From Mycobacterium heckeshornense (GTDB lineage Bacteria > Actinomycetota > Actinomycetes > Mycobacteriales > Mycobacteriaceae), in the NCBI RefSeq assembly GCF_016592155.1, contig NZ_AP024237.1:2976001-3040000 (forward strand): DNA of 64,000 nucleotides, written 5' to 3'. Below are positions 1-64,000 of this stretch, one piece after another; positions within the stretch are counted from its first letter, which is position 1; each line of letters starts with the position of its first letter. Both the position numbers and the translations under genes were made by a program. Below the pieces are notes generated by a model that was not told the origin of the DNA, did not search any database, and saw only the letters and a program-made list of their open reading frames with translations.

Positions 1-683
1 CGGCGCACCGTCACCTCCCGTTCGGCGGCGGCGATGTCGTTGTGGCGCAACCCGAATGCCTCACCGATCCGCATGCCGGTGTCGTAGAGCACGGCGAACA
101 GCAACCGGTCACGCAGCCGGTCGCAGCCATCCAGCACGGCCTGCACCTCGGCCGGGGTGAGCACCCGCGGCAGCTTCTTCGGCGCCTTCAACGCGACCAC
201 CCGCCGCGGCTTCAGCTCGCTCTTGCTGATGTGGTGCAGGAATGGGCGCCAGCCTCCGCGCCCGCCGCCGACCTGCCACGAGGTGAGAAGCTCACCGACC
301 GCAACACCCTCGCGGGCGGCGTGGGTGTAGAAAGCGCCGACCGCCGAAAGCTTGCGGTTAACAGTCGATTCCCTGCAGTAATGCTCGACCGACGGCAGCA
401 CCGCGACCCGCCCGTCGCGGGCCTGCAGCGGCAGCCGCAGCCACGCGACGAACTCACCCACGTCATCGATGCCGACCTCGCGCCAGTCCAACCGCCGGTC
501 GGCGAGGAAGCCGAACCAGTCCTTCAGATCGTGCGCGTAGGCCTTGACCGTGTTTGGTGAGCGTTCGATGTCGGTCAGATACGCCAGATACCGCTCCACC
601 GGAGCGACCGGGGCGTCGTCCTCGCCCAGGACGGTCCACGATTCACGCGACGAGACCAATGAGATGACCCGGGCAACTTGCAT
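1..683 (-). CDS. Tyrosine recombinase/integrase (C-terminus beyond left edge)
   Basis: About 227 residues are visible, read leftward from an ATG at 683. The N-terminal half has a SAM-like core-binding region (VERYLAYLTD near residues 29-38, SPNTVKAYAHDL near 42-53). The start of the catalytic domain is present (RVLTPAEVQAVLDGC), including the box I arginine in TGMRIGEAFGL (about residue 204). The remaining catalytic residues (Lys, HxxR, Tyr) would lie left of the window. It probably belongs to a mobile element whose right end is near 803/804, where the DNA switches abruptly to an IS256 transposase. Expected role: site-specific strand exchange to insert or excise its element. It could be one member of a multi-recombinase element, which cannot be decided here. 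Confidence 0.85.
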   Translation of the reverse strand, partial: MQVARVISLVSSRESWTVLGEDDAPVAPVERYLAYLTDIERSPNTVKAYAHDLKDWFGFLADRRLDWREVGIDDVGEFVAWLRLPLQARDGRVAVLPSVEHYCRESTVNRKLSAVGAFYTHAAREGVAVGELLTSWQVGGGRGGWRPFLHHISKSELKPRRVVALKAPKKLPRVLTPAEVQAVLDGCDRLRDRLLFAVLYDTGMRIGEAFGLRHNDIAAAEREVTVR

Positions 684-803
684 CGTCCCTCCACAGGCTC
701 TGCCTCCTGGACGACCGCAGATAACCACGTCCACCACGCAGAACTGGGGACCTCAACCCCTCGTGTCGGACATCGAAGACACCACTTCGAGGACTCCAGA
801 TAA
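684..803. other. Right-end sequence of the recombinase element
   Basis: This non-coding stretch lies between the integrase start and the break in the IS256 transposase. It contains two similar direct repeats ending in CAGATAAC, at 709-725 and 791-804, each beginning GGAC. Repeats close to an element boundary are typical of recombinase binding sites. The break point follows the codons for TNAI in the IS256 transposase. The other end of the element is outside the window, so the exact crossover site is uncertain. Confidence 0.45.
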
Positions 804-1062
804 CGATCGCGTTTGTCGTGTACACGATCTTGCGTAGTTCCACCGGGTAATCCAGGAAGGCAATGAACTCTGGCCAGGCGCCCCGCCACACGTCGATCGC
901 GCCGGGGTATTGCGCACCGAAATCGCGGTCAAACTCTTTGAGCGCGAGCTCAGCGGCATCTACGGTGGGCGCCGAATAGATGGCCCGCATCGACGAGGCG
1001 ACCTTGCGGCGGTCCTTATACGACACGAACCGCATCGCATTGCGAATAACATGCACCACACA
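804..1062 (-). pseudogene. IS256 transposase fragment (C-terminal third, ISa)
   Basis: In the minus direction this reads CVVHVIRNAMRFVSYKDRR through EFIAFLDYPVELRKIVYTTN and then AI, a typical IS256/MULE-type transposase segment around the catalytic domain. Its start is fused to the right end of IS110 copy 1 and its end to the edge of the integrase element near 804. The codons that should follow (ESIN and the last ~80 residues) are missing. It continues the fragments at 2616-2751 and 5928-6616. Confidence 0.85.
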
Positions 1063-1148
1063 GACTCCCGCTGTCAACCTCGGGTCGTGGGCATGATTGA
1101 TCGCCGCGGCTGGCTGACTTTGCTCAGCGCGGGGGCGGGGTGGGGTTG

Positions 1149-2369
1149 TTAGGCGGCGGTGGCGCGGTGGTGGATGGCCGGGTCGTAGGGGTTGTGGTCG
1201 TGCCAGCAGCGCCACAAGATGCGACACCAGCGGGCGCCCAGGCCACGCAGGGCACGATGGTGTGGTTGGCCGGCGGCGCGGGCGTGTTGGTAGATGTCGG
1301 CCGACCAGAGGTCTTCACGGACGGCGACGAACATCCACCAGTCGATGGCGTGCCGCATCCGCCGGTTGGCGGCGTAGCGGAAGCGAACCTGACGTGTGCG
1401 CCCGGACACCTTGGTGACCGGAGCCAAGCCGGTCTCTGCCAACAATGACGGCGCCGAAGGAAAACGACTGCGCTCCTCACCCATTTCGGAGATCAACACG
1501 GCGGCGGTGACCGGTCCGATGCCGGGGAAACTGGTGAAGATCGGGGTGTCCGGGTGCGCCTCAAGCAGTTCGCCCAGTCGTTTGTCATGGGCTCGCAAAT
1601 GGGTGTTGAGTAGAGCCAGTTGTTCGGTGAATGCTTTGGCCGCCAACGCTTTGCCAGCAACGGTGCCGTCGCTCGCCGATAGCAGATGCGGCTGCATCCG
1701 GGCGACAAGTGTCTCGGGTTTGTGCCGGCCACTGTAGCCGTGCCGGGACGTGAACGCCCCCATCCGCGCAGCGGTGATCCGGCCCGCCTGCACGGGAGTG
1801 GGATAGCTGCGGATGAAGGACAGGGTGATGTCCCGGTCCAGTGCAGAAAACAGGTGCAACGGGCACGGATGATAGGCATCCAAGATTGACCGCAGTCGAT
1901 TCTCGGTGTCCACCTGCATATCCAGGATGCGTTGACGATCGCGGCTCACTGCGGTCAGCTCCGCTAGAAGCGGCGACGGAACGGCCAACGGCCGCCACTG
2001 GGCATACTGGTGACGCAACGTATCGGCCAACACATAGGCATCGAATTCGTCGGACTTGGCGGCCGCCATCCGATAGCGTTCGCGTGCTCGCGCCGAGATT
2101 TTCGGTGACACGCAATAAATTTCGGCATCGCAGTGGTGCTGGAGATATTCGACCAGTAGCCCTTCGGCCCGCTCGATCGCGATCCGGACCGCACCGGTGA
2201 ACGAAGCAATCAACCCGACCAGGACGGCCAGACCATCGACGGTGTGAGCGACCTTGCGACTGAGCAGCTGCTGGCCGGTGCCATCCAGCACACACAGGTG
2301 ATGGAAGCGCCCACCCCAGTCGATCCCACACCAGAAGCTGTTCGGCCGTTGCAGAGTACTCTGATTCAT
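1149..2369 (-). CDS. IS110-family transposase (DEDD recombinase)
   Basis: The protein has 406 residues, normal for the family. The N-terminal RuvC-like DEDD domain shows D17 (GIDWGG), E66 (AIERAEG) and D107/D110 (KSDEFDAY). The C-terminal Transposase_20 domain carries FPGIGPVTAAVLISE and the serine nucleophile candidate S322 in TKVSGRTRQ. IS110 enzymes work as RNA-guided recombinases through a bridge (seek) RNA made from the element end. The ATG at 2369 is preceded by a small hairpin CCTTTC/GAAAGG. Amino-acid sequence is identical to the copy at 11550-12770, indicating recent transposition. Confidence 0.95.
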   Translation of the reverse strand: MNQSTLQRPNSFWCGIDWGGRFHHLCVLDGTGQQLLSRKVAHTVDGLAVLVGLIASFTGAVRIAIERAEGLLVEYLQHHCDAEIYCVSPKISARARERYRMAAAKSDEFDAYVLADTLRHQYAQWRPLAVPSPLLAELTAVSRDRQRILDMQVDTENRLRSILDAYHPCPLHLFSALDRDITLSFIRSYPTPVQAGRITAARMGAFTSRHGYSGRHKPETLVARMQPHLLSASDGTVAGKALAAKAFTEQLALLNTHLRAHDKRLGELLEAHPDTPIFTSFPGIGPVTAAVLISEMGEERSRFPSAPSLLAETGLAPVTKVSGRTRQVRFRYAANRRMRHAIDWWMFVAVREDLWSADIYQHARAAGQPHHRALRGLGARWCRILWRCWHDHNPYDPAIHHRATAA

Positions 2370-2615
2370 TGCACTTGGATCCCTTTCAATGTGAAAGGTT
2401 CACCCTGCGATCGCGAGGCCTGCCCGGAACCTCATCTCGGCACTCACCGCCCACAGCGGTGGCGCTGCTCTCGCTGGCCGGTCCACGCCCCGCAGCCACC
2501 ACGGGCGGACAGGTCTGCATGTGGACCTCGAAGGTGACGCGTTTGCGTGGGCCCTGCCCGTGGTGGTGCAGGTGAACGCCGAGACCATCCCGGCCGATCC
2601 ATTGTTAATAGATGA
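2370..2615 (-). ncRNA. Candidate bridge RNA region of IS110 copy 1
   Basis: This 246-bp non-coding left end lies upstream of the transposase, where IS110-group elements encode their bridge RNA. It matches the end of copy 2 (11304-11549), described there in detail: a GGTCCAC/GTGGACC stem enclosing a loop that resembles the insertion target. No promoter or RNA boundary was identified, so the extent is only that of the non-coding end. Confidence 0.4.
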
Positions 2616-2751
2616 GGTTTGGATCACGGTATCGGGGAAGATCGAGCGGATCGCATCAGGCAAGCCGGTCAGCCCGTCGCAGCAGGCGATGAGGATGTCG
2701 CGTACTCCGCGGTTGCGCAGGTCGATGATGACCTTCTGCCAAAACCGTGCG
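2616..2751 (-). pseudogene. IS256 transposase fragment (middle part, ISa)
   Basis: The minus strand reads RFWQKVIIDLRNRGVRD, then ILIACCDGLTGLPDAI and SIFPDTVIQT, the conserved central part of IS256-family transposases (CDGLxGLPDAI motif). It is bounded on one side by the recombinase cassette, which separates it from DSEG at 5928, and on the other by IS110 copy 1, which separates it from CVVH at 1062. Confidence 0.85.
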
Positions 2752-2756
2752 AAAGC

Positions 2757-2767
2757 GCACGGGTTCG
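2757..2767 (+). repeat. Cassette terminal inverted repeat, left
   Basis: GCACGGGTTCG lies 5 bases inside the left boundary of the recombinase cassette. It pairs with CGAACCTGTGC at 5906-5916 with one mismatch. It is a likely recombinase or accessory-protein binding site. Confidence 0.5.
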
Positions 2768-2798
2768 CGCGAAGGTGTGCGAGGTGGCGCCTGAAGTA

Positions 2799-4409
2799 TC
2801 ACGAGTTCGGCAGACGGGCGGTGTCAACGTGGTCTGCGAGGTAGGCGACGACAGCTTCGTGGTGCATGCCGTAGGCAGCGGCGACGAGTTTCGCGTCGAC
2901 CGTGCCGACGAGGTCTACCAGCCGTGTCGAGCGCAGGATCCGGGGCTGGATGCCGACCGCGCGCAGGGTGTTCTTGATGTAGCCGTCGGAGGCCGGCGCC
3001 CGGGTGGCTTTGGTCTGCATGGTGACCAACAGGTGGGAATTGTTGCCGCCCAGCACCTTCCGGTGGTCGAGGCAGCGATGCAGTGCGGTCCAGGTCCACG
3101 GGTCCAATGGGGTGGGTTGTGGTCGGCGACCCAGCCGGATCCGGCGGCGGTTGTTGTCGATGTCCGCATCGGTGAGGTGCTGCAGTTCTTGTGTGGTGGC
3201 GCCGTGCAGCAGGGCGGCCAGCCCGACGAACGCCTCGTGCGGGTGCACCTCGGGGTCTGTGCTCCACCGCTGGAACAGTTCGCGTTGCCGGTCGACAGGC
3301 AGCGTCGGGCCGCGGAATGCCATGGTCTGCGGCGCAGTCAAGCCTTTCGTGGGGTTGATGAGCATTAGCCGGCGGCGCAGACCGTAGCGGCAGAACTGGC
3401 GCAGCCCGGTCAGGTAGAAGGCACGCCGGCTGGGATGAGCGTGCAGGAAGGCTTCGATGTCGCCGACCTCAATGGTGGCCCAGTCAGTTTTGCCGCGCGC
3501 CATGGACAAGAACTGAGCGAAGTCACGCACGGCCCCAAGCCGGGCCTCGAGCGTGGGATGCCCGCGCGGGTGGGTGCCGGTGCGGCGGGCACGATCGCGG
3601 CTGGCGACCAGGTGCTCGGCAAACCCGGCCACCGCCTGGCGCAGGGGTGGGGGCACCGCGTCGATACGGGATTGGCGGCGGGTGGCGGCGCGGCGTTCCT
3701 CGCGATCGGTCGGTAACGCCAGTTGACGGGCGGTGAGGAAGTCCTCCAGGGCCCGCGCGAGCGGAACGTCAGTGGCCACGGATTCCAGCAGGGCCTGCGG
3801 ATGCACCGGGTGGTTGTCGGCCAATCGTGTGCCGAGCCGGGTCAGCATGGCGCAGGCGCGGTCGGGATGGTGGCGTCCGATGAGATAGGCGGCGAAGTCG
3901 CCGAGCCAGTCGGGTGGATTCTCGAGTGTCGCCGCAAGATTAGCCGCTCGGACTGGGATTCGATGCGGCGAGCGGGCCCAACATCTTTGGCACCGTCCCG
4001 CCCCGGTCAGTCGAGTGACCCGTCCGCAGTCGACACAGGCCGCATCCGGATTCGGTGGCCGGCCCGGATGTGAGCAGGAGCCACACCAGCCGGTGGTGGG
4101 TCGCAGGATCCGGCGTTTTCCGCAGCGTGGACACTCGGCTCGGTTGGCGTCCAAGCGTTGCCGCCGAGCGCACTGCCCGCAGAGGTCGCGGTCGACGAAC
4201 AGCACTGGCGCATTGCAGATCCGGCAGGTGCGCGAACAGCGCGCGCAGCATCCGGTGTCCGGCCCCAGAACCCGCAACACACCGCAGCGCGGGCAGCGGT
4301 GTTTGATCGGTGCGTGACACCGCGCCCAGTGGCAACGAGCACAAAGGTCACGCTCTGGTTTGCCGACCGCGCGACCACAGCACCGGCAGTCCCGGACCCG
4401 GCGGGTCAT
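2799..4409 (-). CDS. Zinc-ribbon protein with degenerate tyrosine-recombinase domain
   Basis: The protein has 536 residues from the ATG at 4409, one base after the XRE stop. Residues ~8-140 contain about ten CxxC pairs (CRCC, CARC, CPRC, CGQC, CGSC, CVDC, CQRC), enough for four or five zinc ribbons. Residues ~235-520 resemble a phage-integrase fold: a SAM-like segment (TLEARLGAVRDFAQFLSMA) and a catalytic-like domain. The box I arginine is replaced (HGATTQELQHL), HxxR is reduced to RSTR, and a tyrosine remains in VVAYLADHVD. It is therefore probably inactive in strand cleavage and may act as a DNA-binding or target-choice partner of the recombinase at 4731-5783. That role is an inference. Confidence 0.65.
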   Translation of the reverse strand: MTRRVRDCRCCGRAVGKPERDLCARCHWARCHAPIKHRCPRCGVLRVLGPDTGCCARCSRTCRICNAPVLFVDRDLCGQCARRQRLDANRAECPRCGKRRILRPTTGWCGSCSHPGRPPNPDAACVDCGRVTRLTGAGRCQRCWARSPHRIPVRAANLAATLENPPDWLGDFAAYLIGRHHPDRACAMLTRLGTRLADNHPVHPQALLESVATDVPLARALEDFLTARQLALPTDREERRAATRRQSRIDAVPPPLRQAVAGFAEHLVASRDRARRTGTHPRGHPTLEARLGAVRDFAQFLSMARGKTDWATIEVGDIEAFLHAHPSRRAFYLTGLRQFCRYGLRRRLMLINPTKGLTAPQTMAFRGPTLPVDRQRELFQRWSTDPEVHPHEAFVGLAALLHGATTQELQHLTDADIDNNRRRIRLGRRPQPTPLDPWTWTALHRCLDHRKVLGGNNSHLLVTMQTKATRAPASDGYIKNTLRAVGIQPRILRSTRLVDLVGTVDAKLVAAAYGMHHEAVVAYLADHVDTARLPNS

Positions 4410-4410
4410 G

Positions 4411-4734
4411 CTAGATCGGCGGCATCGACCGGCCCCGCCGCGACGCTGGCGCGTCGTTGACCGCGACCTTGGCCGGCTTCGGTGAAATCTGTTGTGTGAC
4501 AGGGGTGGTATCGATGTCAAACAGGTCATTGGGCGAGCATTCCAGTGCGGTGCACAACGCGATCAAGGTGGACAGCTTGATCTGACTGGGCTGTTTGGTG
4601 AACAACGCCGACACCGACGCCGAAGACAGCTCCAATCCAGCCTTCTCCGCCAGCAGCCGTTGCAGTTGGGCGCCGGTCCACACCTCCCGCTGGGCGGCGG
4701 CCATCCGAAGTTTCCACCTGATCTGCATACTCAC
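4411..4734 (-). CDS. XRE/Cro-family helix-turn-helix regulator
   Basis: The protein has 107 residues. Residues ~8-70 form a Cro/C1-type HTH: TGAQLQRLLAEKAGLELSSA with recognition helix SVSALFTKQPSQIKLSTL, then CTALECSPNDLFDI, the usual C-terminal end of such domains. The tail (residues ~75-107) is basic and disordered. Its start overlaps the recombinase stop by 4 bases (ATGA), implying translational coupling. It probably represses cassette transcription or serves as an accessory DNA-binding factor; which one cannot be told from sequence. Confidence 0.75.
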   Translation of the reverse strand: MSMQIRWKLRMAAAQREVWTGAQLQRLLAEKAGLELSSASVSALFTKQPSQIKLSTLIALCTALECSPNDLFDIDTTPVTQQISPKPAKVAVNDAPASRRGRSMPPI

Positions 4735-5783
4735 TCCTGCCCGGTCAGTTCGCTCAGCGTCGCCGAGATCGCACGCTGATAGGCGTCTTCGATGAAGGTC
4801 TCCGACGGGCGCACATACCGCATGGTCGACGCGACCGTCCAGTGTCCTAAAAGCTGTTGAATGGCAACGAGATCCACGCCTCGCTCATAGTTGTGGGTCG
4901 CACAGGCACGGCGCATCCCATGCGGGCTGAACCACTCACCTTCAGGCCGGCCTTCCACTCTCATCAAATGCCGCAACCGGTTGCGGATGGTGGCCGCGGC
5001 CATTGGGCCGCCGGACTCATCACACAGCAACACCGGACTGTCCGGGAACCGGCCGCGCACATCGTCGAGATACCAGCGCAACACCAGATCCAGCCCGTCT
5101 AACATCGGCACCCAACGCGGCCGCGGCCCGGAGCCCTTGGCGCCCTTACCGAACCGCACATGCAGCTTGCCGAACGTGCCGCGCCCAAAATGCACATCCG
5201 AGCAGTCGAGCATCACCACTTCTTCCGACCGCAGCCCGGCGTGATACAGCGTGCGGAACAGCGCATAATCCCGCGCGGCCGGCGCATACTTGCGGGCAGT
5301 CGCAATCCGACCCTTCAGGAACTCGAAGAACGCGCCCACCCGCTCCGCCGTCGGCGGCGCCTCCGTGCTCGGCGAGTCGTCGCTGACATGGCGGGCGGCG
5401 TTGAACTCGTCCAATGGACAGGCCAGCCGGACCCCGAACGCCGCCTCGATCTCCGCGGCCTTGCGGACCTCAAGGAACCGGTGAAAGCCCTTGAACACCT
5501 GCAGATAATTGCGTCGCGTCGACACCGCCCGACCCGAACTGGCGAGCTCGCCCACCACCCGGTCGACGTCCTCAGCGGTCACCTCCCACGCCGGGCGCCC
5601 CAGCGCCACCAGCATCCGCTCCAACACACCGACGTCGTTGGTGATCGTCGATTCGGCGAACCCGCGCGCGGTCCACGACGCCACGAACGCCTCCACGCAT
5701 TCGGCCTGAAACCGCTGCGGATCTCGCGTCTCCACGACCGCCGCGACCTCGCCGGTGATCACCCGCAGCCGCCCGTCTCCCAC
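4731..5783 (-). CDS. Tyrosine recombinase of the mobile cassette
   Basis: The protein has 350 residues from the GTG at 5783, chosen because GAGGAAGG lies just upstream; a GTG at 5801 would add six residues. The N-terminal core-binding domain is at ~25-110 and the catalytic domain at ~145-340. All key residues are visible: R185 (AGLRSEEV), K213 (FGKGAKG), H288 and R291 (HGMRRACATH), H314 (LLGHW) and nucleophile Y323 (MRYVRP). It is thus probably the active enzyme of the cassette. It is the first gene of a three-gene run with the XRE regulator (4-base overlap) and the zinc-ribbon pseudo-recombinase. Confidence 0.85.
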   Translation of the reverse strand: MGDGRLRVITGEVAAVVETRDPQRFQAECVEAFVASWTARGFAESTITNDVGVLERMLVALGRPAWEVTAEDVDRVVGELASSGRAVSTRRNYLQVFKGFHRFLEVRKAAEIEAAFGVRLACPLDEFNAARHVSDDSPSTEAPPTAERVGAFFEFLKGRIATARKYAPAARDYALFRTLYHAGLRSEEVVMLDCSDVHFGRGTFGKLHVRFGKGAKGSGPRPRWVPMLDGLDLVLRWYLDDVRGRFPDSPVLLCDESGGPMAAATIRNRLRHLMRVEGRPEGEWFSPHGMRRACATHNYERGVDLVAIQQLLGHWTVASTMRYVRPSETFIEDAYQRAISATLSELTGQE

Positions 5784-5905
5784 CGCGTACCTTCCTCGCA
5801 CCTAGGGTTTCAAGGCAGTACCTTAACTCGCGGGCTTACACCTGGAACATCAGCGACACGCCCGTAGACCGGAAAACCTCAGGCAGCAGCGCCAATCCGG
5901 GGAAA

Positions 5906-5916
5906 CGAACCTGTGC
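5906..5916 (-). repeat. Cassette terminal inverted repeat, right
   Basis: CGAACCTGTGC on the plus strand is the complement, with one mismatch, of GCACGGGTTCG at 2757-2767. It lies 11 bases inside the right boundary of the cassette. The sequence at 5835-5864 inside the cassette also resembles the outer end of ISa at 6670-6695 (both contain CTTACAC and GACACGCCCG); the meaning is unclear. Confidence 0.5.
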
Positions 5917-5927
5917 TCGTTCCATAT

Positions 5928-6616
5928 CCCTCGCTGTCTTGGATCCAGCAGCCCAGGGCGTGTTTACGCCCGTCGAGGTCCACGCCGATGGCCAGATAGG
6001 CCACCTTGGTGCCCACCACCCCGTTGTCGGCGATGCGCAGCCGCAGCCCGTCGATATACAGGATCGGGTAGACCTCATCGAGTGGGCGCGATTGCCAGGC
6101 CTTGATCTCATCGACCACCACCTCGGTGATATTGGAGATCAATTCTCGTGACACCTTGGCTCCGTACACCTCGGCCAGATGCGCCTCGATATCGCGGGTG
6201 GTCATGCCGCGCGAATACAGCGACAGCACCACCGAATTGATGTTGCCCAGCCGGCGCGCCCTTTTGGGCACGATCACCGGCTCAAAAGTGCCGTTGCGGT
6301 CGCGCGGCACCACGATATCCACCGGGCCGTTGACCGTGGTCACCGTCTTCGGTGAAGACCCATTGCGAGAATTGCCCGACCCGCGGCCGGCCGGGTCACC
6401 GGATTCATACCCCAAATGGTGGGTCATTTCGGTCTGCAAGGCCCGCTCGAGCACCGCCTTGGTCAACTCGGTCAGCAAACCGTCCGCCCCGTCGATCGGG
6501 GTCCCCGATTTCACCGCGTCCTTGATCAGCGAATCCAGGGTCTCGGCCGAAAACGTCTCCGCCAGCCGGCGAGCCGCCGACATCTCCTTGCCCGCCGACT
6601 CCATGAGCTTCGTCAC
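5928..6616 (-). pseudogene. IS256 transposase fragment (N-terminal half, ISa)
   Basis: It starts at the ATG at 6616 and reads through IS256 hallmarks: HHLGYESGDPAGRGSGNSRN, PVDIVVPRDRNGTFEPVIV, AHLAEVYGAKVS, PLDEVYPILYIDGLRLR and LGCWIQDSEG. Reading then enters the recombinase cassette and stops at 5879. It is the first of three blocks of the ISa transposase; the next is 2616-2751. Confidence 0.9.
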
Positions 6617-6690
6617 AAAACACTCCTTCTGTCCGCCCGAACGGCGGTCCGATGATGGACCACCCCGGACTTACACAGATGGAATGACAC

Positions 6691-7176
6691 GCCCGGTGCC
6701 GCGGCGGCAAACTCGACCCGGAATGGGCCAACCGCCGGCGCCTGCTGACCGCGTGGGAACGCTTGTCGGACAAGAATTTCGCCACGATGTGGAACGCGAT
6801 CGTGGCCGAAGACGACACCGGCCAGATCCTGTCGGCGTGGATCGCCAAGGAAGAACCGCGCACCCTGCTGCCCACCGTGCACGCCGGCGGCGATGCGCAC
6901 CTGACCCGGCATCGGCTGCACCGCTTCCTGGCCTGGTGCATCGACTCGCAGATCCCTGAGCTGCTCACCCTGGCCGCCACCGTCGACACCTGGTGGCCCG
7001 AGATCAACGCCTTCATCGCCACCGGTATCACCAACGCCCGCACCGAGGGCTACAACCGGCTCGTCAAACAGGTCAAACGCGCCGCGTGCGGGTTCCGGAA
7101 TCAAGACAATTCGGCACGCCGGATACGATTTCACTGCACCCGCAAACAGCGGGCCGCAACCCAGACGTCATGCTGA
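6691..7176 (+). pseudogene. ISL3-family transposase fragment (C-terminal)
   Basis: An open frame from 6691 to the stop at 7176 reads KLDPEWANRRRLLTAWERL through NARTEGYNRLVKQVKR and GFRNQDNSARRIRFHCTRK, the C-terminal end of DDE_Tnp_ISL3 transposases. The N-terminal two thirds are absent because ISa borders at ~6690. The probable right end of the old ISL3 element lies just downstream, around GGTCAAAATCGAAGAGCC (ending near 7202). It is a non-functional relic. Confidence 0.85.
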
Positions 7177-7382
7177 TTGCCCGGTCAAAATCGAAGAGCC
7201 GAATTAAATTCGATTCTGTCCTTTTCGATCTCAACGAAGGAACGGCGTGACTAGCCGCGACCCCAGCCGACAATCTCCTGATGGCCGAACGCTCAGCTAG
7301 CTGTAATGACCCATCAAAGACTGACAACAAGTTTTCTTCACATCGGCGCCTGTCGGTGCGCGCGGCGCCGGTCCCCGGCCAG

Positions 7383-8128
7383 TCATTGGCCAGCCGATTC
7401 CGACTCCCGCGGATGTGGGATCCACGTGGCCGCGCGCGGGTACCAGCGCGCCAGGCGCGCAGCGGGCGTGAAGGGTCGCCAGTTGTCCTCGGGTTGGGCC
7501 AGCCGGTCGAGGATGACTGGCAGCACGGCGGGGTTGATCATGAGACCCGTGTGGGTGCCCCGCACCGCGACGTTTTCGGCTCGGGGGTTTCCGCTGGTCG
7601 GAGCCGTCTCATCGAGGCTGATCCACCAGTCCGCCACCCCGTCTGTCGGGCTGTAGATCGAGGTAGCGGGTACTTGCAAGTGGCGGCCGGTCGTGTTCGT
7701 GGACGTAGAGCAAGTCAAGCTCCTCTGATTGCGCCTTCAGGAACCGGCGCCACGGCAGCCTTGGCCCTAACGTGTCGGTGGCCAGCATGCGGAAGGGACT
7801 GCCCAGCGTGAAGACGTGCCTCACTTTCTCCGGGTGGTTTCGGGCGATCATCCGAGCCACGATCCCACCCAAGCTCCATCCGATCACCGCGATCTTGGCA
7901 TCGCGCGCGGCGTAGAGTTCGTCGACGTGGGCGTGGATAGCGGCAAACTTCCCGGCGTCGAGGCGAACGTTTCGGCCCAGTTTTCCCAGCCGCGCGCATC
8001 GTAGCCGTGCCTGCGCGTGAAGACAGCGGAAGGCATGATGCGCCCCATGGTGGTGCAGCAGCCTCCGGGCCGCGCACGTCCAGAACGGAGCCGGTCGGCG
8101 AACGCTGAGCGATTTGAAGAGCTGACAT
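7383..8128 (-). pseudogene. Alpha/beta hydrolase pseudogene with frameshifts
   Basis: The minus strand encodes an alpha/beta hydrolase in pieces. A first frame reads GCCTTMGRIMPSAV and RRHGYDARGW; a second continues KLGRNVRLDAGKFAAIHAH, then KIAVIGWSLGGIVARM (nucleophile motif GWSLG) and HVFTLGSPFRM; a third, after an extra base near 7670-7680, gives VPATSIYSPTDGVADWW and GTHTGLMINPAVLPVI, which supplies the likely catalytic His. At least two frameshifts (near 8000 and 7675) separate these parts, so no full enzyme can be made. The substrate is unknown. It lies in a zone of gene decay between ISL3 and IS1182 remnants. Confidence 0.75.
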
Positions 8129-8145
8129 CGTGGCGGACACCGGGG

Positions 8146-8440
8146 TCAATGCCAAGTCACCGCGGAAGCCGCAAAGGCCAAGCCCTCGGCCGAAGCCGTC
8201 CCCTCCGCAGCCGAGGCGTCCCAGTCGAGCGCCCGGTCCGGCATCGCGGCGCCCACCCCGATACGGGGCACCACCACGGTGGCCTTCAACGACGTCAGCC
8301 CAGCCCGCAGCCCCGCGATCTCGGGTCGCTTGTGATGCACGCCGCCACCGAACGCGTATCCGTCGGCGGTGACCAGGACGACCGGGTCCAGCTGGCCCCA
8401 GGCCGGTTTAGCGCCGCGGGTAGCCCGGCAACGGCATCCC
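8146..8440 (-). pseudogene. Acetoacetyl-CoA synthetase fragment (degenerate)
   Basis: About 85 residues on the minus strand, from QLDPVVLVTADGYAFGG through LKATVVVPRIGVGAAMPD to GTASAEGLAFA, resemble the internal segment of acetoacetate-CoA ligases before the SSGTTGLPKA motif. Neither the preceding nor the following parts of the ~650-residue enzyme are present. I recognise this by memory of the family, without alignment. It seems to be a deletion remnant. Confidence 0.5.
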
Positions 8441-8549
8441 ACCGCGGCACCAATTGCGCGGCAGCGGATCCCCGGCTTGCTCCTCGACATTCATCCGTTG
8501 CTCAACCTTTCGTCAGACCGGTGCAAGCCGGCTTCTTGCAACTCTACCT

Positions 8550-8565
8550 AATTCTCGCTAGAATT
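8550..8565. promoter_or_regulatory. Inverted repeat upstream of membrane protein gene
   Basis: AATTCT-CGCT-AGAATT is a perfect 6-bp inverted repeat in an unusually AT-rich patch, 48 bp before the start of the membrane protein gene at 8613. Its size and position fit a repressor operator or the promoter core. No regulator gene is adjacent. Confidence 0.4.
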
Positions 8566-8612
8566 TACTTAACCTGAGAGGACCAGCGAGGGCGAGCGAA
8601 CGAAGAGTTTTC

Positions 8613-9374
8613 ATGCATAAGACCTGGTCACAGCGTTTATGTGTCTGGAGCGGAGTTCTGTTCGCCGTCTTGTTTTTTGTCGGCTTCGGGCTGATCGCCC
8701 GGTACATACCGCCCCCGGCTCCGGCCCGAGCGGCAGCCGACGTCGCGGCGTTCTACCGTGACCACGCCAACGCGATCCGCGCCGGGATGGTCATCAGCAT
8801 GTACGCGCTGGTGTTCTTCGTTCCCTTCACCGCGGCGATATCGGTGCAGCTCAAGCGGATCGAAGGCGAGCACACCCCACTGACCTACGCCCAGCTGGGC
8901 ATCGGGTGCACCCTTCCTGTCGCGTTCTTTCCGGCGCTCTACTACTTTCAGGTGGCCGCATTCCGGCCAGAGCGAGCACCCGAGGCGATCCAAACGCTCA
9001 ACGACATGGGCTGGCTCCCCTTCACCGGGATCATCTACGCCATCTTCGTTCAAAACCTCGTCATCGGATTCGCGGTGCTCTCTGATCAGCGCGCCCACCC
9101 TGTATACCCGCGGTGGTACGGCTACTTCTGTCTATGGACGGCGCTTTTGTACTGCCCGGCAAGTCTGGATGTGTTCTTCAAGGACGGGCCGCTGGCCTGG
9201 AACGGTCTGTTTTCGTGGTGGCTTTCGCTGGTGGCTTTCTTCGCCTGGATCGTCGTCACGGTGGTGGTCACCCTGCAAGCCGTTCGCAGGTATGACCGCG
9301 ATGAGCAAACCGAACCGAGACCGAACGATATCGCGACGTCTATTCCTATTGGGGCGCCGCAGCACTCCCGGTAG
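8613..9374 (+). CDS. Conserved integral membrane protein
   Basis: The protein has 253 residues with about six or seven hydrophobic segments, starting at ~12-30 (VWSGVLFAVLFFVGFGLIA), 58-80, 97-120, 140-165, 178-195 and 208-235. The tail is hydrophilic. The N-terminus is not a cleavable signal peptide by eye. I do not recognise a catalytic motif; similar membrane proteins of unknown function occur in mycobacteria. It is the only intact non-mobile gene between the ISL3 and IS1182 remnants, so it may once have belonged to a cluster now lost. Start: ATG at 8613 after an AT-rich promoter-like region. Confidence 0.75.
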   Translation: MHKTWSQRLCVWSGVLFAVLFFVGFGLIARYIPPPAPARAAADVAAFYRDHANAIRAGMVISMYALVFFVPFTAAISVQLKRIEGEHTPLTYAQLGIGCTLPVAFFPALYYFQVAAFRPERAPEAIQTLNDMGWLPFTGIIYAIFVQNLVIGFAVLSDQRAHPVYPRWYGYFCLWTALLYCPASLDVFFKDGPLAWNGLFSWWLSLVAFFAWIVVTVVVTLQAVRRYDRDEQTEPRPNDIATSIPIGAPQHSR

Positions 9375-9578
9375 CCGCCGTGTCGTCCTCGGCTAACGCG
9401 CCCGCGCAGCGGGGCACCGGGGCGGAATCTTCAGCGTATATCCCACTAATGAGGCCAGCCTCGGACCGCCGAGGTGCGTGGCTGGGTTGGTCGGTTCGCT
9501 AGGGCGGTGCTGTTTTAGTCGCTGACTTTCGGCGTGCCTGAGCGGATTTCGCGTAGGTGGTCGACGAGGATCTGATGT

Positions 9579-10403
9579 GTGGCTTTGGGACGGGAGAATC
9601 GGCAGGGCCGGTTCGATGACGTGATGCTGCTGGTGGGTGATCAGCTGCCGGCGGGCAGTATTTACCGGCTGTTGGCCGAGCACGGCGGTGCACTGTTTGA
9701 CGATGACTATTTCGCTGATCTGTTCAAGCGCTCGGCGCTGGGTCGACCGACGGTGCCGGCGCGGGTGATGGCCACAGTGATGCTGCTGCAGGCCTATGAG
9801 GGATTGTCGGATCGGGAGGCGTGTGACCGGTTGGCCTTTGATCTGCGCTGGAAAGCGGCCGCCGGGTTGACGGTGGACGCCGAGGCTTTTCATCCCACGG
9901 TGCTGGTCGGCATGCGCAACCGGCTACGCGCATCGGATCGGCCACGGCGGTTGTTCGAGGACGTGAACACCACCGCGCGAGCGGCGGGGTTGTTGCGGGG
10001 ACGACGCCGGGTGCTGGATTCGACGCCGCTGTTGGATGCGGTGGCCACCCAGGACACGGTGATCCAGCTGCGGGCCGCGATCCGCAAACTGCTGACCGTG
10101 GCTGATCGGGCCGATCCGGAAGTGGCCGGTGCGGTGCGCACCGTGCTGACCCGCGACGATGACTACGCCAGCCTGGGCAAACCACCGTGTGACTGGGATG
10201 ACCCCAAAGCGCGTGAAGCCTTGGTCGATGCGCTGGTGCGCGACGCCAACGCCGCACTGGAGGCCCTCGACGGCCGCAAGCTCGATGGGGCACTCAGTGA
10301 GGCGGTCGAGTTGTTGGCGCTGGTGGCCGGCCAAGACGTCGAAGCCGGCGACGACGGAATCTTCCGCATTGCCCGGCGAGTGGCCAAAGACCGGATGATC
10401 GGC
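9579..10403 (+). pseudogene. IS1182-family transposase, 3' part lost
   Basis: From the GTG at 9579 the frame encodes the N-terminal half of an IS1182/IS5-type transposase: DDDYFADLFKRSALGRPTVP, ARVMATVMLLQAYEGLSDRE, FHPTVLVGMRNRLRAS and VLDSTPLLDAVATQDTV. After ARRVAKDRMIG it runs into the ISb terminal repeat at 10404 and stops at 10445. The second half is not found on the other side of ISb, where a dehydrogenase gene begins instead, so DNA has been deleted or exchanged here. Confidence 0.85.
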
Positions 10404-10434
10404 GGGGGGACTTGTACAAAGAACGGTGTAACTG
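10404..10434 (+). repeat. ISb terminal inverted repeat, left
   Basis: The sequence GGGG-ACTTGTACAAAGAACGG, continuing TGTAACTG, marks the switch from IS1182 coding sequence to ISb. It pairs with 13331-13361. Confidence 0.7.
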
Positions 10435-10454
10435 CTGAGAAGTAGGAGGCACCT

Positions 10455-11303
10455 GTGACTGATGTGGTTAGTAATCAAGATAGTCCTGTGGACCTGGATG
10501 CGGCGCCGCCGGCGCAGCCGCTGTTGAGTGAGGCCAGCAACGATGAGTTGGTGCGGCTGTTGGCCGAGCGGGCCCGCGCGCAGGGCCTGAAGCTGGCCGG
10601 TGAAGGTGGCCTGCTGTCCCATTTGACCAAGCGCGTGGTCGAGTCGGCGCTGGAGGGCGAGCTCGACGATCACCTGGGCTACGGCAAGCACGATCCGGTC
10701 GGGCGCGGCAGCGGCAATTCCCGCAATGGCAGCCGGGCCAAAACGGTGGTGACCGAGGCGGGTCCGGTGGATATCGAAGTGCCGCGGGATCGGGCCGGCT
10801 CGTTTGAGCCGCAGATCGTCAAGAAGCGCCAGCGGCGGCTGAGCGGCGTGGAGGATCTGGTGATTTCATTGAGCGCCAAGGGTTTAACGCACGGTGAGAT
10901 CAGCGCGCACCTGGCCGAGGTGTATGGGGCGGCTGTGTCCAAACAGACCATCTCCACGATCACCGACCGGGTGCTCGAAGGCATGGCCGAGTGGCAAAGC
11001 CGCCCCTTGGATCCGGTGTATCCGGTGATCTTCATCGATGCGGTCAACGTCAAGATTCGTGATGGCAATGTCGCCGACCGGCCAATCTATCTGGCGCTGG
11101 CCGTCACCGTCGAGGGCACCCGCGACATCCTCGGATTATGGGCCGGTGAGCACGGCGACGGGGAGGGGGCGAAGTTTTGGGTGCGGGTGCTCTCGGAGAT
11201 CAAAAACCGTGGCACACAGGATGTCTGCATGGTGGTGTGCGATGGGCTCAAGGGCCTGCCGGACGCGATCGAAACCGTCTGGCCGCAGGCGATCACCCAG
11301 ACG
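10455..11303 (+). pseudogene. IS256 transposase (ISb), N-terminal part
   Basis: From the GTG at 10455, preceded by AGGAGG-like bases (GTAGGAGGCACCT), the frame reads GRGSGNSRNGSRAKTV, PVDIEVPRDRAGSFEPQIV, AHLAEVYGAAVSKQTIS, PVYPVIFIDAVNVKIRDG and VCDGLKGLPDAIETVWP, ending at TQT. It then enters IS110 copy 2 and stops at 11519. The C-terminal part resumes at 12857. Joined without IS110, the gene is 1314 bp in frame (437 residues), full length for the family. Confidence 0.9.
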
Positions 11304-11549
11304 TCATCTATTAACAATGGATCGGCCGGGATGGTCTCGGCGTTCACCTGCACCACCACGGGCAGGGCCCACGCAAACGCGTCACCTTCGAGGTCCACAT
11401 GCAGACCTGTCCGCCCGTGGTGGCTGCGGGGCGTGGACCGGCCAGCGAGAGCAGCGCCACCGCTGTGGGCGGTGAGTGCCGAGATGAGGTTCCGGGCAGG
11501 CCTCGCGATCGCAGGGTGAACCTTTCACATTGAAAGGGATCCAAGTGCA
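11304..11549 (+). ncRNA. Candidate bridge RNA region of IS110 copy 2
   Basis: This non-coding end of 246 bp precedes the transposase. A stem GGTCCAC (11392-11398) / GTGGACC (11433-11439) encloses a 34-nt loop containing ATGCAGACCTGT (11399-11410). The insertion target in ISa reads ATCCAAACCTGT (10 of 12 identical) and in ISb ACCCAGACGTGC (8 of 12). A second short stretch, TGCACCAC (11349-11356), is complementary to GTGGTGCA just right of the ISa target. This fits the target-guide design known for IS110 bridge RNAs, but transcription, ends and the donor guide are not shown. A small hairpin, CCTTTC/GAAAGG, precedes the start codon. Confidence 0.45.
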
Positions 11550-12770
11550 ATGAATCAGAGTACTCTGCAACGGCCGAACAGCTTCTGGTGTGGGATCGAC
11601 TGGGGTGGGCGCTTCCATCACCTGTGTGTGCTGGATGGCACCGGCCAGCAGCTGCTCAGTCGCAAGGTCGCTCACACCGTCGATGGTCTGGCCGTCCTGG
11701 TCGGGTTGATTGCTTCGTTCACCGGTGCGGTCCGGATCGCGATCGAGCGGGCCGAAGGGCTACTGGTCGAATATCTCCAGCACCACTGCGATGCCGAAAT
11801 TTATTGCGTGTCACCGAAAATCTCGGCGCGAGCACGCGAACGCTATCGGATGGCGGCCGCCAAGTCCGACGAATTCGATGCCTATGTGTTGGCCGATACG
11901 TTGCGTCACCAGTATGCCCAGTGGCGGCCGTTGGCCGTTCCGTCGCCGCTTCTAGCGGAGCTGACCGCAGTGAGCCGCGATCGTCAACGCATCCTGGATA
12001 TGCAGGTGGACACCGAGAATCGACTGCGGTCAATCTTGGATGCCTATCATCCGTGCCCGTTGCACCTGTTTTCTGCACTGGACCGGGACATCACCCTGTC
12101 CTTCATCCGCAGCTATCCCACTCCCGTGCAGGCGGGCCGGATCACCGCTGCGCGGATGGGCGCGTTCACGTCCCGGCACGGCTACAGTGGCCGGCACAAA
12201 CCCGAGACACTTGTCGCCCGGATGCAGCCGCATCTGCTATCGGCGAGCGACGGCACCGTTGCTGGCAAAGCGTTGGCGGCCAAAGCATTCACCGAACAAC
12301 TGGCTCTACTCAACACCCATTTGCGAGCCCATGACAAACGACTGGGCGAACTGCTTGAGGCGCACCCGGACACCCCGATCTTCACCAGTTTCCCCGGCAT
12401 CGGACCGGTCACCGCCGCCGTGTTGATCTCCGAAATGGGTGAGGAGCGCAGTCGTTTTCCTTCGGCGCCGTCATTGTTGGCAGAGACCGGCTTGGCTCCG
12501 GTCACCAAGGTGTCCGGGCGCACACGTCAGGTTCGCTTCCGCTACGCCGCCAACCGGCGGATGCGGCACGCCATCGACTGGTGGATGTTCGTCGCCGTCC
12601 GTGAAGACCTCTGGTCGGCCGACATCTACCAACACGCCCGCGCCGCCGGCCAACCACACCATCGTGCCCTGCGTGGCCTGGGCGCCCGCTGGTGTCGCAT
12701 CTTGTGGCGCTGCTGGCACGACCACAACCCCTACGACCCGGCCATCCACCACCGCGCCACCGCCGCCTAA
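11550..12770 (+). CDS. IS110-family transposase (DEDD recombinase)
   Basis: The 406-residue protein is identical to that encoded at 1149-2369. D17, E66, D107 and D110 form the DEDD set and S322 is the expected serine nucleophile in the Transposase_20 domain. The ATG at 11550 follows a leader of about 245 bp. Complete identity between two copies in the same window suggests that both are recent and potentially active. Confidence 0.95.
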   Translation: MNQSTLQRPNSFWCGIDWGGRFHHLCVLDGTGQQLLSRKVAHTVDGLAVLVGLIASFTGAVRIAIERAEGLLVEYLQHHCDAEIYCVSPKISARARERYRMAAAKSDEFDAYVLADTLRHQYAQWRPLAVPSPLLAELTAVSRDRQRILDMQVDTENRLRSILDAYHPCPLHLFSALDRDITLSFIRSYPTPVQAGRITAARMGAFTSRHGYSGRHKPETLVARMQPHLLSASDGTVAGKALAAKAFTEQLALLNTHLRAHDKRLGELLEAHPDTPIFTSFPGIGPVTAAVLISEMGEERSRFPSAPSLLAETGLAPVTKVSGRTRQVRFRYAANRRMRHAIDWWMFVAVREDLWSADIYQHARAAGQPHHRALRGLGARWCRILWRCWHDHNPYDPAIHHRATAA

Positions 12771-12856
12771 CAACCCCACCCCGCCCCCGCGCTGAGCAAA
12801 GTCAGCCCGCCGCGGCGATCAATCATGCCCACGACCCGAGGTTGACAGCGGGAGTC

Positions 12857-13321
12857 TGCGTCGTGCACCTTCTGAGGAACTCGTTTCGCTACGCCTCCAA
12901 GAGGGATTGGCCGGCGCTGGCCCGTGATCTCAAGCCGATCTACACCGCGCCCAGCGAGTCGGCCGCGCTGGAGGCGTTCGTCGCGTTGAGCGACACCTGG
13001 GGCCAGCGGTATCCGGCGATCGTCAAGCTCTGGGAGTCCGCGTGGGCCGAGTTTGTGCCATTTCTGCAGTTCGACACCAGCATCCGATCGGTGGTGTGCA
13101 CGACGAATGCGGTGGAAAGCATCAACGCGCGCATCCGGCGAGCGGTCAATGCCCGTGGGCACTTTCCCACCGACGCGGCCGCGCTGAAATGCGTCTACAT
13201 GGCGATCATGAGCATCGATCCCACCGGCCGCGGCCGCAAACGCTGGAGCAACCGCTGGAAGGAGGCCTTAAACGCTTTCGACATCACATTTGACGGACGC
13301 CTGTCCGCTGCACGAAAGTAG
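12857..13321 (+). pseudogene. IS256 transposase (ISb), C-terminal part
   Basis: The frame resumes at CVVHLLRNSFRYASKRDW, followed by LKPIYTAPSESAALEAF, SVVCTTNAVESINARIRRA (conserved TTNxxES motif), GHFPTDAAALKCVY and the end FDGRLSAARK with a stop at 13321. It completes the transposase begun at 10455. Upstream in-frame codons (from 12692) are IS110 sequence and not part of this protein. Confidence 0.9.
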
Positions 13322-13330
13322 AACCGACAC

Positions 13331-13361
13331 AACCATTTACACCGTTATCCGTACAGACCCC
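13331..13361 (-). repeat. ISb terminal inverted repeat, right
   Basis: AACCATTTACACCGTTATCC followed by GTACAGACCCC is the imperfect complement of 10404-10434. It is the last ISb sequence before the interrupted acyl-CoA dehydrogenase gene. Confidence 0.7.
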
Positions 13362-14360
13362 TTCGATGGCCTGGTCGATACAGCGGATGGCGGCATCGGC
13401 GGCAAGGAATTTGGCCATGTTGCTGGCCTCAACGGCGTCGGCTCCGGCGTCATAGCCGGCTGCGGCGTGCCGGGTCATCAGCCGCGCGGCTTCCAGCGCG
13501 ATCTTCGCCTCCGCCAATGGATGCGCGATGCCCTGGTGCGCGCCGATCGGGACGTTCCACACTCGCCGCTGCCGCGCATACGCCACCGCCTTGTCCAAGG
13601 CGTATCGGCTGACGCCGTTGCAGATCGCCGCGATGATCACCCGCTCGGGATTCATGCCGTCGAACGCGACCCGCAGGCCATCGCCCTCGCCGCCGACAAG
13701 CCGATCCGCCGCGACCGCCACATTGTCGAAGAACACCGTGAACGATTTGTCGGTGATCTCCAATGTCATCGGAATGCGGTGCATCTCGATGCCCGGGGTA
13801 TCACGGTCGACCAGGAACAGCGACAGTTGCCCGCGGCCGGCGGCATCGGTGCCGGTACGGGTGACGACGAGCAGGGCGTCGGCTTGGTCGGCCGCGGTGA
13901 TGAATGTCTTCTGCCCGCTGATGTAGTACTTGTCGCCGTCTCGGCGAGCCGTGGTGGCAAGGTGATGGGTATTCGAGCCGGCGCCGGGCTCGGTGATCGC
14001 GAAGGCGATCTTAAGCGTGCCCGCCGCCATCGGCACCAGCCATTGGCGTTTCTGCTCGTCGCTGGCGTGGCGCGCGAGCAGGCTACCGACAATTCCGGGC
14101 GAGATCATCAACATGATCTGCGGGCAGCCGGCCGCGGCCGCTTCCTCGGCGACGACGTTCATCGCCGACAGTCCCATTCCGCCGCCGCCGTATTCCTCGG
14201 GCAGGTTCACGCCGACGAATCCGCCCGCCGCCAGCGCGTCCCACAGCTCGGTAGCAGGCTGCAGCGTCTCGCTACAGCGGGTGAAGTACTCGTTGCCGAA
14301 CTCGGCGACGATCCCGTGCACCGACGCACGCAACTCCTTTTCTTCGGCCGCGCTCAGCAT
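13362..14360 (-). pseudogene. Acyl-CoA dehydrogenase, C-terminus removed by ISb
   Basis: About 333 native residues remain from the ATG at 14360. The N-terminal helical domain has LPEEYGGGGMGLSAMNVVAE, the FAD/substrate region has AFAITEPGAGSNTHHLATTA and YYISGQKTFITAA, and the C-terminal helical domain reaches AIRCIDQAIEG. There the frame enters the ISb end and stops at 13284 after about 25 foreign residues. The family usually has ~380 residues, and the missing part includes the conserved glycine-rich FAD-contact segment after the break. It is probably inactive. The start overlaps the upstream oxygenase stop (TGATG), so the two genes were co-translated. Confidence 0.85.
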
Positions 14361-15853
14361 CAGCGGAAGTCCATCCAGTGCCCGTGCGGGGTGAAACCCA
14401 GCAGGAACGGGATCTCGATGCGGCAGACCGGGCCGGCGGTGATGTCGTCGGTATCGAAAATGACGTATTCACCGAGGTTTTCGGTCCACCGCGACACCGG
14501 AACCATGAGATAACCGTCGCCCTCCGGCGCATCCGGGGTGCGCGGCACGAACGTCGGCTCCATCACCAGCGCCGGGCGCTCGTGGCGCAACCGGTACTGC
14601 TGCTCGCGGCCGGTGTCGATGTCGCGCACGACCAGGCTGTGCATGCGCATCCCGTTGCCTTTGGCGTCCCCGCCGATCAGGTATCCCCAGCGGTGGCCGC
14701 GGCCGTAGCAGCGTTCGTCGACCTTCGGGAGCTCGCATGGGCGGTCATCGAGCAACTCGGATTTGACGCTGCCCGCGGCGAGGTCCACGGTCCACCGCCC
14801 GAGCGTGCTGCGGGCCAGGTTGAAGAACAATGCGACGTCCTCGCCCGCGAAACCGTCGATGTCCAACGGGAACGGGGGCCGCTCGAAGATCGGGGCATCC
14901 AACGTCAGGGTGTCGCCGGCGACGTTGGCCGCCAGCGTGTGCATCGCGTACTGCGGCTCGATCTCGGCGGTGATCCAGCGGATTTCGCCGTGTTCGATGT
15001 CGTCGCGGGGAACCAGCGCCAGGATCGTCGGTAGCTGCGGGTCCCAGCCATGCACCGGCAGGCCGCGCTGGATCCGGTCGGGGTCGAACACGAAACCCTG
15101 GAACGGCAACACCATCCACTGCGGTGTCAGCCACATGTCATGAACCTCGGAGCAATATGGCGCGTCCCACAGCTCGCGGGATACCACCGCGCCGTCCGGT
15201 CGCACCACATGGACGGTGACATAGGGCTTGCGGTTGCTGTAGGCCCAGCCGTAAAGCGTGCCGCTGGCGTGGTCCCACTTCGGGTGCGCCGTGAACGCCG
15301 CATCGCCATAGCCGGCCGGCTCGAAGATCCCGCGGGATAGCTGCGGTGACCACGGCACCACCCCGCGGGTTTCCAGGGTGATCGGATCCAACGCTATTGG
15401 CGGGCTGCCCTGTTCGCCCGACGCCAGGATCTCCCCGGCGAACGGGAAGCAGTTGATGTTGTTGGTGCCCTGCGGGATTCCGCGGGTGAACTCGTCACGT
15501 ACCGCCGGACCGAAGCCGATGTTGCGCCAGTCGCGCCAATCCCCGTCGGCCCAGCAGAACATGCCGCGGCCAAAGCGGTCTTCCAGCACGTATTTGGGTG
15601 TGCGGATCCAGCGGTTGCGGAAATCGGCGCGCCCATTATCGAACGTCAGGCCTTGCACCATGCCGTCCATCGCCAGCAGCCCGTTGCCGCGCTGCTTCGT
15701 CGGCCGTTTGAACGTCGGGCCCACCCGGTAAAACCCGCCGGACAGCTCCTTGGGGATCTCGCCGAAGGTGGTGACGCAGTCCTCGACGGTCGCCTCGAAC
15801 CGCATCGGCCGAAACGCGCCGGTGAGCACCGTCGTGTTCGGGACAGTGACCAT
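14360..15853 (-). CDS. Carotenoid oxygenase family (non-heme iron dioxygenase)
   Basis: The protein has 497 residues, normal for the RPE65/carotenoid cleavage/lignostilbene dioxygenase family, a seven-bladed beta-propeller with Fe(II) held by four histidines. Candidate ligands are H190 (FTAHPKWDH), H238 (CSEVHDMW), H305 (YAMHTLAAN) and H490 or H492 (PHGHWMDF). The N-terminus has the family signature SGGFYRVGPTF. Expected activity is oxidative cleavage of a conjugated double bond in a carotenoid, apocarotenoid or stilbene; the substrate is unknown. It is followed by a coupled acyl-CoA dehydrogenase and faces a FadR-type regulator across 21 bp, suggesting a small catabolic unit now damaged by ISb. 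Confidence 0.85.
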   Translation of the reverse strand: MVTVPNTTVLTGAFRPMRFEATVEDCVTTFGEIPKELSGGFYRVGPTFKRPTKQRGNGLLAMDGMVQGLTFDNGRADFRNRWIRTPKYVLEDRFGRGMFCWADGDWRDWRNIGFGPAVRDEFTRGIPQGTNNINCFPFAGEILASGEQGSPPIALDPITLETRGVVPWSPQLSRGIFEPAGYGDAAFTAHPKWDHASGTLYGWAYSNRKPYVTVHVVRPDGAVVSRELWDAPYCSEVHDMWLTPQWMVLPFQGFVFDPDRIQRGLPVHGWDPQLPTILALVPRDDIEHGEIRWITAEIEPQYAMHTLAANVAGDTLTLDAPIFERPPFPLDIDGFAGEDVALFFNLARSTLGRWTVDLAAGSVKSELLDDRPCELPKVDERCYGRGHRWGYLIGGDAKGNGMRMHSLVVRDIDTGREQQYRLRHERPALVMEPTFVPRTPDAPEGDGYLMVPVSRWTENLGEYVIFDTDDITAGPVCRIEIPFLLGFTPHGHWMDFR

Positions 15854-15856
15854 CGA

Positions 15857-15870
15857 CTTAGTATACTAAG
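15857..15870. promoter_or_regulatory. Palindromic operator between oxygenase and gntR
   Basis: CTTAGTATACTAAG is a perfect 14-bp palindrome placed in the 21-bp gap between the two divergent start codons. Its core TAGTATACTA fits the TNGT-N-ACNA half-site pattern of FadR-type GntR operators. A regulator bound here would block both genes. Confidence 0.7.
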
Positions 15871-15874
15871 TGGC

Positions 15875-16612
15875 GTGACAACGGCCAAGCCCGCTCGCGC
15901 GCCCGAGGTGGTAGCTGCCACCTTGCGCAGACGCATCCTGTCCGGCGAACTCGCACCGGGAGATTCGCTGCCCCCCGAGGCCGAGCTCGTCAGCCAGCTC
16001 GGGGTCAGCCGGGAGACCGTCCGCTTGGCGTTGCGGCTGCTCGCCGCCGAAGGACTCACCCGCACCAGCCAGGGGCGTGCCGGTGTGCGCATCCGCCATC
16101 CGGAACCCGAGCGGGTCGCCCGCTCGCTGGTGCAACTTCTCACCCTCACCGGCGCGACGTGGGGCGACCTGCTGGCGTTCCGGAAAATGCTGGAGCCCGC
16201 GGCGGCCGCCCACGTCGCCGAGCACGCCTCCCCCGCCGAACGGGCCGCCATCGCCGAGGTCGCCGAGCGTGGGATTGCCCCCGACGGCGCGGGCTATCAC
16301 GAATTCCACGAACTGGTCGTGCGGGCCAGCGGAAACCCTATCCTCACAACGGTCCTGGCTGCCGTCGAACAAGCGGTCCGCTGGGCCGCGGCCGAACAAG
16401 ACATCACCCAGTATGACCGCGAGGAAGCGGCCAGATCGCATCGCGCCATCGCCAGCGCGATCACCGCCGGCGACGCGCGTAAAGCCGAACACCGGATGCG
16501 CCAACACCTCGAGGCCGCTCTGCAACATGTGGAGGCGTCGGGACTGCTTGGGGCACCGATGATTCCGCCGTCGCGCTGGCGCGGCGATAATACCGACCTG
16601 CCCTGGCGGTAA
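15875..16612 (+). CDS. GntR-family regulator, FadR subfamily
   Basis: The protein has 245 residues from the GTG at 15875, chosen because it directly follows the palindrome and starts the conserved part. The winged HTH covers residues ~10-75 (LRRRILSGELAPGDSLPPEA, QLGVSRETVRLALRLLAAEG). The C-terminal FCD domain covers ~90-230, with putative metal-binding residues in YHEFHELVVRASGN and SHRAIASAITAGD. FCD regulators bind acyl-CoA or carboxylate ligands. It probably represses itself and the divergent carotenoid-oxygenase/acyl-CoA dehydrogenase pair. Confidence 0.85.
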   Translation: MTTAKPARAPEVVAATLRRRILSGELAPGDSLPPEAELVSQLGVSRETVRLALRLLAAEGLTRTSQGRAGVRIRHPEPERVARSLVQLLTLTGATWGDLLAFRKMLEPAAAAHVAEHASPAERAAIAEVAERGIAPDGAGYHEFHELVVRASGNPILTTVLAAVEQAVRWAAAEQDITQYDREEAARSHRAIASAITAGDARKAEHRMRQHLEAALQHVEASGLLGAPMIPPSRWRGDNTDLPWR

Positions 16613-16700
16613 TCGATGGCCGAGCGCCGGGCCGCCGCGAGACAGAAGCTACGGTCGCGATTGGGCGACGATTACAGCCCTGACTTCTGCTTGGCGCGAC

Positions 16701-17048
16701 TCACACGGTAAAGCCGAGAGCGCGAAGTTGCTCGCGACCGTCGTCGGTGATCTTGTCCGGCCCCCATGGCGGATTCCACACCCAGTTGATGCGCAAATCG
16801 TCGACCAGGCCCGCGCCGACCAGGGCGGTGCGCGACTGATCTTCGATGATGTCGGTCAGCGGACAGGCCGGCGAGGTGAGCGTCATGTCGATGAGCGCGA
16901 CGGTCCCCTCGTCGGTTTGTTCCACGTCGAGCCCGTAAACTAATCCCAAGTCGACGACGTTGATGCCCAGCTCCGGGTCGACGACGTCGCGCATCGCCTC
17001 CTCGACGTCGGCGAGCAATTCGTCACTTGCCGATGCGGTTTCGCTCAT
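16701..17048 (-). CDS. sufT: SufT-like DUF59 iron-sulfur assembly factor
   Basis: The protein has 115 residues, the size of Rv1466. The ATG at 17048 is preceded by GAGG; a TTG six bases upstream is less likely. It is a MIP18/DUF59 protein: DVVDPELGINVVDLGLVYG at the N-terminus and the conserved cysteine in LTSPACPLTDII. Members help cluster maturation or delivery to target proteins. It is the last gene of the suf operon; its start overlaps the end of sufU by 26 bases. Confidence 0.9.
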   Translation of the reverse strand: MSETASASDELLADVEEAMRDVVDPELGINVVDLGLVYGLDVEQTDEGTVALIDMTLTSPACPLTDIIEDQSRTALVGAGLVDDLRINWVWNPPWGPDKITDDGREQLRALGFTV

Positions 17049-17505
17049 CGTCAACCTCCTCGAAGTCCTGCATGGCTTGTGCCAGCGCGTCTTTGAACGC
17101 CATCCAGCCCAGCAACGCGCATTTCACCCGGGCCGGGTACTTGGCCACCCCGGCGAACGCGACACCGTCGCCGAGAACGTCCGGGTCCCCCTCCACGGTG
17201 CCACGGGACGACACCATCTCGGTGAACGCGGTGACGGTTTTCAGCGCCTGGCCCACGCTTTGGCCGATCACCTGTTCGGTGAGTACCGATGTCGACGCCT
17301 GGCTGATCGAACAACCTTGGCCGTCGTAGGAGACGTCGACGACCCGCTCTCCGTCGTCGGACAGCGCGACCCGCAGCGTGACCTCGTCGCCGCAGACCGG
17401 GTTGACGTGATGAACCTGCGCGCCGAACGGCTCGCGCAGGCCCCGATGCTGCGGATGCTTGTAGTGGTCGAGGATCACGTCCTGATAGATCTGCTCCAGG
17501 CGCAC
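17023..17505 (-). CDS. sufU: SufU sulfur-transfer/zinc protein
   Basis: The protein has 160 residues and is a U-type scaffold-like protein. Conserved ligands are C38 and D40 (NPVCGDE), C65 (GQGCSIS) and C129 (RVKCALLGW), which in SufU bind zinc and accept persulfide sulfur from SufS. The spacing of C38 and C65 with the intervening insertion is the SufU rather than the IscU type. It lies 2 bp after sufS, its functional partner (Rv1465 in M. tuberculosis). Confidence 0.93.
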   Translation of the reverse strand: MRLEQIYQDVILDHYKHPQHRGLREPFGAQVHHVNPVCGDEVTLRVALSDDGERVVDVSYDGQGCSISQASTSVLTEQVIGQSVGQALKTVTAFTEMVSSRGTVEGDPDVLGDGVAFAGVAKYPARVKCALLGWMAFKDALAQAMQDFEEVDDERNRIGK

Positions 17506-17507
17506 GA

Positions 17508-19569
<2,062 letters not shown>

Positions 19570-19573
<4 letters not shown>

Positions 19574-20781
19574 GAAACTGTGGTCTTTGCTGTCGTGGTT
19601 TCCGAGATGGCCAGTTCGTGTTCGATGGCTGTGGTCAGGCGCTCCCGCACCTCGGGGATGGCGATCTTGGTGATGATTTCGCCGAAGAAGCCGCGCACCA
19701 CCAGCCGCCGCGCCTGCTCTTCGGGGATGCCCCGGGAACACAGGTAGAACAATTGCTCGTCGTCGAAACGTCCGGTGGCGCTGGCATGTCCGGCGCCGGC
19801 GATCTCACCGGTCTCGATCTCCAGGTTGGGCACCGAGTCCGCGCGCGCGCCGTCGGTAAGCACCAGATTGCGGTTCACCTCGAAGGTGTCGGTGCCGGTG
19901 GCCGCGGCCCGGATCAGCACGTCGCCCACCCAGACCGTGTGCGCGTCGGGCCTGCCGGAATCCGGATTCCCCTGCAGCGCACCCTTGTACAACACGTTGG
20001 ATTTACAGTCCGGGTAAGCGTGGTCGACCAGCAGCCGCGACTCCAGGTGCTGGCCGTCGTCGGCGAAATACAGGCCGAGCAACTCGGCGTCGCCGCCTGA
20101 TGCAGCGAAGCGCACCCGGCCCGTCAGCCGCACCAGCTCGCCGCCGAGTGTGACCGCGACGTGGCGCAGCAGCGCGTCCTTGCCCAGCGCGGCATGGTGC
20201 ATGCTGACATGCACGACATCGTCGGCCCAGTCCGCGATCCACACTACGGTCAGCCGGGCGGCGTCGCCGACCACGAACTCGACGTTGTCGGCGTAGGTCC
20301 CGCTGCCCCGCAGATCGATCACCACCACCGCGTCGGCCAGCTCTTCCACGCGGATCTGCAGGTGCCCGTAGGCCGTCGCGCCCTCGCCCGGGCCGGTAAT
20401 CGAGATGTCGATCGGCGCCGGCAACACCACACCGCGCTGCACTGTGACCAGCGTGGCTGAGTTGAACGACGAAAACGCCTGCGCTGCAACACGATCAGCA
20501 GGCACCCCGCCCTCGCCGAGCCGCCGGTCGCCGCGGCGCACCGTCTCCACGTCGACACCCGGCTGTTCAGTCACGGTGATCTGGGCGCTGCCCGTTGCGC
20601 GCGCGGAGCCGTCGTGCAGGCCGCGCAACCGCCGCAGCGGGGTGAACCGCCAGATCTCGTCGCGGCCGCCGGGAACCTCGAAGGCGTCCACGTCGAACGA
20701 CGCGAACAGCTCTCCCTTATTCAATGCGGCAAGTGACGACCCCGCTGGCGTTCCCTCACTGGTCAGGTCGGAAGCCGTCAT
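19570..20781 (-). CDS. sufD: SufD scaffold subunit
   Basis: The protein has 403 residues. It has the beta-helical SufBD core and the family C-terminal part: [52 protein letters not shown]. The conserved histidine in AGHAS corresponds to the SufD His that helps form the cluster with SufB. Overlaps of 4 bases on both sides (with sufB and sufC) imply coupled translation. Counterpart of Rv1462. Confidence 0.93.
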
Positions 20782-22223
20782 CCGACAGCACCCTCCATCT
20801 GCAGCTCGATCAGCCGGTTGAGCTCCAGCGCATATTCCATGGGCAGCTCTTTGGCGATCGGCTCGACGAAGCCCCGCACAATCATCGCCATCGCCTCGTC
20901 CTCGGTGAGCCCGCGGCTCATCAGGTAGAACAGCTGGTTCTCGCTGACCTTGGACACGGTGGCCTCGTGGCCCATCGTGACGTCGTCCTCACGGATGTCG
21001 ACGTACGGGTAGGTGTCACTGCGGCTGATCGTATCGACCAGCAGCGCATCGCATTTCACGCTGGAACGCGAGCCGTGCGCGCCCTTGTTCACCTGGACCA
21101 GGCCGCGGTAGGAGGTGCGCCCGCCACCGCGGGCCACCGACTTGGACACGATGTTGCTCGACGTGTTCGGTGCCAAGTGCAACATCTTGGCGCCGGCGTC
21201 CTGGTGCTGGCCCTCGCCGGCGAACGCCACCGACAGCACTTCGCCTTTGGCGTGCTCGCCGGTCATCCACACCGCCGGGTATTTCATCGTCACCTTGGAG
21301 CCGATGTTGCCGTCGATCCACTCCATGGTGGCGCCTTCCTCGGCGCGGGCCCGCTTGGTCACCAGGTTGTAGACGTTGTTCGACCAGTTCTGAATCGTGG
21401 TGTAGCGGCACCGCCCGTGCGGCTTGACGATGATCTCCACCACCGCGGAGTGCAGCGAATCCGACTTGTAAATCGGCGCTGTGCAGCCCTCGACGTAGTG
21501 CACGTACGCGCCTTCGTCGACGATGATCAACGTCCGCTCGAACTGGCCCATGTTCTCGGTGTTGATCCGGAAATAGGCCTGCAGCGGAATGTCGACGTGC
21601 ACCCCCGGCGGCACGTAGATGAAGCTGCCACCGCTCCAGACCGCGGTGTTCAATGCAGCAAACTTATTGTCGCCAGCTGGAATTACCGTGCCAAAGTATT
21701 TCTTGAACAGATCCTCGTGCTCTCGCAACCCAGTATCGGTGTCGAGGAATATGACGCCCTGGGCCTCTAAATCCTCCCTGATCTGGTGGTACACAACCTC
21801 GGACTCGTACTGAGCCGCGACGCCGGCAATCAGACGTTGCTTTTCAGCCTCCGGGATTCCCAATTTGTCGTAAGTGTTTTTGATGTCTGCGGGCAAGTCA
21901 TCCCAGGTGGCTGCCTGCTTTTCGGTAGAGCGCACGAAGTACTTGATGTTGTCGAAGTCGATTCCGCTGAGATCCGAACCCCACGTGGGAATCGGCTTGC
22001 GCTCGAAGATCCGCAACGCCTTCAGCCGATTCTCCAGCATCCACCGCGGCTCGTTCTTCTTCGCCGAGATGTCGCGGACCACTTCCTCGGAGAGCCCGCG
22101 CCGGGCGCTGGCGCCCGCGACGTCCGAATCCGCCCAGCCATAGCCGTACCGGCCCAGCGCGGCGATCGCCTCCTGCTGGGTCAGCGGCTCGTCGAGCTTG
22201 CGAACCTCAGGGGTGGTCGTCAT
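20778..22223 (-). CDS. sufB: SufB scaffold subunit, without intein
   Basis: The protein has 481 residues from the ATG at 22223, which overlaps the sufR stop by 4 bases. SufB features include the N-terminal SufB-specific region, [47 protein letters not shown] (C247) and the C-terminal [20 protein letters not shown]. In M. tuberculosis the orthologue Rv1461 is 846 residues because an intein interrupts it at this conserved cysteine region. Here the sequence runs straight through (codon at 21483-21485), so no splicing is needed. It is the cluster-building subunit with SufC and SufD. Confidence 0.95.
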
Positions 22224-22972
22224 TGCGACGCTCCTTGCTTGCTTGGGGTGGCTTCGGCGCGGGCTGTGCGCCGAAGAAGTGTGCTGCTTATCGGGGTCAA
22301 CGGCACGTGGGTGGTGCACGCGCAATCCCCGTTGACGATGGTCGCCAACCGTTGCACGTGGGTGCCGAGCACCTCGGCCATGGCCTGCTGTTCTGTTTCG
22401 CAAAATTCCGGAAACTCCTCGGCCACATGGGAAACCGGGCAGTGATGCTGGCAGATCTGTACGCCATGGATGGGCCCACCTACCCGCGTGGTCGTGGCGA
22501 CGTAACCCGCTTTGGTCAACGCGGTGGCGATCCGTTCGGCGGCCGCCTCGATGTCGGTGTCGGTGTGGCTGCCGGCCGGCTGAACCCCGGACAAGATCGC
22601 GTCGATGCGCCGCCGGGCGAAGGTCCGTACCGCGTCGTCGCCACCGAGTTCCCGCAGTTGATGCATCGCCGCCGACGCCAGGTCGTCGTAGGCATGTTCC
22701 AGCTTCTCGCGGCCCGCCGCGGTCAGCCGGTAGCGCTTCGCGGGTCGGCCACGTCCCATCTGCTGCCAGGCCGCAGCCGGAACCGACTCGGCCTCGCCGG
22801 CGTCGATCAGCGCGTCGAGATGACGGCGTACACCGGCAGCTGACAGGCCCAACCGCTCACCGATCCGCCCCGCGGTGATCGGCCCTGACTCCAGCAGCAA
22901 CTGCACGACCGCACGACGGGTGTGACCGTCATGCGTCGCGGCTGACTGGTCGGCCTCCGACCGGAATTTCAC
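22220..22972 (-). CDS. sufR: SufR-type Fe-S regulator of the suf operon
   Basis: The protein has 250 residues from the GTG at 22972 (VKFRSEADQ). The N-terminal winged HTH spans ~15-90 ([39 protein letters not shown]). The C-terminal cluster domain has C174 and C178 ([11 protein letters not shown]), C191 (PEFCETEQ) and C217/C219 (GDCACTTH), suitable for a [4Fe-4S] cluster. It is the homologue of Rv1460, which represses its own operon when the cluster is intact. It is the first gene of sufR-B-D-C-S-U-T. The operator overlaps the start codon, which favours a leaderless or nearly leaderless transcript. Confidence 0.92.
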
Positions 22973-22996
22973 AACACCAGTGTGACAAAATTCCGG
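22961..22996. promoter_or_regulatory. SufR operator overlapping the sufR start codon
   Basis: On the minus strand 22983-22969 reads ACACT-GGTGT-TGTGA, a full match to the ACACT-N5-TGTGA element reported for mycobacterial SufR. It lies within a larger inverted repeat, CCGGAATTT (22961-22969) and AAATTCCGG (22988-22996). The GTG start (22970-22972) is inside it. The divergent mptB-like gene starts 58 bp away and could share this control. Confidence 0.75.
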
Positions 22997-23053
22997 GACC
23001 GGGTCCAGCTGGCGGCCGGCGGGTCGGTCCGCCGTGGCAGTTACGCTGCTCTG

Positions 23054-24757
23054 ATGGCAGCCCGCCATTCCACGCTGAGTTCGGCGATTGCCCGCTGGCA
23101 TGGCGACGAACTGGCCGTAAGTTCGCCGCTTAACGATGTCGAAGTCGTCGCCCTTCGCCGGACCCGGCTATTCGGGGCCACCGGCACGGTGCTGATGGCT
23201 ATCGGCGCACTCGGCGCCGGCGCGCGGCCGGTAGTCCAGGACCCCACGTTCGGGGTCAGGCTGCTCAACCTGCCGTCCCGGATTCAAACCGTGTCGCTGA
23301 CGATGACCACCACCGGCGCGGTGATGATGGCGCTGGCCTGGCTGATGCTGGGCCGCTTCGCGCTGGGTGCCCGACGGATGTCCCGCGGGGATTTGGATCG
23401 CACCTTGCTGTTGTGGACGCTGCCGCTGCTGGTGGCGCCGCCCATGTACAGCAAGGACGTCTATTCCTATCTGGCGCAAAGCCAGATCTGCCGGCTCGGG
23501 CTCGACCCCTACCGGGTGGGACCGGCGCGAGCGCTGGGCCTCGACCACGTGTTCACGCTGTCGGTGCCGAGCCTATGGCGCGACACCCCGGCGCCGTATG
23601 GTCCGTTGTTCTTATGGATCGGCCGCGGCGTGTCCGCGCTGACCGGTGAAAACATCGTCGCGGCCGTGCTGTGCCACCGGCTGGTGGTGCTGATCGGCGT
23701 CGGCCTGATCGTCTGGGCCACCCCGCGCCTGGCCCGCCGCTGTGGCGTCGCCGAGGTCAGCGCGCTGTGGCTGGGTGCGGCCAACCCGCTGCTGATCATG
23801 CATCTGGTCGCGGGCATCCACAACGAGGCGCTCATGTTGGGTCTGATGCTGACCGGCACCGAATTCGCGTTGCGGGGCCTCGATGTCTGGGACTCTTCGA
23901 AGCTGCCGACGCCCACGTCAACGACCCGGTGCGGAAGCTGGGGCCCGATCGGCATGCTGCTCTTCGGTGCGGTGCTGATCACGCTGTCCTCACAGGTGAA
24001 ACTGCCGTCGCTGCTGGCCCTGGGATTCGTCGCGACGGCCCTGGCCCGCCGCCTGGGTGGCAGCCTGCGGGCCTTGCTGCTGGTCGGTGGGGCGATGACC
24101 GGGGTGGCGCTGGCGGTGATGGCCGTCGTCGGCTGGGCCAGCGGGCTGGGATTCGGGTGGATCTTCACGTTGGGCACCGCCAACGTGGTGCGTAGCTGGA
24201 TGTCACCGCCGACGCTGCTTGCCCTGGGCACCGGCCAGGCCGGGATCCTGCTGCGGCTGGGAGATCACACCACCGCGGTGTTGTCGCTGACCCGCGGCAT
24301 CGGCGTGCTGATCATCGCGGTGATGGTGGGCTGGCTGCTGGTCGCGGTGTTGCGCGGCCGGCTGCACCCCGTGGGCGGGCTGGGCGTGGCCTTGGGCGTT
24401 ACGGTCCTGCTGTTTCCGGTGGTGCAGCCCTGGTATCTGCTGTGGGCGATCATCCCGCTGGCCGCGTGGGCGACCCGCCCGGGCTTCCGGGTTGCGGCCA
24501 TCGCCGTCACGATCGTCGTCGGTGTGTTTGGCCCGACGGCCAACGGAGACCGTTTCGCGTTGTTCCAAATCGTGGACGCCACGCTGGCCAGCACCGTGAT
24601 CGTGCTGCTGCTGATCGCCATGACCTACACGCGCTTGCCGTGGCGCCGGCTGCCCACCGAGACCCGGGTTCTGCTGCACGAGGCGGTGACTGAACCGGCG
24701 GCTGACGTGGTTTCCCCCACCGATACCGCGCAGCGCCAGGCGGTGCCGGGCGCCTAG
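23054..24757 (+). CDS. mptB: MptB-like alpha-1,6-mannosyltransferase
   Basis: The protein has 567 residues from the ATG at 23054, with a dozen or so hydrophobic segments. It is a GT-C fold polyprenol-phosphate-mannose-dependent transferase. The acidic loop after the second or third TM segment has YSKDVYSYLAQSQ, where the aspartate is the expected catalytic site, and GLDPYRVGP follows, typical of Rv1459c/MptB. Role in the family: elongation of the alpha-1,6-mannan core of lipomannan/lipoarabinomannan at the periplasmic membrane face. It is divergent from sufR and followed, 11 bp later, by an ABC exporter. Confidence 0.85.
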   Translation: MAARHSTLSSAIARWHGDELAVSSPLNDVEVVALRRTRLFGATGTVLMAIGALGAGARPVVQDPTFGVRLLNLPSRIQTVSLTMTTTGAVMMALAWLMLGRFALGARRMSRGDLDRTLLLWTLPLLVAPPMYSKDVYSYLAQSQICRLGLDPYRVGPARALGLDHVFTLSVPSLWRDTPAPYGPLFLWIGRGVSALTGENIVAAVLCHRLVVLIGVGLIVWATPRLARRCGVAEVSALWLGAANPLLIMHLVAGIHNEALMLGLMLTGTEFALRGLDVWDSSKLPTPTSTTRCGSWGPIGMLLFGAVLITLSSQVKLPSLLALGFVATALARRLGGSLRALLLVGGAMTGVALAVMAVVGWASGLGFGWIFTLGTANVVRSWMSPPTLLALGTGQAGILLRLGDHTTAVLSLTRGIGVLIIAVMVGWLLVAVLRGRLHPVGGLGVALGVTVLLFPVVQPWYLLWAIIPLAAWATRPGFRVAAIAVTIVVGVFGPTANGDRFALFQIVDATLASTVIVLLLIAMTYTRLPWRRLPTETRVLLHEAVTEPAADVVSPTDTAQRQAVPGA

Positions 24758-24768
24758 GCTGGCTTCCC

Positions 24769-25698
24769 GTGAGCTCAGCGCCAGATGTTCGTGTGCGGCT
24801 ACGTGGAGTGCGCAAGCAGTACGGGTCGACAACCGCGGTGGCGAACCTCGACCTGCAAGTGCACGCCGCCGAGGTGCTGGCCCTGCTGGGCCCCAACGGC
24901 GCGGGCAAAACCACGGCGGTCGAAATGTGCGAGGGCTTCATCCGCCCCGACGCCGGCACGATCGAGGTGCTCGGTTTAGATCCGATCGCCGATCACGCCC
25001 GGCTCCGGGCGCGGATCGGGGTGATGCTGCAAGGCGGCGGCGGCTACCCCTTGGCGCGCGCCGGCGAGATGCTCAATTTGGTGGCCGCCTATGCCGCCAA
25101 TCCCCTGGACCCACAATGGCTGATGTCCACGCTCGGTCTCACCGAGGCTGCCCGCACGTCGTATCGCCAGCTCTCCGGCGGGCAGCAGCAGCGGCTGGCA
25201 CTGGCCTGCGCGCTGGTGGGCCGTCCGGAACTGGTGTTCCTTGACGAACCGACCGAAGGCATGGACGCGCATGCCCGGCTGCTGGTATGGGAGCTGATCG
25301 ACGCGCTGCGCCGCGACGGTGTGACGGTGCTGCTGACCACCCACCAACTCAAGGAAGCTGAAGAGCTCGCCGACCGCATCGTCATCATCGACCATGGCGT
25401 GGAGGTGGCCGCGGGAACGCCCGCAGAGCTGATGCGCACCGGCGCCAAAGACCAGTTGCGGTTCAGCGCGCCGCCGCGGCTGGATCTGTCGCTGCTGGTT
25501 GCCGCCCTGCCGGAGGACTACAAGACGACTGAGGTAACGCGTGGCGAATACCTCGTCGAAGGACCGATCAACCCCCAGGTGCTGGCGACGGTGACCGCAT
25601 GGTGCGCGCAAATCGACGTGCTACCCACGGACATGCGGGTGGAGCAGCGCAGCCTCGAAGACGTGTTCCTCGATCTCACCGGCAGGGAGTTGCGCTGA
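24769..25698 (+). CDS. ABC transporter ATP-binding protein
   Basis: The protein has 309 residues from a GTG at 24769. Walker A LLGPNGAGKTTA, Q-loop VMLQGGGGYP, signature LSGGQQQRLALACAL, Walker B LVFLDEPTEGMD and H-loop LLTTHQLKEAEELAD are all present. The ~80-residue C-terminal extension is like that of drug-export (DrrA/CcmA-type) ATPases. Its stop shares a base with the permease start at 25698. Counterpart of Rv1458c; the exported substrate is unknown. Confidence 0.92.
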   Translation: MSSAPDVRVRLRGVRKQYGSTTAVANLDLQVHAAEVLALLGPNGAGKTTAVEMCEGFIRPDAGTIEVLGLDPIADHARLRARIGVMLQGGGGYPLARAGEMLNLVAAYAANPLDPQWLMSTLGLTEAARTSYRQLSGGQQQRLALACALVGRPELVFLDEPTEGMDAHARLLVWELIDALRRDGVTVLLTTHQLKEAEELADRIVIIDHGVEVAAGTPAELMRTGAKDQLRFSAPPRLDLSLLVAALPEDYKTTEVTRGEYLVEGPINPQVLATVTAWCAQIDVLPTDMRVEQRSLEDVFLDLTGRELR

Positions 25699-26477
25699 TG
25701 ACCGGTGATTCGCTTTTTCCGGCGGGCACCTTTACGCCGGACCCGCGGCCCAACACGGTGCCCCGGATGCTGGCCGCACAATCCGCGCTGGAGTTGAAGC
25801 TGTGGCTGCGCAACGGCGAGTACTTGCTGCTGACCCTGTTTATCCCGGTCGCGCTGCTTGTCGGGCTCACCCTGCTGCCGCTCGGCTCGTTCGGCCCGAA
25901 CCGCGCGGCCACCTTCGTCCCGGTGATCACGGCGCTGGCGGTCATCTCGACCGCTTTCACCGCGCAGGCCATCGCGGTGGCCTTCGACCGCCGTTACGGC
26001 GCGCTCAAACGGCTGGCAGCGACCGCGCTACCGATCTGGGCAATCATCGCCGGCAAGTCGCTCGCGGTGGTCGGGGTGGTGTTGTTGCAGTCAATCATCC
26101 TTGGCGCCATCGGGTTTGCGCTGGGTTGGCGGCCTCACGCCGCGGGCCTGGCGCTGGGCGCACTGATCATCGCGCTGGGCACCGCGGCGTTCTCCGCGCT
26201 CGGGTTGCTGCTGGGCGGCACCCTGCGATCCGATGCGGTCCTGGCGGTCGGCAATCTGCTGTGGTTCGTCTTCGCCGGGTCCTGCGCGCTGACCGTCGAG
26301 ACCAGCATCGTGCCGACGGCGCTGCAATGGGGCGCCCGGCTGACCCCATCGGGGGCATTCACCAACGCGCTCTCGGACGCGCTCACGCTGTCGGTCGACT
26401 GGTTCGGCGTCGTCGTGCTGGCGGTATGGGGTGTGCTCGCCGCACTGGCCGCGCTGCGCTGGTTTCGCTTCACTTGA
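25698..26477 (+). CDS. ABC-2 type transporter permease
   Basis: The protein has 259 residues from the ATG at 25698 (TGATG overlap with the ATPase stop). It has six predicted membrane segments (for example LLLTLFIPVALLVGLTLLPL, VPVITALAVISTAFTAQAIA and the C-terminal VVVLAVWGVLAALAALRW) and the ABC-2 loop AFDRRYGALKRLAATALP. It forms an exporter with the preceding ATPase. Counterpart of Rv1457c. Confidence 0.88.
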   Translation: MTGDSLFPAGTFTPDPRPNTVPRMLAAQSALELKLWLRNGEYLLLTLFIPVALLVGLTLLPLGSFGPNRAATFVPVITALAVISTAFTAQAIAVAFDRRYGALKRLAATALPIWAIIAGKSLAVVGVVLLQSIILGAIGFALGWRPHAAGLALGALIIALGTAAFSALGLLLGGTLRSDAVLAVGNLLWFVFAGSCALTVETSIVPTALQWGARLTPSGAFTNALSDALTLSVDWFGVVVLAVWGVLAALAALRWFRFT

Positions 26478-26527
26478 TTGCGACCGCTACTACGCCACGT
26501 AGTTCCCAGTCGCCTAGCATCGAGGCC

Positions 26528-27499
26528 GTGACGACCACGGCAATGCCCGTCAGCCGGTGGCTGCTGCGGCTGGTGGATTTGCTGCCCAGCCCCAGCCTGC
26601 GCGCGCAGCGCATCATCGCCGGTGCCGTCGTCGCGACCCAGGCCGGCATCACCGTCACGGGGGCTGTCGTGCGGGTTACCGCGTCGGGGTTGGGTTGTCC
26701 GACCTGGCCGCAGTGTTTTCCCGGCAGCTTCACCCCGATGGCGGTCGCCGAGGTGCCGCGGGTCCACCAGGCCGTGGAGTTCGGCAACCGGATGATCAGC
26801 GTCGCCGTGGTCGTCGCCGCGGCACTGGCCGTCCTGGCCGTCATCCGGGCCCGGCGGCGTCGCGAGGTGTTGGTCTACGCCTGGCTGATGCCCGCCTCGA
26901 CGATCGTGCAGGCGGTCATCGGCGGTATCACCGTGCTCACCGGCTTGCTGTGGTGGACGGTGGCCATCCACCTGCTGGCGTCGATGACGATGGTGTGGCT
27001 GGCCGTGCTGCTGTACGTCAAGATCGGCCAACCCGACGACGGCGCGGTGCGCTACCGGGTGGTCGCACCGCTGCGCGGGCTCACCGCGCTGAGCGCGGCG
27101 ACACTGGCGGCGGTGCTGGTGGCCGGCACTTTGGTGACCGGCGCCGGCCCGCACGCCGGCGACCGCAGCACCATCCGCACCGTGCCCCGGTTGAAGATCG
27201 AGATCACCACGCTGGTCCACGTCCACTCCTCGCTGCTGATCGCCTACCTGACGCTGCTGGTAGGGCTCGGGTTCGGATTGCTGGCAGTGCGCGCGCCGCG
27301 CCCGGTGCTGCTGCGGCTGGGTGTGCTGGTGCTGCTGGTGTGCGGGCAAGCCCTGATCGGTGCCGTGCAGTTCTTCACCGGCGTGCCCGCAGCGCTGGTC
27401 ACCGTGCACGTCGCGGGCGCCGCGGTGTGCACCGCGGCCACCGCCGCACTATGGGCGTCGATGCGAGAGCGGGCCCAGTCCGAGCCGCTCCAGGGCTGA
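26528..27499 (+). CDS. ctaA: Heme A synthase-like protein (CtaA/COX15 family)
   Basis: The protein has 323 residues from the GTG at 26528; an ATG at 26543 is an alternative. About eight TM helices form two four-helix halves. Conserved features are GLGCPTWPQC (Cys pair of the first extracellular loop) and heme-ligand histidines in VHQAVEFGNR, IHLLASM, LVHVHSSL and TVHVAGA. The family oxidises the heme O methyl group to make heme A for the aa3 oxidase; ctaB at 36710 makes the heme O precursor. The 3' end overlaps the convergent gene at 27449 by ~50 bp. Counterpart of Rv1456c. Confidence 0.85.
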   Translation: MTTTAMPVSRWLLRLVDLLPSPSLRAQRIIAGAVVATQAGITVTGAVVRVTASGLGCPTWPQCFPGSFTPMAVAEVPRVHQAVEFGNRMISVAVVVAAALAVLAVIRARRRREVLVYAWLMPASTIVQAVIGGITVLTGLLWWTVAIHLLASMTMVWLAVLLYVKIGQPDDGAVRYRVVAPLRGLTALSAATLAAVLVAGTLVTGAGPHAGDRSTIRTVPRLKIEITTLVHVHSSLLIAYLTLLVGLGFGLLAVRAPRPVLLRLGVLVLLVCGQALIGAVQFFTGVPAALVTVHVAGAAVCTAATAALWASMRERAQSEPLQG

Positions 27500-28135
27500 C
27501 ACGACGCACAACGCGAACTGCCGCTCATGCTCGCTGCGGGCGGTGTCATCCAACAGCGCCCAGCCCAGCGGTGGCGCGACAAGGTCGAGCCGCACCAGCC
27601 GCGCGCCGCCAGGGCCACCGCTCACGTCGGCGCGGGCATAGAGCAACTCTTTCGTCTCGATGCCGACCTGGTCGGCCACGGTCCGCAGCGCGGCATGCCC
27701 CACCTCCCACAGCTCGAAATCTGGTTCGACAGCGCGCTTTTCGGTAAACGCATGCGACTGCAGACCGCCGAAAAAAACCAGCGCGGTGGTGGCGGCGCCC
27801 GGCGCCGAGGTTGGCACGCCGGCACGCTTTAGCGCAGCCAGATATCGGTTGTTGACGTTCCAGGCAATGACGTCCGGCGCGTTCAGCAGGTTCGGTACAT
27901 GTTTCGTCCACGCCAAAAACTCGTCCAGCCGGTCCGGGTAGTCCCGTGCGGCCCGCAGAACGACCAGATCGGCGGTCAGCGTTGCCGGGTCATCCCAGGA
28001 CATCCACTGCGCGTGCAGCCCACGCTTACGCAGGGCGCCGACCAGGCCCGCGTCGTCGCAGTGCCCTTCGGCGGCTCGCGCCGAGCCGGCCAGGACAACG
28101 CGCGGATGACGAACATCCGGGCGGGCCAGCTTCAT
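27449..28135 (-). CDS. Conserved hypothetical protein (Rv1455-like)
   Basis: The protein has 228 residues from the ATG at 28135 (MKLARPD); an upstream start would add 11 residues but lies in promoter-like DNA. It contains VLAGSARAAEG, ADLVVLRAARDYPDRLDEFL and NLLNAPDVIAWNVNNRYLAAL, where the last resembles the N-terminal part of ATP-grasp proteins that process peptides, but no ATP-grasp core follows. The function is unknown. Its 5' end is partly duplicated at 29966-30050. Confidence 0.75.
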   Translation of the reverse strand: MKLARPDVRHPRVVLAGSARAAEGHCDDAGLVGALRKRGLHAQWMSWDDPATLTADLVVLRAARDYPDRLDEFLAWTKHVPNLLNAPDVIAWNVNNRYLAALKRAGVPTSAPGAATTALVFFGGLQSHAFTEKRAVEPDFELWEVGHAALRTVADQVGIETKELLYARADVSGGPGGARLVRLDLVAPPLGWALLDDTARSEHERQFALCVVSALERLGLGPLSHRRP

Positions 28136-28167
28136 GGGCTCTCCACACCTGCGGATGATAGTTAGCA
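28081..28167. repeat. Direct repeat copy A flanking PPE gene
   Basis: This 87-bp sequence covers the first codons of the Rv1455-like gene and its upstream region (CATCCGGGCGGGCC, then CACCTGCGGATGAT). A diverged copy lies at 29966-30050 in the same orientation. The PPE gene 28198-29772 lies between them. Confidence 0.8.
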
Positions 28168-28197
28168 CACGAGCGACGTTGCCGAACGGGTTTGTCG

Positions 28198-29772
28198 TCA
28201 GAGGTCATCGTCTGCCGCGCCTGCCTTGTTGGGCCGGTCGTGTTCACCGGCCCAGGTGCCCGGCACCAGAGGCACGCTTGGCCCGCCGCCGAACTCGCCG
28301 CCGGCCAGTGTCGTCAAACCGGCGGTCTCACTGACGGCGCCCTTGCGCACGGCCCCGGCGAACCCGAGCGGCCCGGCGCGTTGATCGGAGGCCACGGTCG
28401 ACGCGACTGGCGTTTCACCCGGCGGCGCATCCCAGTCCGGGTCGACCTCGACATTCATCTCCATGAACTCATCGCCGTAGCCGCGCAGCTTCGCGCGCCG
28501 CCGCCGTCGCACCCGCGCCCGCTCCCGCGCGGCCGCCACACTCACCGCCGCGGTGGTATCGGGTTGCGCCGCTTTTCTTTTGGCGCTCGCGCTGGCGCTG
28601 CCGCCCATACCCGAGTCAGACCCGATGCCGGGCGGACCCACCGCGTAGGGAGGGGTGAAACTCGCGACCCCGCTGGTGGATAGTGCCGACGGCGGCGCGG
28701 AGTAGGCGACGACGCTCGTCGGGGGTGCAGTCGTTGGAGCCGGGGCCGTCGCAGATCCCGCCACAAGCGCGGTGGAAGCCGGGACCGACGCAACGACCGG
28801 CAACGTCTCAGGTGCGGCCGCCTCGGATGCCGGCGCCGTCAGGGAAGGCTCTGCGACGGGTTGAGTCAGGCTAGCCGGCTCGGCCAGACCCACCACGCCG
28901 CCCACCGCCCCGGCGGGTGCGATCGCCAGCGGGTAGAGGTAATAGAACGGCGGCAAATTCAGGAAGAACGGGGCGATTACCTCGTCTCCGTCGAAGATCA
29001 GAGAAGCCGGGTTAGCCAGCGCCGCAACTGGATTCGCCAAGAATTTGGTAATTAGCTGCTCGGTGAACTGCACCGGATTGTTCAGGAATTGAAATATATG
29101 GTCGATTCCGAACTCATCGACTAGCGGTCCTAGCCCCAACCTGTCCGCCAGAGAATCCAGCAGGTCGCCCAGGCCCGTTGAAAACCCAGATTCGGCAGGC
29201 TGTGGACCGGTTGGCGCCCACGTAGAGCCCGCAGATTTCTGGATTTGCGGCGCCGGGCTGGTTTGCGGAGTCGACGCCAGCGCGATGGCCGCAACCGCTT
29301 GATAAGTGGCCATTGTCATAGCGGCCTGGACCCACATGCGCACATAGTCAGCCTCGTTGAGTGCGATCGGAATCGTGTTGATCCCAAAGAAATTCGTCGC
29401 CACCAGCACCGCGTGAATAGCGTGGTTAGCCGCCAACTCGGCCAAGGTCGGCATCGCCGCCAATGCCGCCGCGTAAGCCGCGGCCACCGTCTCCAGCTGG
29501 GCGGCCGCGGCGACGCTGTCGGCGCTCGCCTGCATCAGCCACGCCAGAAACGGCATGTGCGCGGCCGCATAGGACTCCGCAGTGGGCCCCTCCCACGCGT
29601 CGGCCTGCACCCCGGCCAGCAGGGCGCTGAGCTCCTCGGCCGCTGAGGCGTATTCGACGCTCAACGTGTTCCATGCGCTGGCCGCCGCCAACATCGACCC
29701 GGGCCCCGGGCCGCTGGAAATCAACGCCGAATGCACCTCCGGCGGCAGCGCCATCCACACCGGCGTCGTCAT
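28198..29772 (-). CDS. PPE family protein, PPW subfamily (1)
   Basis: The protein has 524 residues from the ATG at 29772. The PPE domain (1-~180) starts [16 protein letters not shown], with WEGPTAESY (WxG motif) and [21 protein letters not shown] low-complexity Ala/Pro/Ser linker follows, then the PPW C-terminal domain: SASAKRKAAQ, RRRRRAKLRGYGDEFMEMNV, LGFAGAV and the PxxPxxW motif PSVPLVPGTW. No PE partner is adjacent. PPE proteins are usually exported by type VII secretion; the role of the PPW group is unknown. It lies between duplicated DNA (28081-28167 and 29966-30050), so it was inserted between the Rv1455-like gene and qor. Confidence 0.9.
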   Translation of the reverse strand: MTTPVWMALPPEVHSALISSGPGPGSMLAAASAWNTLSVEYASAAEELSALLAGVQADAWEGPTAESYAAAHMPFLAWLMQASADSVAAAAQLETVAAAYAAALAAMPTLAELAANHAIHAVLVATNFFGINTIPIALNEADYVRMWVQAAMTMATYQAVAAIALASTPQTSPAPQIQKSAGSTWAPTGPQPAESGFSTGLGDLLDSLADRLGLGPLVDEFGIDHIFQFLNNPVQFTEQLITKFLANPVAALANPASLIFDGDEVIAPFFLNLPPFYYLYPLAIAPAGAVGGVVGLAEPASLTQPVAEPSLTAPASEAAAPETLPVVASVPASTALVAGSATAPAPTTAPPTSVVAYSAPPSALSTSGVASFTPPYAVGPPGIGSDSGMGGSASASAKRKAAQPDTTAAVSVAAARERARVRRRRRAKLRGYGDEFMEMNVEVDPDWDAPPGETPVASTVASDQRAGPLGFAGAVRKGAVSETAGLTTLAGGEFGGGPSVPLVPGTWAGEHDRPNKAGAADDDL

Positions 29773-29903
29773 GGTCAACCACCCGAATAGCTGGCCGCAT
29801 CACCAATGCGGGGCCGGGCCACATCGACCCAGGCCGCGCACCCGCCGCCGCGGTCTTCCCCGCCTTTGCGCGCTCGCCCCGACGCTATGTCGATCGGCGC
29901 ATC

Positions 29904-29922
29904 TTAGCATTGCCTAAGCTAA
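29904..29922. promoter_or_regulatory. Putative IdeR (iron) box
   Basis: TTAGCATTGCCTAAGCTAA matches the 19-bp IdeR consensus at 14 positions, including both outer half-site ends TTAG and CTAA. It lies 132 bp upstream of the PPE gene start (29772) and 128 bp upstream of qor (30050). IdeR represses iron-uptake and some PE/PPE genes when iron is plentiful. Which of the two genes is controlled is not clear. Confidence 0.5.
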
Positions 29923-29965
29923 CCTGTCGAGCTTCGCGGTGGCGCGGCCCCGTTTGTCCGCCCCG

Positions 29966-30050
29966 CCGAGCGGCCAGCACGATGCGGGGATTACACCATC
30001 CGGGCGGGCCAATTCCATCGGGTCTCCGCACCTGCGGATGATTGTCAGCA
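29966..30050. repeat. Direct repeat copy B (remnant of the Rv1455-like 5' end)
   Basis: This copy includes CATCCGGGCGGGCC, then CACCTGCGGATGAT and ends at the qor start codon. On the minus strand it still reads MELARPDG, a relic of the MKLARPD start of the gene at 28135. It shows the ancestral divergent Rv1455-qor promoter region. Confidence 0.8.
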
Positions 30051-31024
30051 TGCGTGCCATCGAAGTCGCCGAACTCGGCGGGCCGGACGTCCTGCGTTAC
30101 GTCGACAAGCCACAGCCGTCTCCGGCGTCCGGCGAGGTGTTGATCGAGGCCGAGGCGATCGGGGTCAATTTCATCGATACCTACTTCCGGTCCGGTCTAT
30201 ACCCGCGGCAGTTGCCGTTCGTGCTCGGCACCGAAGTGTCGGGCACGGTCGCCGCCGTCGGTGAGGGTGCGACGAAGCTGCGCGTGGGGGATCGGGTGGT
30301 GACCGCTGCGGCGTCGGGAGCATACGCCGAATACTGCACGGCGCCAACAAAATTCGTTGCTCAGCTACCACCCGGCGTCGACTGCGATGTGGCGGCCGCG
30401 GCGCTGTTGAAGGGCCTGACCGCGCAGTATCTGATCAAGTCGGTATATCCGGCGCAGCCCGGCGACACGGTGTTGGTGCACGCCGGCGCCGGCGGGGTGG
30501 GCCTGATCTTGACTCAGTGGGCGTCCAACCTCGGTATCCGGGTGATCACCACGGCGTCGACACCGCACAAGGCTGAACTGTCCCGCCAAGCCGGCGCCAC
30601 CGACGTCCTCGACTACCCGGATGACGCCGACGAATTCGGCAACCGGGTCCGCGGGCTCACCGACGGTGTCGGCGTCGCCGCGGTCTACGACGGGGTGGGC
30701 GCCAGCACTTTCGACGCCAGCCTGGCCAGTTTGGCGGTGCGGGGCACACTGGCGTTGTTCGGCGCTGCCAGTGGACCGGTGCCGCCCGTGGACCCGCAGC
30801 GGCTCAACGCCGCCGGCTCGGTGTACCTAACCCGCCCGAAACTCGCCGACTTTACCCGCACCGAGCAGGAATTCTCCTGGCGTGCAGAGGAATTATTCGA
30901 TGCAATCGCCGACGGGTCGGTCAAGATCACGGTGAGTCGCCGCTACCCGCTGGCCGATGCCGCTCAAGCGCATCGGGATCTCCAAGGGCGCAAGACGGTC
31001 GGCTCGATCGTGCTGGTGCCCTAA
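30050..31024 (+). CDS. qor: NADPH:quinone oxidoreductase (zeta-crystallin type)
   Basis: The protein has 324 residues from the ATG at 30050. It is an MDR-superfamily quinone reductase without the zinc-binding residues of alcohol dehydrogenases. The N-terminal GroES-like domain includes NFIDTYFRSGLYP and GTEVSGTVAAVGEGA; the Rossmann domain has the NADPH motif VHAGAGGVGLILTQWA (AxxGxxG). It reduces quinones using NADPH. Counterpart of Rv1454c. Its promoter region has been split from the Rv1455-like gene by the PPE insertion. Confidence 0.92.
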   Translation: MRAIEVAELGGPDVLRYVDKPQPSPASGEVLIEAEAIGVNFIDTYFRSGLYPRQLPFVLGTEVSGTVAAVGEGATKLRVGDRVVTAAASGAYAEYCTAPTKFVAQLPPGVDCDVAAAALLKGLTAQYLIKSVYPAQPGDTVLVHAGAGGVGLILTQWASNLGIRVITTASTPHKAELSRQAGATDVLDYPDDADEFGNRVRGLTDGVGVAAVYDGVGASTFDASLASLAVRGTLALFGAASGPVPPVDPQRLNAAGSVYLTRPKLADFTRTEQEFSWRAEELFDAIADGSVKITVSRRYPLADAAQAHRDLQGRKTVGSIVLVP

Positions 31025-31123
31025 CGCCTTGCCCGATTTGGCGGCTTCGGTGTGGTCGCGGGCCGGCCATCGAGGCGCAGTTGTCTCACGAGCCGGTAAG
31101 CGCTGCGGCGGCGCGAAAACTGC

Positions 31124-32338
31124 TTACCGGACGGCGAGCCGCAGATGCTGGAGCCGCCTGACCAGGATGCTGGGTAACCATGGGCCGACGTCGGCGGCCT
31201 CGACCCAGGTGGTGCGTTCCAGGAGCTTGCGTAACACGATTTGGGCCTCCAGGCGGGCCAGCGCGGCTCCCACACAGAAGTGCACGCCCTTGCCGAATGT
31301 GAGGTGGCCTTTGGCGCCACTGCGGTCCAGGCGGAATTCGTTGGGCGCCTCGAAGTGCGCCGGATCACGGTTGGCTGCGCCCCACATCAGCAGCAGATGA
31401 GAATTGGCCGGCACTTGCACGCCCCCGAGCGTGGTGTCGCGCCAGACGTGCCGATAATGGCCACGGAACGGCGACTCGAACCGCAGCGTCTCTTCGATGA
31501 AGGGGCCCAACAACTCGGGATGATCACGGACCCGCTTCTGGATTGCGGGGCGATCGGTGAGGATCCATGCGGCACTACCCAACAGGGAAGCGGTGGACTC
31601 GCCCGCCGCGCTGAACAGCGTAAGCATCATGCCAAGTGCCGCGGTTTGCCCTAATTCGCCGGAGTGGCAGCGTGCGGCCAGATCGCTGATCAGTCCCGGT
31701 TGTGGGTTTTTGGTTGCCTTTTCGAAGTGCTCCAACACGTAGCCGGAAAGCTCCATGGCGGCGATCCAGGCCGCGTCCAGTTGCGCCTGCGTGACAATGC
31801 CGTCGAGCACCGTGGTGGTGGCGTAGCCGAGCCGAATGAGTTTGTCCACGTCGCCCGCCGGCAGGCCCAGCAGCTGGGCCACCACCATCATCGGCAGCCG
31901 GTTGGCCATGGCGCTCATCCATTCGATCTGTCCGTCGCGCAGATGGTCATCCCAGAGCCGGTCCGCGATGTGGTTGGCGAATTCTTCGATGATGCGCACG
32001 CGTTTGGCCGACAAATGCGGCACAAGGATTTTGCGGTGCACCGCGTGCACGGGGTCGTCAGCGGTGGCCAGTACATGCATGTCAGCCCCCGGCTCACCCA
32101 TGGGGAAAGCGTGGACCGTGCCATCATCGCGGTAGACCATGGTCGCCGTCAGGTTCGACGAAAAATCGTCGACCCGTTCGACGGCCTCGAGCACCGCGCC
32201 CCAGCCGAGCACGGCGTAGAACTCTGAATCACCGATCTGATGGACCGGCGCCTCCGCACGCATCCGGTCATACATCGGATACGGATCCCCGATCACCTCA
32301 GTGCTGAAGAACAGGGGCGCATCGACAATGGCCGACAT
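31124..32338 (-). CDS. Cytochrome P450
   Basis: The protein has 404 residues from the ATG at 32338; a TTG 36 bases upstream is less likely. P450 signatures are ExxR in EETLRFESPFRGHYRHV, the heme-binding loop FGKGVHFCVGAALARLE with the axial cysteine, and PxxF-like EFRLDRSG. The I-helix reads AAGESTASL: the usual acid before Thr (AGxE/DT) is Ser, which may alter proton delivery in O2 activation. The substrate is unknown. It is divergent from a TetR regulator with an inverted repeat between, suggesting substrate-responsive control. Confidence 0.92.
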   Translation of the reverse strand: MSAIVDAPLFFSTEVIGDPYPMYDRMRAEAPVHQIGDSEFYAVLGWGAVLEAVERVDDFSSNLTATMVYRDDGTVHAFPMGEPGADMHVLATADDPVHAVHRKILVPHLSAKRVRIIEEFANHIADRLWDDHLRDGQIEWMSAMANRLPMMVVAQLLGLPAGDVDKLIRLGYATTTVLDGIVTQAQLDAAWIAAMELSGYVLEHFEKATKNPQPGLISDLAARCHSGELGQTAALGMMLTLFSAAGESTASLLGSAAWILTDRPAIQKRVRDHPELLGPFIEETLRFESPFRGHYRHVWRDTTLGGVQVPANSHLLLMWGAANRDPAHFEAPNEFRLDRSGAKGHLTFGKGVHFCVGAALARLEAQIVLRKLLERTTWVEAADVGPWLPSILVRRLQHLRLAVR

Positions 32339-32456
32339 GAGTTCAGACTGAATACGCCCCGGCGCAAAGGTCAACGAGTAGCCGCCAAGTCGACAACCGC
32401 CGCCGGCTGGTCACGATCGTTGCCGCACCCACCTATGCGGCATCACCAGCGCAATC

Positions 32457-32488
32457 ATGTGAGAAAACATTGACAAAAATTCTCACAT
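32457..32488. promoter_or_regulatory. Inverted repeat between P450 and TetR genes
   Basis: ATGTGAGAA (32457-32465) and TTCTCACAT (32480-32488) are perfect 9-bp arms separated by 14 bp. A TTGACA hexamer (32470-32475) lies in between and could be the -35 box of the TetR gene starting at 32534. This fits an operator for the neighbouring TetR protein. Confidence 0.65.
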
Positions 32489-32533
32489 CGCGAAAAGAAT
32501 TTCAACGACCCGCACGAGAAGGAAGTTGACTGG

Positions 32534-33142
32534 GTGCCGCGCAAAGACTGGCTGGTGGGACGGGATCGCCGCAGCGCAGCTGCGGAGCGGATCTACGCCG
32601 CGGCTGCCGACCTGATTTCCCGCCACGGCTACGAGGCGTTCACCATCGAGGCCCTGGCCGCCGAGGTGCACTGCTCGCCGGCAACAATCTATCGGCATGC
32701 CGGCGGCAAGGCGGCCATCCGCGACGCCGTCGTCGCCCTGCAGGCGGCGCGCATCGTGGATACGGCACGCGAAGCCATCAAGGACCTTAGCGGCCCGGAT
32801 CGGGTGGTTACCGCGACCATCGTTGCCCTGCAAGGCCTGAATTCAGATCCGCTGGCCCACCTTTGGCGGTCGATGCACCCGACCCCGGTCAGCACATGGA
32901 TCACCAACTCGCCCGCCGTCACCGGCTTCGCCGCCGAAATGCTGGGCCCGGAAAACAATGACCCACTGGCCGTGCAGTGGCTTATCCGCGTCTTCCTGGC
33001 GCTGTGGTACTGGCCCCTCGATGACCCCACGACCCTGCGCAGCATGCTGCAACGCTTCCTGGGACCGCCGTTCGGCACCGGCGATTGCACTGCCGACTCG
33101 GCGCTGCGCTCGCGATCCTCCACATCAAAGCAAACCAGTTAG
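32534..33142 (+). CDS. TetR-family transcriptional regulator
   Basis: The protein has 202 residues from a GTG at 32534. The N-terminal HTH (residues ~12-60) reads RSAAAERIYAAAADLISRHG, TIEALAAEVHCSPATIYRHA, typical of TetR. The C-terminal ligand domain is not classifiable by eye; a tryptophan-rich stretch ALWYWPLDDP lies near residue 160. It probably controls itself and the divergent P450 through the repeat at 32457-32488. Confidence 0.88.
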   Translation: MPRKDWLVGRDRRSAAAERIYAAAADLISRHGYEAFTIEALAAEVHCSPATIYRHAGGKAAIRDAVVALQAARIVDTAREAIKDLSGPDRVVTATIVALQGLNSDPLAHLWRSMHPTPVSTWITNSPAVTGFAAEMLGPENNDPLAVQWLIRVFLALWYWPLDDPTTLRSMLQRFLGPPFGTGDCTADSALRSRSSTSKQTS

Positions 33143-33199
33143 CTTACGGTTTGACTCCTCGCGGTGCCTTCCAATCCATGTGCAAGGCATAGCTTTTCG

Positions 33200-34789
33200 T
33201 CAGCCGTCGTCGGCCTCTTGGTCCCAGGTGCCCGGCAGCATGGGCATCCGCGGACCCTCACCGAACTCGTCGCCGGGCAACGTGGTCAGTCCGGCCGCCG
33301 CTGTGCGGCTGCGTTCACGTGCCCTCCGGGTCAAGCCCAGGGCCCCGGCACCGGTATCGGAGGCCGCCGTCGCGGCTGCGGGCTCCTCCTCCTTCGGCGG
33401 CCCCCAGTCAGGGTCGACGTCGACGTCCATGGCCATGAACTCGTCGCTAACCCCGCGCTCCCTCGCGCGCCGACGCCGCCGCGCCCGGGCCTGCTGGCGC
33501 GCGGCGGCTGCTGCCGCAGCTGCGGCCGAGTCAGGTTCTGGCGCCTTTCTTTTCGCGCTGGAGCTGGCGCTAGCACTCATCCCGGTGCCAACGCCAATTC
33601 CGGGCGGGCCCACCGCGTAGGGAGGGACAAAGCCCGCCGCACTCGCTGTCGCCGACGGGAATGTCGGCGGAGCAGAACCGCCGACAGAGCTCGCCGCCGA
33701 CGCGGTCGTGGGTGTCGGGGCCGGAGCAGGGGCCCCCGCTGGCGCGGGCAGGGTCGGAGCCATTGCGACGGCCGGCAGTGCTGTCGGCGCGGACGCGGGT
33801 TCAGCCGCGGGCGCAACGACGGGCACGGCCGGAGGCATGGCGGCCAGGCCGGTCAGCCCCGCGAAGCCACCCACGGCCCCGGCCGGGGTCAGCGCTGCCC
33901 CGATCACGACTGCCAGCAACTGCTGTGTGGGGTTCAGCCCGGTGAGCTGGGCAATGTGGGTCGGCCAGTCGAACAGCGCGAGTTCGACGAGGTATTGGAA
34001 GGCGGCCGCGGGATTTTGCACCAGATCGACGCCGAACTGCTGGAAATCCTCGAACAGTTCGAGTGCCCGAACAACCCACCACATGGGATCGGCGGGGTTG
34101 GTATAGGAGTCGTACGGAAGCCCGTTGACGGTGCCGTTGGCGGGATCCCAATTGATCCCAAAGTTTTTCAGGAAGTTTGCGATCAGGTCATCGATCGGGT
34201 TGTCGACCGTCGGATCAGGTGCGCCGCCGGAATCGTTGGCGGTGGACTGGGATTTCTGGATTTGCGGCGCCGGGGCAGTTTGCGGCGTCGACGCCACCGC
34301 GGCGCTGGACACCGCTTGATAGGTCGCCATTGTCGTGGCGGCCTGGATCCACATCCGCACATAGTCGGCTTCGTTCAGCGCGATCGGAATCGTATTGATG
34401 CCAAAGAAATTCGTCGCCACCAACACCGCGTGAACAGCATGGTTGGCAGCCAGCTCGGCCAGCGTCGGCATCGCCGCCAACGCCGAGGTATACGCGGCGG
34501 CCGCGGTCTCGAGCCCGGTGGCCGCCGCGGCGCTGGTGGCGCTGGCCTGCGCCAGCCATGCCAGATAGGGCATGTGGGCACCGACATACGACTCTGCACT
34601 TGGTCCCTGCCACGCCCCGGCCTGCACGCCCGCCACAATCGCGCTGAGTTCTTCTGCGACCGAAGCGTATTCGGTGCTCAAGGAGTTCCACGCCCCTGCC
34701 GCCGCCAACAACGGCCCCGGTCCCGGTCCGGCGCTCAACAACGCCGAATGCACCTCCGGTGGCAACGCCATCCACACCGGCGCGGACAT
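33200..34789 (-). CDS. PPE family protein, PPW subfamily (2)
   Basis: The protein has 529 residues from the ATG at 34789. PPE domain: [53 protein letters not shown]. Ala/Pro-rich linker; PPW domain: [48 protein letters not shown] and [10 protein letters not shown]. The GFxGT motif of the subfamily is degenerate here (GLTRR). A Zur/Fur-like box lies 154 bp upstream. It is a paralogue of the genes at 28198 and 35038, and a stretch of ~53 bp coding NFFGINTIP is identical in DNA to gene 3, which suggests gene conversion. Confidence 0.9.
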
Positions 34790-34942
34790 CGTCAACCGCC
34801 CCTGATCGCAGACGACGATCCGGCAGCAGCATTCGCGGCCCCGATCCGCGCGGCCGGTGTGTCGTCGGCAGCGCGGGCGGCGCGTTCTTCGGGAACGCCG
34901 TGGGACGGCATGACAGATACTCCTCTCCGCGCCGCCCACCAT

Positions 34943-34961
34943 AATGAATATCGTTTTCATT
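34943..34961. promoter_or_regulatory. Putative Zur/Fur-family box
   Basis: AATGAATATCGTTTTCATT, read on the minus strand as AATGAAAACGATATTCATT, has matching AATGAA/TTCATT arms in an AT-rich island within 70% GC surroundings. It resembles the TGAAAA-N-TTTTCA type of mycobacterial Zur sites. It is 154 bp before the start of PPE gene 2 (34789). Confidence 0.5.
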
Positions 34962-35037
34962 TTCAACGGCAGCCGCTGCGGTGGGGGTGGTGTGACAACG
35001 CGGAACGCCCCCGGCTGTACGGAACGTCAAGCGGTGA

Positions 35038-36540
35038 TCAGTGGGCGGCGTCGGTCGACTCGGGCTCGTTGCGCCATGTGGCGGGCACCATCGGCACCCC
35101 CGGGCTTCCGCCGACGTCGTCACCGGCCAGCCTGGTCAATCCCGCCGCTCGGGTCACCGCGTCGCTGGTGACCGTCCCGGAAAATCCCATCGGCCCCGCG
35201 CCCTGGCCGGACGGCACGGTCGCCGCGGCAGGCTCTTCGCTCGTCGGCTCGCCCCAGTCGGGCTGAACCTCGACGTTCATCGCCATGAACTCATCCCCAT
35301 GCGCCCGCACCCGCGCCCGTCGGCGCCGCCCTGCCCGGGCCCGGTCCCGCGCCGCTGCCGCGGCAGCGGCCATTGCGGCTTCCGGGGCCTTCCGTTTCGC
35401 GCTCGAGCTGGCGCTGCTGCCCATCTGTGAGCCGAACCCGATGCCGGGTGGGCCCACGATGTAGGGGTAGCCGATCGCAGCCTGTGCCGCAGCGGGCGGC
35501 GCCGTCGGCGCAGAACTTGCGACGGCGTTGGCTGTCGCCGTGGGCGCGGGTGGCGATGGCAGCGCAGGCGCCGCGGCGGGCGCGGCAACAGCCGGGGCCA
35601 CCCCGGTGGCCGGCAATGGCTCCAACCGCGCCGGGGCGTCCACCGCCTCGGACAGAGCGGGTTCCGCGGCCGGGTGAGGCGCACCGGCCAGCCCTGCGAG
35701 CCCGGCAAATCCGCCCACAAATCCGGCATTGGCCGCCGACAGGGCGAGCGCGGCCGCGGTCAGCTGTGGTTGGAAGGTGTTGATGAATTCGCCCAGGTGG
35801 CCGATCTCGTCGGCGATCAGTGCCGGAATGTCGCTCAGGAGTTGTTGCAGCGCCGCAGCCGGGTTCGTCCCGAATTCCGAGAAATCGCGTCCCAGAGTAT
35901 CGGTGATCTCAGTGAGCCGGTTGACATACCAGCTCAGCTGGGTCGGGTCCCCGCCGTCGTTGTCGATGATGCCGCCGCTGTCGCCGCCGTCGTCGTGATC
36001 GGCATGCTGGATCTGCGGGGCGGGCGCGGTGCTGGGCGTCGACGCCACCGCCGTATCGGCGACCGCCTGGTAAGTGCTCATCGTGGTGGCCGCCTGGATC
36101 CACATGCGCACATAATCGGCCTCGTTGAGCGCGATCGGAATCGTATTGATGCCAAAGAAATTCGTCGCCACCAACACCGCGTGCACCGCATGATTGGTCG
36201 CCAACTCCCCCAACGTCGGCATCGCCGCCAACGCGGCGGTATAGGCGGCAGCCGCCGTCTCCTGCGCAACGGCCGCCGCCTCGCTGTTAGCGCTGGCCTG
36301 CATCAACCACGCCAGATAAGGCGCATGCGCGGCCACATACGACTGCGCGCTCGGCCCCTGCCACGCACCGGCCTGCACACCGGCCAGCAACGCGCTCAGT
36401 TCGTCGGCCACCGAAGCATATTCAGCGCTCAACGACGACCATGCCGCTGCCGCTGCCAGCAACGACCCTGGACCGGGACCGGCGCTCAGCAATGCCGAAT
36501 GCACCTCCGGCGGAAACGCCATCCAGATCGGTGCACTCAC
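35038..36540 (-). CDS. PPE family protein, PPW subfamily (3)
   Basis: The protein has 500 residues from the GTG at 36540, preceded by GCAGGAGTTCCT as ribosome-binding site. PPE domain: [56 protein letters not shown] domain: [31 protein letters not shown], the GFxGT motif [10 protein letters not shown] intact, and [10 protein letters not shown] (PxxPxxW). It is the most canonical of the three paralogues. No PE gene is adjacent. Confidence 0.9.
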
Positions 36541-36639
36541 AGGAACTCCTGCCAGTCGGTTTGCCGGGCATCGATCAGCCCACCGGTCAGCACGCCGAGC
36601 CGGGCAATCCGCTGAGCTGGTCAACCGCCCGGCATTCAA

Positions 36640-36656
36640 TACGACGCGACGTCGTA
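36640..36656. promoter_or_regulatory. Inverted repeat upstream of PPE gene 3
   Basis: TACGACG-CGA-CGTCGTA has perfect 7-bp arms, 100 bp upstream of the PPE gene 3 start and 54 bp after the ctaB stop. It could be an operator or, as a short hairpin, part of a ctaB terminator; no T-tract follows, which favours the first. Confidence 0.35.
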
Positions 36657-36709
36657 GGACAAGACCCGGTCGGGGTATGGGGTATTTGCTGGGTTCGACG
36701 AGGCTGCGA

Positions 36710-37633
36710 TCAGTTGCCCAGCAGGGTGGGCAGATTCAGCGCGGAATCGAGCGCCAGCGCGCAGAACACCACCGCCAGATAGTTGTTCGACTGCAGGAAT
36801 AGCCGCAACGGCTTGACCGGCTCGCCACCGCGCACCCCGGCATAAAGCTGGTGCGCCATCGTCAAGAACCACACCCCGGCCAGCACCGCAACCGTGGCAT
36901 ACAGCCAGCCGGCCGAGAGCGCCAGCACCAGCGTCGCGAACACGGTGAGCCAGCTATAGACCAGAATCCGCCCGGTCACTTGTCGCTCGGTGGCGACAGC
37001 CGGCAGCATCGGCACTCCGGCGGTTTTGTAGTCGTCCCTGTACCTCATGGCCAGCGCCCAAGTGTGGGGCGGGGTCCAGAAGAAGATGATCGCGAACATC
37101 ACCACTGCCGGCCAGCCGATGGTGCCGGTGACCGCCGACCAGCCGATCATCACCGGCATGCAGCCGGCCGCCCCGCCCCAGACCACGTTCTGAGAAGTGC
37201 GGCGCTTGAGCAGCAACGTGTAGACGAACACGTAGAAGGCGATCGTGGCGACGGCCAACAGCCCGGACAGCAGGTTGGTCGTCCACCACAGCCAGAAGAA
37301 CGACCCCACGCTCAATACCAGGCCGAACACCAGTGCGTTGCGCGTCGGCAGGGCCGCTCGCGCCAACGGCCGCCGCGCGGTCCGCTTCATCACCTTGTCG
37401 ATGTCGGCGTCGGCCACGCAGTTGAGCGCGTTGGCACCCCCCGCGGCCAGCATCCCGCCGATCAGGGTGTTGGCGATCAGCACCGGATTCACCGTGCCGC
37501 GCTCGGCAAGCAACATCGCCGGTATGGCGGTGACCAAAAGCAGCTCGATGACGCGCGGCTTGGTCAACGCGAGATATGCCAGCACGCGCTGTCGACTCAT
37601 CCGGCCCGGCGCGACGCGCCCGCGAACGCTCAC
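36710..37633 (-). CDS. ctaB: Protoheme IX farnesyltransferase (heme O synthase)
   Basis: The protein has 307 residues from a GTG at 37633; an ATG 11 codons downstream ([17 protein letters not shown]) is possible. UbiA-family prenyltransferase with eight or nine TM helices and the two Asp-rich motifs [15 protein letters not shown] (first) and [20 protein letters not shown] (second). It attaches farnesyl to heme b, giving heme O for CtaA. Counterpart of Rv1451. It is divergent from tkt, with a 234-bp gap in which no clear site was found. Confidence 0.95.
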
Positions 37634-37867
37634 GCAATAACTCCTCGATCGCAGCAGCGCGCAGCTTCTACTACAGACGATGGTAGACCGGGTGACTGCG
37701 GCACCCTTACCGCAGGGTCGATTCGTCACCGATTGCACATGATCGCGTCGGTCATACGCTGTTTCCGCAGCGGCGGGGCGTGGTACGACGAGAGTTGCAT
37801 CTGCAGGGTGCAGTGATCCCCCACTAGGGTGGGAATGAACCAGCTTGTCGAACCGAGGACTGAGCTT

Positions 37868-39979
37868 GTGACCACGCTTGACGACATCTCCGTGCTTACC
37901 CAGCCGCACCACCCACACGATTGGACCGATATCGATTCGCTGGCGGTCGACACCATCCGGGTGCTGGCCGCCGATGCGGTTCAGAAGGTCGGCAACGGCC
38001 ATCCCGGGACGGCGATGAGCCTTGCCCCACTGGCCTACACCCTCTTTCAGCGGGTGATGCGCCACGATCCCAGCGATCCCACCTGGCTGGGCCGCGACCG
38101 GTTTGTGTTATCGGCCGGACACAGCAGCCTGACCCTCTACATCCAGCTCTACCTCGGCGGCTTCGGGCTTGAGCTTTCCGACATCCAGTCGTACCGGACC
38201 TGGGGATCGAAGACTCCGGGCCACCCGGAGTTTCGTCACACCAGGGGTGTTGAGATCACCACCGGCCCGCTCGGTCAGGGCCTGGCATCGGCGGTCGGGA
38301 TGGCGATGGCGTCGCGCTATGAACGCGGACTGTTCGATCCCGACGCCCCACCCGGAACCAGCCCGTTCGACCACTACATCTATGTGATCGCCTCCGACGG
38401 CGACATCGAGGAGGGTGTGACGTCCGAGGCGTCGTCGCTGGCCGCGGTGCAGCAGCTCGGCAATCTCATCGTGTTCTACGACCACAACCAGATTTCGATC
38501 GAGGACGACACCAACATCGCGCTCTGCGAAGACACCGCCGAGCGCTACCGCGCCTACGGCTGGCATGTGCAGCACGTCGAGGGCGGCGAGAACGTGGTCG
38601 GGATCGAGGAAGCCATCGCCAACGCGAAAGCCGTCACCGACCGGCCGTCGTTCATCGAACTGCGCACGATCATCGGCTATCCCGCACCGAACCTGATGAA
38701 CACCGGCAAAGCGCACGGCGCGGCGCTTGGCGAAGAGGAGGTGGCTGCCACCAAGAAGGTGCTCGGGTTCGATCCGGACAAGACGTTTGAAGTACGCGAC
38801 GAGGTTTTGGCCCACACCCGCAAGCTGATTGACCGCGGCCGGGCTGCCCACGAACGCTGGCAACCCGAGTTCGACGCGTGGGCCCGGCGCGAGCCGGAGC
38901 GCAAGGCACTGCTGGATCGGCTGCTGGCGCACAAGCTGCCCGACGGCTGGGACGCCGACTTGCCGCACTGGGATCCCGGTTCGGGCGAGGTGGCTACCCG
39001 TAAAGCGTCCGGTGCGGTACTCAACGCGGTGGCACCGAAACTTCCCGAGTTGTGGGGTGGCTCCGCCGATCTGGCCGAAAGCAACCTCACCACGATCAAG
39101 GACGCCGACTCCTTCGGTCCGCCGTCGATCTCCACCAAGGAGTTCACCGCGACGTGGTATGGCCGTGTTTTGCATTTCGGTGTGCGCGAGCACGCGATGG
39201 GTGCGATCTTGTCGGGCATCGTGTTGCACGGCCCCACTCGCGCCTACGGCGGCACGTTCTTGACGTTCTCCGACTACATGCGCCCATCGGTGCGGCTGGC
39301 GGCGCTGATGGACATCGACACCATTTATGTGTGGACCCACGATTCGATCGGCCTCGGTGAGGACGGCCCGACCCATCAGCCGATCGAGCATCTGGCCGCG
39401 CTACGTGCCATCCCGAAGCTGTCGGTGGTGCGTCCCGCCGACGCCAATGAAACCGCCTACGCGTGGCGCACGATCCTGGCCCGCGGCAACGGTAGTGGGC
39501 CGGTCGGGCTGATCCTGACCCGGCAGGATGTCCCGGTATTGGAGGGCACCAGCCTCGAAGGCGTCGCCCGCGGCGGCTACGTGCTGGGCGACACCGGTGC
39601 CGCCCAGCCCGATGTCATCCTGATCGGCACCGGCTCCGAAGTACAAATCGCCGTCGCGGCCCAAAAACTGTTGAATGACAAGGGCGTTACCGCGCGGGTG
39701 GTTTCGATGCCGTGTGTCGAATGGTTCGAGTCCCAGCCGTATGACTACCAGGAAAGCGTGCTGCCGAAGAATGTCGCGGCCCGCGTCGCCGTCGAGGCCG
39801 GCGTCGCAATGCCCTGGCACAAAATCGTTGGTGACGCCGGGCAAATCGTATCGATCGAGCACTACGGGCAATCAGCGGATTACAAGACCCTGTACCGGGA
39901 ATTCGGCTTCACCGCAGAAGCCGTCGTTGCCGCGGCCGAACGAGCACTGGACAACTCCAGAAGAAGGGCAAATCAATGA
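37868..39979 (+). CDS. tkt: Transketolase
   Basis: The protein has 703 residues from the GTG at 37868 (VTTLDDISV). TPP-dependent transfer of two-carbon units in the pentose phosphate pathway. Visible: [35 protein letters not shown], the TPP/Mg motif [15 protein letters not shown], and in the Pyr domain [15 protein letters not shown] (catalytic Glu), [19 protein letters not shown]. It is the first gene of tkt-tal-zwf-opcA-pgl; the stop overlaps the tal start by 4 bases (ATGA). Counterpart of Rv1449c. Confidence 0.96.
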
Positions 39980-41094
39980 CTCAGAATCCCAATCTCGCCG
40001 CCTTGAGCGCGGCAGGTGTGTCCGTCTGGTTGGATGACTTGTCACGCGACCGGATCAAGTCCGGCAATCTGCAGGAGCTGATCGACACCAAGTGCGTCGT
40101 CGGTGTCACCAGTAACCCCACCATCTTCCAGAAGGCGATCGCGGGCAGCGACCTTTACAACGAACAGATCGCCGAACTGGCCAAGCGCGGCGCCGACGTC
40201 GACTCCGCCGTTCGTACCATCGTGACCGACGACGTGCGGATGGCGTGCGACGTGCTGAAGCCGCAGTGGGAGGCCTCCGACGGGGTTGACGGGCGAGTGT
40301 CGCTGGAGGTTGCTCCGGGGCTGGCGCACGATACCGAGAAGACGATCGAGCGCGCCGGCATGCTGTGGAAGATCGTCGACCGCCCGAACCTTTTCATCAA
40401 GATCCCGGCCACCAAGGCGGGCCTGCCCGCTATCAGTGCGGCAATTGCGCAAGGGATTTCGGTGAACGTTACGCTGATCTTCTCGGTCGAGCGCCACCGT
40501 CAAGTCATGGACGCGTACTTGACGGGGCTCGAGAAAGCCAAGGAGGCTGGCCGCGACCTGTCGCAGATCCATTCGGTGGCATCGTTTTTCGTTTCCCGGG
40601 TGGACACCGAAATCGACAACCGGTTGGAGAAGATCGGCTCCGAAGAGGCGCTCGCATTGCGCGGCAAGGCTGGTGTCGCCAACGCCCGGCTGGCCTACGC
40701 CGCCTACCAGGAGGTGTTCGAGGGCGGCGAGCGTTATCAGACGCTCAAGCGCGACGGTGCACGGGTGCAGCGTCCGCTGTGGGCCTCGACCGGTGTCAAG
40801 AATCCTGAGTACCCGGACACTATGTACGTCACCGAGCTGGTCGCCCCGAATACGGTGAACACCATGCCGGAGAAGACGATTGACGCGGTCGCCGATCACG
40901 GTGTTATCACAGGTGACACGGTGACCGGCAGGGCGGCGGAGGCTCAGGAGGTGTTCGACAGGTTGGAGGCGATCGGCGTCGACCTCACCGACGTCTTCAC
41001 AGTGCTCGAGGATGAGGGTGTGGAGAAGTTCGTCGCCTCGTGGGACGAGTTGCTCAAGGAGACCAAGGCTCAGCTCGAGTCCGCTTCCCGATGA
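39976..41094 (+). CDS. tal: Transaldolase
   Basis: The protein has 372 residues, the long actinobacterial type. Class I aldolase acting on sedoheptulose-7-phosphate and glyceraldehyde-3-phosphate. Visible: [53 protein letters not shown], and the Schiff-base lysine in [16 protein letters not shown]. Start and stop both overlap neighbours by 4 bases (ATGA), so translation is coupled with tkt and zwf. Counterpart of Rv1448c. Confidence 0.96.
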
Positions 41095-42656
41095 GCCCGG
41101 CCGGCCGGCATGCCGCGCGCGCGGCAGCCGCCGCGCAGTGGCAAAACCCGCTGCGGGACAAGCGAGATAAGCGGTTGCCCCGGATCGCGGGTCCCTGCGG
41201 AATGGTGATTTTCGGGGTGACCGGCGACCTGGCCCGCAAGAAGGTCATGCCGGCCATCTACGACCTGGCCAACCGTGGCCTGCTGCCACCCACTTTCGCG
41301 CTGGTTGGGTTCGCCCGCCGCGAGTGGGATCACGAGGATTTCGCCCGGGTAGTGTACGAGTCGGTCGAAGAGCACTCCCGCACGCCGTTTCGCCAGGTGG
41401 TATGGGAGCGGCTGGCCGACGGATTCCGGTTTGTGCCAGGCACGTTCGACGACGACGAGGCGTTTGGCCGGTTGGCAGAATGTTTGGAGAAGCTCGACAT
41501 CGAGCGCGGCACCGCCGGCAACCATGCCTTCTACCTGGCCATTCCGCCGAAGGCCTTTCCCGTGGTGTGCGAGCAGCTGCACCGCTCCCGGCTGGCCCGC
41601 CCGCAGAACGGCCGCTGGAGCAGGGTCGTCATCGAGAAACCGTTCGGCCACAACCTGGACAGCGCACGCGAACTCAACAAGGTGGTCAACAGCGTCTTCC
41701 CGGAGGAGTCGGTGTTTCGCATCGACCACTATCTGGGCAAGGAAACGGTGCAGAACATCCTGGCGCTGCGCTTCGCCAACCAGCTGTTCGACCCGATCTG
41801 GAACGCGCACTACGTCGATCACGTCCAGATCACCATGGCCGAAGACATCGGGCTGGGTGGGCGTGCCGGCTACTACGACGGGATCGGTGCGGCCCGCGAC
41901 GTCATCCAGAACCACCTGATGCAGCTGTTGGCGCTGACCGCCATGGAGGAGCCGGTGAGTTTCCAGCCGTCGCAGTTGCAGGCCGAGAAGATTAAGGTGC
42001 TCTCGGCGACGCAGCTCACTGAGCCGCTGGACGAAACCACTTGCCGGGGCCAGTACACCGCCGGTTGGCAGGGCGGTGAGCGCGTGGTGGGGCTGCTCGA
42101 CGAGGAGGGTTTCGCGAAGGACTCGACTACCGAGACCTTCGCTGCGATCACGCTGGAGGTCGATACCCGCCGGTGGGCGGGGGTACCGTTCTACCTGCGC
42201 ACTGGAAAACGATTGGGCCGCAGGGTCACCGAGATCGCACTGGTCTTCAAACGGGCACCGCATCTACCGTTCGACGCCACCATGACCGACGAGCTGGGCG
42301 CGAATGCTCTGGTGATCCGGGTGCAGCCCGACGAAGGGGTCACGTTGCGGTTCGGCTCCAAGGTGCCGGGCACCGCGATGGAGGTCCGCGACGTCAATAT
42401 GGACTTCTCTTACGGCTCGGCGTTCGCCGAGGATTCACCTGAACCCTACGAGCGGCTGATCCTCGACGTCCTGCTCGGGGAACCGTCGTTGTTCCCGGTC
42501 AACGCCGAAGTCGAGTTAGCTTGGGAAATCTTGGATCCCGTTCTGGACAACTGGGCAGCGCACGGAAGGCCCGAGCCGTACCAGGCCGGCACCTGGGGTC
42601 CGGCGGCGTCGTTCGAGTTGCTGCGCCGCACCGGTCGGGAATGGCGGCGCCCGTGA
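41091..42656 (+). CDS. zwf: Glucose-6-phosphate 1-dehydrogenase
   Basis: The protein has 521 residues from the ATG at 41091. NADP+ binding [19 protein letters not shown] at the N-terminus, catalytic region [19 protein letters not shown], and substrate residues in [11 protein letters not shown]. It catalyses the NADPH-generating entry step of the pentose phosphate pathway. It is the zwf2 (Rv1447c) counterpart, next to its activator opcA. The stop TGA lies in the GTGA that opens a tandem MIRU. Confidence 0.96.
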
Positions 42657-42762
42657 TCCGCGCCGGCGACGATGCAGAGCGCAGCGATGAGAAGGAGCGG
42701 CGCCCGTGATCCGCGCCGGCGACGATGCAGAGCGCAGCGATGAGGAGGAGCGGCGCCCGTGA
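42653..42762 (+). repeat. Two tandem MIRU units between zwf and opcA
   Basis: Two 53-bp units start at GTGA 42653 and 42706 and end at GTGA 42759, containing the MIRU core CGCCGGCGACGATGCAGAGC. The first GTGA contains the zwf stop and the last contains the opcA start, so the units expand a former overlapping stop/start junction. The units differ at one base (GAGAAGGAG and GAGGAGGAG). Such loci vary in copy number and are used for strain typing. Confidence 0.92.
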
Positions 42763-43670
42763 TACTAGATCTGCCGGACACTAGCACCACCGCGGTCAAC
42801 AAGAAACTCGACGAACTACGCGAACGGGTCGGCGCGGTGACGTTGGGCCGGGTATTGACGTTGGTGATCGTGCCCGACAGCGACGCCGTCGTCGAGGAAT
42901 CCATCGAAGCCGCAAATTTCGCCAGCCACGAGCACCCCAGCCGGGTGATCGTCGTGATGACCGGTGACCGCGACGCGCCGGAGGCACGGCTGGACGCGCA
43001 GCTGCGCGCCGGCGGTGACAGCGGAGCCGGCGAAGTGGTGGTGCTGAGACTCTCGGGTCCGCTCGCCGATCACGCCGGCAGCGTCGTCGTGCCCTTCTTG
43101 CTGCCCGACATCCCGGTGGTGGCGTGGTGGCCTGACATCGCTCCCGCGGTGCCCGCTCAAGATCCGTTGGGCCAGTTGGCGATCCGCCGCATCACCGATG
43201 CCACCAACGGGCTGGACCCGTTGTCGGCGATCAAGAGCCGACTGCCCGGCTACACCCCCGGCGACACCGACCTGGCCTGGAGCCGCATCACGTATTGGCG
43301 TGCATTGCTGGCCTCGGCGATCGATCAGCCGCCACACGAGCCGATCACCTCCGCGCTGGTTTCGGGACTCAAAACCGAGCCGGCGCTCGATGTCCTGGCG
43401 GGTTGGCTGGCCAGCAGGATCGACGGGCCGGTGCACCGCGCGGTGGGCGACCTCAAGGTCGAGCTGGTTCGCCCCACCGAGACGGTGACGCTGAGCCGGC
43501 CGCAGGAGGGATTGACGGCGACGCTGAGCCGCACGGCAAAGCCGGATGCACTGGTTCCATTGCCGCGCAGGGAAACTCGTGAGTGCCTGGCCGAAGATCT
43601 GCGTCGGTTGGACCCGGACGCCATCTATCTGGAGGCACTCAAAGGTATCGGTCAGGTGGAGTACATATGA
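42759..43670 (+). CDS. opcA: Glucose-6-phosphate dehydrogenase assembly protein OpcA
   Basis: The protein has 303 residues from the GTG at 42759 ([20 protein letters not shown]), preceded by GAGGAGGAG within the MIRU as ribosome-binding site. OpcA family: [57 protein letters not shown]. It activates or assembles Zwf. Its stop overlaps the pgl start by 4 bases. Counterpart of Rv1446c. Confidence 0.94.
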
Positions 43671-44419
43671 GCACCGTCGTACAGACCTATCCCGACCCCG
43701 AGGCACTGGCGGAGGCGGCCTGCGATCGGCTGGTCGGTGCCATCGGAGCGGCGGTGGCGGCCCGGGGCCAAGCACTGATCGTGTTGACCGGCGGCGGCAA
43801 CGGCAACCGGCTGCTGCGCAAGCTCAGCGAGCAAAGCGGGCGCGTCGACTGGTCGAAGGTGCACTTGTTCTGGGGTGACGAGCGCTACGTGCCCCGGGAC
43901 GACGACGAGCGCAACGACAAACAGGCCCGTGCGGCCCTGCTGGATCACATCGACATCCCCGCGCGCAACGTGCACCCGATGCCGGCCAGCGACGGCGAAT
44001 TCGGCAACGACCTCGACGCCGCGGCCCTGGCCTACGAGCACGTTCTCGCGGCGTACGCGCCGCCGGGCCAGCCAGCCCCGGACTTCGACGTCCATCTGCT
44101 GGGCGTCGGGCCCGAGGGGCACATCAATTCGCTGTTCCCGGACACCCCGGCGGTGCGTGAGACCACCAGGTTGGTGGTGGGGGTCACCGATTCACCAAAA
44201 CCTCCGCCGCAGCGAATTACGTTGACGTTGCCTGCTGTTCAGCGCTCCCGCGAAGTCTGGACGATGGTCTCCGGTTCGGAGAAGGCCGACGCCGTGGCCG
44301 CCGCGATCGGCGGCGCCGACCCCGTGGCGGTGCCGGCCGCGGGGGCCATCGGCCGGGAGAACACGGTGTGGCTGCTCGACCTAGCTGCCGCGGCCAAGCT
44401 CCCGGATGGCGCTCGCTAG
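43667..44419 (+). CDS. pgl: 6-phosphogluconolactonase
   Basis: The protein has 250 residues from the ATG at 43667. SIS/glucosamine-6-phosphate isomerase-like fold: [58 protein letters not shown]. It hydrolyses 6-phosphogluconolactone after Zwf. It is the last gene of the operon (Rv1445c, devB, in M. tuberculosis). The following 190 bp to the cupin gene hold no convincing gene; a 37-codon minus-strand frame at 44416-44529 was seen but not accepted. Confidence 0.95.
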
Positions 44420-44609
44420 CACGGGCGCCCCCGTTCAGCCCGGGCGTCGGCATAGCCGGCCGTGTAGTCATCGGCTCGCCGTCTGATGTCGCGTTCGGGG
44501 TCGCGGATGCTTCCTTGCGGAGGCCGCACCTTGCTGACGCATTGTCGTTGCCGCACACCCGTTTGACGTAGCGTCCGCTCCTCCGGTTCCCCCGGCTGCT
44601 TCCAGCCCC

Positions 44610-45113
44610 TCACAGTGCGGGGGGCGGACCCACGATCTCGATGCCGTAGGAACTCGCCAAGGCCGCAAGAGCCGCCGGATCGGGCGGCACCGTTTCGGGT
44701 GGCATCGGGTCGGTGGTGCTGACGGCCGTTCCGGCAGCAAGGGCGAACCGGTCGAAGCCGGCGGGGGTGTGCAGCGTGAGGAACCGGGCCTGCGGACTGG
44801 TTACCACGAAGCCGTGCGGGCGCTGTCGGGGCAAGAACGCCACCGCGCCGGCTCCGGCAAGGTGCACGTGGCCACCGACCTCGATGCGCACTTCGCCGTC
44901 GATGACGAAGAAGGTTTCCTCGTCGACCAGATGACGATGCATCGGACTGTTGTAGCCACGGCCCCCCTGGTGTTCGAGCACCGCCAAGCTCCCAGCTGTC
45001 GCGTCCCCGCCCGCGCGAATACGGACCAGCGCACCGAGAAACCACAGTGCCTGCTGAACCTCTGGGGTGAGAATCACCGCAGTAGGCGACGAATCGTCGT
45101 TCTGAAGGGTCAT
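44610..45113 (-). CDS. Cupin-domain protein
   Basis: The protein has 167 residues from the ATG at 45113. Cupin motif 1 spans NSPMHRHLVDEETFFVIDGE (metal ligands H, H, E) and motif 2 is LPRQRPHGFVVTS (His). A 40-residue Pro/Ala-rich tail follows (TDPMPPETVPPDPAALAALA). It resembles quercetin-2,3-dioxygenase-like small cupins that bind Fe or Mn. The substrate is unknown. It is divergent from the coiled-coil gene at 45247 and stands alone on its strand. Confidence 0.8.
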   Translation of the reverse strand: MTLQNDDSSPTAVILTPEVQQALWFLGALVRIRAGGDATAGSLAVLEHQGGRGYNSPMHRHLVDEETFFVIDGEVRIEVGGHVHLAGAGAVAFLPRQRPHGFVVTSPQARFLTLHTPAGFDRFALAAGTAVSTTDPMPPETVPPDPAALAALASSYGIEIVGPPPAL

Positions 45114-45246
45114 GACCCCATCAGATACCGCCGACCCCTGGCTGCGCGGTGAATTGACCATGAGCCAGCACTTTTCGATCCAATCATCCGCCTGGGGTTT
45201 GGTCCGTCCCGCCCCTGGGCGCGCGGGCCTGCGCATAATGGCCGTC

Positions 45247-45615
45247 ATGGCAGAAAAATCCGCCCGCACCGGCTCCGAGCGGCAGCGGCTGAAAACTCTC
45301 GCACAAGCCGCGTTGAACGCCGACCTCACGGTCCAACAGCTCGAGGGCGTGCTGGCCGACATGAATACATCGCTGTCGGGCCTCAACGGCGCTCTGGACA
45401 CCTTCGAGAACAGTCTGGAACACCTGAACACCACGCTGGGCAAACTTGACGAGCTCGCGCCGAGGCTCGACGGCGTGGTCGACCGGATGGAGGTGATCGT
45501 TGGGCGCGTCGAGCACATCGTCGATCTGACCGAGGCGGTGATGGCACCGTTGTCAGCGACCGAGCACGCGGTGCGCGGCGTGCTCAACGCGTTACGCAAC
45601 CGTACGGTGCGATAG
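45247..45615 (+). CDS. Coiled-coil protein of unknown function
   Basis: The protein has 122 residues from the ATG at 45247; an ATG three codons upstream (45238) is also possible. Residues ~20-105 form heptad-like repeats of L/V/M (VQQLEGVLADMNTSLSGLNG, LEHLNTTLGKLDELAPRLDG, MEVIVGRVEHIVDLTEAVM), predicting a long amphipathic helix or coiled coil. No catalytic motif. The pattern resembles mycobacterial helical proteins without assigned function. Convergent with secG, 33 bp apart. Confidence 0.7.
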   Translation: MAEKSARTGSERQRLKTLAQAALNADLTVQQLEGVLADMNTSLSGLNGALDTFENSLEHLNTTLGKLDELAPRLDGVVDRMEVIVGRVEHIVDLTEAVMAPLSATEHAVRGVLNALRNRTVR

Positions 45616-45648
45616 TTCCCGGGCCGGCGTTGACCGGCGCCGTCGCGT

Positions 45649-45882
45649 TCAGCGGTATTTGATCAGCAACGCCATCCCGATAATGGACACCAGCCAGATG
45701 CCGGTGACGAACAGTGTCAACCGGTCCAGGTTCTTCTCCACGACCGTGGACCCAGACAGCGCGGACTGCACGCCGCCACCGAACAGCGTCGACAGACCCC
45801 CACCCTTGGCGCGGTGCAGCAACACCAGCAACACCACCAGCACGCTGGTGATCACCAGGATGATCTGCAGGGTCAGCTCCAT
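45649..45882 (-). CDS. secG: Protein-export membrane protein SecG
   Basis: The protein has 77 residues with two TM helices: LQIILVITSVLVVLLVLLHR and LTLFVTGIWLVSIIGMALLI, joined by the conserved cytoplasmic loop AKGGGLSTLFGGGVQSALSG. It assists SecYEG translocation. It lies 24 bp after tpiA, as in M. tuberculosis (Rv1440, Rv1438). Confidence 0.95.
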   Translation of the reverse strand: MELTLQIILVITSVLVVLLVLLHRAKGGGLSTLFGGGVQSALSGSTVVEKNLDRLTLFVTGIWLVSIIGMALLIKYR

Positions 45883-45906
45883 GGCCGACAGATTACCGGA
45901 ACACTG

Positions 45907-46692
45907 CTACGGCAGCGGTCCGCCGGCGGCGATGGCACACAGCTTGGCGAACTCTTCGCCGTCCAGTGACGCTCCGCCGACCAGGGCGCCGTCGACGTCG
46001 TCGCAGGCGATGATGTCGCCGATGTTCTTCGCGTTAACGGAGCCGCCGTAGAGCACCCGCACGGTCTCGGCGAGCTGCGGTGATGCCAGCCCAGCCAGCT
46101 CTTTGCGGATCGCCGCGCACACCTCCTGAGCGTCGGACGCGCTCGCCACCCGCCCGGTCCCGATCGCCCACACCGGCTCGTAGGCGATCACAAGGGTGCC
46201 GATCTGTTGCGGCGAAAGCCCGGCAAGAGAGCCGTGCAGCTGCTCGACGTTGTGGGCTACGTGGTCACCGGCCTCGCGCACGTCGAGGTGCTCACCGATG
46301 CACACGATCGGGGTCAGCCCGTGTCTGAGGGCAGCAGCGGCCTTGGCGGCCACCAGCGCGTCGTCTTCGTTGTGGTAGGTACGCCGCTCGGAGTGCCCGA
46401 CGACGACGTAGGTGCAGCCCAGCTTCGCCAGGAATGCCCCGCTGATGTCGCCGGTGTAGGCGCCGGAGTCATGTGGCGACAAGTCCTGGGCACCGTAGGT
46501 CAGCCGCAGTTTGTCACCGTCGACCAGGGTCTGCACGCTGCGCAGGTCGGTGAACGGTGGCAGCACCGCGACGTCGACCTTGTCGTAGTACTTGTCGGGC
46601 AGCGAGAACGCGATCTTTTGCACCAGCGCGATCGCCTCGAAATGGTTCAGGTTCATTTTCCAGTTGCCGGCGATCAGCGGCTTGCGGCTCAT
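45907..46692 (-). CDS. tpiA: Triosephosphate isomerase
   Basis: The protein has 261 residues. Substrate residues NWKMN at the N-terminus, catalytic His in VVGHSERR, catalytic Glu in [12 protein letters not shown], and the phosphate-binding [20 protein letters not shown]. It interconverts dihydroxyacetone phosphate and glyceraldehyde-3-phosphate. It lies 14 bp after pgk in the gap-pgk-tpiA-secG run. Confidence 0.97.
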
Positions 46693-46706
46693 CGGACTCC
46701 TTTGTG

Positions 46707-47918
46707 TCAGGTGTTCAACACCGCTAGACCGGGCAGTTCTTTGCCCTCAAGGTATTCCAGTGACGCGCCGCCGCCGGTGGAGATGTGCGAGACCGCGCCC
46801 TCGGGAAGGTTGAGCCCGCGCACCGCGGCTGCCGAGTCGCCGCCGCCGACCACGCTGAACGCGCCCTTGGCCGTGGCCGCGACGATCGCTTCGGCGACGC
46901 CTTTGGTGCCGGCGGCGAATGCCGGGAACTCGAAGACCCCCATCGGGCCGTTCCAGAAGATGGTCTTGGCGTTGGAGAGCAGGGCCGCGAACCGGGTGAC
47001 TGACTCCGGCCCGATGTCCAGACCCATCTTGTCGTCGGGAATCGCATCGACAGCAACGACTTCCGACGGTGAATCGGCGGCGAACTTCTCGGCCGCGACA
47101 ATGTCCACCGGCAGCCGGAGCACGTCCGCGTAGGTTTCGCATAGCCGGCGACAGGTATCGATCATCTCCGGCTGCACCAGTGAGGTGCCTACCGAATGGC
47201 CTTGGGCGGCAAGGAATGTGAAGCACATACCGCCGCCGATGACGATGCTGTCGGCCTTGGTCGCCAGCTTTTCGATCACGCCGAGCTTGTCGGAGACCTT
47301 CGCGCCACCGAGCACCACGGCATATGGGCGTTCGGTGGAGCTGGTGAGGTGTTCAAGAATTTTCACCTCCCCCGCGATCAATTTTCCGGCGTAGTGCGGC
47401 AACAGCGTCGCCACGTCGTAGACCGAGGCCTGCTTGCGGTGCACCACTCCGAACCCGTCGGACACGAAAGCGCCGTCGTCTCCGACCAATTCGGCCAGCT
47501 CGCGGGCCAGGGCGAGCCGCTCACCGTCGTCCTTGCTGGTCTCGCGGGGGTCGAAGCGCACATTTTCCAGCAGCAGCACCTCACCAGCGGTCAGCCCTTC
47601 GGCGCTGGCCCGCGCGTCGAGACCAACCACATCGGTGGCCAGCGGCACGTCCTGGCCGAGTTGCTCGCTGAGCGCGGCCGCGACCGGCGCCAGCGACAGC
47701 TTCGGGTCCGGACCGCCTTTGGGCCGGCCCAGGTGCGCGGCAACGACCACTTTGGCGCCGGCGTTCGCGAGCGCCTTCAGTGTCGGCACCGACGCGGCGA
47801 TACGACCCGGGTCGGTAATGGTGCCGTCATCGATGGGCACGTTCAGGTCGCAACGCACCAGAACTCCGCGACCCGAGACGCCTTCGGCGAGAAGCTCTTC
47901 GAGGGTCTTGATGCTCAC
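46707..47918 (-). CDS. pgk: Phosphoglycerate kinase
   Basis: The protein has 403 residues from the GTG at 47918, two bases after the gap stop. Signature [18 protein letters not shown], substrate residues in [11 protein letters not shown], the hinge and nucleotide part [34 protein letters not shown] and C-terminal [25 protein letters not shown]. It transfers phosphate from 1,3-bisphosphoglycerate to ADP. Counterpart of Rv1437. Confidence 0.97.
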
Positions 47919-47920
47919 GG

Positions 47921-48952
<1,032 letters not shown>

Positions 48953-48986
48953 TCAGTCGCTGGTGGTCTCCCTGGGCCAGCCTAGT

Positions 48987-49142
48987 GGCGACCGCAAGCG
49001 CGGCGAAGCCGGGCGCAGCGGGTCGCCACCTGAACGGGTGGTGCGGCGACCGCAAGCGCGGCGAAGCCGGGCGCAGCGGGTCGCCACCAAACCAGCCCCG
49101 TGGCGACCGCAAGCGCGGCGAAGCCGGGCGCAGCGGGTCGCC
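48987..49142. repeat. Three 41-bp palindromic repeats upstream of gap
   Basis: Copies at 48987-49027, 49045-49085 and 49102-49142 read GGCGACCGCAAGCGCGGCGA, then AGCCGGGCGCAGCGGGTCGCC. They are identical as far as read, with ends GGCGACC and GGTCGCC that can pair as a hairpin. Spacers are 17 and 16 bp; TGAACGGGTGGTGC follows copies 1 and 3. They lie between gap and the FAD oxidoreductase gene and could affect mRNA ends or the gap promoter. They are not a CRISPR (short spacers, three copies, no cas genes). Confidence 0.9.
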
Positions 49143-49180
49143 ATCTGAACGGGTGGTGCGGCGACCGCCCACGACCGCTT

Positions 49181-50599
49181 TCAGGCTTTGCGCAGCCGGC
49201 GCAGCGCCGATTCGGCGGCGTGATAGCCGCAGAGCCCATGCACGCCAGCCCCCGGTGGGGTGGATTGCGAGCACAGGTAGACACCGGGCACCCCGGTGAA
49301 GTAGGGATCGACCGCCACCCGTGGCCGGAAGATCACCTGCAGCCGGTCGTTGGCGCCGCCGATGATGTCCCCGCCGACGAAATTGGGGTTATAGGCCTGC
49401 AGGTCGGCGGTGGACTTGCTGACCGTCGCGACGATGCGGTCCCGGAATCCCGGCGCGAACCGCTCGATCTGATCAATGACGGCCGCGGTGGCGTCGCCGG
49501 TGTAACCGAAGGGCACATGAGCGTAGGCCCAGATCGGGTTGATGCCGCCCGCCGAGCGCGTGGGGTCGGCCAGATACTGCTGCCCGACGAGCACAAATGG
49601 CCGCTCCGGCATCCGGCCCCGGGCACGCGCGCGTTCAGTCTCGACGATCTCGGCGAAGGTGCCGCCCAGATGTACTGTGCCCGCGCGCCGACAATCAGGA
49701 TTGGTCCACGGGATGTCGCCGTCGACCGCGAAGTCGACCTTGAACGCCGAGGAGCCTTCGCGATAACGCTGGTAGGACCTCTTGATGCGGGCGGGCATGA
49801 CCTCGCCGTAGATCTTGCAGGCCATAGCCGGGGTCAGGTCGAGCATCACAATGTCGGCATCGGGGATGTCGGCGCGGGTAGCGACGGTGACGCCGGTGGT
49901 GATGACGCCGCCGTGCTCGCCCAGCACGGCGGCCGCAGCCGCGGTGATGGACCCAGACCCGCCTTGTGCGACGGGCCAGCCGTAGCGGTGGCCGCTGGCC
50001 AGGATCATCAATCCGAGCGACGCGGTCAGTGGCCGGTCGAGCCGGGTGTAGACGTGGGCGGCCGCCCCACCGAAGAGCGCGCGGGCTTTTTCGGTGCGAA
50101 ACCACCGGGCCATCAGTGTGGCCGGCAACACGGCGCGTGGACCGAAGCGGGCCAGCCGAATCGGGTGGCGAGGAATACCCACAATCGGTCGCAGCAGGTC
50201 CTGTGCGAGCTCGTCGAAACTGTCGGCCAGGTCACCCAGCGCCCGCCGCCACCTTTTCCCGTCGGGCCCCAGGCCTGCGACGGTCTGATCAAGCGACCGA
50301 TACAGCGACCCGGCGGTGCCGTCGTCGAGCGGGTGTGCGCAGTCGATCTCCGGCCACAGCCATACCAGTCCGTGGCGTTCCAGGTCGACCTGCCTCCAAA
50401 ATGGTGAGCCCACCGCCATCGGGTGAAACGCTGAGCAGTGGTCATGGATCACGCCTGCCACGGTGAGTTCGCCGGAGCGGGCTCCCCCGCCGATGGTGTC
50501 GCACGCCTCCAGCACCTGTACGTCAACGCCGTTGCGGGCCAACTGGATTGCTGCGGCCAAGCCATTAGGCCCGGCACCGACGACGACCGCGCTCGTCAT
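49181..50599 (-). CDS. Phytoene-dehydrogenase-like FAD oxidoreductase
   Basis: The protein has 472 residues from the ATG at 50599, the length of Rv1432. Dinucleotide-binding VVVGAGPNGLAAAIQLARNG with ARSGELTVAGVIHDHCSAFH next to it, and C-terminal FAD motif VYLCSQSTPPGAGVHGLCGY, as in CrtI-type and NAD(P)-binding amino oxidase-like proteins. The substrate is unknown. Its start overlaps the stop of the DUF3556 gene by 4 bases, so the two probably act together. Confidence 0.85.
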   Translation of the reverse strand: MTSAVVVGAGPNGLAAAIQLARNGVDVQVLEACDTIGGGARSGELTVAGVIHDHCSAFHPMAVGSPFWRQVDLERHGLVWLWPEIDCAHPLDDGTAGSLYRSLDQTVAGLGPDGKRWRRALGDLADSFDELAQDLLRPIVGIPRHPIRLARFGPRAVLPATLMARWFRTEKARALFGGAAAHVYTRLDRPLTASLGLMILASGHRYGWPVAQGGSGSITAAAAAVLGEHGGVITTGVTVATRADIPDADIVMLDLTPAMACKIYGEVMPARIKRSYQRYREGSSAFKVDFAVDGDIPWTNPDCRRAGTVHLGGTFAEIVETERARARGRMPERPFVLVGQQYLADPTRSAGGINPIWAYAHVPFGYTGDATAAVIDQIERFAPGFRDRIVATVSKSTADLQAYNPNFVGGDIIGGANDRLQVIFRPRVAVDPYFTGVPGVYLCSQSTPPGAGVHGLCGYHAAESALRRLRKA

Positions 50600-52359
50600 C
50601 GCGGGGCGGTGTCGGTGTGCTGCGTGGTGGGATACACCGGAAACTGGTCGCCGGGTTCGGGCCATGGCTGGCGGCTTAGCATGTCCGCAACCCTGACATA
50701 GCCTTCCTCGATCGGACCGGTCTTGGCATCCACGATGCGATACCACTGCCGCTGGGTGTGGATGGGCTGGCCCTCGAGGATTATCACCCGCAGCTCGCCC
50801 TCGTCGAACTGGCAACGCCTCTGCACCGCCTCGAGCAGTTGCTCGTTGTGCAGGTGGCCTTCGCCGAAGTTCCACCCGATCAGCGCCCCGGCGACGATTT
50901 CACCCTCGCGCAGGCGGTAGTCGGCCTCGTTGGCGTCGTTTCCCAAAGCGCGGGGAACCAGCCCGCCCAACGCGCGCCCGTGAGTGTGCATGGACCGAAA
51001 CGCCGCCACCTTGTCGATCATGATTTCGGCGGTCTTCGGGTCGTAGAGCCTGGCCAGTTGCTTGGCGGTCAGCGCCGAGCTTTTCACGATGTTGGCCTCG
51101 ATCCGGTCTTCGGCGCCCGCGCGGAGGCACCACACGCTGGTGGCCCAGTTCCCGGCGTAGTAACGCATCGCGGGCAGGAACGAAATCTGTTGGGGGAAGA
51201 CGTTTCCCGCGATCGGCACCACTACCAGCGCGATGATCAGGATGGCCAGCAGCAACGGTGACTGCAGGTCGGTGGCCTGGATCGCGCCGTAGTGGCCGAA
51301 CAGGTAGAACAGCGAGAAGATGAAAAATACATTCCACTCCAGCGGGACTCCCATCGGGAGGTTGGAAATGATGTTGAGGTGGAAGATCACCATGAACCCG
51401 ATGAGGATCCACCGCCACGGCTGACCGTCCGCGACGAACACCAGAAGCCCAGGCACAATGAATTCCGCGGTCGTCCCGCCGACATGCGCCATCATCTTCG
51501 GCAACCACGAGGGGCGCAGGTCGTTGACCGGATCGCGGTAAAGCCTGCGCTTGAACCACGCGAATGACTTGCTGCGCAGCAATGCGTTGTTGCTCGTCAT
51601 CACCGCGACCACGTACGGGAAGTGGTGGTTGAGCTTGGAAGTGGCCGCCCCCCACCACAGTGCGAGCATGATGATTTTGAAAGCCGCGATCTGGTCGGGG
51701 AAGCCGAAGAAGAATACGAATAGCTTCAGCCAGTAGTGCTCGCCGCGGGCGGCGAGGAAGATGGTCTTGTCGCGCAGACCCAGCAGGGCCAGAGCCACGA
51801 TGATCGGTACCACCACAACCGGGTTGATCAGCCCGACCTCGCCGCCGGCAGTGACCGGGCCGCCTGGTGACAGCAGCGCCCACACCCCGCAGATCAGCAC
51901 CACGGCGTAGAGGGCGACGTCGACGACGGTGCGGGTATCCCCGCTGGTGAACGGGACCTTGCCCGGCCAGGGTGGCAGCCGAATCGTGTTGGGCCGCAAC
52001 CAATACAGAAATCCGCCGACCGGCGGCCAGAACCGCCCGGTCAGCGGGCCGGATCCGCAGCCCAGGCCCAGTACCTCGAAGAGCAGGGTGAAGATCACGA
52101 CTTTCTGGTACACGATCGGCTGCGTCCACCACTGTCCGATGTGGCCCAGCCCGCCCAGGCCCGGCGTCAGCGAGATGATCGCGGCGGGGGCGGCGATGTA
52201 CACGGCGATCTTGAGTAGATAGAGCAGGTAGATCGCATACGGGGTGCCGAAGCCGTGCTCGACCCAGTGGCGGGTCACGATCTGCAGCCTGGTCGACCGG
52301 GGCAGGGCGGCCCAGGTGTCGTGATCGACGTCCGGAAGCTCCGGTGAGATTAATCCCAT
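50596..52359 (-). CDS. DUF3556 integral membrane protein
   Basis: The protein has 587 residues, counterpart of Rv1431. About ten TM segments in residues 40-400 (for example AIYLLYLLKIAVYIAAPAAI, VVDVALYAVVLICGVWALLS, WNVFFIFSLFYLFGHYGAI) and a soluble C-terminal third (410-587) with HTHGRALGGLVPRAL, GALIGWNFGEGHLHNEQLLE. The histidines and the link with a coupled FAD oxidoreductase suggest a lipid desaturase or oxidase complex, but this is inference; the family has no assigned activity. Confidence 0.8.
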   Translation of the reverse strand: MGLISPELPDVDHDTWAALPRSTRLQIVTRHWVEHGFGTPYAIYLLYLLKIAVYIAAPAAIISLTPGLGGLGHIGQWWTQPIVYQKVVIFTLLFEVLGLGCGSGPLTGRFWPPVGGFLYWLRPNTIRLPPWPGKVPFTSGDTRTVVDVALYAVVLICGVWALLSPGGPVTAGGEVGLINPVVVVPIIVALALLGLRDKTIFLAARGEHYWLKLFVFFFGFPDQIAAFKIIMLALWWGAATSKLNHHFPYVVAVMTSNNALLRSKSFAWFKRRLYRDPVNDLRPSWLPKMMAHVGGTTAEFIVPGLLVFVADGQPWRWILIGFMVIFHLNIISNLPMGVPLEWNVFFIFSLFYLFGHYGAIQATDLQSPLLLAILIIALVVVPIAGNVFPQQISFLPAMRYYAGNWATSVWCLRAGAEDRIEANIVKSSALTAKQLARLYDPKTAEIMIDKVAAFRSMHTHGRALGGLVPRALGNDANEADYRLREGEIVAGALIGWNFGEGHLHNEQLLEAVQRRCQFDEGELRVIILEGQPIHTQRQWYRIVDAKTGPIEEGYVRVADMLSRQPWPEPGDQFPVYPTTQHTDTAPR

Positions 52360-52554
52360 GGTGTCCTCGTTCTCGCCAGAAGCGCGAGTCTATCGCGAAA
52401 TCACTTGTCGGATATGGCGAATCGGCATCCAATCGGGCTGCTCCGCCGCAGCGACCGGGCCGGGCCTGTGGATCAATGCAGCTCTGTGGATAAGTCCGGC
52501 GATGAACGGGCTGACCCGCGGCTGGCGTCGGCCGGCCCCACTATGCTCGCAATC

Positions 52555-54189
52555 ATGTTCGATACAGCCACCGATCCGTTGCAGGCCGCTGGCGTCGCCC
52601 CTCCGGTCACAATGTCCGCGTTGGGTCCGGGGGATCTGGTGGAGGCGATCGGGTCCTCACACCGGTTGGAGTCGATGCTGGTGGCGCGGCGGCTGGCGGC
52701 GGTCGCCGCCCTGCTGTGCCACCGGCTCGCTGCCGCACAGAACGTGAACGCCGAGCGGGGCTTTGCGGCGATCGACGGGTTCGACCAGACCACGGCTGAG
52801 GTCGCTGCCGCGATGAACCTTTCGCCGACGGCTGCGAGTTACATGGTGTCGCACGCCCAAGCACTCGATGTCCGGTTGCCTAAGATTGGCGCCCTGCTGG
52901 CCGAAGGACGAACCGACTGGCGCACGGTGCGGTTGATCATCAGCCGGACGGATCTGGTCACTGATGGCGATTTGATTGCCAAGCTCGACGACTCACTGTC
53001 CGCGCGAATCGTCAAGTGGCACAGCTGGTCGAAGCAACGAATCATCAACGCCGTCGACGCCGCGGTGCGCGTCGTGGACCCGGACGCGGCTCGTGAGCGC
53101 CGGGTTGCCGCCGAGCAAGACCGCCACATCAGCGTGACGGCGCAGGACAACGGGATGGCGGAGGTGTACGGCACCGTCGCCGCAGCCGCCGCCGCAGCTT
53201 TCGACCGGCGGTTGTCGCAACTCGCCAAGCAGGTCTGTCCGGCCGACCCACGAACGCTGGATCAGCGCCGTGCCGATGCGCTCACCGCGCTCAGTGAAGG
53301 GCGCCGTCTGGCCTGCGCCTGCGCAAAACCGGACTGCCCCAGCCGAACCGACGTCACCAGCTGCAACAGCAACCCCGGTGGGGCATATGTTGTCGTCAAT
53401 GTGGTGGCCAGCGAGCAGACCGTCAAGGGTGACAGTTCCCGGCCCGGCTACCTGGAGGGGTACGGAGTCATCGATGCCGAGCAGGTGCGCGAGCTCGCCG
53501 CGGCTGCGACCCTACGGCTAGCAGATTTTACGGTCACGCCCACGGAGGCGGTGCGCTATCAACCGTCGGCTGCGCTCGAGCGCGCGATCCGCTGCCGGGA
53601 TTTGACGTGTCGGTTTCCCGGGTGCAGCCGCCCGGCGATGGTCTGTGATATTGATCATACGATTCCGTTCAACCACACCGACCCGAAAGCCGGCGGGCTG
53701 ACTGTACCGTGGAACTTGAAATGCCTTTGCCGACAACATCATCGGCTCAAGACGTTTGGTGGTTGGCGCGATGTTCAGTTGGCTGACGGCACTGTCATCT
53801 GGACGTCGCCGACCGGACGGATCTACCGCACCGCGCCAGCGGGTACTGAGCTGTTTCCGCAATGGCGCGCGCCGGCGTGTGCGGCGCCCACACTCAACCG
53901 GCGCAGCCGCACCAAACAGCGCGCCAGCCGAATTGCCCGGGCCCGCAGGCATAATCGCCAACAGCGGCCCATCAACGAAGCGCGCCGCTACCTTGAGGAA
54001 GCCCGCAGAGAGGAAATCGAAGCACGTAAGTTCCGGAACCACATGCGGGACATGCTGTTTTTGTTCAAGGGCGAACCCAGTACCAGCCCGTTCTGTCCCT
54101 GGGTGAACGATCCGCGAGAACCCGAGGAATTACCGTCGGATTGGCAGCCGCCGCCGCTACAACTTTTGCCCGACGACTCGCCTTTCTGA
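52555..54189 (+). CDS. 13E12-family HNH endonuclease (DUF222 + HNH)
   Basis: The protein has 544 residues from the ATG at 52555; an ATG 12 bases upstream is possible. The N-terminal DUF222 domain spans ~20-330 (ATAASYMVSHAQALDVRLP-like helix, GRTDWRTVRLIISRTDL). The HNH domain is at ~350-420: CRFPGCSRPAMVCDIDHTIP, NLKCLCRQHHRLKTFGGW, with zinc cysteines and the catalytic DH and HH. The C-terminus is basic. 13E12 genes are repeated in mycobacterial genomes, and REP13E12 loci serve as phage attachment sites. It is inserted between Rv1431-like and whiA genes, out of the M. tuberculosis order. Confidence 0.88.
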   Translation: MFDTATDPLQAAGVAPPVTMSALGPGDLVEAIGSSHRLESMLVARRLAAVAALLCHRLAAAQNVNAERGFAAIDGFDQTTAEVAAAMNLSPTAASYMVSHAQALDVRLPKIGALLAEGRTDWRTVRLIISRTDLVTDGDLIAKLDDSLSARIVKWHSWSKQRIINAVDAAVRVVDPDAARERRVAAEQDRHISVTAQDNGMAEVYGTVAAAAAAAFDRRLSQLAKQVCPADPRTLDQRRADALTALSEGRRLACACAKPDCPSRTDVTSCNSNPGGAYVVVNVVASEQTVKGDSSRPGYLEGYGVIDAEQVRELAAAATLRLADFTVTPTEAVRYQPSAALERAIRCRDLTCRFPGCSRPAMVCDIDHTIPFNHTDPKAGGLTVPWNLKCLCRQHHRLKTFGGWRDVQLADGTVIWTSPTGRIYRTAPAGTELFPQWRAPACAAPTLNRRSRTKQRASRIARARRHNRQQRPINEARRYLEEARREEIEARKFRNHMRDMLFLFKGEPSTSPFCPWVNDPREPEELPSDWQPPPLQLLPDDSPF

Positions 54190-54190
54190 G

Positions 54191-55168
54191 TCAGGCATCC
54201 TCCAACAGATCCGGGGTCACCGCTGATTCGGTGTCCGGAATGCCCTCCTGCTTCGCTCTGCGGTCGGCCATCGACAACAGTCGCCGAATACGCCCCGCCA
54301 CTGCGTCTTTCGTCATCGGCGGATCTGCCAGCCGGCCTAGCTCTTCCAGGGACGCCTGCCGGTGCTCGATGCGCAGCTTGCCTGCCGCGGCCAGATGGTC
54401 GGGCACGCTGTCGCCGAGAATCTCCAGCGCCCGCTCCACTCGGGCCGCCGCCGCCACCGCGGCCCGAGCCGAACGGCGCAGATTGGCGTCGTCGAAATTG
54501 GCCAACCGGTTGGCCGTTGCCCGCACTTCGCGACGCATCCGGCGCTCCTCCCAGATCAGCCGTGTGTCCTGGGCTCCCATCCGGGTCAGCAAGGCGCCGA
54601 TCGCATCGCCGTCACGCACCACCACCCGGTCGGCGCCACGTACCTCACGGGCCTTTGCGCTCACGCCAAGCCGGCGCGCCGCGCCGACCAGTGCCAGGGC
54701 AGCCTCCGGGCCCGGGCAGCTCACCTCAAGCGACGAAGAACGTCCCGGCTCGGTCAGCGACCCGTGCGCCAAAAAAGCGCCCCGCCAAGCAGCTTCGGCG
54801 TCAGCGATACTGCCGCCCACCACTTGGGCCGGCAGGCCGCGAACCGGACGTCCACGCTGGTCGAGCAGGCCGGTCTGACGTGCCAGCGCTTCGCCCTCAT
54901 TGGCCACCCGCAGCACGTACCTCGTTTGTTTGCGAATACCGCTGGCCGACAACACATGTACGACGGCGTTGTAACCGTAGAGCTCGAAGATGTCTTTGCG
55001 GAGCCGCCGCGCGATGCTGCCCAAATCAACCTCGGCCTCAATGACTACCCGACCACCCACGATGTGCAGTCCCCCGGCGAACCGCAGCAGCGACGTGACT
55101 TCGGCGCGCCGCGCACTTACCGAATTCACTACCAATCGGCTCAGCTCGTCTTTGACTTCGGCCGTCAT
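54191..55168 (-). CDS. whiA: WhiA sporulation/division-type regulator
   Basis: The protein has 325 residues from the ATG at 55168, which gives the same 4-base overlap as the other junctions in this operon; a GTG two codons upstream is possible. N-terminal LAGLIDADG-like domain ([39 protein letters not shown]) and C-terminal HTH ([33 protein letters not shown]). Conserved in Gram-positives as a transcription factor for cell division. Counterpart of Rv1423; only 1 bp separates its stop from the convergent 13E12 gene. Confidence 0.96.
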
Positions 55169-56220
55169 CGCCACGCGTCGTCACCTCTCGGTCCGCTACG
55201 ACCCGGTGCCTTTGCGCCGGTCCCTTCACTGTCAATTGGCATCGGTGCGGTGGCGGCCGGGCGTGCGTCGACGTCGGTGCCACGCACCCGCACCCCTTCC
55301 AGCGCCGCGGCCAGCTTGCCCGGATCATGTAAAGGTGTACCAGGTCTAGACACATCGACGAATTGGACCTGGGCGTCGAGCAGCTTCGCGGTACGGCGCA
55401 GTTGCTCGCGTTCGCGCTCACTGGGTACCCGGTCGGCGTCGATGATGACCTCATGCACGGTGAAGTCCGGCGCATGCTGCGCGAGCACATGCAGATGACG
55501 TTCCACCGAGAAACCTGCGGTCTCCCCCGGCTCGGCCACCAGATTGAGCACCAGCGTGCGCCGGGCGGTGGTGGCCTGCAGCGCCGCGGCCAGGCCTGGC
55601 ACCAGCACATGCGGAATAACGCTGGTGAACCACGATCCCGGGCCCAGCACCACCAAGTCGGCGGCCATGATCGCGTCGACGGCCTGCCTCGTGGCTGGCG
55701 GGTTGGCGGGCAGCAACCGCACTCGGCGCACCTTCCCCGGGGTGGTCGCGATGGCCACCTGCCCGCGAATCACCCGGCTCATCCGCGGGTCTGCCTCCAA
55801 TCCGGCGACATCAGCCTCGATTTCCAGCGCGATCGGGCACATCGGCAACACCCTGCCCTTGACGCCGAGGATGCGTCCCAGTTCGTCGAGCGCCGCGACC
55901 GGATCAGCCAGCACCTCGTTGAGCCCAGCGAGCAGCAGGTTGCCGATCGGGTGCCCGGCCAACGCCCCGCTACCGCCAAACCGATGCTGCAGGATGGTCG
56001 CCCACAGCCGCCCGTGCGGGCTGTCAGATGCTAACGCCGCCAGTGCCATTCGAAGGTCACCCGGCGGCACTACGTCAAGTTCGTTGCGCAGCCGCCCGGA
56101 CGAGCCGCCGTCGTCGGCGACGGTCACTACCGCGGTGACGTGCGGGGTCAGCCGCCGCGCCGCCGACAGCGTCGCATACAGACCGTGTCCGCCGCCCAGG
56201 GCGACTATGCGTTCGTTCAT
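55165..56220 (-). CDS. YvcK/CuvA-family protein (gluconeogenesis factor)
   Basis: The protein has 351 residues. UPF0052/CofD-like fold: [65 protein letters not shown] and [20 protein letters not shown]. In mycobacteria the homologue (Rv1422, CuvA) links carbon metabolism and cell-wall growth. A UDP-sugar binding role is known for the family. Overlaps of 4 bases with rapZ and whiA place it in one operon. Confidence 0.93.
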
Positions 56221-57128
56221 TCGCGACCCAGATCCCGATGCAGCACCCGCACCGACAGGTGGGTGTCGGGCTCCAGCCGACGCGCCAACGCTTCCGCGAT
56301 GACCACGCTGCGGTGTTTACCGCCGGTGCAGCCGATCGCGACGGTCATGTAGCGCTTCCCCTCTCGTCGGTAGCCCTCGACAACCAGGGACAGCAACCGA
56401 TGGTAGGTGTCCAGAAACTCTGCCGCGCCCGTCTGGCCCAACACGTACTCACGCACCGCCGGATGTTGGCCGCTATGCGGACGCAGGTCGTCGACCCAGT
56501 GCGGATTGGGCAGGAAGCGCACGTCCATCACCATGTCGGCGTCCATCGGCAGGCCGTATTTGAAGCCGAACGACTCCACGGTGACGCTGGTGTGCGCGAC
56601 GGCCTCACCACCGAATGCCCGTTCGATGCTTTCCCGCAACCCCCGCACCGACAGCGTCGACGTGTCGATGATCAGGTCGGCGGTCGCGCGAACAGGCGCC
56701 AGCATCTCCCGTTCCGCGGCAATGCCTTCGGCCAGTGTCTGTTCCCCTTGCAGCGGGTGGCTGCGCCGATTCTGCTCGTAGCGTCGCACCAACATGTCGT
56801 CCGACGCTTCCATAAACAACACCCGCGGCGTGATGTTGCGGGTGGCCAAGTCGTTGCGCACCCAATCCAGGTCCCCGGTGAACCCTCGTGAACGCACATC
56901 CATCACCACCGCCAACTGGGTGATCCGCGACCCCGCCGCCAGTCCGAAGTCGACCATGCGGGTGATCAGCTGCGGGGGCAGGTTGTCGGCGACATACCAG
57001 CCGAGGTCTTCGAGTACCTTGGCCGCGGTACCGCGCCCCGCACCGGAGAGTCCAGTCACCAGGACGACGTCGATGCCGGATTGGGTCGCACCGTCCACGT
57101 CGTCCCCGGTCATACCCTGGCCCGTCAT
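56217..57128 (-). CDS. rapZ: RapZ-family nucleotide-binding protein
   Basis: The protein has 303 residues. Walker A-like [19 protein letters not shown] near residue 24, DNLPPQL, the conserved [19 protein letters not shown], and C-terminal [21 protein letters not shown]. coli RapZ regulates a small-RNA decay path and amino-sugar synthesis; the actinobacterial role is unsettled. Counterpart of Rv1421. The start and stop both overlap neighbours by 4 bases. Confidence 0.93.
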
Positions 57129-59086
57129 CCCGGCGCCCGTTCAGGGACCCGCCCGTTGGAAGCCTCGGATCGCAGCGCCTCGAGCACCGCCGTCGCGGTC
57201 GCGACGCCGATACCCGGAACAGCGGTGATCTCCTCCACCGTCGCCTCCCTCAGCCGGGCCAACGACCCGAAATGGGTGACCAACGCCTTGCGCCGGTGCT
57301 CCCCCAACCCCGGCACCGCGTCCAGGGCCGACGCGGTCATCCGCTTGGACCGCTTGCTGCGGTGGTAGGTGATGGCGAACCGATGCGCCTCGTCGCGCAC
57401 CCGCTGCAACAGGTAGAGTCCCTCGCTGTTGCGGGGCATGATGATCGGCTCAGGCTCAGACGGCACCCATACCTCTTCCAATCGCTTGGCCAGACCGATG
57501 ACCGCGACGTCGGTGATCCCGAGTTCGTCGAGCACCGCGGCCGCGGCGTTGACTTGCGGGGCGCCGCCGTCGACGACATACAGGTTCGGCGGATAGGCGA
57601 ACTTTCGCGATCTTCCCTCGGGCGCAAGCATATTGGGATCCTGCTGGTCGCGCAGGTGGCGCATGAACCGCCGTCGGGTCACCTCCGCGATAGAGGCGAC
57701 GTCGTCGGAGTGCCCGTGGCCGGCGGCCTCGCGGATCGCGAAGTGGCGATAGTCCGACTTGCGCGGCAACCCGTCTTCGAACACCACCAGCGAGCCGACC
57801 ACATCGGTGCCCTGCACATGGCTGACGTCGACGCACTCGATCCGCAGTGGCGCTTCGGCCAACCCTAGTGCCTCCTGAATGCTCTGCAGCGCAGCAGATC
57901 TGGCGGTGAAGTCACCAGCTCGCTTCAACTTATGTTGCTGCAGAGCCTCTTTGGCGTTTCGCTGCACGGTTTCGGCTAACGCCCTTTTGTCGCCACGCCG
58001 GGGCACCCGCAGCATGACACGGGCACCGCGGAGCTTGGAGAGCCAGCTGGCCAGCTCGTCGGCATTAGGGGGCAGACACGGGACCAGCACCTCGCGAGGC
58101 ACCGGGTTGGTGAATTCGTCCGCTGCGCCGCCGAGTTCGGCCTGCTCACCGTAGAACTGGGTGAGAAACTGCTCTACTAGCTGTGCTTCACCGGAATCAC
58201 CTGGGTCACCGGACTTTTCGACGATCCACCCGCGCTGACCACGGACGCGCCCACCGCGAACGTGGAAGACCTGGACGGCAGCTTCCAGCTCGTCGTCGGC
58301 GAAGGCAACGACATCGGCGTCGGTGCCGTCGCCGAGCACCACGGCCTGCTTCTCAAGCGCGCGCTTCAATGCCGACAGGTCGTCACGCAGCCGGGCCGCC
58401 CGCTCGAAGTCGAGTTGCGCGGCGGCGGCGTTCATCTGCTGTTCGAGGCCCCGGGCGAACTTCTCGGTTTTGCCGGACAGAAAGTCGCAGAAATCGTCGA
58501 CGATCCGGCGATGCTGTTCGGCACTCACCCGTCCCACGCACGGCGCCGAGCATTTGTCGATGTAGCCGAGCAGACAGGGGCGGTCGATTTGCTTGTGCCG
58601 CTTGAATACTCCAATGGAGCAGGTACGCGCCGGAAAGACCCGGGTCAGCAGGTCCAGGGTTTCGCGGATGGCCCACGCGTGCGAGTACGGCCCGAAATAG
58701 CGCACACCCTTTCTGCGGGGACCGCGGTAGACCATCAGCCGGGGGAATTCCTCGCCCAGGGTGACCGCCAGCACCGGATAGGACTTGTCGTCGCGGTAGC
58801 GGACGTTGAACCGCGGGTCGAATTCCTTGATCCAGTTGTATTCCAGCTGCAGCGCCTCGACTTCAGTGTTGACGACCGTCCACTCGACCTTGGCGGCGGT
58901 GGTCACCATTTGCCGGGTGCGCGGGTGCAGGCCGGCCACGTCGGCGAAGTAGGACGTCAGCCGGCTGCGCAGGCTCTTGGCCTTGCCGACGTAGATGACG
59001 CGTCCGTGCTGGTCCCGGAACCGGTACACCCCCGGCTCGACCGGGATTGACCCGGGCGCGGGACGGTACGTCGCGGGATCAGGCAC
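57125..59086 (-). CDS. uvrC: Excinuclease ABC subunit C
   Basis: The protein has 653 residues from the GTG at 59086 (VPDPATYRP). GIY-YIG nuclease: [23 protein letters not shown] domain [20 protein letters not shown] for UvrB contact; RNase H-like second nuclease [20 protein letters not shown]; tandem HhH at the end ([20 protein letters not shown] and [17 protein letters not shown]). It makes both incisions in nucleotide excision repair. It heads the uvrC-rapZ-yvcK-whiA operon. Confidence 0.97.
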
Positions 59087-59152
59087 GTTTCTAAGGCTAG
59101 TCTGCCGCGAGCAGACGCAGAGTCGCACTGGGGAGCCGTTGGAAACGCGATT

Positions 59153-60142
<990 letters not shown>

Positions 60143-60146
<4 letters not shown>

Positions 60147-61420
60147 AGGGCGCCGCCGAATTCGCCTGGCAGATGGACTGATTCGTGGTAGTCGTCGAGC
60201 CCGATCAGGTCGTGGCCCATCCGGTCGCGTTTGGTCATCAGATACCGGATGTTCTCGGCATTGGCCCGCACCGGCAGCGGCACCCGCTCGATGATGTGCA
60301 ACCCATAGCCGTCCAGACCGACCCGCTTGGCGGGGTTGTTGGTCAGCAACCGCATCGAGCGGACCCCCAGATCGACCAGGATCTGCGCGCCGATGCCGTA
60401 GTCGCGGGCGTCGGCGGGAAACCCGAGTTTGAGGTTGGCGTCGACGGTGTCTTCACCCGCGTCCTGCAGCTGGTAGGCCTGCAGTTTGTGCAGCAGGCCG
60501 ATGCCGCGGCCCTCGTGGCCGCGCATGTAGAGCACGACGCCGCGTCCTTCCCGCGCCACCATGGCCATCGCCGCGTCCAGCTGGGGACCGCAGTCGCAGC
60601 GGCGCGACCCGAACACGTCACCGGTCAGGCACTCCGAGTGCACTCGGACCAGCACGTCGTCGCCGTCGTAGTTGGGCCCGGCGATCTCGCCGCGCACCAA
60701 AGCCACGTGCTCGACGTCGTCGTAGATGCTGGTGTAGCCGATCGCGCGGAACTCGCCGTGTCGGGTCGGGATCCGTGCTTCGGCCACCCGCTCGATCTGT
60801 TTCTCGTGTTTGCGCCGATATTCGATCAAGTCGGCGATGGCGATCAACGCCAGGTCGTGTTCGTCTGCGAACACGCGCAGTTCGTCGGTCTGGGCCATCG
60901 CGCCCTCGTCCTTCTGGCTGACGATCTCGCACAGCACGCCCGCGGGTTGCAGTCCGGCCATGCGGGCCAGGTCGACGGCAGCTTCGGTGTGGCCGGGGCG
61001 CCGCAGCACGCCGCCGTCCTTGGCGCGCAACGGGACAACGTGACCCGGCCGGGTGAAGTCGTCGGCGACACTGCGCGGATCGGCCAGCAACCGCATCGTC
61101 GTGGCCCGGTCAGAAGCTGAAATACCAGTTCCCACACCATATCTCGCATCCACGGTGACGGTGTAGGCGGTGCCGCGCTTGTCCTGGTTGACCGCGTACA
61201 TCGGCAGCAGGCCCAGCCGGTCGCAGATCGCGCTGTCCAGCGGCACGCACAAGTAGCCGGAGGTGTAGCGGACCATGAACGCGACCAGGCTCGGCGTCGC
61301 TTTTTCGGCGGCGAAGATGAGGTCGCCCTCGTTCTCGCGGTCCTCGTCGTCGATGACGATGACGGCCTTACCCGCCGCTATGTCGGCAACCGCCCGTTCG
61401 ACGGAGTCCAACCTCGTCAT
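60143..61420 (-). CDS. ribBA: Bifunctional DHBP synthase / GTP cyclohydrolase II
   Basis: The protein has 425 residues from the ATG at 61420, same length as RibA2 (Rv1415). N-terminal DHBP synthase (1-~205) with [19 protein letters not shown] and [21 protein letters not shown]-terminal GTP cyclohydrolase II with zinc cysteines in [20 protein letters not shown] and [17 protein letters not shown]. It supplies both precursors of riboflavin. ribH follows across one MIRU unit. Confidence 0.97.
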
Positions 61421-61544
61421 TTCTGCCACCCTGTCCGTTCCCGACCGTTCTCGGCCGAGAACGCTCACCAGACGAGCCCCGGTGAAGAGCTCAAGTGCTG
61501 CATCCAGTATGAACCACCGCCCTACCGCCGTTATTGCGCTGGCT

Positions 61545-62144
61545 TTAGTCGGCGGGACGATGCATCAACCGCTCGACGTATTTGGCGATGACGTCGACCT
61601 CGAGGTTGACCGCGGTGCCCACCGGGGCGCGGCCCAAGGTGGTCAGCTCCCGGGTGGTCGGAATCAGCGAGACCTCGAACCAACCCTCGCCGAGCGCGGA
61701 GACCGTCAGCGAGATGCCGTCCACCGTGATCGAGCCCTTCTCGACGACGTAGCGGGCCAGCGCGGCGGGCAGCTCGATGCGCACCACTTCCCAGCCCTCG
61801 GCAGGAGTCCGGGCCAGGATTCGACCGGTCGCGTCGACGTGGCCCTGCACGATGTGCCCACCGAGGCGGCTGTTCACCGCCGCGGCCCGCTCGAGATTCA
61901 CCGGACTGCCCACTTCCAGGCCGCCCAGGCTGGACCGGTTCAGCGTCTCGCCCATCACATCGGCGGTGAACTGCCCGCCGGGCAGCACGTCGACGACGGT
62001 CAGGCACACCCCGTTGACGGCGATCGAGTCGCCGTGCCCCGCGTCAGCGGTGACCACCGGGCCGCGGATGGTCAAGCGCGCGCAATCGCCCAGCTGCTGC
62101 TTGGAAAGCACTTCGCCGACTTCCTCGACGATTCCGGTGAACAC
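61545..62144 (-). CDS. ribE: Riboflavin synthase, alpha subunit
   Basis: The protein has 199 residues from a GTG at 62144 ([12 protein letters not shown]). Two lumazine-binding repeats: residues 1-~95 ([35 protein letters not shown]) and ~96-190 ([34 protein letters not shown]). It dismutates two lumazines to riboflavin. Counterpart of Rv1412 (ribC). The Rv1413 and Rv1414 genes found between ribC and ribA2 in M. tuberculosis are absent here (124-bp gap). No FMN riboswitch was recognised. Confidence 0.95.
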
Positions 62145-62235
62145 CTGACCAGGCTAGTAATTCAGCGCGGACCGCGGGAAGGCGCGCCAGCTTCGGCTTC
62201 CCGGTGCAGCCTCGACAACCCTCTACGATGCACCT

Positions 62236-62940
62236 ATGCAGACGCCTCGCCGCCTCCTTGCCGCTGTTGCCGCCGTGAGCATCGCCGCCGTCGCCTCGAT
62301 CAGCGGTTGCTCCTCGTCCTCGAAGTCCTCCAGCAAACCGCTTCCGGACGCGGCGACGCTGGTCAAACAGTCCAGCCAGGCCACCAAGAACGTCAAAAGT
62401 GTGCATTTGGTGTTGTCGACCACGGGGAAGGTGCCGGGGCTGCCGATCAAAACGCTCACCGGCGACCTCACCACCGACCCCACCGCGGCGAAGGGCAACG
62501 CCAAGATCACCATCGGCGGCTCGGACATCGACGCCGATTTCGTGGTCTACGACTCAAATCTGTACGCGACGCTCACGCCGGGCAAGTGGGACAATTTCGG
62601 CCCCGCCGCCGACATCTACGACCCGTCGACGATCCTGAACCCCGACACCGGTCTGGCCAACGTGTTGGCTCACTTCACCGATCCCAAGGCTCAGGCGCGG
62701 GAGAGCGTCAACGGCCAAGACACTGTCCGCATCACCGGACAGGTACCCGCCGACACGGTGAATCAGCTTGCGGCGCCGTTGAAAGCGACACAGCCGCAAC
62801 CGGCGACGCTCTGGATCCAGGAGAACGGCGATCATGAGCTGGTTCAGGCCAAGCTGGATCAGAGCCCGGGCAATTCCATCCAGATGACCCTGTCGAACTG
62901 GAACCAGCCGGTCCAGGTCACCAAACCACCGGTGAGCTGA
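62236..62940 (+). CDS. lprG: Lipoprotein LprG (triacylglyceride/lipoglycan carrier)
   Basis: The protein has 234 residues. Signal peptide with lipobox SISGC, lipidated C25, then a Ser-rich linker. LprG/LppX fold: [57 protein letters not shown]. In M. tuberculosis LprG binds triacylated lipids and works with the P55 pump. P55 starts 4 bp after its stop. Counterpart of Rv1411c. Confidence 0.96.
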
Positions 62941-62944
62941 CGAG

Positions 62945-64000
62945 ATGCAAGCCGGACGCCGAATCGCGATCAGCGCGGGCAGTCTCGCCGTGCTGCTGGG
63001 TGCCCTCGACACCTATGTCGTGGTCACGATCATGCGCGACATCATCACGACGATCGGCATCCCGATCAACAAGCTCGAGCGGATCACCCCGATCGTCACC
63101 TGGTACCTGCTGGGCTACATCGCGGCGATGCCGCTGCTGGGCCGGGCCTCGGACCGGTTCGGGCGCAAGCTGCTGCTGCAGGCCAGCCTGGCCGCGTTCG
63201 CGGTCGGCTCGGTAGTCACAGCGCTCTCCACCGAGCTGCACGTGCTGGTCGTCGGCCGCACCATCCAGGGCCTGGCCGCCGGCGCGCTGCTGCCGGTCAC
63301 GCTGGCGCTGGGCGCCGACTTGTGGTCGACGCGCAACCGCGCCGGGGTGCTCGGCGGTATCGGCGCCGCGCAGGAACTCGGCAGCGTGCTCGGGCCGCTC
63401 TACGGGATTTTCATCGTCTGGCTGACCAGCCGCTGGCAGGACGTGTTCTGGATCAACGTGCCATTAGCGATCGTCGCGATGGTGATGATCCAGTTCAGTT
63501 TGCCGTCGCGCGAGCGCAGCAGCGAGCCGGAGAAAATCGATCTGGTCGGTGGACTGCTGTTGGCGGTGGCGTTGGGCCTGGCGGTGATCGGCCTGTACAA
63601 CCCGGATCGCAGCGCTCAACAGGCGCTGCCCAGCTATGGGTTGCCGCTGGTGATCGGCGCGATGATCGCCGCGGTCGCGTTCGGGCTGTGGGAACGCTTC
63701 GCGCGCACCCGGTTGATCGAACCTGCCGGTGTGCACTTCCGGCCGTTCTTGGCCGCGCTGGGTGCATCGGTGGCCGCGGGCGCGGCGCTGATGGTGACGC
63801 TGGTCGACGTGGAGCTCTTCGCCCAGGGCGTGCTCGGCAAGGACCAGGACGAGGCCGCTCTGATGTTGCTGTGGTTCCTCGCCGCACTGCCGCTCGGGGC
63901 GCTGACCGGCGGGTGGATCGCGACCCGCATCGGCGACCGGGCGATGACGTTCCTCGGGCTGCTGATCGCGGCCGGCGGGTATTGGCTGATTTCCGGGTGG
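62945..64000 (+). CDS. MFS transporter P55 (3' end beyond window)
   Basis: The first 352 residues are visible from the ATG at 62945. Major facilitator with drug:H+ antiporter features: motif D1-like [13 protein letters not shown] in TM1 and motif [15 protein letters not shown] between TM2 and TM3, followed by [20 protein letters not shown] (TM4) and [19 protein letters not shown] (motif C-like, TM5). Counterpart of Rv1410c, which exports lipids together with LprG and affects drug tolerance. The last third is outside the window. Confidence 0.93.

Follow-up and report, generated by a model that had tools for sequence, protein, structure and literature searches.

How did a unit of three genes come to interrupt an IS256-family transposase gene of Mycobacterium heckeshornense, and what does a recombinase-like protein that has lost catalytic residues contribute to it? 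The unit lies in a window of 64,000 nucleotides (positions 2,976,001 to 3,040,000 of contig NZ_AP024237.1). We consider it probable that it is a site-specific tyrosine-recombinase transposon that uses a conserved stretch within IS256-family transposase genes as its attachment site and the gene 3 product as a target-reading helper.

The extent of the unit was read against empty sites in the same genome, in which four empty places of the interrupted IS256 type are listed. The two that were read (L007 and L008) have CCAAAACCGTGCG directly followed by CCCTCGCTGTC, and at this junction the window carries 3,176 bp extra, with no target duplication in this comparison. The interrupted copy is truncated further on, and so are the two empty ones.

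2752..5927, minus strand: whole element, 3,176 bp, an exact insertion (basis: the empty sites L007 and L008 and five complete copies).
5928..6616, minus strand: 5' portion of the IS256-family transposase gene that is interrupted (PF00872, 206.9 bits, profile positions 13-207 of 379).
2628..2751, minus strand: 3' piece of the same interrupted gene.

A previous sequence-only reading had proposed a 3.18-kb unit interrupting an IS256 gene, which the empty sites bear out to the base, and three minus-strand genes with a 4-base overlap and a 1-base gap, with which the coordinates agree.

4731..5801, minus strand: gene 1, tyrosine recombinase of 356 aa (Phage_integrase PF00589, 3e-22; alignment to XerA; relatives).
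4411..4734, minus strand: gene 2, 107-aa Cro/C1-type HTH (HTH_26) protein (PF13443, 3.9e-9), overlapping gene 1 by 4 bases.
2799..4409, minus strand: gene 3, 536-aa zinc-ribbon pseudo-recombinase, with a 1-base gap to gene 2.
3981..4388, minus strand: zinc-ribbon array of gene 3, residues 8-143, with 20 invariant Cys (10 CxxC).
2802..3554, minus strand: integrase-like region of gene 3, residues 286-536, with a core-binding domain and a degenerate catalytic one that lacks the box I Arg and retains R493 and Y523.

The genome contains, beside the empty sites, five complete copies of the element and one partial copy of 1,990 bp (L006). A gene-neighbourhood comparison finds all three genes in each of the 35 loci that have both ends, and contig L053 consists of the element alone, from first to last base. 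Remnants of gene 3 without genes 1 and 2 in the stretch examined occur at L019, L063/L082, L094, L099 and L102, and the mismatched flanks of L003, L004 and L010 are best explained by recombination between copies. A search of viral contigs found no relatives; among genome contigs a scan with single proteins returned 0 relatives and the alignment-based search eight. The multiple copies, the empty sites and the constancy of the trio support the view, already taken in the sequence-only reading, that the unit is a compact mobile element in which a recombinase of active type is paired with one that is probably inactive.

In the alignment of gene 1 to XerA the residues R, K, H, R, H and Y, whose positions we take to be the catalytic ones, are all present, and the same set recurs in 15 of 15 related rows, as expected from the full catalytic complement claimed for this protein. 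For gene 2 the Pfam search lists the HTH_26 match and none to DUF6262, the family which we assume to correspond to the TnpC-type protein of the Tn554 family. The 20 cysteines of gene 3 form 10 CxxC pairs, where about ten had been counted before; they are invariant in full-length alignments of 26, 61 and 55 rows and are all retained across three clades, of which A includes the window and B and C are its sisters. Every one of 16 rows has Thr or Ser in place of the box I arginine, rightly reported as lacking; in these rows the histidines of boxes II and III are missing as well, while the box II arginine (R493) and the tyrosine Y523 are retained; a complete active site, named beforehand as the finding that would speak against an inactive partner, was seen in none of these rows. 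Because Y523 and R493 are kept, gene 3 might nevertheless have a residual catalytic role.

No Pfam domain was detected in the 536-aa protein even at an E-value of 10. Among its relatives, P0054, P0057, P0099 and P0111 have DZR_2 matches (above the curated cut-off in P0054 only), and a SAM-like domain is found in relatives too. A PDB profile search with gene 3 alignment A1 placed the zinc regions of PriA on top and XerD weakly at E 0.23. With the predicted structure all eight Foldseek matches at E <= 0.001 are tyrosine recombinases, the best being Tn1549 Int (8.7e-5), but at TM-scores of 0.17-0.33 and with a pLDDT below 50 for residues 462-536. The whole protein aligns with relatives of 794-807 aa (hhalign probability 98.8, E 4.4e-17). 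The database protein P0111, a gene 3 relative, runs into a Mutator transposase domain at profile position 207, which is where the window's own piece stops.

Comparison of sequences gives exact ends, a fixed target codon, a conserved trio, several copies and two variants at one base position, and a mechanism built on these would run as follows. Gene 1 would carry out strand exchange, gene 3, as a recombinase that has lost catalytic residues and bears a zinc-ribbon array, would most likely bind DNA in the complex and help in reading the target, and gene 2 may be a regulator or an accessory DNA-binding protein. The ends would be joined in a circle form and the exchange would be strand-biased, with a hexamer remaining at the gene-1 end, as it does in the insertions seen. 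Insertion breaks the host IS and spares the genes of the cell, similar sites are many, and the element can travel on insertion sequences and plasmids. We hypothesize that catalysis and target reading are split between the two recombinases.

But could the target be chosen by gene 1 instead? It could, because the N-terminal half of gene 1 also differs between clades (67% identity between A and B, 57% between A and C, 82% within A). Nor does divergence single out gene 3, because clades B and C, which have a common target in istB, are as far apart in both proteins as either is from A. The divergence of gene 1 along with clade also favours the strongest rival explanation, a Tn554-type transposon with a decayed second recombinase, in which the active recombinase alone picks the target and the zinc-ribbon protein is only architectural. 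Such a transposon would have the same general plan of several recombinase-fold proteins, a chosen target and a 6-bp spacer (excerpts of PMC10214605), and actinobacterial Tn554-like elements are on record (excerpts of PMC3414803). Against this, gene 2 is an HTH_26 protein with no DUF6262 match, the gene order is a different one (recombinase-HTH-large protein), and gene 3 is unlike a product of decay, given that its cysteines are kept in three clades and that it aligns over its full length with the longer relatives. We regard this explanation as unlikely, if still worth keeping in mind, and prefer that of a target-reading gene 3.

Three features define the ends of the element.

5906..5927, minus strand: 5' end (gene 1 side), first six bases ATATGG plus arm AACGAGCACAGGTTCG.
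2752..2767, minus strand: 3' end arm CGAACCCGTGCGCTTT.
2756..2781, no strand: palindrome at the 3' end, a second, inverted copy of the arm core; the arms are 79% complementary here.

The palindrome is perfect in some relatives, for example L011 and L009, the latter on plasmid pRHL1 of R. jostii RHA1. In the joined ends two inverted 16-bp arms flank a 6-bp spacer, and the 11-bp end repeats noted earlier (10 of 11) are real and form the outer portion of this larger recombination site. The best dyad centre of the joined ends falls midway through the first six bases in all 14 elements tested (out of 35), with 10-14 of 16 arm matches there and averages of 3.9-5.2 at other offsets; both ends were located by sequence patterns, within which conservation is partly imposed. 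The ends of clade A rest on the empty site and those of the istB clades on flank alignments. That the ends are decay products or chance repeats was rejected on the dyad centre common to the 14 elements tested.

In the tabulated loci the hexamer at the gene-1 end is clade-specific (ATATGG or TTTTGG; ATCTGG or AACTGG; GATTGG), the free evidence being its first three bases, as the search pattern fixed TGG. This bears on a second rival, an integrase-type cut-and-paste element with ordinary two-strand exchange, for which IS256 would be a target by chance. A tyrosine recombinase and circle-compatible inverted arms would suit such an element; with unequal spacers, however, it should sometimes leave target-derived bases at the gene-1 end, whereas each clade keeps its own hexamer in the informative bases, and the unit is filled by three genes, none of them for transfer. 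We give this explanation little weight.

For the clade A members examined the target is one fixed codon of IS256 transposase genes, to the exact base. All 23 members examined past the 3' end, the window included, sit in an IS256 transposase gene at one codon, between the second and third base of a Gly/Ser codon in E-[GS]^-[AS]-[KR]-[FYI]-W. Matches of the 3' flank begin at transposase residue 229 or 231 in 20 of the 23; at L051, L054 and L057 they begin later and the junction DNA still reads A-K-[FYI]-W. These counts exclude the element-only contigs L022, L052, L053, L087 and L132, duplicates of the same places (e.g. L023, L024, L027, L036, L088, L092, L110, L112 and L131), the partial own copy L006 and the plasmid matches H7, H11/H16 and H15. 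The IS256 backgrounds number 13 at 85% and 17 at 95% identity (ungapped comparison over 150 bases), and a second IS256 position occurs at the 5' flank of L004. On two mycobacterial plasmids, L011 and L015, the 1,200 bp flanking the element on either side are 100% identical and enclose, at the same base position, two element variants of 83.3% identity, the switch falling at the element ends. The fixed codon in transposase genes is the most telling fact about the locus; its constancy elsewhere, like the complete and partial copies in this genome, had escaped the sequence-only reading. The notion of an inherited passenger, inserted once into an ancestral IS256 and then spread with it, would accord with the self-mobility of IS256 elements and with the one IS256 type common to L001 and L002 of this genome, but is rejected as scarcely credible on the many backgrounds, the near-identical elements of this genome in two different IS256 types (L001, L005), the four empty copies of one type and the two variants at one base.

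What do the relatives aim at? In clades B and C, 17 of 21 elements occupy a single codon of istB, which encodes the IS21 helper ATPase, in antisense orientation, and 4 of 21 lie in a PLD-like gene, used by clade C; L133 is an element of the istB type from Rhodococcus. These counts exclude L121, L128, L129 and L141, for which no end was found, and the more distant L130; the distant relatives L096-L101 and L163-L172 also lie outside them. L141 (Streptomyces) adjoins a broken AAA-ATPase piece (AAA_19, 1.3e-5) beside a Mu-type transposase gene. Placements of L130 in a DDE 'DNGxEF' motif, without Pfam support, and of L175 in an IS3-type target, without a Pfam match, were suggested by eye and have been dropped. 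The larger type has matches in 261 plasmid records and 12 genomes, from which 11 were sampled. Six of the eight readable cases lie in other tyrosine recombinase genes, three or four codons past the one for the catalytic tyrosine; L145 and L173 lack a readable 5' end, and L138, whose target is the recombinase of a sister trio element, was read on the 3' side only. One larger element, L162, lies outside any recombinase gene. Because of the second IS256 position at L004 and the PLD-like gene of clade C, we suggest that a DNA motif is read rather than a gene family.

It is conceivable, at somewhat less than even odds in our judgement, that these elements form an actinobacterial zinc-ribbon trio superfamily which homes mainly into conserved-motif codons of the recombination genes of mobile elements (IS256 transposase, IstB, the catalytic-tyrosine motif of tyrosine recombinases), each lineage being re-aimed with gene 3 as the exchangeable target reader, and that they are hyperparasites inactivating the elements they enter. 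The PLD-like gene and L162 are exceptions to this wider reading. Site-specific elements usually reside in tRNA genes or in particular conserved genes of the host. In the present case whole lineages appear to choose conserved codons in the transposition genes of other mobile elements, and such genes are dispensable, abundant and widely shared. If that holds, it would be a natural brake on insertion sequences, and related recombination systems would be aimed at different sequences, with the cause of a target change testable by exchange of one gene. It would also explain the zinc-ribbon 'integrase' or 'hypothetical protein' genes beside HTH and recombinase genes on actinobacterial plasmids.

How, then, does the element compare with known systems? 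Excerpts of PMC10214605 describe Tn554 as having two recombinases with the RHRY motif and TnpC; the likeness is that both are tyrosine-recombinase transposons, carry several recombination genes and show target specificity and, as far as sequence comparison goes, a 6-bp footprint, the fixed codon and centred 6-bp spacer found here fitting the 6-bp core of Tn554. The difference is that here gene 1 alone has the motif, gene 2 is of the HTH_26 and not the TnpC type, gene 3 is a zinc-ribbon pseudo-recombinase, and the target is a transposase gene. The actinobacterial Tn554-like elements of Van Houdt et al. 2012, on plasmids and chromosomes of Mycobacterium, Rhodococcus and Streptomyces, have a short recombinase beside a long one (611-828 aa) and often a small third protein, with ends and target genes not given in their section (excerpts of PMC3414803), and the word zinc is absent from the main text of that paper. 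The row for pREL1 in those excerpts lists a short recombinase and a TnpC-like protein, has no long partner annotated, and may be a relative of our element; plasmid pREL1 carries one such relative.

RIT elements likewise have three adjacent genes, and in two strains of Acidithiobacillus ferrooxidans one type sits within the transposase gene of a Tn6049-like transposon; they differ in that all three genes encode recombinases, each with a possible catalytic motif, and the excerpts of PMC3414803 describe no repeated use of one transposase codon. Here gene 2 is an HTH protein and gene 3 lacks the motif. That single RIT case apart, we found no account, in the open-access PMC texts, some of them excerpts, of elements that home into codons of IS256, istB or recombinase genes. 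The absence of a described transposon of this composition, as put forward in the sequence-only reading, is a fair claim for the zinc-ribbon/HTH trio within the literature searched; for an inactive recombinase partner it does not hold, as excerpts of two papers supply precedents in Tfp (PMC10214605) and GinC (PMC5385486). Like gene 3, GinC is missing the first arginine; GInt is set apart by description, with a ginABCD operon, cargo and a target in an ABC-transporter gene (excerpts of PMC5385486), and zinc is absent from the main text of PMC5385486. Strand-biased circularizing integrative elements (SE elements), in the excerpts of PMC10214605, combine active recombinases with Tfp, an RHRY-less recombinase-fold protein, a 6-bp spacer between inverted end motifs and few chosen sites. 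They differ, on comparison of gene content, in four genes, intA-tfp-intB-srap, with two active recombinases, where there are three genes and one active-type recombinase here; in a synteny block found in Gammaproteobacteria only, with a median of 15.7 kb; and in a spacer that is placed at the other end on insertion, whereas the hexamer here remains at the gene-1 end. Taken together, the element would work like Tn554 and SE elements and, judged by its gene content, is a member of neither.

The element and its three genes lie on the minus strand of the window as follows.

2752-5927, minus strand: whole element with the three genes inside, an exact insertion by comparison with an empty IS256 copy
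4731-5801, minus strand: gene 1, tyrosine recombinase of 356 aa
4411-4734, minus strand: gene 2, HTH_26 protein of 107 aa
2799-4409, minus strand: gene 3, protein of 536 aa

The sequence-only reading had suggested an empty-site comparison, and the genome itself, one contig of 4,957,188 bases, supplies it: set against the same IS256 copy lacking the insert, the insert measures exactly 3,176 bp and is without target duplication. Five complete copies with a mutual identity of 99.94-100% and an additional partial copy of 1,990 bp are present in this genome. The window copy and L003 are identical to each other and both intact; gene 3 carries a single-base frameshift in the other three complete copies (L002, L004 and L005), two of which have the same frameshift in common. 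An IS110-family transposase gene at window 1149-2369 adjoins the truncated IS256 copy.

In the clade of the window (clade A) the 3' flank is an IS256-family transposase gene in all 23 examined loci that have a 3' flank, the window included, and these flanks represent 13 distinct IS256 backgrounds at 85% identity or 17 at 95%. Within E-[GS]^-[AS]-[KR]-[FYI]-W, the break point separates bases 2 and 3 of the Gly/Ser codon. Seventeen clade A loci also match IS256 on the 5' side, the best match extending to residue 219-230 in 13 of them; in L012, L014 and L057 it ends earlier, yet the junction bases fit. The 5' flank of L004 is a second IS256 position (...FPKAHW), where a stretch such as TGGCGCAAGATCTGG would presumably be expected, resembling the main site GGCGCCAAGTTCTGG; a 3' half matching this second position was looked for and not found. 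Two copies of the genome, L003 and L004, as well as L010 on a Rhodococcus rhodochrous plasmid, have different IS256 genes as 5' and 3' flanks, as if element copies had recombined together and thereby rearranged the replicon. A plasmid from M. intracellulare (L011) and one from M. avium (L015) share one backbone and one IS256 copy and hold two element variants: their flanks are 100% identical over 1,200 bp on each side whereas the elements are only 83.3% identical, the switch coinciding with the element ends. The two represent independent use of, or replacement at, one base.

The sister clades B and C, whose gene 3 is about 45-51% identical to that of clade A, have targets of their own. Of the 21 elements examined, 17 are inserted into the istB gene of an IS21-family element, in antisense orientation and at the codons T-S-N-x-x-F-x^x-W (13 by 3' flank and 14 by 5' flank, two of the 5' matches being weak at E 0.006 and 0.012). 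L020, L117, L119 and L139, all of clade C, make up the remaining four and lie in a PLD-like gene, whose match to PLDc_2 (E 2.8e-5) is under Pfam's cut-off. Since the elements L020, L117 and L119 are 97.3-99.7% identical (a range measured on these three) while their flanks reach only 65-86% identity in the adjoining 200 bases, the PLD-like gene is a repeated target too. The Streptomyces copies may carry cargo beyond gene 3, as judged from a clear istB 5' flank combined with the failure to find a 3' end close to gene 3, and from the annotation of L137. On a Streptomyces plasmid (L141, about 1981-2500) a related trio adjoins a broken piece of an AAA-ATPase gene, with the gene for a Mu-type transposase upstream of that piece.

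As to the proteins, the sequence-only reading had assigned all catalytic residues to the first and about ten CxxC pairs but no box I arginine to the third, and in each respect the alignments agree with it. Aligned with XerA, gene 1 shows all six active-site residues, and all 15 related rows retain the six. The 20 cysteines of gene 3 form ten CxxC pairs, which do not vary in any of three alignments (26, 61 and 55 rows), and its relatives match the double-zinc-ribbon model and that of the SAM-like integrase N-domain. All 16 aligned rows have Thr or Ser at the box I arginine position, lack the box II and box III histidines, and keep R493 and Y523. The predicted model of gene 3 has a mean pLDDT of 74.6 and is poor from residue 462 onwards; its top structural matches are tyrosine recombinases, but with low TM-scores.

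Gene 3 matches 440 database proteins at E ≤ 0.001 (120 listed). Counting weak ones, matches occur in 13 of 198 genomes of the genus, 26 of 401 of the family and 21 of 394 of the class. Among plasmids, 47 records match; most are from Streptomyces (20 records), Rhodococcus (17 records) and Mycobacterium (5 records). One record, of Mycobacterium parascrofulaceum (G100/L053; 3,181-base contigs), is from the same genus as the window genome. Co-occurrence of the trio elsewhere, also proposed as a check by the earlier reading, is borne out: genes 1, 2 and 3 are recognisable, some of them broken, in 35 of 35 two-ended loci (L053 and L132 among them being one contig), a count that tests the presence of genes 1 and 2 because loci were fetched via gene 3 or element DNA. 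Remnants without genes 1 and 2 in the fetched stretch were also found. L096-L101, L104 and L107 hold distant recombinase genes with 27-37% identity to gene 1 in the aligned stretch, with a relative of gene 2 (30-34% identity) downstream of most of them.

Which protein reads the target is not singled out by divergence. The zinc ribbons of gene 3 are 45-51% identical between clades and 71% within clade A, the N-terminal halves of gene 1 56-67% and 82%; clades B and C have the same istB target, yet they differ from each other as much as from clade A, so that divergence does not point to gene 3.

A larger type of trio, matched by 261 plasmid records, has a third protein of 794-807 aa with 16 CxxC, which aligns with gene 3 end to end (probability 98.8, E 4.4e-17, 24% identity) and has Trp in the Y523 column. 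Six of its eight readable 5' ends interrupt a tyrosine recombinase gene, at three or four codons past the catalytic tyrosine (PF00589 is clear in four of these host genes; E 0.0012 and 0.099 in the other two); that of L175 lies in a frame of no recognised family and that of L162 outside any recombinase gene. Some host genes are members of Tn554-like pairs that have a gene for DUF6262 in the vicinity (L146). On its 3' side L138 runs into an istB-type element, entering gene 1 immediately past the tyrosine; in L138:1-3660 the larger trio sits in an element that is itself inside istB, three nested mobile elements.

The joined ends read as a 16-base arm, six bases and a second 16-base arm, and in each of the 14 elements tested the dyad fits best when centred on the middle of the first six bases; the 3' end has a second, inverted arm core. 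The hexamers run by clade (ATATGG or TTTTGG; ATCTGG or AACTGG; GATTGG), their TGG being fixed by the search pattern, and the hexamer is a property of the clade and not derived from the target. Insertion would involve exchange of one defined strand. According to PMC10214605 (section 3), SE elements and Tn554 have a six-base spacer too, but in SE elements it goes to the other end on insertion, whereas the hexamer of the present element stays at the gene 1 end in the insertions seen.

Tn554 is characterized by two active recombinases and TnpC, and the element has neither; nor does it carry the gene sets described for SE and RIT elements. It may overlap the loosely delimited actinobacterial Tn554-like group of Van Houdt et al. 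(PMC3414803). One of their plasmids, pREL1, holds one relative; a search of pREL1 for DUF6262, run without positive control, gave no match. The element probably works like the Tn554, SE and GInt elements, and the surprising part of it is its targeting habit.
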